Shown one piece after another: positions 1 to 28,950 of a DNA stretch of 28,950 nt. Origin of the DNA: a virus; the IMG/VR virus record IMGVR_UViG_3300030329_002857, positions 1 through 28,950 of that record; one strand, written 5' to 3'. Below the pieces are notes generated by a model, which saw only the letters and a list, made by a program, of their open reading frames with translations, had not been told where the DNA came from and did not search any database. The first letter of the stretch is position 1; each line of letters starts with the position of its first letter. Made by a program: the position numbers and the translations under genes.

Positions 1-773
1 TTATCAGTATCACTTCCTACTTCTGCTAAAGTTGTTACAGTTGCAGTACCTCCTAAAGTTACATTAGCTCCACTAAAAGTAAGAGCTGTTGTAGTACCTG
101 ATTTAATTATTAATTCTCCACTATTGTTAGTAGCTGAACCAAATGTAGTACCACCATCTTTAAAAAATATGTCTGCTCCGTCTGCATCTAAAGATATATC
201 ACCCGACACATCAAGTGTCATGTCAGTTACTCCTGCTGTAGTAGCATTGATAGTAAAAACATCTGTCATAGTTCCTGCTACTGACACACCAAATCTAATC
301 TGTCCATCTTCTGAGCCATTAGAAACATCAACTGCTTCTGCTGTCATACGAGCAAACTCATGTATGTTTCCACCATCGTCATTAAGTTCAAACGAAATGT
401 ATATCTCATCTCCGTCTGCTCTTGTAGTATTTCTATTAGCAAAGGTTGCTACTTTATTACTAGCATTATTAGTTGTATTAGCTACAAACAATCCACCCTG
501 TGTATTACCTGTATCATTTCTTATATCTAACTCTTCTATCTGTAACTTGTCGTTACCTCTTCTGTATCTGACAGAAGAACCTGAAGTTATCTTTGCATCA
601 TATCCTGAGGCATGTTCTGTGGTTGTACTTAAAGTCCAATACCCTGCCGAGCTTGTAGTAGTAGAGCTACCTACAGTTGTAGTAGTGTCAGCCTGATATA
701 ACTGAACTGTTGCTCCCTCTACAGCAGTACCATCGTCTTTAAATACATATCCTGATTGATATATAGTTGCCAT
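1..773 (-). CDS. Tail fibre/spike protein, N-terminal part (3' end outside window)
   Basis: The frame opens with ATG at 773 and stays open to base 1, so about 257 residues are seen and the C-terminus lies beyond the window. The start directly follows the stop of the upstream nuclease-like gene (TAAATG), with a GGAGGA site at 781-786. The first 60 residues look like a prealbumin/Cna-B-like beta domain (SGYVFKDDGTAVEGATVQLY), known in phage fibres as an attachment or stalk module. The rest is low-complexity beta sequence rich in Thr, Ser, Gly and Asp, with repeated short strands such as LDVSGDISLDADGADI, typical of trimeric fibre shafts. Last position in the tail cluster, after the propeller-like protein, supports a host-recognition role. 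Family assignment is by style and position, not by a unique motif. Confidence 0.65.
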   Translation of the reverse strand, partial: MATIYQSGYVFKDDGTAVEGATVQLYQADTTTTVGSSTTTSSAGYWTLSTTTEHASGYDAKITSGSSVRYRRGNDKLQIEELDIRNDTGNTQGGLFVANTTNNASNKVATFANRNTTRADGDEIYISFELNDDGGNIHEFARMTAEAVDVSNGSEDGQIRFGVSVAGTMTDVFTINATTAGVTDMTLDVSGDISLDADGADIFFKDGGTTFGSATNNSGELIIKSGTTTALTFSGANVTLGGTATVTTLAEVGSDTD

Positions 774-1181
774 TTATCGTCCTCCTATTCCCAATCGGGA
801 ATGGTCTTTATAATTTAATGCCTCCCTGACATAATAGTCAACATCATTTAGTATATCATTTTCATCTATAAATATTAAATTAATCCCATCTCCTGCCATT
901 TGTTGCCTAACAAGTATGTCGTTTTGCAGGAAAGTAACACCCATCCCATAATGATAATACTCACCCTGCACATTAATTGCAAGGTCAGGAGGGTCATTAA
1001 ACAAGAAGTCTAAAACTACTCCTCCTTTAAACAATCTTCCTCCTAATAAGGAAGATTGGTAAGTAAAATCTACCCCTTCAATCTTTCCAAAAGATTCAGT
1101 TAAAGACCTATATACTAAATATTCAGGTAAGCTTCCTTCCCATCCGGGTGGTGCACTCAACCGACTTTGTTGCATAGTCAT
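774..1181 (-). CDS. PD-(D/E)XK-like nuclease-fold protein (135 aa)
   Basis: The protein has the spacing of a small restriction-endonuclease-like fold. A helix carries Glu20 (GSLPEYLVYRSL). A strand pair KGGVVLDF places Asp58, and INVQGEYYHYG follows at residues 69-79. Related DUF559/Vsr-type proteins have VDF followed by IEVDG and a His, so the alignment is recognisable. The acidic residue of the (D/E)xK half is replaced by Asn70, and Gln72 takes the next key position. Glu74 and His77 remain. Either the site uses a variant triad or catalysis is lost. It is wedged between the propeller-like tail gene and the fibre gene, starting in a TAAATG junction with GGAG just upstream. The role could be a homing-type or packaging-related nuclease. 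The fold is moderately likely and the function is unknown. Confidence 0.5.
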   Translation of the reverse strand: MTMQQSRLSAPPGWEGSLPEYLVYRSLTESFGKIEGVDFTYQSSLLGGRLFKGGVVLDFLFNDPPDLAINVQGEYYHYGMGVTFLQNDILVRQQMAGDGINLIFIDENDILNDVDYYVREALNYKDHSRLGIGGR

Positions 1182-3053
1182 TTACGGCTCCGTTAATAAT
1201 AATTGAGTTGTTCCTCTTTCGTCATATGCTGTTTCTTCTAATCCCTGAGCATTAGTAATATCAACATAATAGTTTCTGTTTGTAGACGAGTCATCCCTGT
1301 AAGTAAATTCAAGTAATGTATTGCTTTGAATTGCTGACAGGATATTAGCTCTCATTGCCTTAGAAGAATTGCCTTTATAAGCTTTATTAATATCAATATT
1401 TACAGACCATCCAAACTTTGTATCTAATTTCTTTCTGTATTCTAAAGTTAAACTAATCATATCAGGAGAAACCACCTTAGTATTAGTAGCAAGGGTTATC
1501 TTGAATTGTATTGATCTAAATGTAGTGCCTACGTTACTTCCAAATGTATAGGTTGTTATTCCATTTGAAGTAATTGTTCCCATAGTTGTATAAGTTTCTA
1601 CATAATCTGTAGCATATTCTATTTTAACTGTCTGATTTGAATTGCAATTTGCTGTTTCTACTTTAAGCTTTAGTGCTAGTTTATCTACCTCTACCTGATC
1701 TGCACTAAACCAAGGAGTGTAATGTATTCCATCTACATTATCTTCGTAATTATAATTAACAACCTGAGTAGGATTAATAACATCAGATTGTAATTGCTGA
1801 TAATATAAATCCCCATCAAATCCCCAATATAATCTGTAAGGATTAGTTGCTGTTAGTGTGCCACCTACATCTGAAACAAACCCTGCTGTTATTTTTTTAC
1901 CCTGATCTGTTCCCGAGGAAGCCCATTTAACTTCCCATCCCATTTCGTTATATCCTAATACAGTACTATAGCCTGTAGTATCATCCATGACATGAGATTC
2001 ACCTGAGGCAAACATGTCTACATTAGAAGGAGTAAGTGTGCCATCTACCAATGCTATTAAATCATTATGTGTTCCTAGTAATTTAGATATACTTCCTCTG
2101 TAATCTGATGGAAGTCCGTGATCTTTATCAGGCCCTATTACAGAAACTACTGCAGAATTTGTACCATTAATATATTTATATATACCCAATCCTGCAGGAA
2201 TATATACTGAATCCCTCCATCTGATTGAGCCTTTACCATTTTCATTATGAAATGGTAAAGCTAATTGCGTTTCAACCCATAAGGCATTAGCTGAGTCATG
2301 GGCATATAATCCTTCTTTAGTCATAGCATATAAGATAGGATTACCACTAGCATTTCTAGCAACAAATAAATCAGTTACATGGCCATCAGGCAATGGTAAC
2401 TTAGCATCATTTGTTTCAGATCCTAGGGTTGATGCGTACCAAAGCTGTCCTGTATTACTTATTCCCCATAATTTATCATTCCAAAAAGCAAGGAATTTTG
2501 TATCTGCTGTATCGTCTGTAAAACTACTAGCATTTGAGGTATAAGTATATCCTCCTGTATGAGCTATAACTAAATATAATGTACCCCCCATTCTTACTTC
2601 TATAGCATCCGTTGCTACGTCAGGTAATGTATCTAATGCAGAACCAAATGTGTCCGATCCTGATTCATATTTATACACTTTTTTATCAGACCATATTCCA
2701 TACAATGATCCGTTAAATTCCTGCAATATATCTAATGATTCCCCTGTAGCATTTGAGTTACTTACAGAGGTAGTTTTTGCAGGTAATACTAGGTGCCTTT
2801 TGTAGCGAAGGCTACATGTACTGAACCAAGAACGATCTACATCTGTAGCTCCTTCCATCCTCTCTACACCTATACCACCCCTGAAATCAGACCAAGATAT
2901 TACACTTGTTCTAGCCTGCGAGTCACGAGTGGTATCACCAATAGTAACCTTTGCAGGGTAAATGGAGGCAAGTACTTGCTGCACAGGTCTAGTTATTGGG
3001 TAATAATTTCCATTAAGATAAACTTCATTTTTTTTTACTACCTTATTAGCCAT
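1182..3053 (-). CDS. Propeller-like tail protein, candidate tail nozzle/tube (623 aa)
   Basis: This large beta-rich protein has recurring blade-like segments in its first half, for example SLYGIWSDKKVYKY near residue 115, KLWGISNTGQLWYAS near 195, ILYAMTKEGLYAHDS near 240 and SVYIPAGLGIYKY near 280. They share the strand-turn-strand spacing of a beta-propeller. The second half (about residues 380-623) is a different beta-sandwich-like region ending in TTQLLLTEP. No signal peptide or membrane segment is seen. Its position after the connector-like 422-aa gene and before the fibre matches the podovirus order of tail tubular A, tail tubular B (nozzle), fibre. T7 gp12, the nozzle, also contains a propeller. 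The nozzle call is therefore inference from order and repeats. The start overlaps the upstream stop by one base. Confidence 0.5.
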   Translation of the reverse strand: MANKVVKKNEVYLNGNYYPITRPVQQVLASIYPAKVTIGDTTRDSQARTSVISWSDFRGGIGVERMEGATDVDRSWFSTCSLRYKRHLVLPAKTTSVSNSNATGESLDILQEFNGSLYGIWSDKKVYKYESGSDTFGSALDTLPDVATDAIEVRMGGTLYLVIAHTGGYTYTSNASSFTDDTADTKFLAFWNDKLWGISNTGQLWYASTLGSETNDAKLPLPDGHVTDLFVARNASGNPILYAMTKEGLYAHDSANALWVETQLALPFHNENGKGSIRWRDSVYIPAGLGIYKYINGTNSAVVSVIGPDKDHGLPSDYRGSISKLLGTHNDLIALVDGTLTPSNVDMFASGESHVMDDTTGYSTVLGYNEMGWEVKWASSGTDQGKKITAGFVSDVGGTLTATNPYRLYWGFDGDLYYQQLQSDVINPTQVVNYNYEDNVDGIHYTPWFSADQVEVDKLALKLKVETANCNSNQTVKIEYATDYVETYTTMGTITSNGITTYTFGSNVGTTFRSIQFKITLATNTKVVSPDMISLTLEYRKKLDTKFGWSVNIDINKAYKGNSSKAMRANILSAIQSNTLLEFTYRDDSSTNRNYYVDITNAQGLEETAYDERGTTQLLLTEP

Positions 3054-4321
3054 TACCTTACTGTTCTTACATTAGTTAAAAATGGTAAAGCATTTCTTGC
3101 CTGTTCTGACTTGGCAAACCAAAATGCTGCTATATTTCTCATGCCATCAACATCAATGTCAGGCCTTACAGAGCCTGCCTGTGCTGCCAAAGCAGTTGCA
3201 TAAGCTACTATATACCTCTCAGGTACTTCGGTTGTATCTGAGTCTGAGGATAGTTCTGCAGGAACATCTCCTCCTGACAGTTTAATTAATCTGTAAGAAG
3301 CTAATGCTCTTCCTCTGTCTGATAAGACTAAGTCAGCAGTACTAGCTCCCTGTGTTGTACCTTCTTTATCTATTCTCCAAGTATCTCTTGGAAGTTTCTC
3401 CCATACTGCAGTATCATTCTTAACTACTTTAATATCATCTAAATGAACTACACAAGCCCCTAAATCAGAATCATATTCAAATCTTACTTGTGTGATAGCT
3501 GTGTTATCATAAGGAGCAACCAATGCTACTCTGCAATATTTCCAAACATTAGCTGTTAAAGCAGGAACATCTAATGATTCTTCAATCCCACCTGCATCTA
3601 CTAAATGTATTTTTAAATTACCTGCACTTGTAGCTACTGAAGACTTAATCCAAAACTCTATATAATCATACTTTGATATGTTTACAGAGGTGATGGTATC
3701 TGAGGCTGTATCTCCTGCTGAAGCACCTACTGCAATAACAATTTTGTTAGAAGCAGATTCTGTTTTATAATCTTCTGTATCTGCTGTTATAGTAAAATCA
3801 GAATCAACACTATCATCAAATGCTGTATTGCAATTATGTAATTGCTTTACAGTAAACTTATCTCTGTAATAAATATCCTGTATCATGTTTATACCACTAG
3901 GTATTTCCCATCTAGCATTAATTCTATCTGTGTGTATATCAAGATTTTCTACAGGGTCATAAATTCTTCCTGTTATTTCCCATATAGATTGATTAATATA
4001 TTCATCTATTACATCAGGATCAAAGCCACTTTCCCACAACTCATAAGTTACACTACCTGCAACAGTACCTCCTACTGCAGCAAATGTCATAGTACCTGTT
4101 GAAGCTGTATAATCTGTTATTCTTCTAGTAGTACCATCATAAGTACCTGAAGTGATACGAATATAATATCCATTATATTCATCATCGCCACCAAACAATG
4201 TAGCATCTACAGCAGTAGTAGTAGAACCACTACCTGAAGTAGTACCTGTTACCATCTTACCAAGGTTTCTGCCTACAGCTTTTCTTAAATCCTCTAATGT
4301 TTTGCCGTGTGTTATTGCCAT
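3053..4321 (-). CDS. Head-to-tail connector/adaptor-like protein with beta-sandwich insertion (422 aa)
   Basis: The ends of the protein are helical. Near residues 100-120 is DPDVIDEYINQSIWEITGRI, and near 365-400 are VPERYIVAYATALAAQAGS and AAFWFAKSEQAR, a pattern typical of phage adaptor proteins that bind below the portal. Two beta modules interrupt it. Residues about 24-96 contain NGYYIRITSGTYDGTTRRI. Residues about 160-302 look like a galactose-binding-type jelly roll (YDYIEFWIKS, then VWKYCRVAL and VVHLDDIKVV), a fold often used for carbohydrate or surface binding. At 422 aa it is much longer than a minimal adaptor such as T7 gp11. It follows a 46-aa basic gene with an AGAAGG site and feeds into the 623-aa tail gene by a one-base overlap. 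The connector call rests on helices and order. Confidence 0.5.
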   Translation of the reverse strand: MAITHGKTLEDLRKAVGRNLGKMVTGTTSGSGSTTTAVDATLFGGDDEYNGYYIRITSGTYDGTTRRITDYTASTGTMTFAAVGGTVAGSVTYELWESGFDPDVIDEYINQSIWEITGRIYDPVENLDIHTDRINARWEIPSGINMIQDIYYRDKFTVKQLHNCNTAFDDSVDSDFTITADTEDYKTESASNKIVIAVGASAGDTASDTITSVNISKYDYIEFWIKSSVATSAGNLKIHLVDAGGIEESLDVPALTANVWKYCRVALVAPYDNTAITQVRFEYDSDLGACVVHLDDIKVVKNDTAVWEKLPRDTWRIDKEGTTQGASTADLVLSDRGRALASYRLIKLSGGDVPAELSSDSDTTEVPERYIVAYATALAAQAGSVRPDIDVDGMRNIAAFWFAKSEQARNALPFLTNVRTVR

Positions 4322-4323
4322 GT

Positions 4324-4464
4324 CTACCTTCTTTTAGCAGTTTTTTTCTTATAATTTCTATTAACCTTGCCTTCATATTTTTTCTTTTCTTTGGCTGTTA
4401 ATATTATTAAATCATGTATATTTTCGTAATATCCTTTTCTTGTTTTACTTTGTGTTACTGCCAT
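4324..4464 (-). CDS. Small basic protein (46 aa)
   Basis: A short frame runs from ATG at 4464 to TAG at 4324-4326. It fills the gap between the 29-aa and 422-aa genes, ending three bases before the next ATG. The product starts MAVTQSKTRKGYYENIHDL and its second half is Lys/Arg-rich (KEKKKYEGKV, then NYKKKTAKRR), so it should bind nucleic acid or the negatively charged capsid interior. The upstream purine run contains GAAG but no full GGAG, so translation may be coupled to the preceding gene, whose stop lies three bases before this start. No family is recognised. Gene packing and the lack of any alternative reading of this interval support it being real. Confidence 0.55.
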   Translation of the reverse strand: MAVTQSKTRKGYYENIHDLIILTAKEKKKYEGKVNRNYKKKTAKRR

Positions 4465-4467
4465 AGA

Positions 4468-4557
4468 TTACTTCTTTTTCTTTCTACGCACAGGTTTTCT
4501 CTTTTTAGGTGGTCGCCCTCTTCGGCTTCCGTATGTACCTTTACCCATTGGTGGCAT
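4468..4557 (-). CDS. 29-aa highly basic protein with AT-hook-like core
   Basis: This very short frame runs from ATG at 4557 to TAA at 4468-4470, with a clear GGAGG six or so bases upstream. The peptide opens MPPMGKGTYGSRRGRPPKKR and continues with another basic run, so nearly half of it is Lys or Arg. The RGRP core is the minor-groove-binding motif of AT-hooks. Tiny proteins of the form M-P-x-G-K-G-T-Y-G-S-x-x-G-R-P-P-K-K recur in many phages near head and connector genes, from memory of that family, with no assigned function. The start lies inside the end of the upstream coiled-coil gene (17-base overlap), which implies coupled translation. A DNA-condensing or DNA-end-binding role is inference. 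Confidence 0.6.
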   Translation of the reverse strand: MPPMGKGTYGSRRGRPPKKRKPVRRKKKK

Positions 4558-4780
4558 TGCTTTCCTCCTTCTTTGCTTTATTAACTTGGGCTTCGCCCAT
4601 TATTCTAATTTGTTCTTTTAACTTTTTATTTTCTCTGCTAAGAGCTTTGTTTATAACTTTAAGTTTAAACAAAGGATCTTCGTTCATAGCTTCTGCTATA
4701 TCAATTTGTTGTACAACAACATTATCGTCGATTTGCTCTTGCTTTCCGTTTGAATTTTCTGTTAAGTTTTTTTCTGTCAA
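4541..4780 (-). CDS. Coiled-coil small protein, TTG start (79 aa)
   Basis: The frame can be extended to 4795, but the GGAGGA at 4787-4792 lies inside that extension and sits seven bases before a TTG at 4780-4778. I therefore take TTG as the start, giving 79 residues. The body contains a heptad-like helix, FKLKVINKALSRENKKLKEQ, at about residues 38-57 and is otherwise polar and acidic at the N-terminus. That suggests an oligomerising helper or small structural chaperone of the head-tail region. It overlaps the 3' end of the 144-aa gene by 59 bases and the start of the 29-aa gene by 17. No family is recognised. Confidence 0.6.
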   Translation of the reverse strand: MTEKNLTENSNGKQEQIDDNVVVQQIDIAEAMNEDPLFKLKVINKALSRENKKLKEQIRIMGEAQVNKAKKEESNATNG

Positions 4781-5156
4781 TTTTTGTTCCTCCAAAATAA
4801 AGTTTTCCTGTAGAACTTTCAGCTCTTTTTAATTTGCTTATTCTTATTTCATCTAACACTTTACCTGCATCTTTTCTTTCCTGTGTTGTCATCTTAGGTT
4901 TCTTTTTTCCCTGTGCTCTTACTTCTTTAACAAATGTTTCGTGAGCCTCACCAATCATAGTTTCAATCATGTTTTTTGAGTAAGGATCATGCGGGGTAAA
5001 AGGGACATTATGAAGTACTGACCTTCGTTGTGTAACTGAATCATAAAAACTAAATGACAATGATTTAATACTACCTGTTCCGTACTCTCCTAAAAGAGTA
5101 ACTCCGACAGGTAGTATTAATCTTCTATCATAAGTTTCTGAACCTACGACCTGCAT
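4722..5156 (-). CDS. Virion-module protein of unknown function (144 aa)
   Basis: The protein has an N-terminal beta-rich half (RRLILPVGVTLLGEYGTGSI) and a strongly basic C-terminal half ending in DRKKLNRKFKRKARANRR. The middle helix ERKDAGKVLDEIRISKLKRA is charged. It follows the decoration-like gene so closely (stop TAA at 5162-5164, ATG at 5156) that coupled translation is likely, and no good SD is visible. Position between decoration protein and connector genes fits a head-completion or DNA-binding minor virion protein, but no domain is recognised and I assign no function. Confidence 0.6.
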   Translation of the reverse strand: MQVVGSETYDRRLILPVGVTLLGEYGTGSIKSLSFSFYDSVTQRRSVLHNVPFTPHDPYSKNMIETMIGEAHETFVKEVRAQGKKKPKMTTQERKDAGKVLDEIRISKLKRAESSTGKLYFGGTKIDRKKLNRKFKRKARANRR

Positions 5157-5161
5157 AGTTA

Positions 5162-5911
5162 TTACGGAGCTATGTTTAAGTCAATTAATGCATAGTCTGT
5201 AGCAACTGAAGCTATCAACATTTGATGTCCGATTACTTGTTCGTTTTCATTCGTACCATCTCTGTCTAAGTCTTCAAAACCACCCGCAGTTGATGCACCA
5301 CCAACTCTTACAGCCTCACCTATCACACCTGCTGCATTACAAAGAACTGATGCAGGCCCCCATGTTTGTAGCCATCCATAGTAGTTAGTAGTTAAAGCTC
5401 TAGGAGCTACTCCTACTGCTATGTTAGATACAGTTGTTGGGGAAATAATAACATTGCTATATGGGTTTACTGCTAAACCTACTAAAGTATTACCATTAGT
5501 AACGGCAGTTACAGTACCATCTTCTTCATCAAGAGTAATGACACAAGTGCCACTAGAATCTCCTGCTGCATTAGACTTAATCTTGTAAACAGAACCTTCA
5601 CCTGTACCATCATTTACATAGATGTAACCATCTTTGTATTGATCTTTGGTAGCAGCAGTTCCTCCAAGAGTTACTGTAAGCTGTGTGACACCTGCCGCTG
5701 CAGTAGCAATAGCTAAATCCATATCATGGTTAGCTACACCTGCAGGAGCCTGTACTATAGCACCTGCTGCTATATCAGAGCCACCTACTTCGCAGTATCT
5801 AAATACTCTTCCATCATCAAAAGTCATTCTAGTACCTAGCTTATGCTTTTGACCTGAAGTCTGTACTTTTTCCCACCCATATTTTCCGTGGATTGTATTT
5901 GGAAAAGACAT
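5162..5911 (-). CDS. Capsid decoration-like protein (249 aa)
   Basis: This mostly beta protein has Ala/Gly/Thr-rich repeats. Around residues 45-65 it reads GSDIAAGAIVQAPAGVAN, a pattern seen in head-decoration and capsid-stabilising proteins of many uncultivated phages. Residues about 93-130 form a beta module (KDGYIYVNDGTGEGSVYKIK) resembling the insertion in the 422-aa connector-like protein. There is no signal peptide or membrane segment. It lies one gene after the major capsid protein, in a usual place for decoration proteins. A start with an AGGAGGAA site follows a 114-base gap that carries a candidate promoter and competing hairpins, so its expression may be set separately from the capsid gene. 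It could instead be another major virion protein. The decoration call is inference. Confidence 0.5.
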   Translation of the reverse strand: MSFPNTIHGKYGWEKVQTSGQKHKLGTRMTFDDGRVFRYCEVGGSDIAAGAIVQAPAGVANHDMDLAIATAAAGVTQLTVTLGGTAATKDQYKDGYIYVNDGTGEGSVYKIKSNAAGDSSGTCVITLDEEDGTVTAVTNGNTLVGLAVNPYSNVIISPTTVSNIAVGVAPRALTTNYYGWLQTWGPASVLCNAAGVIGEAVRVGGASTAGGFEDLDRDGTNENEQVIGHQMLIASVATDYALIDLNIAP

Positions 5912-5942
5912 AATCTTTCCTCCTATTTAATTTTACGAGTTT

Positions 5943-6010
5943 CTTATACACCTCGTCTTTAACCGATTATTAAAATTTCGTATAAGCTCGGTCAAAGGTT
6001 ACACTTATAC
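5943..6010 (-). promoter_or_regulatory. Three-armed alternating inverted repeat (attenuator-like)
   Basis: On the plus strand CTTATAC occurs at 5943-5949 and 6004-6010, and its exact complement GTATAAG lies between them at 5980-5986. In a minus-strand transcript the middle arm can pair with either outer arm but not both. This is the logic of an attenuator or of alternating operator half-sites. There is no strong T-run, so termination is uncertain. Confidence 0.35.
5966..5995 (-). promoter_or_regulatory. Candidate sigma70 promoter before decoration-like gene
   Basis: On the minus strand TTGACC (5990-5995) and AATAAT (5966-5971) are separated by 18 bases, each matching the consensus at five of six positions. 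It lies in the 114-base gap between the 120-aa and 249-aa genes and would start a transcript about 45 bases upstream of the decoration-like start. Its -35 lies in the loop of a 7-bp hairpin. Confidence 0.4.
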
Positions 6011-6025
6011 TGAAAGAAGGAGAGG

Positions 6026-6388
6026 TTAGATAGAGGATTTCTTCTCTACCTTGACCTCTTCCTTTACTTTTTCTTGTTTGGGCTTGCATACACACTTGTC
6101 ACCTTTAGCTTCAAGTCTGCACTTGCCATCCCATTCTATTGGGAACAAACCAATATTCCCTCGTCTTTTTTGTGTGGCTGCATCACTTGGTTGATTAGGA
6201 TAAGCAGAACCACAAGGTTTCTGTAAATCACCCTCAACATTAAACTTAGGAATGTGATTATAGTATGTTGTCTTACCCTGCCAATCAGGAAGTAATCCTT
6301 CAAACTTATCTATTCCCATATCTTTCCTTTGATTGTTAATTTCATCTCTAACTTGCTTTCTGTTATGCCCATAATAATGATTAACCAA
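6026..6388 (-). CDS. Four-cysteine protein of unknown function, TTG start (120 aa)
   Basis: The frame begins at a TTG (6388-6386), six bases after a clean GGAGG (6395-6399); no suitable ATG lies near, so TTG is the likely start. The protein is hydrophilic. It has Cys59, Cys90, Cys99 and Cys101, the last two in DKCVCKPK, which could bind a metal or form disulfides. The C-terminus is a charged Lys/Glu tail (KVKEEVKVEKKSSI). It sits directly after the major capsid gene, 18 bases from its stop, so it is probably co-expressed with the capsid. No family is recognised; a minor capsid or assembly protein is the simplest guess. Confidence 0.6.
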   Translation of the reverse strand: MVNHYYGHNRKQVRDEINNQRKDMGIDKFEGLLPDWQGKTTYYNHIPKFNVEGDLQKPCGSAYPNQPSDAATQKRRGNIGLFPIEWDGKCRLEAKGDKCVCKPKQEKVKEEVKVEKKSSI

Positions 6389-6406
6389 TTAATGCCTCCG
6401 AATTTA

Positions 6407-7282
6407 TTAGTTGTTAGTTGCTAAAGCTGCAGCATCAAATATAAGACCTGCACCTCTTGAATCATCTAACTCAAATACACCATAGTCTGAAGTAATAACC
6501 ACTTCTGTGGCTCTCAAACTTGCATCTCTCTGCCTCTCTGTTCTAGTTTCTACTGAATTAAGAACTGCCATAGCTGATTTGTCAGCAATAACTCCTGTTG
6601 CATCATCTGAAGAATCAACTGATAAGTTACCATCTTCAAATATAGATACCCCATTCATAGGCCTTAATCCACTCCAAAAGTCTTTCAAGAGATCTGCTGT
6701 CCATCCACTAGAGATTTCTGCTGATCCTGATGAAGCTACTGTTGCAGATTCTTTTGAAAGATAAGCAACTGAGTTAGGATGATGTAATATGTAAATTTGA
6801 CTACCAAATTTATTAGCTTTTGCGTAAGTGATTGCTCCCTGTACGTTACTTGCTTTCATAAATTTAGTTGCAGCACCAAGAGTGGTACCACCATTTAAAG
6901 AACCATACAATGCGTGAACATCTGTATCTTTCTTCCTTGCCATAGCATCACCTAACTGTTTACCAATTATAGTGAATACATTGTTTTGTTGTTCACGAAC
7001 AAGTTTATCAGTTAAGATAACTTTGGCTCCGACTTCTGCTGCTGTTAAGTCAACAGTTGTCATTCCAATTTCTTCTTCGTCAACAATGTCTTGCCCGTCT
7101 GTCAAGTCACTAACTGTCATCTGTCCAACTTTTGGAACAGTAACCTGTTTAGCTCCTTTAGGAAGGCTGAAGCTCTCTATTAGAGCCATAGCAGGAGCAT
7201 TGTGCTCCTCGGTATACCTAGCTGCTGCGATAATTATCTTACTCGCATTTTCTAGATTACCTGTTGTCGCTGTTTGTGCCAT
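6407..7282 (-). CDS. Major capsid protein, HK97-fold type (291 aa)
   Basis: Length, position and sequence style fit a HK97-fold major capsid protein. It directly follows the scaffold-like gene. The N-terminal arm (ATTGNLENASKIIIAAARYT) is helical. A beta stretch with VTVPKVGQMTVSDLTDG at about residues 47-63 fits the E-loop/N-arm region. A long helix follows (FTIIGKQLGDAMARKKDTDV). The C-terminal part contains MNGVSIFED and ends with a beta tongue, TSDYGVFELDDSRGAGLIFD. It should form the hexons and pentons of the head shell. No protease gene is obvious nearby and no cleaved N-terminal delta domain is present, so a separate scaffold is expected. The ATG has GGAG eight bases upstream. I am confident in the role and less so in the exact family. 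Confidence 0.75.
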   Translation of the reverse strand: MAQTATTGNLENASKIIIAAARYTEEHNAPAMALIESFSLPKGAKQVTVPKVGQMTVSDLTDGQDIVDEEEIGMTTVDLTAAEVGAKVILTDKLVREQQNNVFTIIGKQLGDAMARKKDTDVHALYGSLNGGTTLGAATKFMKASNVQGAITYAKANKFGSQIYILHHPNSVAYLSKESATVASSGSAEISSGWTADLLKDFWSGLRPMNGVSIFEDGNLSVDSSDDATGVIADKSAMAVLNSVETRTERQRDASLRATEVVITSDYGVFELDDSRGAGLIFDAAALATNN

Positions 7283-7315
7283 TTCGACATCTCCTTATTT
7301 TAAGGGTAAATAAAT

Positions 7316-8068
7316 TTAACCGATGCCTGCAGCCCTACGAGCTGCCGCTTCGGTTTCAGGATTGCGAACTCCTGAGTTGTAAAGATCCAATAATCTTTCC
7401 TCACTAGAACTTGCTTCTGCCGGAGCTGTGTTATTGTCATAGCTCTGTGCAGGGACTTGTCCTTTTTTAAGTCTAGCATTTTCTTCTTTCAATGCTCTGA
7501 CTTCAGACATATGCTTTGCAGCTTGTTCCATTTCCTGAGGGCTTTGGTACTGTAAAAGTACTTCAGGATCTACATTATATTTTTTACCAAATTGTAAGGA
7601 TGCTTTAAACTGACCTTCTTTAAACTGAATACCTCTTTGATAGTTCTGCTCTGTTTGTACTTGCTGAACTCTGTTTTGATAGTAAGTATCTGCAGCATGT
7701 TGTATCTGCTCATTACTATAACCTTGTTGTGCTAACTGTTGTTTATAATTTTCAGCTTCATACAATAATTGGTTTTGCACATTTTGCTGTTCAACTTGTG
7801 CTAATCTTTGCTGTGTTTGCTGAAGTGTTTGTTGCACATTATTTTCAGGCTCTACAGAACTAGGATAAGTTCCTACAGATTCTTCAGCCTTAGGAGCTGA
7901 TGATTCTGTTGTAGTAGTTTCTGATGCAGTAACTTCTGAAGTAGGTTCTGCAGGAGCTTCCGTTGGAGCTTCTGTAGCAGGTTCTGTCTGAGGTTCAGCT
8001 ACGGGAGCTGTAGACTCTTCAGAACCCAAGTTTAATTCAGGTTGTGTTATTTCATTTTCGTTTACCAT
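7316..8068 (-). CDS. Scaffold-like capsid assembly protein (250 aa)
   Basis: The first 80 residues are an acidic, Pro/Thr/Glu/Ala-rich disordered tail (for example EPATEAPTEAPAEPTSEV). Residues about 78-150 are a Gln-rich coiled coil (QQTLQQTQQRLAQVEQQNVQ and on), and a second helix lies near EQAAKHMSEVRALKEENARL. The C-terminus is basic (AAARRAAGIG). Disordered, acidic, coiled-coil proteins with a basic end placed immediately before the major capsid gene are typical phage scaffolding proteins, and the basic end is the usual capsid-binding part. An AGGAGGA site precedes the ATG. A candidate promoter overlaps the end of the upstream giant gene, so scaffold and capsid may form their own high-level transcript. 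Confidence 0.7.
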   Translation of the reverse strand: MVNENEITQPELNLGSEESTAPVAEPQTEPATEAPTEAPAEPTSEVTASETTTTESSAPKAEESVGTYPSSVEPENNVQQTLQQTQQRLAQVEQQNVQNQLLYEAENYKQQLAQQGYSNEQIQHAADTYYQNRVQQVQTEQNYQRGIQFKEGQFKASLQFGKKYNVDPEVLLQYQSPQEMEQAAKHMSEVRALKEENARLKKGQVPAQSYDNNTAPAEASSSEERLLDLYNSGVRNPETEAAARRAAGIG

Positions 8069-8084
8069 TTGTCCTCCTATATAT

Positions 8085-8113
8085 AAAATAAATGTTTATC
8101 TAATTTTTGTCAA
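8085..8113 (-). promoter_or_regulatory. Candidate promoter for scaffold-capsid genes
   Basis: On the minus strand a perfect TTGACA (8108-8113) is followed after 17 bases by TATTTT (8085-8090). The -35 overlaps the TGA stop of the giant upstream gene. Transcription would start only about 10 bases before the scaffold start region, which leaves a very short leader containing the AGGAGGA site. Confidence 0.35.
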
Positions 8114-11100
8114 TCCTGTTGCATTAAAAATAATTCTCTAGAAATCTGAGCTAAATCAGGTCTTTCCTGAGCATTCAAATAATCTTCTCTTAATTGTTGT
8201 GCTTTCATAATTCTTTTATATTCTCTTGCTTCTCCAAGATATTTTATTCTTTCTAAAAATTGATAAGGAATAGAATCTCTAGAAGTATTTCTTGCAATAA
8301 CTGCCTGTTGATCTAGGGATAAAGAGTTTATTAATTTCTCATATTCTATTTCCCATAAATCCCAATCTTGCATTTGTGTGCCGGGGATTCTTGATTTTTC
8401 AAATAAAGCATAATACTTATTTAAAGCAATTTTCTTAGGATCGGTTATATTAGGATCGGGTTCATCAAATTCTATATTATATCCTATCTCATACTTTCTT
8501 CCCCTTACATAACTTTTTAACTGCCTGTACCTATCATACATATTTCTATTCCCTTCAGGGGTGTTTGGATAAACCTTAGTCATATAAAGTAACTCTTGTT
8601 GAAACTCTTCTTCAATCCTTTGTATATCATTAAAATATAAAGCAAAATCATTTGATCCTCTTTTTACTTGTTCTTCCTGCAAGGGGGTTAATTGATCCAT
8701 AAGACTATGTCTTAAAATATCTTTTTGAAATGGCTCTAAATTTTTATAAGGTAATTTCATAATATCCCATGATGATTCCCTTAGTATGCCTGCTGCACTT
8801 TGTGGGTGTGCTCTTAATCCAACAAATTCAGAAACAGCCCTTGTACTTGTGCCTGCTGCTCTCTCCCCCCATTCTAGGTTACCCTGAGTATTCTCAAATA
8901 CAGATCCTGATATCCACATAGGAACTACCATTTCGGTAAAAGGCTCAACAAAATTTGTTAAAGTATCAAAGCCTCCATCTCCTTCTCTAAACTGCGGTTC
9001 TCCTATATAGTTTTCTCCCACAAGAAAATCCCAAGCAGTTGATGGAGTAAAGGCTAGCTGACTTCGCACCCATCTTAATCCGGGATTGTCATCATGTAAA
9101 GCCATAAAGTTTTCCCAATCTTCCATATCTTCCTGAGTTCCTGTTTTATAAAAGAAATTCATTGCCTTAGAAAGTATTCGTGCATCAGATACAAACTTAG
9201 ACCCCGGCCCAACTTTTTGATTATTTAAACTAAACAAAAGAAAATCACCACTAGATGGGTCTACTAGTTTATTTAATTTATCCATTGTTTCCTCAGAGCT
9301 ATCTCCCCTTAAAGCCGAAGATCCTATTTGCAATCCTACTGTAGCCATAAAGACTCCTGTAAACAAATTAATTAAAGCTTTTTGTGCTAAATATTTTTCT
9401 AAGGGTTCTCCATTAAAAGCTTTAACCCATATAGCTGCAGTTGCCCTTCTATATCTAGCTGCAAGAAACCCCATAGCTTCTATATTTTGTTGATTAGGAG
9501 ATATTCCTGCTAAACTAGAATCAGTTAAGCCTCTCATATTGTTTATATATTGAGCTATCATTTTTTTCTGTCTTAGTTGTACTGATGGAGAAGCTGAGGC
9601 ATCTACTAGATACATTAAAGCTTTCCCCATTTCTATTCCTGCTATATCTAAAGAATGACCAAAAGCATTTTCTAATCTTTTAGTTATTTTTTTAAATCCC
9701 TTAGCCATTCCTACTCTTTGATTTATTTCAAATACTTCGTTGCTATCTGACATAAGAAGTTCAGGGCCGAAAAAATCTCTAACTGCCTTACCTTCCCCTG
9801 TTGTTCTATATGTTTGCACCATTTCACTACTATCTGCTAATCCTCCAAACACAGCTTTCCAAAATCCCATCCAAGATTTCGCAGGAGCCTGAGGATGATT
9901 AAACCAAACAGGTAATAAATGAATATTAAATACAGAGGCATCAAATCCTAAAGCAATCATTCTTTGTGTAGCATTAGCCTGAAGCCATAATTTTTGCATA
10001 GCAGGTAAGTCTGCTCTTTCCATTGCTGCATCCATTTCGTTTTTAAATTCTATAACTTCTTGAAAAGCTCTCATAGGGTTTGTATCTTTTAATAATTTTG
10101 AGCTTCTATCTAAACTTACAAACCAAGTTTGCTCTGCAGACCCTAGGGGAAATCCATCCATATACCCTCTTCCCATTCCTAATCTCTCGGCTATATTTTT
10201 TTCAGAAAAGAAATCTTTTTTATATGGTTCTCTAGGGTCAATATCAGGCTGTTCTCTTAACCATCTAAAAAACTTAGGACTTCTTGTGTCAGGGAGTTCT
10301 CTTAAAGTAAAAGCTGCCCTAGCAAACCCTTCATTCACTTGTTCAGTAGTAATAAAATCTCTTCTAGTTTTAAACATTAGTTCTTGATTGTTTTGTTTTA
10401 CCATAGCTTCTTCCATTGCATCATCAATTCTTTTTCTTATTAACTTCCTTTGATCTCTCAATTCTTTTTCAATGGCTCGTAATCCTTTCTTAACAACATT
10501 GTTATCAAAAGGATTAGTTTTAGTATGATAAGCTTTTTCCATAATATCTTCTGCAAATTTCAATTCATCCAATACAGATGGAGGCATATCAGTTTCTTTT
10601 AATAATTGAAAAACACTATCTAAAGAAGACCCGTCAGTATATCCTCTGCCTGTAGGGTTCCATCCGTTAACCCCATAGCTTAATCCTCTTACATAATCTT
10701 GTCCGTCAAAGTGTAGGCTTTTAGGTTTGCCTCTTACTTTATACAAAGCTTTTAATCCATACAAACTATCTTTTCTTGCATCTAAAATATTAACCTGATC
10801 TATCAAGCTATCCAATTCTTCGTTTGTATAAATTCCTGTTCGTTCCTGACTTCTATACATTTCATCTTTTCGATTATTTAATCGCCTAATATCCTGATCT
10901 AAGTTAACAATCCTAGTATCAATCTGATTATTAACATTTAATTTATAATCACTAATTACAGATTTCAAAGCTCTAGTAGCTCCCTCGTAATTAAATCCTG
11001 TAATGTCAGGATCTAATATTCCTCTAACAGCACTTAAGTTATTAACATAATCTGTCCCCATTAATCTTCTTGCATGAGCAAGTACAATAGCAAAGTTTAT

Positions 11101-13584
11101 TTGTTTCTTTGCTATTGTTTCGTTAGCATCAAATGCAGGTAGGTTCTTTAGAATTGTTCTGAAAGTTGCTTTCCCAAGTCCATCAGCTTCTATTTGCTCT
11201 AAGGTAGGTACAATATCATCCCCGTTAATATCAGCCCAAATAGACCTTATTTGTTCTGCAGTATCTAATATATCAGGGTCTGTTGCATCATCTAAGTAAT
11301 TAACTATATTTTTTAATTGCTTAATATCATTTTCATTTAAGGTAAGTATATCTTTAGGTTTACCTGTATCAATGTCGTGAAGTACATCATAAAGATAAGA
11401 TTGTAAATTTGCTACTTCGCTTTCTTTATTGATTATATGAGGGTCTGCAACTTTGTGCCCTGCTTGCCATAACCTAAAATTCCTTTCTGCTTGTTCGGGG
11501 GTAATCCCTAAATCTTGTACTTCACCTCCGTAAAGTATTCTCATAGCTCTTTCTGTAGCTGATTCAACTTTAACATTTTCACCAAATACTCCGGGGTAAA
11601 AAATCTTTTCTCCTGTATCGGGATCTATAATAGTTCTCCCACTAATCATATCTTTTTGCCATTTTTCATGGTGTGCAGTTACTACTCTTCGTAATCTTTG
11701 TTTTGTTGAAATAGTAAAAGCTTCACCCAATGGCATATATCTATAACCTTCTTGCTGAGCTAAATTTACTTTTGTAAATACTCTTTTATTTTCTGATCCT
11801 GTTCGTGCATCTACTTTCCAAGCTGACTTATTATTGCCAACTATTATTAACTCTCCATAAGGATTAGGGTCTTCTGAGTCTATTACCTTATACATAAATT
11901 TTCTATTTGCATATCCTGTAGGAGATGTAACTCCCTCCCGAAAACTTAAAAGCTCGTCTTGTGTCATTGTTCCATCCACAACAGCTTCTTCAGCCATTTC
12001 ATTTAATTCTTTTTTAGTGAAACTTAACATGTCAGATATATCAGCATCCTGTCTAGCCCGACTCCCTTTAGCTGCCCTGTTAAACCAATCTATTCCTGCT
12101 TCTAATCCCCTCTCTCCTGTCCACCTGTTAACCTCAGCTATTTTTGTTAACATTTTTTTTTGCTCGTCATTTAGAATATCTCCCCAATTAACTCCGACAG
12201 CATCTCCGTATTCAATAACTTCTATTTCTACTTCTTTACCATTTCTCCATACTTTCTTTTTAACTTTTTTAGCTTCTTTTAAATGCCAATTCTTTTCTAA
12301 TGGTTTTGTTTCTTCTAATATTCTTAAAAGATTTAACTCTTCTATATTAGGAACTAATTTTCCTATTATATTTTTCCCATTTTTATCTACTCCTATAACT
12401 CCTTCTGCGTCTAATATTTTTTTAATATTATCTTCTGTGAATAGTGGATGGTCTTTTATAATGTTGCCATTATCATCTCTAAATTTAAGAAAGCTATATC
12501 CTTCTTTTCCTATCTCACCTTCTTCTATCCCAAATATTCTTTCAAATCTTTCCATACCAACCCAATCCATTAATGCCTTTGCATCTTTTGCTGCTTCTCC
12601 TTCTGCTCTATAAAGTTTATTTAAAGACTCCTCTAAAAACTTTCTGACATAATAATTAGGTGCAATAATTCTTCCAATCTTGTGCAATGTATTTTTAAAA
12701 GGACTTTGCATTTGATTTATTCTTCTTCCCCAAACAGAATCTGCTACCTCGTCTTTAGCAGAAGTTCCCCCTTTTACAGGATCCCTTAATTGTGTTTCAT
12801 ATCCAAGAGGATTATTTTTCTTGTTTCCAAATAAGAAACCTAAATCTTCAGGCCTTTCTGCTTCTGCTATTGTTTCAGGATCATAATGATGGGTTGCACT
12901 TGGGTCTTGAGGATCTGCACTAAACTCTCTTCCAAAAGGATCTTCAAATAATACTCTAGTTCCGGGTGCTTTTTGTAAAGCTTTCCCCATACCTGATGCT
13001 AAAGCTCTTCCTGCCATTGCTCCTCCCATTGCTCCTACTAATGCTCCCCCCATTCCTGCTACAACTCCTCCTGTTTCTTCTAATTCTTTATATAAATAAT
13101 GTCCTCCTGCCATGGCAGTTGATTCAACCATTAGTCTTGCAGGCAATGCTGCCCTTGCACCTGCAAACGGATCTACTAATTCTGCCAACCCTCTTCTAAA
13201 GATGTTAGCTTTTGTTCCTGCCTGTATTGCTTTTGTTCCCCCTCTTAATGCTGTTGCCGCTACTCCTCCAAATCCTGCAGTACCTAATGTTATAGCTACA
13301 TCTAATGGAGTAGTTAGTTCAGTTGCAAATTCAGCTACAGGTCTTATCCAATCAGGAGCACCTGCTACTGCTTCCTTAGATACCATAGGTTTAAACCAAA
13401 AATTCCTGTCATCAGGCATAGGTTGCTGAGGTGGAGGTGGTGGCAACATAGGTTGCGGGGGTGGGGGTAATATTGGAGCTGCTGTATCAGCTCTTTTTAT
13501 TTGCTGTGGGGTAACAGTTGGTGGAGGTGGTGGTACATATTTACTCCGTTGATATCCTGCTAGTGGTATTGAATTTGGATTCAT
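8110..13584 (-). CDS. Giant virion-associated protein, candidate internal/ejection protein (1824 aa)
   Basis: At 1824 residues this is the largest gene in the window. The N-terminus is Pro-rich (poly-Pro runs at about 18-55). Hydrophobic or Gly/Ala-rich helices follow at about 94-112 and 160-198 (GGVVAGMGGALVGAMGGAMA), with another membrane-like helix at about 1403-1425 (ALINLFTGVFMATVGLQIGS). The long middle part is charged and helical with no catalytic signature I recognise. Giant proteins mixing membrane-active helices with long helical regions, encoded among virion genes, are often packaged and ejected into the host, as are T7 gp15/gp16 and N4 virion proteins. The gene lies between portal and scaffold genes, overlapping the 200-aa gene by one base (TAATG) with only a weak SD. 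It could instead belong to the large polyvalent protein class. Virion-associated role likely, exact function unknown. Confidence 0.5.
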   Translation of the reverse strand: MNPNSIPLAGYQRSKYVPPPPPTVTPQQIKRADTAAPILPPPPQPMLPPPPPQQPMPDDRNFWFKPMVSKEAVAGAPDWIRPVAEFATELTTPLDVAITLGTAGFGGVAATALRGGTKAIQAGTKANIFRRGLAELVDPFAGARAALPARLMVESTAMAGGHYLYKELEETGGVVAGMGGALVGAMGGAMAGRALASGMGKALQKAPGTRVLFEDPFGREFSADPQDPSATHHYDPETIAEAERPEDLGFLFGNKKNNPLGYETQLRDPVKGGTSAKDEVADSVWGRRINQMQSPFKNTLHKIGRIIAPNYYVRKFLEESLNKLYRAEGEAAKDAKALMDWVGMERFERIFGIEEGEIGKEGYSFLKFRDDNGNIIKDHPLFTEDNIKKILDAEGVIGVDKNGKNIIGKLVPNIEELNLLRILEETKPLEKNWHLKEAKKVKKKVWRNGKEVEIEVIEYGDAVGVNWGDILNDEQKKMLTKIAEVNRWTGERGLEAGIDWFNRAAKGSRARQDADISDMLSFTKKELNEMAEEAVVDGTMTQDELLSFREGVTSPTGYANRKFMYKVIDSEDPNPYGELIIVGNNKSAWKVDARTGSENKRVFTKVNLAQQEGYRYMPLGEAFTISTKQRLRRVVTAHHEKWQKDMISGRTIIDPDTGEKIFYPGVFGENVKVESATERAMRILYGGEVQDLGITPEQAERNFRLWQAGHKVADPHIINKESEVANLQSYLYDVLHDIDTGKPKDILTLNENDIKQLKNIVNYLDDATDPDILDTAEQIRSIWADINGDDIVPTLEQIEADGLGKATFRTILKNLPAFDANETIAKKQINFAIVLAHARRLMGTDYVNNLSAVRGILDPDITGFNYEGATRALKSVISDYKLNVNNQIDTRIVNLDQDIRRLNNRKDEMYRSQERTGIYTNEELDSLIDQVNILDARKDSLYGLKALYKVRGKPKSLHFDGQDYVRGLSYGVNGWNPTGRGYTDGSSLDSVFQLLKETDMPPSVLDELKFAEDIMEKAYHTKTNPFDNNVVKKGLRAIEKELRDQRKLIRKRIDDAMEEAMVKQNNQELMFKTRRDFITTEQVNEGFARAAFTLRELPDTRSPKFFRWLREQPDIDPREPYKKDFFSEKNIAERLGMGRGYMDGFPLGSAEQTWFVSLDRSSKLLKDTNPMRAFQEVIEFKNEMDAAMERADLPAMQKLWLQANATQRMIALGFDASVFNIHLLPVWFNHPQAPAKSWMGFWKAVFGGLADSSEMVQTYRTTGEGKAVRDFFGPELLMSDSNEVFEINQRVGMAKGFKKITKRLENAFGHSLDIAGIEMGKALMYLVDASASPSVQLRQKKMIAQYINNMRGLTDSSLAGISPNQQNIEAMGFLAARYRRATAAIWVKAFNGEPLEKYLAQKALINLFTGVFMATVGLQIGSSALRGDSSEETMDKLNKLVDPSSGDFLLFSLNNQKVGPGSKFVSDARILSKAMNFFYKTGTQEDMEDWENFMALHDDNPGLRWVRSQLAFTPSTAWDFLVGENYIGEPQFREGDGGFDTLTNFVEPFTEMVVPMWISGSVFENTQGNLEWGERAAGTSTRAVSEFVGLRAHPQSAAGILRESSWDIMKLPYKNLEPFQKDILRHSLMDQLTPLQEEQVKRGSNDFALYFNDIQRIEEEFQQELLYMTKVYPNTPEGNRNMYDRYRQLKSYVRGRKYEIGYNIEFDEPDPNITDPKKIALNKYYALFEKSRIPGTQMQDWDLWEIEYEKLINSLSLDQQAVIARNTSRDSIPYQFLERIKYLGEAREYKRIMKAQQLREDYLNAQERPDLAQISRELFLMQQD

Positions 13585-14186
13585 TAGTAATATATAAACC
13601 TAGTTTTTGGTGCATAATAACCTGTATTCATTCCTCTTTCATAAGGACTTAGTCTTGCATACCTTTCTGTGAAAGGATTTTCCTGAGATAAATAATCTGT
13701 GAATTTAAGGTCAGGGGTTTCACCTTCTCTAGCCATGCCTCCTAATTTACCAAGGTAATCAGTATAAATATCCTGAAAAGATTCCTGATAAAATTTCTTT
13801 TTACTAGGATCAATAGTTCCTGATGGCCTAGTATAAAACTCTGAAGCTGAAGGTACACTATAATATGCTGCACTAGGAGTTTGTTCTAAAAACTCCTGTG
13901 GTAAGTAGTCTATAAATGGATTAGCTATATCAGTAGATAGTGGTGCCTCTGTACTATAAGGAGCTACTCCTTGTGCTGTGGGTGCTATATTATATCCCAT
14001 ACTTCCTGTCCCTGCTGTAAATCCGGGTTGAGGATTATATGAAGTAGAAGCCCAAGAAGGATTAGCACTATTAGCTGCTCCCCAAGCCATCCCTGTATCA
14101 GGATTAATTGCTCCCCAAGTTATTCCTCCTATTTCAGGAGTTAATCCTTCTTTTAAAGCTTTGTCAGGGGTAATTATATATTTCAT
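13584..14186 (-). CDS. Virion-module protein of unknown function (200 aa)
   Basis: The protein is rich in Gly, Pro, Ser, Tyr and Ala with little predicted helix (for example ITWGAINPDTGMAWGAANSA). It ends in a more charged segment, SPYERGMNTGYYAPKTRFIY. There is no signal peptide or membrane segment. The composition resembles the neighbouring 271-aa and 969-aa products, so the three may form one functional set. The ATG has an AGGT site eight bases upstream, which overlaps the stop of the 271-aa gene, and its own stop overlaps the giant gene's ATG by one base. No family is recognised. A minor virion or ejection component is inference from location only. Confidence 0.6.
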   Translation of the reverse strand: MKYIITPDKALKEGLTPEIGGITWGAINPDTGMAWGAANSANPSWASTSYNPQPGFTAGTGSMGYNIAPTAQGVAPYSTEAPLSTDIANPFIDYLPQEFLEQTPSAAYYSVPSASEFYTRPSGTIDPSKKKFYQESFQDIYTDYLGKLGGMAREGETPDLKFTDYLSQENPFTERYARLSPYERGMNTGYYAPKTRFIYY

Positions 14187-14191
14187 ATTTT

Positions 14192-15007
14192 TTACCTAAA
14201 ATTTTGAAATGGGTCAATAATATATGATCCACTAGGCTGAGGGACTCCTCCTTCCATTATGTTAAAGAAGGGTTGTGAGATATGTCCGGTAGGCATATAG
14301 CCTGCCATGCCTGTTTGAACCCCTGTATTTGCCAAAGCATTATAAGGATCGAAATTTGGTATTCCTCCAAATAATCCATATGTTCCATATCCTGCAGGCC
14401 ATCCTGTAGACATTCTAGGGTCTGTGAAATAATTATATGTTCCACCCATTGGAAAATTAGGATTGCTTACTCCCCATATATCGCTTAGCATATTTCTTGT
14501 AGCAGAATCAATAGGGTTTACTAATCCATAATTCCCCATATCAACATTTAATGCTAGTCTGTTAGGCTCTATAGAGGATATAGTGTTGCCACCAACAGTT
14601 CCCAAATCAAAGCTTTGATTTGCAGGATTAAAAAATCCTGTGTGATGTGCTGATATATTCTGACTAGGGTCTGTCCCTTGTGTCCATGCAGGTGTTCCTG
14701 CCAAATAAGTAAGATTACTCATTCCGGGTTGCCCTGTTATTCCTGTTGCCATTAAATCTGTTACAGCAGTTGGAGTATTAGTTCCTTGCATTTGAAATCC
14801 TGCACCTGTTGTTGCAGGGCTTAAATTAAAATCCTGAAGTATTTGATTTCTAGCAGGGGATTGCCATTGCATCCTTTCATCTACCATTTCTCCTAACATA
14901 CCTCCTTCAGGTGCAAAGCTACTAGGTTGTGCCATAGGTTGTACTTGTGGTGCCACAGGTTGTGCCATAGGTTGGCTCCATTGATTAAAGTCTTCCATCA
15001 TTGTCAT
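14192..15007 (-). CDS. Gly/Pro/Met-rich virion-module protein (271 aa)
   Basis: The start ATG at 15007 has AGAGG six bases upstream; two further Met codons at residues 3 and 4 follow. The N-terminus repeats MAQP-type units (PMAQPVAPQVQPMAQPSSFA). The rest is low in charge and rich in Gly, Asn, Pro, Thr and aromatic residues (YNYFTDPRMSTGWPAGYGTY), which suggests an extended or disordered protein rather than an enzyme. It lies 12 bases after the 969-aa gene and leads into the 200-aa gene. No domain is recognised. Being in the same transcript as portal and giant protein, it is most simply a minor virion protein. Confidence 0.6.
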   Translation of the reverse strand: MTMMEDFNQWSQPMAQPVAPQVQPMAQPSSFAPEGGMLGEMVDERMQWQSPARNQILQDFNLSPATTGAGFQMQGTNTPTAVTDLMATGITGQPGMSNLTYLAGTPAWTQGTDPSQNISAHHTGFFNPANQSFDLGTVGGNTISSIEPNRLALNVDMGNYGLVNPIDSATRNMLSDIWGVSNPNFPMGGTYNYFTDPRMSTGWPAGYGTYGLFGGIPNFDPYNALANTGVQTGMAGYMPTGHISQPFFNIMEGGVPQPSGSYIIDPFQNFR

Positions 15008-15019
15008 AATAAGCCTCTC

Positions 15020-17929
15020 TTATCTTCGAATATTTGAATAATTATAGGCATTAGATAAATCTAATACACTTGGTCTGTTAATATTGTAATTGCTTCTTCC
15101 CTGATTAACCCATTGAGCATAAGCTGCTGCAACTGCATCAGGATTCGCTGCTATAATTGGAGGCTTTGCTCCTCCAAATCCTATGTAATCAGTATATCCA
15201 TGAGGTAGGTTAGTATTTGGAATAGGTAATGGAGCCCTTATTGGAGGAACAGTTGCTCCTCCTACTCCCATATAAAGAGCATTAGCTCTTCTGTCAGCTT
15301 CTTCTCTTTGTGCTTTATCTCGTGCAAGTCTTTGTAATAAATATAATTGAGATTGATTTGGATTATTTACATCCCATGCCATCATAGGCTTTGGAGGGAC
15401 ATTTGGTATGTCAAACTTACTTTTTTGTAACATTGCAGGTGACATAGGGGCATTTGCTAAAGTAAGTGCTTTATCTGCTATCATTTGAGGATCATATCCT
15501 GCACTTATACCAATCTTTTGTTGAGTCTGATATGGAATAATATTTTCTCCTAAATATTTATTCCATTGTAATATTTGACCTTGTCCGGGAATTTCAGGTT
15601 CTTTAAATTCTTTAGCTTGTATTGGGGTAGGGGTTCCTCCTTTTCCTCCTAACCATGCTAAATATTCAGGAGATAATTCTCCTGATCCTGTTTTCCATTC
15701 TGTTGGACTTGTTGTATCAGAAACTTTAGGAGTTGGTTTAGGAGTTGGTTTAGGAGTTGGTTTAGGTATTACTTTAGGAGGTGGTTGACTAGGAGCACTT
15801 TCATCTGTCCATTTCTTCATTGGATCGCCCTGTCCTGTCTGAAGAACTTTTTTACTACCATCTGCTTCTATCAAATAAACTTCCATTATACTTCCGTCAG
15901 GAGCTCTTTTTACCATTGCAGATCCGTCTTTCCAAGATTCTCTTCTTGTCCCACCTTTTCCTGTAACTGTTGTTCCTGCTGTAGATTTTGCCTTACTAGG
16001 AACTATAGTAGCTATTGTTCCTGTTCCCTCGGGGTTTGGTTTATATTCAACAGTACTTCCGTCTGAGGCTGTAGTTGTTGTAGTCCCTGTTCCTGTAACT
16101 GCAGTATTTTCACCCATAGTGTCCATACTGATACTTTGCCCTATAGGAATATTTTGTACAGAAGGAGTAGATGTAGGTAGTTGCATAGGAGTCATTCCTT
16201 TAAAAGGACTTCCTGATCCTCCGTACATGAATGCCTGTGGCATACCACCTACAGTAGTAGGTCTAGTTGCTAGTGCCTGATTATATATATTTTGCAAATT
16301 CTGAAAAGCCGATTGCCTTAAAGGCATTGGTAACATCTGAGTTAATTGTTGTCTTAAAGCTAATTCTCTTTCACTTCCTGCATAAGGATTATCTTCTGTT
16401 CCTCCAATATAACTTGTATATATAGCTTTTTCAGCATCTGACAATTGGCTAGGGGAAATTCCACTAATTATTTTTTGTTTTACTGTTTCTATTGCTGCTA
16501 ATCCTCTCTGAAGATCTCCTCTCCAATCAGGTTGCATCCCTAGATATTGCTGAAATTCATGAGCTCCCGTTCCTCCCGGAATATTAGCAGGAGAAAATGC
16601 TCCCATTTGTGTAGCTAGGCTGTAAGCATTTTGTGCTAAACTTAATGGAGTTCTATATAAACCTCTCATTAAAGGGATATCACCCCCCGGCATTGCTGCA
16701 GGTAAGGCTTGTCTATATTCAGGTAAAGGAACTCTTGACAATGCCTGTTGTTGTAAAGATCCGGGCATCGGGATTCCGGGAGCTGCTAAGTTAGCTCCCA
16801 AGGGAGTGTCAGCCATTCCTGTTGCAGGTTGTCCATATCCTGCAATTGCTCCTGCTGCTCCTGTTTGTGGAGCTCCCGGAACAGACCATGCTCCTGTTGC
16901 AGGAAATGTTCCTGTGGGAAATTCATCAGTTGTTGGCTGACCAACACTTATATAATTCAAATATCCTGATTGAATCTCAGCTAAGGCTTCTCCTGTAAAT
17001 GGAACTGTTTCGCCTGAAGCTTTATGTATTAAATTTAATTCTTTAAGAAAGAACATATCTGTTCCACTAGAGCTTTTCTCGGAATCGTAACTAAAATCTA
17101 TTTCCCATTCATCAGGATTTAAATTTCTTTGTTTCATTAAATAATCTTTTAATAAAGGCTTACTTGTAAACATCCTAGTTTTTTCAGCATATTCTTTTTC
17201 AAATGCAGCCCTTCTAGAAGGATCTGCTTGAGCTATCCCTTCCAAGTCACTTATTGTTGAAGGGATATTAGGGTCAACCCTAGTTCCCTGTGTTCCTGAA
17301 AATGTAGGATCCCAAGTCTTTGCTTGTCCGGGGGGTATATTAGGAAAGTTCTTATTTGCTATATTAGCTTTTATTCCATCAGGTTTTGTATAATTGTCAG
17401 GTTCTAGTGCTCCTGCATATCTCCTAAGATTAGATATCCAACTAGATAAAGACTTTCCCCATTCAATTTCAGTATGTGAAGCTGTCTGTAAGTTTCCATT
17501 ATTATCTCTTAATAAATATGGATCTGATCCGTCAGATGGAATAGAAATAATAGCCATTCGGGGATTAGCCTCCCATTCAGTACTAGGTGTCCATTGCCTA
17601 GTTACAGGAGCTCTTGTCCATCCCATTTCTTGATAAGCCTGATCAGCTAAATTTTGTAGTATTCCTGAAAGTTCTCCGTGTCTATTATATTTTCCTTTTA
17701 AAAGAGCCTTTCTTGTATCGTCATCAACAGAGGCATCAAATTCTAAAGCTATTGGTAATGATTTGGTTGAGTTTGTATAATTTGAGATTAATGCAAGTAA
17801 TGTTCCTATAACAGGAACTGATCCCAATCCTCCTGTTATTAAGGCATTTCTTAAATCTTTATCTGCGAATCCATCCCATTCACCTAATCCTGATGGTTGA
17901 AGTTCTCTATGTTTTCCGGGGGGTGCCAT
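15020..17929 (-). CDS. Large Pro/Gly-rich virion-module protein with PTPK repeats (969 aa)
   Basis: This long low-complexity protein directly follows the portal gene. Residues about 28-50 form one hydrophobic helix (ALITGGLGSVPVIGTLLALI) that could insert in a membrane. Residues about 80-300 are more globular (EWEIDFSYDSEKSSSGTDMF). The middle is Gly/Pro/Ala/Thr-rich. Near residues 722-734 is a KPTPKPTPKPTPK repeat encoded by three exact 12-base copies. The C-terminal quarter has Gln/Asn-rich helices (QLYLLQRLARDKAQREEADR). No enzymatic motif is seen. Length, the single membrane-like helix and its place between portal and giant gene suggest an internal, ejected virion protein, but no homologous family is recognised. 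The start has AAAGGAG nine bases upstream. Confidence 0.55.
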   Translation of the reverse strand: MAPPGKHRELQPSGLGEWDGFADKDLRNALITGGLGSVPVIGTLLALISNYTNSTKSLPIALEFDASVDDDTRKALLKGKYNRHGELSGILQNLADQAYQEMGWTRAPVTRQWTPSTEWEANPRMAIISIPSDGSDPYLLRDNNGNLQTASHTEIEWGKSLSSWISNLRRYAGALEPDNYTKPDGIKANIANKNFPNIPPGQAKTWDPTFSGTQGTRVDPNIPSTISDLEGIAQADPSRRAAFEKEYAEKTRMFTSKPLLKDYLMKQRNLNPDEWEIDFSYDSEKSSSGTDMFFLKELNLIHKASGETVPFTGEALAEIQSGYLNYISVGQPTTDEFPTGTFPATGAWSVPGAPQTGAAGAIAGYGQPATGMADTPLGANLAAPGIPMPGSLQQQALSRVPLPEYRQALPAAMPGGDIPLMRGLYRTPLSLAQNAYSLATQMGAFSPANIPGGTGAHEFQQYLGMQPDWRGDLQRGLAAIETVKQKIISGISPSQLSDAEKAIYTSYIGGTEDNPYAGSERELALRQQLTQMLPMPLRQSAFQNLQNIYNQALATRPTTVGGMPQAFMYGGSGSPFKGMTPMQLPTSTPSVQNIPIGQSISMDTMGENTAVTGTGTTTTTASDGSTVEYKPNPEGTGTIATIVPSKAKSTAGTTVTGKGGTRRESWKDGSAMVKRAPDGSIMEVYLIEADGSKKVLQTGQGDPMKKWTDESAPSQPPPKVIPKPTPKPTPKPTPKVSDTTSPTEWKTGSGELSPEYLAWLGGKGGTPTPIQAKEFKEPEIPGQGQILQWNKYLGENIIPYQTQQKIGISAGYDPQMIADKALTLANAPMSPAMLQKSKFDIPNVPPKPMMAWDVNNPNQSQLYLLQRLARDKAQREEADRRANALYMGVGGATVPPIRAPLPIPNTNLPHGYTDYIGFGGAKPPIIAANPDAVAAAYAQWVNQGRSNYNINRPSVLDLSNAYNYSNIRR
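15729..15764. repeat. Three exact 12-bp tandem repeats
   Basis: GGAGTTGGTTTA is repeated three times without change (15729-15740, 15741-15752, 15753-15764). On the coding minus strand it gives the KPTP repeat of the 969-aa protein. Being an exact in-frame repeat, it could vary in copy number without breaking the gene. Confidence 0.9.
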
Positions 17930-17942
17930 ATTATATTCTCCT

Positions 17943-19760
17943 TTATCTTAATGCTTGTCTTCTAATTTGTTCTTCCTGACTCATGGCTCCGGGTCTTGGA
18001 GTCTGAGGTGCTACCATTCCCTGTGGTGGTGTTGGTGTGGGAGGTGGCCCTCCCATCATTGCATTAGGCATTACCCTTGGATCCATTCCTCTAGGTTGTT
18101 GTGGTTGCTGAGGTTGTGGAGGCTGAGCTGCCTGTTGTAACTGTTGCATTGATTGTATTCGTTTAGTCTGCTTTTCATTCATCATAGTAATAAGTTCACC
18201 ATAATAGAACTGAGCAAGGTCGGGTCTTCCCCTGTCTTCTGCTGATTGCAGTAAAGTCCAAAGTGCAGCTTCAGGTAATATCCTTTCTGCTGTCTGTTCT
18301 TTAATTGCATCATCAATCATATCTGTGTCCTGTAATCCAAGGATTTTATCTCTTATAAAGATATCAGGAAGTAATGGAGCTTCTCCATCTCTTGCTATCT
18401 GTGCCATGTTCATCTTTGTTAAATCATCCTGTGGTAGTTGCCCAACGAATGTTATCTGAATATCTCCTGCTCCTTTAATAGATGAAGGGGATATTTTCTC
18501 TTTAAAGTATTGTCTGTTCATATCCTGTCCTGACAACTCCATGCTGTCAAAAGATTCTGACATATACTGATCACATATAAGCATGCAGAAATCTGTATAG
18601 GCACTTTCAAGTGCTTCTATTCTAGGGGAGATGAGTGAATCAATTCCCTGTCTTAAAGTATTTATTGCAAAACCTGAGAGTTGAAACTGTATATCTCCAT
18701 AAAGTGTATGAGGTACGCCACCTCTCTGCATCTCTCCTGAGATCAATCCCATAAAGGATCCTGTTTCCCTAGCCACTTCCATTAAACCTAATGGCTCTAC
18801 ATTCTCTCCCTGTGCCAAGGATATTTCTGTACCTTCCTTATAAGGGTCTTCATCAAGTGTTTTCATTCCATCTCTTGATGTAATCTTTAATCCCTGCCTT
18901 CTTGCTCTTGAAGTTAATTCAAGCATGATAGACATTATCTGATTATTCTTTTCGTAGTTATCTCTGTTGTGTTTATAAACACTTTCTCCATAATCTGCAA
19001 TAGTATCATCTATAGGAGTTATGTCATTAAGTGCCTGAATCATAGGTGCAGATCCTACAGGCCCCAAAAATACAGGGACTCTGTCTGCTCCATGTGGGGT
19101 AGCTTTCTTTGCTACTCTTCCATTAGAAAGAACAACTGTATTTATTTCTTTATCATAGTAATCATATACATCTATCCAATCCTCATCATCATAATCTTCG
19201 TTTCTAGGGAGTCTTATATTATACTGACTCTCTACTAGGTCTTTGGATTTCTTAACTTTATAACAAGCCCACTCCAAGCCCTCACTACCGAGTGACCAAT
19301 AAGTGTGCATTGGATCCCACGGAGTAATATCTACATAAGTGGATTCATCTTTATCTTTAACTAATAATGCCCTGCCTGCATACCATCCTCTCAAAGCTAT
19401 ATACCAAGAGAGTTGATTTTTAATTGAAGGCATAGAATGCCGTTTAATTCTTTCATCAGCACTTCTTAATATACCTAAAAAGAATTTTTCTTTCTTATTA
19501 TTCTTTTCTCTGTCACCTTCTTTTTCAGATACATTGGGAATTCTGACTACCATTTCACTTCCTGTAACAAAGGAAATTATTTTATCTGCATAAGTTGAAG
19601 GTTCGTTTGATGTATAAGATTGGTAGCCGTCACCTGCATCATAAGGATCTAATCTATAAAGGGAATAATCCTTATCCATCCTGTTTCTTAAAGGTTCAGT
19701 AGCCTCGTAATGACTCTCTACCTTATCTATGATTTGTTCAGGTTTTATTCTTTTTGCCAA
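17943..19760 (-). CDS. Portal protein (605 aa)
   Basis: Position directly after the large terminase and a length of 605 residues fit a portal protein, the dodecameric ring through which DNA enters and leaves the head. Features include the N-terminal helical part (ESHYEATEPLRNRMDKDYSL), an RALLVKDKDE/VDITPWDP region common in portals at about residues 130-150, a long stem/clip helix region (DTIADYGESVYKHNRDNYEK) and a C-terminal crown. The last 80 residues are a Gln/Pro/Met-rich tail (QAAQPPQPQQPQQPRGMDPR) likely to be disordered. The frame starts at TTG (19760-19758), one base after the terminase stop TAA. No strong SD is seen, so translation is probably coupled to the terminase gene. No other family fits as well. 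Confidence 0.75.
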   Translation of the reverse strand: MAKRIKPEQIIDKVESHYEATEPLRNRMDKDYSLYRLDPYDAGDGYQSYTSNEPSTYADKIISFVTGSEMVVRIPNVSEKEGDREKNNKKEKFFLGILRSADERIKRHSMPSIKNQLSWYIALRGWYAGRALLVKDKDESTYVDITPWDPMHTYWSLGSEGLEWACYKVKKSKDLVESQYNIRLPRNEDYDDEDWIDVYDYYDKEINTVVLSNGRVAKKATPHGADRVPVFLGPVGSAPMIQALNDITPIDDTIADYGESVYKHNRDNYEKNNQIMSIMLELTSRARRQGLKITSRDGMKTLDEDPYKEGTEISLAQGENVEPLGLMEVARETGSFMGLISGEMQRGGVPHTLYGDIQFQLSGFAINTLRQGIDSLISPRIEALESAYTDFCMLICDQYMSESFDSMELSGQDMNRQYFKEKISPSSIKGAGDIQITFVGQLPQDDLTKMNMAQIARDGEAPLLPDIFIRDKILGLQDTDMIDDAIKEQTAERILPEAALWTLLQSAEDRGRPDLAQFYYGELITMMNEKQTKRIQSMQQLQQAAQPPQPQQPQQPRGMDPRVMPNAMMGGPPPTPTPPQGMVAPQTPRPGAMSQEEQIRRQALR

Positions 19761-19761
19761 G

Positions 19762-21102
19762 TTACCATCTCTTTACACGAATTGTACTTCTATTTTCAAT
19801 ATGAGCATAACCAAAATGATTAATCAAGCCATATATTACAGCTTTCACCCCATGATTATACTTATCTTCCGGCTGATTGCCAACTATATTTCCATCCCTA
19901 TCTACTTTCCACTTGTAAACTAAAGCCTGTCCATTAAATGGATTGGGTGCTGCACCAAATTCTGACAATATACCTTTACATTGCTGATTAATTATAAGTC
20001 TTGGCTCTCCATTTGGGGCAAGTTTTAACATAGATTTTAACTTCTCAGTACCATCATTTATCTTAACTTTTTCACTATCAAGGAATAATCCTGTTTCTTT
20101 TAACCACACTTCTGCAGGTGCAGCCATAGCCTGATGCTGATATCCTGCTACATCAATCACTCCAAACTGTACATCTTTCCACCATTCCCTGTTCTGACAG
20201 ATATTAATCATTTCTTCAGTTATTAAACTCTGTTCGTAAACTTCATCAATGATTCTAACCTGATCGTTGATGATCTGTATTGCCTCGATTGCATATCCTC
20301 CTGCATATCCCGGATCCATCCACAGGTGCACGGGTTCTTCAGGAACATAGACAGCTTGTTCTGATATGTGCTTGTCAGGTCTGAACTCTTGGAATACGAT
20401 TCCCATAGGAGGTGAAGGAATACCTTCAATCCTCTCCATAAAGAAAGCATCACTAGCCTCATTTTTAAGCTTTTGTATCTCAGGGTCATTCTTACCTCCC
20501 GGATATAAGTGTTTATTAGTATATGAAGGGAGAGAAAAAGATCTTTCATCTCCTTCCGAGTATTTCCATGATTGAAATAAAGAGGGGTACCACCCAAGTG
20601 ATCCTTCAAATGTACCTGCTAGGAACATCCATGCTCCTTTCGGGGCACATCTTCCTCTGATCCTGTAATAACTTTCTAAATCTAACTGACTAGCCTCACA
20701 TCCTATAATTCCATCAGGTGCCCTCATAGCAAGAGTACGGGGATCTTTAGCTGACTTAGTTTCTATTACAGTTCCATCAGCCAATTCTATTTTTCCGGGG
20801 TCTACTCTCTTTGAAGCCTTCTTTAAAAGGTTCAGTTTGGCAAAATCCTCTATTAAATATTCATATTCTGCTCTAGTTCTGCCGTAATCTGCAGCAACTA
20901 ACCAATATAATCCCTTTTCTTCTGTTTCAAATATCCTTTTTAGCAGAAATTTACTAGCAATCATGCTTTTTCCTGCCTGTTCTCCTCCTGCTACAAGGGT
21001 AAATCGTTTGTCTGAGTCTAATATTATTCTTTGTTCATCAGTAGGTTCAAACCCTACCTTCTCATAAAGGAAATCGGTTAATTCACTTGCTGTCTGAGTC
21101 AT
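19762..21102 (-). CDS. terL: Terminase large subunit (446 aa)
   Basis: The ATP-driven DNA-packaging motor. An N-terminal Q-like motif DEQRIIL (22-28) precedes a Walker A of the form GGEQAGKS (39-46). A Walker-B-like region is DGIIGCEASQLD with Glu136, and a coupling motif LAGTFEG is at 161-167. The C-terminal RNase-H-type nuclease shows WMDPGYAGG with Asp253, VIDVAGYQ with Asp307, and PEDKYNHGVKAVIYGL with Asp403, which together match the three metal-binding acids of terminase nucleases. Length is normal. It would cut concatemers and pump DNA through the portal. The ATG lies inside the end of the small-subunit gene (20-base overlap), with GAGG about ten bases upstream, so the two are translated together. 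High confidence. Confidence 0.9.
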   Translation of the reverse strand: MTQTASELTDFLYEKVGFEPTDEQRIILDSDKRFTLVAGGEQAGKSMIASKFLLKRIFETEEKGLYWLVAADYGRTRAEYEYLIEDFAKLNLLKKASKRVDPGKIELADGTVIETKSAKDPRTLAMRAPDGIIGCEASQLDLESYYRIRGRCAPKGAWMFLAGTFEGSLGWYPSLFQSWKYSEGDERSFSLPSYTNKHLYPGGKNDPEIQKLKNEASDAFFMERIEGIPSPPMGIVFQEFRPDKHISEQAVYVPEEPVHLWMDPGYAGGYAIEAIQIINDQVRIIDEVYEQSLITEEMINICQNREWWKDVQFGVIDVAGYQHQAMAAPAEVWLKETGLFLDSEKVKINDGTEKLKSMLKLAPNGEPRLIINQQCKGILSEFGAAPNPFNGQALVYKWKVDRDGNIVGNQPEDKYNHGVKAVIYGLINHFGYAHIENRSTIRVKRW

Positions 21103-21523
21103 TAATTATGTCCTCTGCCTGTTTAACTGCCTTAATTTTAGGAGCTTTAGGCTCTTTTTTCTTAGCCATCTTCCTAAATTCTGATATAAGCTGTCTAGAA
21201 TCATCACCTGTATTATCAGATTGCTTATATCTTTCAGGTAAATGGGCATTTAACATGGTAATTAACAATAATGGTCTAGAATAATCTCCACTTTCTAACA
21301 TCCTGTCTATTAAAGCAAAGGCTGTACTCTCTAAACTCTCTCCTATTGCTAACTTTGAATCATCAAAATTCTGTTTAAACTCAGAATCTTCCTTAAACCA
21401 ATCATATATAGTGGTTCTTCCTATTGCCATACCACTTACTGCAGAAGATATTGTTCTCCTCTTGTTATATTCCTTTAGAAATTTGGCCTTTAATTCCTTC
21501 TTATCTTTATCCGAATATGCCAT
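21083..21523 (-). CDS. terS: Terminase small subunit (146 aa)
   Basis: A small DNA-binding protein immediately upstream of, and overlapping, the large terminase gene. Residues about 18-45 form a helix-turn-helix (TISSAVSGMAIGRTTIYDWF followed by KEDSEFKQNF), the arrangement of terminase small subunits that recognise the packaging site. A central helix rich in Leu/Ile/Met (ALIDRMLESGDY, then LLLITMLNAHLPERYK) suits ring oligomerisation, and the acidic end DIINDSDSK may contact the large subunit. It is the first gene of the minus-strand operon, with an AGGAGGA site (21531-21537) and a near-consensus promoter just upstream. The packaging site itself is not identified but may lie nearby. Confidence 0.8.
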   Translation of the reverse strand: MAYSDKDKKELKAKFLKEYNKRRTISSAVSGMAIGRTTIYDWFKEDSEFKQNFDDSKLAIGESLESTAFALIDRMLESGDYSRPLLLITMLNAHLPERYKQSDNTGDDSRQLISEFRKMAKKKEPKAPKIKAVKQAEDIINDSDSK

Positions 21524-21546
21524 TGACCTGTCCTCCTACATAAAAT

Positions 21547-21576
21547 ATAATAACTGTGTTGGCTATACTTAGTCAA
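21547..21576 (-). promoter_or_regulatory. Promoter of the minus-strand packaging/virion operon
   Basis: On the minus strand TTGACT (21571-21576) and TATTAT (21547-21552) are 18 bases apart, each one mismatch from consensus. Transcription would begin about 16 bases upstream of the terminase small-subunit start, just before the AGGAGGA site. It is the only good promoter reading toward that operon in the control region. Confidence 0.5.
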
Positions 21577-21671
21577 CTCTTTCTCTCGTAGATAGGGGGG
21601 ATAAAAATATCTCCTTTGATGAATTGATTATAGAAAAACCCCCTATTTACTCCAATCTCCTTTTTTACTGC

Positions 21672-21701
21672 TTGACACCTTTTGCTATATAGCTATATAA
21701 T
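21672..21701 (+). promoter_or_regulatory. Consensus sigma70 promoter reading into plus-strand module
   Basis: TTGACA (21672-21677) and TATAAT (21696-21701) both match consensus exactly and are 18 bases apart. The transcript would start near 21708 and cross about 1 kb of non-coding sequence before the first gene at 22704. A palindrome overlaps the start point, so it is probably repressible. Confidence 0.65.
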
Positions 21702-21712
21702 CGCTATAGCGA
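21701..21712. promoter_or_regulatory. 12-bp palindrome at the promoter start point (operator candidate)
   Basis: TCGCTATAGCGA is perfectly self-complementary and covers the expected +1 of the consensus promoter. A dimeric repressor bound here would block initiation. Confidence 0.45.
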
Positions 21713-21733
21713 GAGAAGAATAATATAATTAGC

Positions 21734-21762
21734 TTTGCTCTCCCCCTAACAGGGAGAGCAAA
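21734..21762. terminator. 11-bp GC-rich hairpin, possible terminator or leader stem
   Basis: TTTGCTCTCCC (21734-21744) pairs perfectly with GGGAGAGCAAA (21752-21762) around a 7-base loop. It starts about 26 bases downstream of the expected +1. There is no clean T-run after it on the plus strand and only an AT-rich stretch on the minus strand, so it may be a leader stem rather than a terminator. Confidence 0.4.
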
Positions 21763-21827
21763 ATAGCTATATAATAGCTATACCCACTAGCAATGCAAGT
21801 TCACTTTTAATAAAAAAATCTGTCATA

Positions 21828-21866
21828 GGTATGTATAGCCCATATGTAGATTTTCTAAGACATACC
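21828..21866. repeat. 7-bp inverted repeat
   Basis: GGTATGT (21828-21834) is the exact complement of ACATACC (21860-21866), with 25 bases between. Confidence 0.4.
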
Positions 21867-21906
21867 CCCTTGCTTGTTGCTTATTTGTTTGTTACTTGAT
21901 TGATTG

Positions 21907-22020
21907 GATAGCTACACTACTTTACTTCCTTCATTGCTAGATAGCTACAGCACTTTGCACTATTTTTTATAGTGTTCTATTTGTATGTTATATACTTTAA
22001 TAGTATACAAACAGCTACAG
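21907..22020. repeat. AGCTACA direct repeats (iteron-like)
   Basis: GATAGCTACACTACTTT (21907-21923) and GATAGCTACAGCACTTT (21940-21956) match at 15 of 17 positions, with starts 33 bases apart. A shorter third copy, CAGCTACAG, lies at 22012-22020. The shared core AGCTA also appears in the 20-bp repeats upstream. Two small hairpin-forming stretches lie between: CACTAT/ATAGTG at 21958-21974 and TTTGTAT/ATACAAA at about 21980-22011. These resemble iterons or operator arrays, but function is unproven. Confidence 0.45.
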
Positions 22021-22033
22021 TCAAATAAACAAA

Positions 22034-22066
22034 GCAATTAATCTTCCAAGTATTCAGATTAATTGC
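22034..22066. repeat. Perfect 11-bp inverted repeat
   Basis: GCAATTAATCT (22034-22044) pairs exactly with AGATTAATTGC (22056-22066) around an 11-base loop. No T-run follows, so it is not a classic terminator. Confidence 0.6.
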
Positions 22067-22096
22067 TATATCGCTAAAGGATTCTTAAAGGTCAAT

Positions 22097-22143
22097 TTCC
22101 GCTTTTTGGGAATTTGAAGGCGTACCTATCGCAAAAAGCGGAA
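22097..22143. repeat. Perfect 12-bp inverted repeat
   Basis: TTCCGCTTTTTG (22097-22108) pairs exactly with CAAAAAGCGGAA (22132-22143) around a 23-base loop. It begins 31 bases after the preceding 11-bp hairpin. Confidence 0.6.
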
Positions 22144-22182
22144 CCAAAAACGATTGGATTCGCATCTTAAACAAAATGCCTG

Positions 22183-22283
22183 CGGCGGTTAATTTCCTAT
22201 GGGAAATGAATTATTGTTCGCTAAATTGCTGATGTTCCTCAGCCCTTCGGGCTCCTATAGAGCAGTCCGCCCACATTCGTGGG
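22183..22283 (+). ncRNA. Possible multi-stem structured RNA
   Basis: GGCGG near 22184 can close with CCGCC near 22268. Inside are ATTTCC/GGAAAT (about 22192-22207), GCTGA/TCAGC (22228-22243) competing with AGCCC/GGGCT (22241-22253), and GCTC/GAGC. Directly after is CCCAC/GTGGG around ATTC (22270-22283). Several short GC stems in an AT-rich, gene-free stretch suggest a folded RNA, but no known class is recognised and the stems are short. Confidence 0.3.
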
Positions 22284-22322
22284 TCGTATCATAGCATCTG
22301 AAAAATAAAATCGCAACAGTTT

Positions 22323-22343
22323 CCCCCCGAGAACCCCCCGAGA
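22323..22343. repeat. Two copies of CCCCCCGAGA
   Basis: The 10-mer CCCCCCGAGA occurs at 22323-22332 and 22334-22343, one base apart. It starts the C-run-rich part of the control region. Confidence 0.7.
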
Positions 22344-22363
22344 GATAAAAAGCACATCTTCAC

Positions 22364-22396
22364 GTCGGGTTTATCCTGCTGACAGGATTCCCCGAC
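22364..22396. repeat. Two-tier hairpin
   Basis: An outer stem GTCGGG (22364-22369) with CCCGAC (22391-22396) encloses an inner stem ATCCTG (22373-22378) with CAGGAT (22383-22388) around the loop CTGA. A T-run (TTTTT) lies about 14 bases further on, so a weak plus-strand terminator is possible. Confidence 0.45.
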
Positions 22397-22421
22397 ATGA
22401 AATGAGCAATTTTTACTCTTA

Positions 22422-22600
22422 CCACTTTATGCAATTTTATTTTGTCAGACCGAAAATCGATTGGGGTCTTTTGGCAAAACATATGGTAAAGTGGAATGAC
22501 TTATTTGCCAAAAGTGGCACCCCCACCAAGACCCCAACAATCTCCCCAAGTGCCATCTGCCGAACTATGTGAAGGCTAAACTCAATATGCTATCGGCAGA
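22422..22600. repeat. Interleaved inverted repeats with alternative pairings
   Basis: CCACTTTA (22422-22429) complements TAAAGTGG (22487-22494). CTTTTGGCAAA (22468-22478) complements TTTGCCAAAAG (22504-22514). These two pairs interlock, as in a pseudoknot. GGGGTCTT (22463-22470) also complements AAGACCCC (22528-22535), competing with the second pair. Further on TGGCAC (22515-22520) complements GTGCCA (22550-22555), and TCTGCCGA (22556-22563) complements TCGGCAGA (22593-22600). Confidence 0.55.
22532..22547 (+). repeat. 16-bp repeat CCCCAACAATCTCCCC, copy 1
   Basis: This sequence recurs exactly at 24108-24123. Both copies are on the plus strand, in the two largest non-coding gaps. Confidence 0.8.
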
Positions 22601-22644
22601 CCCATCCTATCGATTCCCCACTCCCCAACGTTTTCCCCCCTTCT

Positions 22645-22653
22645 TGCTATATT
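22645..22653 (+). promoter_or_regulatory. Candidate extended -10 promoter before first plus-strand gene
   Basis: TGCTATATT fits the extended -10 form TGnTATAAT with one mismatch. No -35 is seen. It would give a leader of about 45 AT-rich bases before the ATG at 22704, a simpler start than the consensus promoter 1 kb upstream. Confidence 0.25.
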
Positions 22654-22703
22654 AAAATTAAGTTTTTTATTTATTTTATTTATATTAAATTAAGGAGTTA
22701 ATT

Positions 22704-22907
22704 ATGAAAAACTTAGATTGTAAATGTTTTATAACCATGTCAGATGAACAGCATTATATGGAATATGGCTGTGAATATGGAGATAATTCATGTGGGTTTG
22801 ACCATGATGATATGGTTAACGAAATCTATGACTTTGTGAAATGTGAGTCTTGCAAAGTTAAAGAGGCTGACGAAAAATTTATGAACAACTTAGTTAAAGG
22901 AGAATAA
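22704..22907 (+). CDS. Small cysteine-containing protein (67 aa)
   Basis: First gene of the plus-strand module, with AAGGAG seven bases before ATG. The product is acidic and carries six cysteines: Cys6 and Cys8 (DCKCF), Cys23, Cys30, and Cys47/Cys50 in KCESCKVKEA. The last pair is a CxxC knuckle that could bind zinc with one of the earlier pairs. There is no signal peptide or membrane segment. Its stop is followed after one base by the next ATG, so the two are co-translated. No family is recognised. Small early phage proteins of this sort often target host enzymes, but that is only inference here. Confidence 0.6.
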   Translation: MKNLDCKCFITMSDEQHYMEYGCEYGDNSCGFDHDDMVNEIYDFVKCESCKVKEADEKFMNNLVKGE

Positions 22908-22908
22908 C

Positions 22909-23112
22909 ATGACTATATTCAACACTATTAATTGTAACTATAAATGTACTAAAGACTTTAGTGCAGACATATGTGCATATTGTTTCTTTCATTATAGTGC
23001 AGACACTAATGACGAGAGATTAGCATATTGTAGCAAAAGTGGTTACTTCACAGGTAATGCAGACGAACTCTTATTAACAATTTATTATAGCTTCAAAGGA
23101 GCAACAAAATGA
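22909..23112 (+). CDS. Small cysteine-containing protein (67 aa)
   Basis: A strong AAAGGAG site inside the end of the previous gene precedes this ATG. The protein has Cys9, Cys13, Cys22, Cys25 and Cys41, including DICAYCFFHYS, a CxxC pair followed by His28. A single zinc site is therefore possible. The C-terminal third is more hydrophobic (ADELLLTIYYSF). Its TGA overlaps the next ATG as ATGA. It is not recognisably related to the previous gene except in size and Cys content. Confidence 0.6.
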   Translation: MTIFNTINCNYKCTKDFSADICAYCFFHYSADTNDERLAYCSKSGYFTGNADELLLTIYYSFKGATK

Positions 23113-23321
23113 CAGACAACATTCGTAACTATGTAGACATTAATCAAAGTAATCAACATCATGTTAATGAACAACCACGACTAAGTGATTGGGAAATTGA
23201 CATGGCACACTATGAAGACTACTCCAAGTATCAGTTACTAATTGACACTTGTAAGGTGTGTTCAATTCAACAATGTTGGGTACATGAATACTATCCAATT
23301 CCACCTAAATCTAGAAGATAG
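23109..23321 (+). CDS. Small protein with CxxC...CxxH cluster (70 aa)
   Basis: Overlaps the previous stop by ATGA and has AAAGGAG eight bases upstream of ATG. The N-terminal 40 residues are hydrophilic. Residues 48-59 read CKVCSIQQCWVH, giving Cys48, Cys51, Cys56 and His59, a compact CxxC-x4-CxxH set that could hold one zinc. The tail PIPPKSRR is basic. It ends the first three-gene run, and the conserved-loop hairpin begins 28 bases after its stop. No known family. Confidence 0.6.
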   Translation: MTDNIRNYVDINQSNQHHVNEQPRLSDWEIDMAHYEDYSKYQLLIDTCKVCSIQQCWVHEYYPIPPKSRR

Positions 23322-23348
23322 ATTAAATTATATAGGTGATGATATAGG

Positions 23349-23391
23349 AAAGACTAAGCTTTGTGAAACAAGTGAACAAAGCTTAGTCTTT
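23349..23391 (+). other. 16-bp perfect hairpin with AAACAAGTGA loop (copy 1)
   Basis: AAAGACTAAGCTTTGT (23349-23364) pairs exactly with ACAAAGCTTAGTCTTT (23376-23391). The loop carries AAACAAGTGA (23366-23375). There is no T-run after it, so simple intrinsic termination is not expected. It ends 25 bases before the GGAG of the next gene. The same loop tops two other hairpins with different stems. Confidence 0.85.
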
Positions 23392-23424
23392 GGGTACTTT
23401 ATTAATTATAAAAAAGGAGTATAT

Positions 23425-24018
23425 ATGAGTACATTTAGTTCAACTACAAAAGACATTTGGAGTCAATTCTTAGAAGGTTCAGAACCACCGGCAGGTTGGG
23501 TAAGAAAAACTAAGGGTGATATGTATCTAGACACTAGAACAGGAAACCCTACCAAACCTGTACAACCTGAAAAATTTGATGTGTATGTTCGTGGAGTAGG
23601 ATTAGTTAACCATGCAGGTAACATACCATCACAAGCAATTAAACCATACTACAAAGCTATTTATGACTATGAAAGATATATAGAAGATGAAAGAACATTA
23701 GCTAAATTAAAAGCTATTCATCCAACAATAGCTAACGGAAGTAAAACAGACTTCACAGAAGAATTAACTGAGTGGAGAACAAAAAGAGATTCTGTTAATC
23801 CATATGGTGCTAACAAAGGTAATATGACTCTGAATGAAATTGCAAATAACAGAAAACTATATTATGAATATAGGGATAGAGTTAACGCAATGGTAGCTAA
23901 AGAAAAGGGATTGTTCGGAACAATCAGCGACCAAGCATTCGCAGAAGAAGAGCATAAAGCAGTTACTAGCGAATCAGTAGCACAAGTAAAAGAAAAGTTA
24001 TCTAAAAAAGATAGATAA
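23425..24018 (+). CDS. Protein of unknown function in its own transcription unit (197 aa)
   Basis: An upstream in-frame extension exists to 23242, but it crosses the preceding gene and the long hairpin. The ATG at 23425 has GGAG six bases before it and is the clear start. The protein is soluble, charged and largely helical, beginning STFSSTTKDIWSQFLEGSEP. Middle segments are YYKAIYDYERYIEDERTLAK and EIANNRKLYYEYRDRVNAMV, and it ends in a Lys-rich helix (VAQVKEKLSKKDR). No signal peptide, membrane helix or catalytic motif is seen. The gene is bracketed by the hairpin 33 bases upstream and a strong terminator 18 bases after its stop. It therefore forms a single-gene unit that could be expressed apart from its neighbours. 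No family is recognised. Confidence 0.65.
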   Translation: MSTFSSTTKDIWSQFLEGSEPPAGWVRKTKGDMYLDTRTGNPTKPVQPEKFDVYVRGVGLVNHAGNIPSQAIKPYYKAIYDYERYIEDERTLAKLKAIHPTIANGSKTDFTEELTEWRTKRDSVNPYGANKGNMTLNEIANNRKLYYEYRDRVNAMVAKEKGLFGTISDQAFAEEEHKAVTSESVAQVKEKLSKKDR

Positions 24019-24035
24019 TTAATTAACTCAAAATG

Positions 24036-24080
24036 CAGGAGCATAGATTGCGTAAGCAATCTTGTTCCTGTATTTTTTTA
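24036..24080 (+). terminator. Strong rho-independent terminator
   Basis: CAGGA (24036-24040) pairs with TCCTG (24066-24070), and AGATTGC (24045-24051) with GCAATCT (24056-24062) around a GTAA tetraloop. It is followed by TATTTTTTTA. It lies 18 bases after the stop of the 197-aa gene. Confidence 0.85.
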
Positions 24081-24107
24081 TTAATTCAGTAAAGGAATCA
24101 CCCCATG

Positions 24108-24123
24108 CCCCAACAATCTCCCC
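24108..24123 (+). repeat. 16-bp repeat CCCCAACAATCTCCCC, copy 2
   Basis: Exact second copy of 22532-22547, placed 28 bases after the terminator's T-run. Confidence 0.8.
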
Positions 24124-24184
24124 GTCATAATAACAAAAATTTTAAGCTAAACGAAAAAGTAGCTATTTTAGTAAAAAATTTTTG

Positions 24185-24232
24185 GTCGGTATTGCAACCG
24201 ACAGTGCACTCAGTATTGCAACTGAGAGTGCA
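24185..24232 (+). repeat. Two tandem 24-bp hairpin units with covarying stems
   Basis: Unit 1 (24185-24208) is stem GTCGGT, loop ATTGCA, stem ACCGAC, linker AGTGCA. Unit 2 (24209-24232) is stem CTCAGT, loop ATTGCA, stem ACTGAG, linker AGTGCA. Loop and linker are identical. Two of the six stem pairs differ, and both arms change together (G-C to C-G, G-C to A-T). The second unit can alternatively close as TGCACTC with GAGTGCA. Confidence 0.85.
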
Positions 24233-24236
24233 AGTG

Positions 24237-24307
24237 CCCCACCCACCCACCCAAGCACCCCACACAACCCAAGAATCCCCACCCCACCCAAGCCCCCTTT
24301 TGGGGGG
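24237..24307 (-). other. C-rich tract; G-quadruplex motifs on the minus strand
   Basis: The complement of 24237-24252 reads GGGTGGGTGGGTGGGG, a canonical very stable quadruplex pattern with single-base loops. The complement of 24277-24297 gives a second four-run motif. Then comes a CCCCC-TTTT-GGGGG hairpin (about 24293-24307). On the plus strand the same stretch is C-rich and G-poor, the composition of rho-loading sites, so a rho-dependent terminator is a competing reading. Confidence 0.55.
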
Positions 24308-24314
24308 AATACAT

Positions 24315-24343
24315 CCTGACATGTCAGGCGTGATGTTTATAAA
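24315..24343 (+). promoter_or_regulatory. 14-bp palindrome overlapping a candidate promoter
   Basis: CCTGACATGTCAGG (24315-24328) is perfectly self-complementary. CTGACA within it (24316-24321) and TATAAA (24338-24343), 16 bases apart, form a plausible promoter whose start would fall near the base of the next hairpin. A regulator bound to the palindrome would cover the -35. Confidence 0.35.
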
Positions 24344-24344
24344 T

Positions 24345-24385
24345 AAAATAAAATCTCTCTAAACAAGTGAGAGAGATTTTATTTT
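24345..24385 (+). terminator. 16-bp perfect hairpin with AAACAAGTG loop (copy 2)
   Basis: AAAATAAAATCTCTCT (24345-24360) pairs exactly with AGAGAGATTTTATTTT (24370-24385). The 9-base loop is AAACAAGTG, with the closing A making AAACAAGTGA. The A-rich 5' arm and T-rich 3' arm could terminate in both directions. It ends about 15 bases before the AGGAG of the next gene. Confidence 0.8.
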
Positions 24386-24408
24386 TGAGTATATAAATAG
24401 GAGAATAT

Positions 24409-24702
24409 ATGAGTAACGAAGAAAAAATAGAATTTAATGTTATGCTAGACATAGCACAAGAAGAACAAGAGAAACGAGATAAAAATATAATAAATCAATT
24501 AGAAACTAAACATGCCCCAATGATAGACGGCATCTTTGAACATTACCTAAGCTTAGATAAGCAAGAATTTAAAGATGAGTTCTATCGTATAGTTACATCG
24601 TGGTACTTACAGGCACCTCATGGAACAGCAAAGGTATGGATAGAAGAGAACAATAAGGCAATAGAAACAGAGCATGAAATGCAGTTAAGATATGATATTT
24701 GA
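24409..24702 (+). CDS. Acidic helical protein of unknown function (97 aa)
   Basis: The ATG has AGGAG five bases upstream and lies 23 bases after the second conserved-loop hairpin. The protein is acidic and mostly helical (EEKIEFNVMLDIAQEEQEKR, then FKDEFYRIVTSWYLQAPHG) without Cys clusters, membrane segments or enzyme motifs. It starts a tight run of five small genes (97, 45, 65, 55 and 90 aa) that ends at the third conserved-loop hairpin, so the two hairpins frame one operon. No family is recognised. Confidence 0.6.
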   Translation: MSNEEKIEFNVMLDIAQEEQEKRDKNIINQLETKHAPMIDGIFEHYLSLDKQEFKDEFYRIVTSWYLQAPHGTAKVWIEENNKAIETEHEMQLRYDI

Positions 24703-24724
24703 TTTTACAAATTGGAGTACCAAG

Positions 24725-24862
24725 ATGATAAAAGAATATCTTAGTATGGTTAATACTACGTCAACTAAATACTATAACAGGATATCTAACAAAAAATTAT
24801 ATCAAATAAACAGAGCCACACACGAATTAAAAAGGAGAAAGAGATATGGCATCAAAAGATAA
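24725..24862 (+). CDS. Small basic protein (45 aa)
   Basis: A short frame from ATG (24725) to TAA with GGAG eight bases upstream. The product begins MIKEYLSMVNTTSTKYYN and ends in a Lys/Arg-rich stretch (HELKRRKRYGIKR), so nucleic-acid binding is plausible. It fills the interval between the 97-aa and 65-aa genes. Its last 17 bases overlap the next gene in another frame and contain that gene's SD, a typical coupled arrangement. No family recognised. Confidence 0.55.
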   Translation: MIKEYLSMVNTTSTKYYNRISNKKLYQINRATHELKRRKRYGIKR

Positions 24863-25043
24863 AAGAATAATTAGCATCCATGATTTTTGGAATGTAAAGC
24901 ATGACATTATAACCATTGAAGTAGAAAGCGGTATAGGAGGAAGTGAACATCTTAATAACATAGAACATGAATTAGATAGGTTGGGTTATAAACTTGATAA
25001 TATAAATTATATGGATATTACATATATTGGGAGAAATAAATGA
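24846..25043 (+). CDS. Small protein of unknown function (65 aa)
   Basis: ATG with AAGGAG about seven bases upstream, inside the end of the 45-aa gene. The protein alternates strands and helices: IISIHDFWNVKHDIITIEVE, then HLNNIEHELDRLGYKL and MDITYIGR. This looks like a small alpha/beta fold (beta-beta-alpha-beta) rather than a disordered peptide. Its TGA overlaps the next ATG (ATGA). No catalytic residues or family are recognised. Confidence 0.6.
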   Translation: MASKDKRIISIHDFWNVKHDIITIEVESGIGGSEHLNNIEHELDRLGYKLDNINYMDITYIGRNK

Positions 25044-25207
25044 GTGAAAATCTTGAAGGATTTAAAATAAATTGCATAATTCATTCATCAAATGAAAAAC
25101 TATGTGTGATATGTCAGGCAAATCTAGAGTATTTGCCACAGATTTGTAAGGAATGTTGGTATAAATGCAAAGAATGTAAAGGAGAATTAAATGACTATAA
25201 AAGATAA
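25040..25207 (+). CDS. Zinc-ribbon-like small protein (55 aa)
   Basis: The ATG overlaps the preceding stop as ATGA, and GGGAG lies about seven bases upstream. Three CxxC knuckles are present: Cys22/Cys25 (LCVICQ), Cys36/Cys39 (ICKECW) and Cys43/Cys46 (KCKECK), plus Cys12. The spacing fits a compact treble-clef or zinc-ribbon fold binding one or two zinc ions, known from transcription and RNA-binding factors. The last 17 bases overlap the 90-aa gene and contain its AAAGGAG. A regulator or host-directed protein is plausible, and no specific family is named. Confidence 0.6.
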   Translation: MSENLEGFKINCIIHSSNEKLCVICQANLEYLPQICKECWYKCKECKGELNDYKR

Positions 25208-25463
25208 TTTTGAAAAAGAAATAGAAAGAAATCCAATAGATTTTAAAATGGAAATTGAACAGGTATTTGAACCTGAAGATTGCACTATGGTCATGGAAGA
25301 CTATGGCAAGTGTCAGGATTATCCTTGTGATGATTGTACTAAAAGATTCCTAAACAGCAGATGTAAAAACTGTTGGGAAGAAGAAAAAGCTAACGATAAC
25401 ACATGGGATATGTGTAAATCATGTGCTAATGAAGTTCATAAAGAACTAGGCACACAACCTTGA
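25191..25463 (+). CDS. Cysteine-rich, probable zinc-binding protein (90 aa)
   Basis: An AAAGGAGAATTAAATGA start block precedes it, the same block found before the gene at 27707. The N-terminal 30 residues are charged and helical. The rest has eight cysteines: Cys31, Cys41, CDDC (46/49), CKNC (58/61) and CKSC (75/78). Four pairs could bind two zinc ions, in a double-knuckle arrangement similar to the preceding 55-aa gene. It is the last gene before the third conserved-loop hairpin, which begins seven bases after its stop. Function unknown. Confidence 0.6.
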   Translation: MTIKDNFEKEIERNPIDFKMEIEQVFEPEDCTMVMEDYGKCQDYPCDDCTKRFLNSRCKNCWEEEKANDNTWDMCKSCANEVHKELGTQP

Positions 25464-25470
25464 TAATAAA

Positions 25471-25515
25471 AAATAAAAAACTATTTCCAAACAAGTGAGA
25501 AATAGTTTTTTATTT
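25471..25515 (+). terminator. 17-bp perfect hairpin with AAACAAGTGA loop (copy 3)
   Basis: AAATAAAAAACTATTTC (25471-25487) pairs exactly with GAAATAGTTTTTTATTT (25499-25515). The loop is C followed by AAACAAGTGA (25489-25498). The T-rich 3' arm fits an intrinsic terminator at the end of the five-gene run. It also lies 28 bases before the GGGAG of the DUF932-type gene. Confidence 0.85.
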
Positions 25516-25558
25516 CGGTATTATATTTATAAACTAAATTAAGGGAGAAATATTACTT

Positions 25559-26407
25559 ATGGAAACAAAAGTAAAACCTAAATTAGATCCTTATGCTGAT
25601 ATAAGGAAAGTACCTTTAGTAGGTACAGACGGCACTAGCTCTTCAGCTTTTGGCATTCAAACCGATACAGGTAAGAAAGGTAAAAGTAAATGGCAAGAAG
25701 TTGGAGTTGTCAGAGATGACTATTTATTAGTCAGTAATCAGCAAGTATTTGATATGGCTAATCATATCACACAAGAATCACCTCTCAAATGGGAAGTGAA
25801 AAAAGAATTTTATAATGGTAAGTCATTTGGTTTGTACTACACAGCTACAGATCAAACTCGTACTATTGATTCAGAAGATGGTATCAAGAAAGGCGATGCT
25901 GTTGCATTAGGACTACACTTCTTAAATAGTTATGATGGAAGTAAAGCCCTTACAGCAGGATTGCATCTTGAAAGATTAATCTGTGCAAATGGTATGATTA
26001 CCAACCATGGCTTGAGTAGTGTAAGAATATTACATGATAAATCAAATGCTAAATGGGAAGAAGATGTTGAAAAGATACTAGGATTAATTGATTCTAGTGA
26101 TGAACAAGTATCTTCTATGATGAGTGCATTCTCTGAAATGGATAGGTCAATCTTAGATGAGGGTATGCTTAGACATATAGCAAATAATGTTATACCCGGA
26201 ATTGCTGATGGAACCTTTGGTAAAATTTATAGAAAATTTTCTGAAGATAACAAAGGTAATTCAGCTACAGTATGGGATTGGTATAATGCTTGCACAGATG
26301 TGCTATGGAAAAATCCAAACCAAACTAAAGCAGACTTCAGTAATAATGCTTATGTTACTGACAGAATGATTGAGTTTACTAACAAAGAATTAGTGGAGGT
26401 AGCTTAA
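25559..26407 (+). CDS. DUF932-family phage/plasmid protein (282 aa)
   Basis: The central part matches the DUF932 (TIGR03299-like) pattern. It has SAFGIQTDTG near residue 30, NQQVFDMANH near 60, LHFLNSYDGSKALTAGLHLE near 122-141, and directly after it RLICANGMITNHG, the characteristic Cys-Asn-Gly-Met motif of the family. Members occur on phages and plasmids and have no established biochemical role; some lie near recombination or replication genes. Length is normal. The ATG is preceded by GGGAG at a slightly long spacing. The gene ends in a one-base overlap (TAATG) with the ParB-like gene, so the two are probably made together and may act together. Family likely, function unknown. Confidence 0.7.
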   Translation: METKVKPKLDPYADIRKVPLVGTDGTSSSAFGIQTDTGKKGKSKWQEVGVVRDDYLLVSNQQVFDMANHITQESPLKWEVKKEFYNGKSFGLYYTATDQTRTIDSEDGIKKGDAVALGLHFLNSYDGSKALTAGLHLERLICANGMITNHGLSSVRILHDKSNAKWEEDVEKILGLIDSSDEQVSSMMSAFSEMDRSILDEGMLRHIANNVIPGIADGTFGKIYRKFSEDNKGNSATVWDWYNACTDVLWKNPNQTKADFSNNAYVTDRMIEFTNKELVEVA

Positions 26408-27441
26408 TGGATAGCATAGAAAAATTGCTTTTAACAAAAGTTATAAAACCTATTAATACAGTATACGAAACTAAAGAATATAGTCTGTTTGGAGATTGTC
26501 CTTTTAATAGAGATGTATTTCCTGACCATCTTCAAAAAATAATGTTTAATATTCACAAGAAAGATTTAGGAGAAGGTGCTCCAATTGTTGTGGATAAAAG
26601 TTATATTATTGTTGATGGACAAACTAGGTTTGAAGCTAGAAGATTACTAGACAAACCGATTCAATTTATACAAGTTGAATGGTTAAATCTAGAAGAAGAT
26701 ATAGCTCTTCTAAATATAAGCCAAAGACCTTGGAAACCAAAAGACTTTTTACATAATTACAGTACTCTACATCAAGTTAAAAATAGAACAGAGTTTGAAA
26801 ACTATACATTACTTGAAGATTTTATGCACAAATATTCTATAGAATTAGGTTTTGCAATAAGAGTCTTTCAATTAAGAAAGGATGCAACAAGTGCTAATAC
26901 AATCTTTAAAGATGGTAAACTTCTTTGCCCTGACATAAATACATCAGGAGAATTAATTGAGTTTATGCAAGAGGCATTTTCTATTATAAATATTGGAACT
27001 GTACCTTTCCAACGAGCTTTATGGTATATCTTTGAAAATGAAGAAATTGATAATGAACTTTTCTTAGATACTATGAGAGATAGGAAAAATACTTTCCGAC
27101 CCGGACTCAAAGTAGCTAAAGAATATGTTAGATGGTTTGATGATTCAATAATTAATAGACAAACCTATGGAAAGTTTAGAGAAAACAATCCACATTGGGA
27201 AAAAGAAATACCTGTTAATTTTATAATCAATGATTATGAAAATAAAATTAAAGCAGAAAAAATTAAACAATTAGAAGAAATGAGAAAAGAAAAGAAAGAT
27301 GAAGCACAAGAAAAGCTTAAACAAAAAGCTAAAAGATTCTTACAGGAAAAAGAATATAGTAAGAAACACAGGACAGGCCCTGTTTTAGGAGGAGAACTTG
27401 GAAGTGCTCCTAAATATATTGTTCCTGAAGATAAGGAATAG
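26407..27441 (+). CDS. ParB-like nuclease/CTPase-domain protein (344 aa)
   Basis: The N-terminal 100 residues match the ParB/sulfiredoxin-fold domain. NRDVFPDHLQKIMFNIHKKD is followed by GAPIVVDKSYIIVDGQTRFE and then ARRLLDKPIQF. The GQTRFEA segment (71-77) corresponds to the GERRxRA box that binds nucleotide in ParB proteins. LNISQRPWKPKDF (from about 102) fits the following ParB motif. Residues about 275-325 are a highly charged coiled coil (KAEKIKQLEEMRKEKKDEAQ). The family includes CTP-dependent DNA clamps and small DNA nucleases; which applies here cannot be told. An internal GGAGG at the end of the DUF932-type gene serves as its SD. Replication or DNA-binding role is inference. Confidence 0.7.
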   Translation: MDSIEKLLLTKVIKPINTVYETKEYSLFGDCPFNRDVFPDHLQKIMFNIHKKDLGEGAPIVVDKSYIIVDGQTRFEARRLLDKPIQFIQVEWLNLEEDIALLNISQRPWKPKDFLHNYSTLHQVKNRTEFENYTLLEDFMHKYSIELGFAIRVFQLRKDATSANTIFKDGKLLCPDINTSGELIEFMQEAFSIINIGTVPFQRALWYIFENEEIDNELFLDTMRDRKNTFRPGLKVAKEYVRWFDDSIINRQTYGKFRENNPHWEKEIPVNFIINDYENKIKAEKIKQLEEMRKEKKDEAQEKLKQKAKRFLQEKEYSKKHRTGPVLGGELGSAPKYIVPEDKE

Positions 27442-27706
27442 TCCCTTAATTGACAGAGAGAGTTATTCAGTATGGATATTAAATGGAGTGGTCAAACTCT
27501 AGGATATACACAAGCATGCTTGATAATATATAGACCGACCACATCGAACAGCTCTCTCTATTTATTCAATACTCTTGGTGATGTTCCCGTAAGTCCCCAT
27601 TAAGTTGAGGGTAGAACATGAGGCTAGTGTGAACTGAATAAACAGCTTAATGCCTACTAGAAAAGGGAAGGTAGGAGCCATGAGTATATTATTAAAGGAG
27701 AATTAA
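27442..27706 (+). ncRNA. Candidate structured RNA / leader between ParB-like and zinc-ribbon genes
   Basis: This 265-base gap holds nested exact complements. AGAGAGAG (27455-27462) pairs with CTCTCTCT (27552-27559). Inside it GTGGTC (27488-27493) pairs with GACCAC (27537-27542), around the palindrome CAAGCATGCTTG (27511-27522). Downstream ATGTTC (27581-27586) pairs with GAACAT (27614-27619), extended by CCC/GGG, and CATTAAG (27598-27604) with CTTAATG (27646-27652). The segment 27634-27642 can pair with either TTATTCAG (27463-27470) or TTTATTCA (27561-27568), a switch-like arrangement. No known riboswitch is recognised. Confidence 0.4.
27680..27706 (+). CDS. Eight-codon leader frame (MSILLKEN)
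   Basis: A minimal frame, ATG to TAA, starts just after AGGAGCC and ends directly before the ATG of the 95-aa gene (TAAATG). It contains that gene's AAAGGAG. Ribosomes translating it would unfold or occlude the downstream site, so it could be a regulatory uORF, or simply chance. Confidence 0.3.
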   Translation: MSILLKEN

Positions 27707-27994
27707 ATGAGTGGACATAGTTATGATTCAGTATGCCCTGAATGTGGCAGTACTGAAATGGATTCATATTCAGATCACAAACCATATGAATACACAGTGC
27801 ATGAATGTTTGCATTGTGGATTTTACACAAGAAATACAGAGGGAAGGTATGACTTGGAAGATTTGAATGATCTCAGAATAGATTACTACGAAAGATTTCC
27901 TTGCAAAGATCACGAAAAGGATCTTGGGCAATTTGATTGCAAGGATTGTAAAAAGAAAAGTCAGTTAAAAAAATTACCAAAATGGAGAGAGTAA
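27707..27994 (+). CDS. Zinc-ribbon protein (95 aa)
   Basis: Residues 10-37 form a classical zinc ribbon: Cys10/Cys13 (VCPECGS) and Cys34/Cys37 (ECLHCGFYTR), with the CPxCG first knuckle typical of nucleic-acid-binding ribbons in transcription factors. A second half has Cys66 (PCKDHEKD) and Cys78/Cys81 (FDCKDCKKK), which may bind another metal together with His69. The C-terminus is Lys-rich. The start uses the AAAGGAGAATTAAATGA block shared with the 90-aa gene. It lies downstream of the putative structured leader. The ribbon fold is fairly sure, the target is not. Confidence 0.7.
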   Translation: MSGHSYDSVCPECGSTEMDSYSDHKPYEYTVHECLHCGFYTRNTEGRYDLEDLNDLRIDYYERFPCKDHEKDLGQFDCKDCKKKSQLKKLPKWRE

Positions 27995-27997
27995 TAA

Positions 27998-28282
27998 ATG
28001 AATAATGAACATAGATTTGCAGGGTGGAATCCCTTTGACGACAGCCATATTAAAAATAAGGAGAACAAAATGAGTAAAGAAAAATCAGATACACCATCAT
28101 TAAATTATTTTGAACCCGGGAGTGATAAACCTGTTGAAATAGATTTCCACGAACCAAATGAAATCTATGATCAAAAGTATATAGTTGTCATAAAGAATAT
28201 ATCTGACAACAAAAGAGTAGCAATTCGCATACCATATACTGTATTGCATATAGCATTACACCAAGGATGGGGGGAAGAATGA
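27998..28282 (+). CDS. Protein of unknown function, two possible starts (94 or 70 aa)
   Basis: The longer frame starts with ATG at 27998 after GGAGAGAG at a long spacing. A second in-frame ATG at 28070 has a better AAGGAG six bases before it and would give 70 residues beginning MSKEKSDTPSLNYF. Both products might be made. The shared part is a small beta-rich domain (QKYIVVIKNISDNKRVAIRI, then PYTVLHIALHQGWGEE). No Cys cluster or known motif is present. The TGA overlaps the next start as ATGA. Confidence 0.6.
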   Translation: MNNEHRFAGWNPFDDSHIKNKENKMSKEKSDTPSLNYFEPGSDKPVEIDFHEPNEIYDQKYIVVIKNISDNKRVAIRIPYTVLHIALHQGWGEE

Positions 28283-28551
28283 AAACAAAAGAAGTATATT
28301 TATATTCAGATGAAATAGATGAAGATTTATTTCATGCAATAGAAAGACAACTAGGTTGCCATGAGGCTAACCTTAGTTTGTTCAATGGCAGATCAGAAAA
28401 AGAAAGAGCCAAAGATTTTGAATGTGCTGCCTATAAAAGTAATAATTGTAAAAATCCAAAAGATAATGTTTACATAATTAAATTACAAGTAGTTGACCAC
28501 GAACACACACTTGATGAACATATATGTGAATGTTGTTTTCAAACATCTTAA
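28279..28551 (+). CDS. Small Cys/His protein (90 aa)
   Basis: A longer frame from 28267 exists, but the ATG at 28279 overlaps the preceding stop (ATGA) and has a GGGGGGAAG site right before it, so I choose it. The N-terminus is acidic and helical (YLYSDEIDEDLFHAIERQLG). Cys27/His28, Cys49 and Cys57 lie in the middle. The end carries DHEHTLDEHICECCF with His74, His76, His81, Cys83, Cys85 and Cys86, a likely metal site. No family recognised; it continues the series of small Cys proteins. Confidence 0.6.
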   Translation: MKTKEVYLYSDEIDEDLFHAIERQLGCHEANLSLFNGRSEKERAKDFECAAYKSNNCKNPKDNVYIIKLQVVDHEHTLDEHICECCFQTS

Positions 28552-28564
28552 AAAATGGTATAAT
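28536..28564 (+). promoter_or_regulatory. Possible extended -10 promoter before last gene
   Basis: TATAAT (28559-28564) is preceded by TG at extended -10 spacing, and TTTTCA (28536-28541) lies 17 bases upstream. The start would fall at the GGAG of the next gene, giving a leader of only about 11 bases, which weakens the call. Confidence 0.25.
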
Positions 28565-28581
28565 ACTAAAGGAGAAAGGTA

Positions 28582-28950
28582 ATGACCACCAAAAGAATTA
28601 ATCGCTATGATATTCGCACCCCTATTTGGAATGGAAGTGCTAAGAAAAGAATGATTGGACTAGCACCAAGTCGCATGAAAGGGTATGACGAATTACATGT
28701 TCAGATATTACAGACGAACAAACATAACGAAAGAATCTATCCCGATACCTATGTCTTTACACAAAAATTCTTTAATGAATACGAAGGAGAAGTAGTGAAT
28801 AGATATGGAGTTGCATTAAAGTATTTCTTTGTTGATGACTTGCTTACCAAGAGTCAAAACAATTGGGAAACATTTGTAACAGAGGCTAGAAAATATGGGG
28901 ACATTATAATTCTTGAAGAAAATATTAACCCTAAGAATAAAGGAGAAGTA
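28582..28950 (+). CDS. Protein of unknown function, N-terminal part (open at right edge)
   Basis: ATG at 28582 follows GGAGAAAGG and the frame stays open for 123 codons to the window end. The visible part is basic at the start (TTKRINRYDIRTPIWNGSAK). It then has KRMIGLAPSRMKGYDELHVQ, a Tyr/Phe-rich stretch (YPDTYVFTQKFFNEYEGEV) and a strand-helix region (YFFVDDLLTKSQNNWETFVT). Codon use contains more CGC, ACC and CCC than its neighbours in the first 60 codons. No membrane segment or motif is recognised, and the full length is unknown. Confidence 0.6.
   Translation, partial: MTTKRINRYDIRTPIWNGSAKKRMIGLAPSRMKGYDELHVQILQTNKHNERIYPDTYVFTQKFFNEYEGEVVNRYGVALKYFFVDDLLTKSQNNWETFVTEARKYGDIIILEENINPKNKGEV

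Follow-up and report, generated by a model that had tools for sequence, protein, structure and literature searches.

A family of perfect hairpins with a fixed loop and changing stems at early gene boundaries of uncultured phages

The early module of the viral DNA analysed here contains members of a hairpin family, found as 3 to 5 perfect hairpins between the early genes of uncultured viruses of bacteria, in which one loop is kept on stems that change. Stems measure 14–18 bp and loops 9–13 nt across copies, and the shared loop reads AAACAAGTG(A) in DNA and AAACAAGUG(A) in its RNA form. That this is a real family and a loop-defined element, recognised by its loop, is well supported. The family is new to Rfam: there was no match at the gathering score in the DNA described below, the early modules gave only matches below that score, and a loose E-value yielded nothing credible. 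No paper on this loop motif was among those listed by a literature search.

Hairpins of the window and their positions in relatives

Structural genes occupy the − strand of the window, an IMG/VR record of 28,950 bases, and include those for terminase and a capsid-type protein as well as one in the portal position. The early module is on the + strand; of its proteins, only DUF932 and a ParB-like protein matched known families above noise. Three hairpins lie on the + strand of this module. H1 (23349..23391) joins a 16-bp perfect stem to the loop GAAACAAGTGA 5′ of a gene for a 197-aa protein (23425..24018, + strand); H2 (24345..24385) has a 16-bp perfect stem and the loop AAACAAGTG, 5′ of a 97-aa gene; and H3 (25471..25515) has a 17-bp perfect stem and the loop CAAACAAGTGA, 5′ of the DUF932 gene (25559..26407, + strand; Pfam PF06067, E = 2.1e-18), which served as the anchor for comparison of relatives. 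The invariant AAACAAGTGA occupies 23366..23375 in H1, 24361..24370 in H2, where its last A is paired, and 25489..25498 in H3; these are the only 3 copies in the record, one per hairpin loop and all on the + strand. The coordinates and common loop that a preliminary description had assigned to three perfect 16–17 bp hairpins thus proved exact, whereas the spacing of 15–28 bases that it gave between hairpin and SD did not: the distances are about 22, 13 and 25 nt for H1, H2 and H3, respectively. These are also the three longest perfect hairpins of the window, the next longest having 12 bp, and in predicted folding they gave z-scores of −7.1, −5.7 and −7.2, with 0/200 shuffles as stable.

A terminase search produced 74 viral contigs, among which same-loop hairpins were found in L008/L077, L018 (G015, L134), L020 (G017, L135), L019 and L064. 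A pattern scan added L082 and L123 as carriers, and a RepA search added further copies in L263, L265, L267 and L268, the last being the same contig as L123. Ten clearly different stems were recovered from these IMG/VR relatives, on the coding strand in every case, at five early-module positions: before a 70-aa gene (a), before the 197/210-aa gene (b), before the 97-aa gene (c), before DUF932 (d), and after a 204-aa gene but before a structured RNA (e), the position of the copies from the RepA search. H1, H2 and H3 occupy b, c and d, and e would fall past the window end; counterparts of H2 and H3 are present in L082 and L134. For most copies the distance to the preceding stop codon is −8 to 27 nt, those at position c following it by 272–326 nt. 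On the 3′ side, either the next ATG is 11–46 nt away or the copy opens a structured non-coding RNA. In the window, the 326 nt of non-coding DNA between the 197-aa gene and H2 contain an ordinary terminator-like hairpin. The same order, in which the 197/210-aa gene is followed by a terminator-like hairpin, a conserved non-coding stretch and then hairpin c, was seen at 24019-24344 of the window and 5042-5313 of L134; the conserved stretch is CAGTAAAGGAATCACCCCATGCC with the stem GTCGGTATYGCAACCGAC, and is C-rich in the window.

Two further structured stretches were noted near the hairpins. A conserved non-coding RNA (GAGTAAGTACTTCTGTTGG...GTACTTACTC) lies directly 3′ of hairpin e at 10588-10675 of L134, at 4505-4583 of L082 and in the relative L153, and its terminal stem is kept in all three. 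The non-coding stretch 3′ of the ParB-like gene (window 27441-27706; L001 6399-6945; L082 2646-3090; L134 7680-8540) resembles an array of dissimilar structured RNA units arranged head to tail, each about 50–100 nt long and closed by 9–12 bp stems, with AU-rich TATTTATT linkers between them; by eye, some 2 such units can be counted in the window and 10 in L134. ARAGORN found no tRNA in the window and Rfam gave nothing credible for the array; its predicted stability is only moderately above that of shuffles (z −1.3 and −1.9).

It is unlikely that the hairpins act as transcription terminators or attenuators, in which RNA polymerase would halt or pause between early units at the hairpin and its T-rich 3′ arm, and the loop would be the site of an antiterminator or pausing factor. 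Such a role would suit the copies that lie directly 3′ of stop codons, as well as H2, H3, L134c and L082e, in which an A-rich 5′ arm faces a 3′ arm with 6–7 T per 8-nt stretch, but H1, L077 and L134 a, b, d and e have only 4–5 T in any 8 nt. Past the stem, only 1–5 T were counted in 8 nt (11 copies), short of a U-run, and the stems are not G+C-rich (15–34% G+C in 41-nt copies). At position e, L082 has both the T-rich arm and the kept loop, and in L134 this arm is weak and the loop differs by one base; plain termination, moreover, should be indifferent to the loop. A terminator scan of the window did not call H1–H3, which its 3–8 nt loop limit would exclude in any case. Because U-runs are missing, and because separate hairpins with real T-runs and the look of ordinary terminators occur in the same modules, ordinary termination is disfavoured and ordinary terminators fit poorly. 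A promoter in the AT-rich box 3′ of the hairpins was rejected, because a similar AT-rich 5′-UTR precedes DUF932 in hairpin-less phages and copy a of L134 leaves no space ahead of the SD.

Loop conservation and stem change

The loop is invariant in 9/10 distinct stems, the single variant being AAACAAGTA in L134e. Two-sided changes were found in 14/16 pairs across the 10 distinct stems, a level reached by 0/500 shuffles, and the covariation signal was abolished by sliding the pair partners. Counted from the loop, stem positions 3 to 14 of 12 distinct copies are Watson-Crick in 144/144 cases, with no G-U and no mismatch. The earlier statement that the stems are unrelated stands in that they have no common sequence, but they are not free of preference: the four loop-proximal pairs and pair 7 usually have a pyrimidine in the 5′ arm (8–10/10 each), and 10/10 stems have A-T at pair 9, counted from the loop. 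Since the copies were gathered by loop and minimum stem, in a set that mixes paralogues with orthologues, position b provides the cleanest single test. Here the orthologous H1 and L077 hairpins differ in 5/14 pairs, each change being matched on the other arm, while the 11-nt loop is unchanged and the bases that follow, TTTGGGTACTTTATTAATTA, are identical in both. With stem divergence of 36% against 12% at four-fold synonymous sites of the adjacent gene (p = 0.05), the stems seem to evolve no more slowly than neutral sites.

Template switching is a known route to perfect stems and compensated multi-base changes (PMC8794818), and spacer inversion is among the known outcomes of such switching that are described in PMC8604942. 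Free stems alone are no proof of RNA-level selection, because template switching at the DNA level also yields perfect Watson-Crick stems, and the perfect stems are probably maintained in part by this route. We consider it very unlikely, however, that the palindromes are simply self-maintained by template switching, with no function for the loop and a common loop sequence left by recent shared ancestry. The perfect stems, the compensation without G-U intermediates and a rate of stem change that equals or exceeds the synonymous one would all be expected on this account, but the loop is identical at 9/9 positions (8/9 in L134e) even at sites where stems have lost all resemblance and the neighbouring protein is only 36% identical, and spacer inversion was never seen among the copies. 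Template switching can account for the missing G-U pairs, not for the invariant loop or the constant orientation.

The missing G-U pairs would be unusual under RNA-only selection, and they would be expected if both DNA strands had to pair. An action on DNA, in which a protein of replication, priming or nicking would recognise single-stranded or cruciform hairpins, as at plasmid single-strand origins, is nevertheless improbable. These phages do encode a RepA-like AAA_25 ATPase, but no primase or nickase partner was recognised besides it, and the hairpins keep a single orientation at gene boundaries of the early module, with no copy in the large non-coding region 22000-22700 or in the structural genes. 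There is likewise little chance that the loop is a base-pairing target for a phage or host RNA instead of a protein. An exposed loop of 9–11 nt on a strong stem makes a good kissing-loop partner, but there is no 10-nt complement in the window, and 7–8 nt complements in the early modules fall in coding sequence except for one 7-mer in the non-coding array of L134 (position 8141). No convincing complement emerged across the early modules, and a kissing-loop partner was set aside.

Outside the phage group, the loop sequence was found on short stems only. Among 55 contigs with TCTAAACAAGTGAGA, stems of at least 13 bp were confined to this group and the others had at most 9 bp; in the IMG/VR contigs of a second pattern, 116 AAACAAGTG sites had at most 6 flanking pairs; and 84,980 bacterial and archaeal genomes contained 7 exact matches to CTCTAAACAAGTGAGAG, all with stems of a few bp. 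A terminase search of bacterial genomes found no relative.

Lineage specificity and candidate partner proteins

The preliminary description had proposed an RNA element recognised by its loop, for which further copies in related phages and a covariance model would be informative. Further copies were found in which the loop is retained and stem changes are compensated, in agreement with that proposal. Matches to the covariance model (R1) were confined to this sub-lineage, apart from a weak 20.8-bit match in L016, and the loop is tied to one sub-lineage. Hairpins kept with a changed loop, named at the outset as evidence to the contrary, do occur outside this lineage, because L153 and L016 retain boundary hairpins with different loops. 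L153 shares 97% nucleotide identity with L134 in DUF932 and 99% in the RepA-like gene, and has hairpins at corresponding boundaries with the loops ATTAAAATG, ATATTGC, GTAAAACG and TTATCGTG; all four thus carry other loops, including one about 5 kb away. At position e the L153 flanks align closely and the hairpin alone differs. L016 has hairpins with other loops before its DUF932 gene and before a 187-aa gene, so that the loop at position d differs in both relatives. Since L153 and L016 keep positions with different loops, the hairpin position is probably older than the loop.

Other lineages showed repeated loops of their own. In L001, the loop TCGCATACGRCT is common to hairpins at 2728-2767 and about 3700-3760, whose stems differ and are extended by long AT-rich outer stems, and a degenerate form of this loop occurs on different stems at 4090 and 4997 of L155. 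A further lineage, L157, has neighbouring hairpins at 2720-2755 and 2786-2823 with the identical loop GACTGTAT and different stems. At position e in other lineages (L001 9840-9895; L150, L152), the hairpin loop is C-rich and conserved, CACCCCTATCCCCYAACTCCT, whereas the stem is changed; in L150 and L152 this hairpin lies about 3.8–4.0 kb after DUF932.

The 197-aa gene is absent from L153, and the coordinated switch of loops at all L153 sites together with this absence fits a single shared factor. A profile of the 197-aa protein retrieved only four contigs from IMG/VR, 4/4 of them with hairpins, and close homologues were found only in hairpin-bearing contigs, a co-occurrence that amounts to about three independent lineages; a remote homologue in L137 (E = 4.7e-7) is without AAACAAGTG. 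Because the gene is missing from the loop-changed L153 and all four IMG/VR contigs have hairpins, the 197-aa protein is our leading candidate for a factor that reads the loop. The gene for a 70-aa Cys-containing protein (23109..23321, + strand) co-occurs with the hairpins equally well. Two hairpin carriers, L082 and L123, end before the expected place of the 197-aa gene. It was not found in the 47 kb contig G035, which has copy e and which may be a chimera, because it ends about 1.4 kb upstream of that copy and has a more distant DUF932 and terminase of its own. The candidate had no PHROG, Pfam or INPHARED match and no significant PDB match, and its AlphaFold model (mean pLDDT 57) was too poor for a fold search and therefore offers no RNA-binding fold. 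The ParB-like protein was ruled out as partner, because L082 with hairpins and L001 without them share the same ParB type.

These patterns could reflect a private loop code, in which the 197-aa protein would recognise AAACAAGUG on the hairpins of every early gene boundary and sister phages would have swapped protein and loop with positions kept, so that specificity and targets would change together; we regard this as possible though doubtful.

Proposed role and comparison with known systems

We tentatively propose, with a little less than even confidence, that the hairpins serve as a cis-acting RNA element, repeated at the unit boundaries of polycistronic early transcripts, whose loop would be read by a trans-acting factor. 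Recognition of early RNA is favoured because the copies lie between stop and start, on the coding strand only and with an invariant loop. Action at the RNA level, the existence and identity of a loop-binding factor and the outcome of binding are what we infer from the genomic patterns. In the + strand transcript, a 14–18 bp hairpin would follow one gene and closely precede the ribosome-binding site of the next or a structured RNA; its exposed AAACAAGUG(A) would then be read by a factor from phage or host, largely or wholly regardless of the stem sequence. Such binding could decide the fate of the boundary through cleavage, protection of new ends or controlled read-through, and thereby processing, stability or attenuation. 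All early units would be regulated together, because one factor would set the fate at every boundary, and H1 may give the 197-aa protein, whose gene lies between H1 and H2, control over its own mRNA. If true, an uncultured phage group would have an RNA regulatory element absent from Rfam, with a fixed loop on interchangeable stems, and a compact loop–protein pair that could be tested in vitro. It would also offer a natural case of how perfect RNA stems change at or above the synonymous-site rate without passing through G-U.

Several known systems share some of these features. Repeated palindromes of the REP/BIME type would be expected to conserve their stem sequence, unlike the 10 different stems found here, and the hairpin promoter of an N4-type virion RNA polymerase has a 5–7 bp stem and 3-nt loop against 14–18 bp and 9–13 nt in this family; the largest protein (1824 aa) had no Pfam match to indicate a virion RNA polymerase, although diverged polymerases could be missed. 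The hairpins resemble intrinsic terminators in standing at the 3′ ends of gene units, some with T-rich 3′ arms, but differ in the lack of a U-run after most stems, the low stem G+C and the invariant 9–11 nt loop. As at T7-type intergenic RNase III sites, long paired stems separate early cistrons; here, however, the terminal loop is invariant, which bacterial RNase III is not known to require. T4 RegB is a phage endoribonuclease that targets GGAG, mostly in SD sequences. It offers a parallel for a short sequence at early-mRNA sites and for the coordinated early-gene control proposed here, but the loop motif is different and no homologue was recognised. Lambda-type boxB combines a 5-nt loop with a short stem that is partly conserved, and N proteins diverge fast. 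The hairpins are comparable in their phage-specific loop, which differs among relatives, in their place in the early transcription region and in a cognate protein, here a candidate, and unlike boxB in their long stems of unconserved sequence; no small Arg-rich N-like family was found among the early proteins scanned, which fast divergence might hide. CsrA/RsmA sites present ANGGA in hairpin loops. The loop described here has no GGA (AAACAAGTG(A), once AAACAAGTA), its 14–18 bp stems are much longer and the hairpin leaves the SD uncovered, but the reading of one conserved loop on variable stems by a protein at several mRNA 5′ regions, as we propose, would be of the CsrA/RsmA kind.
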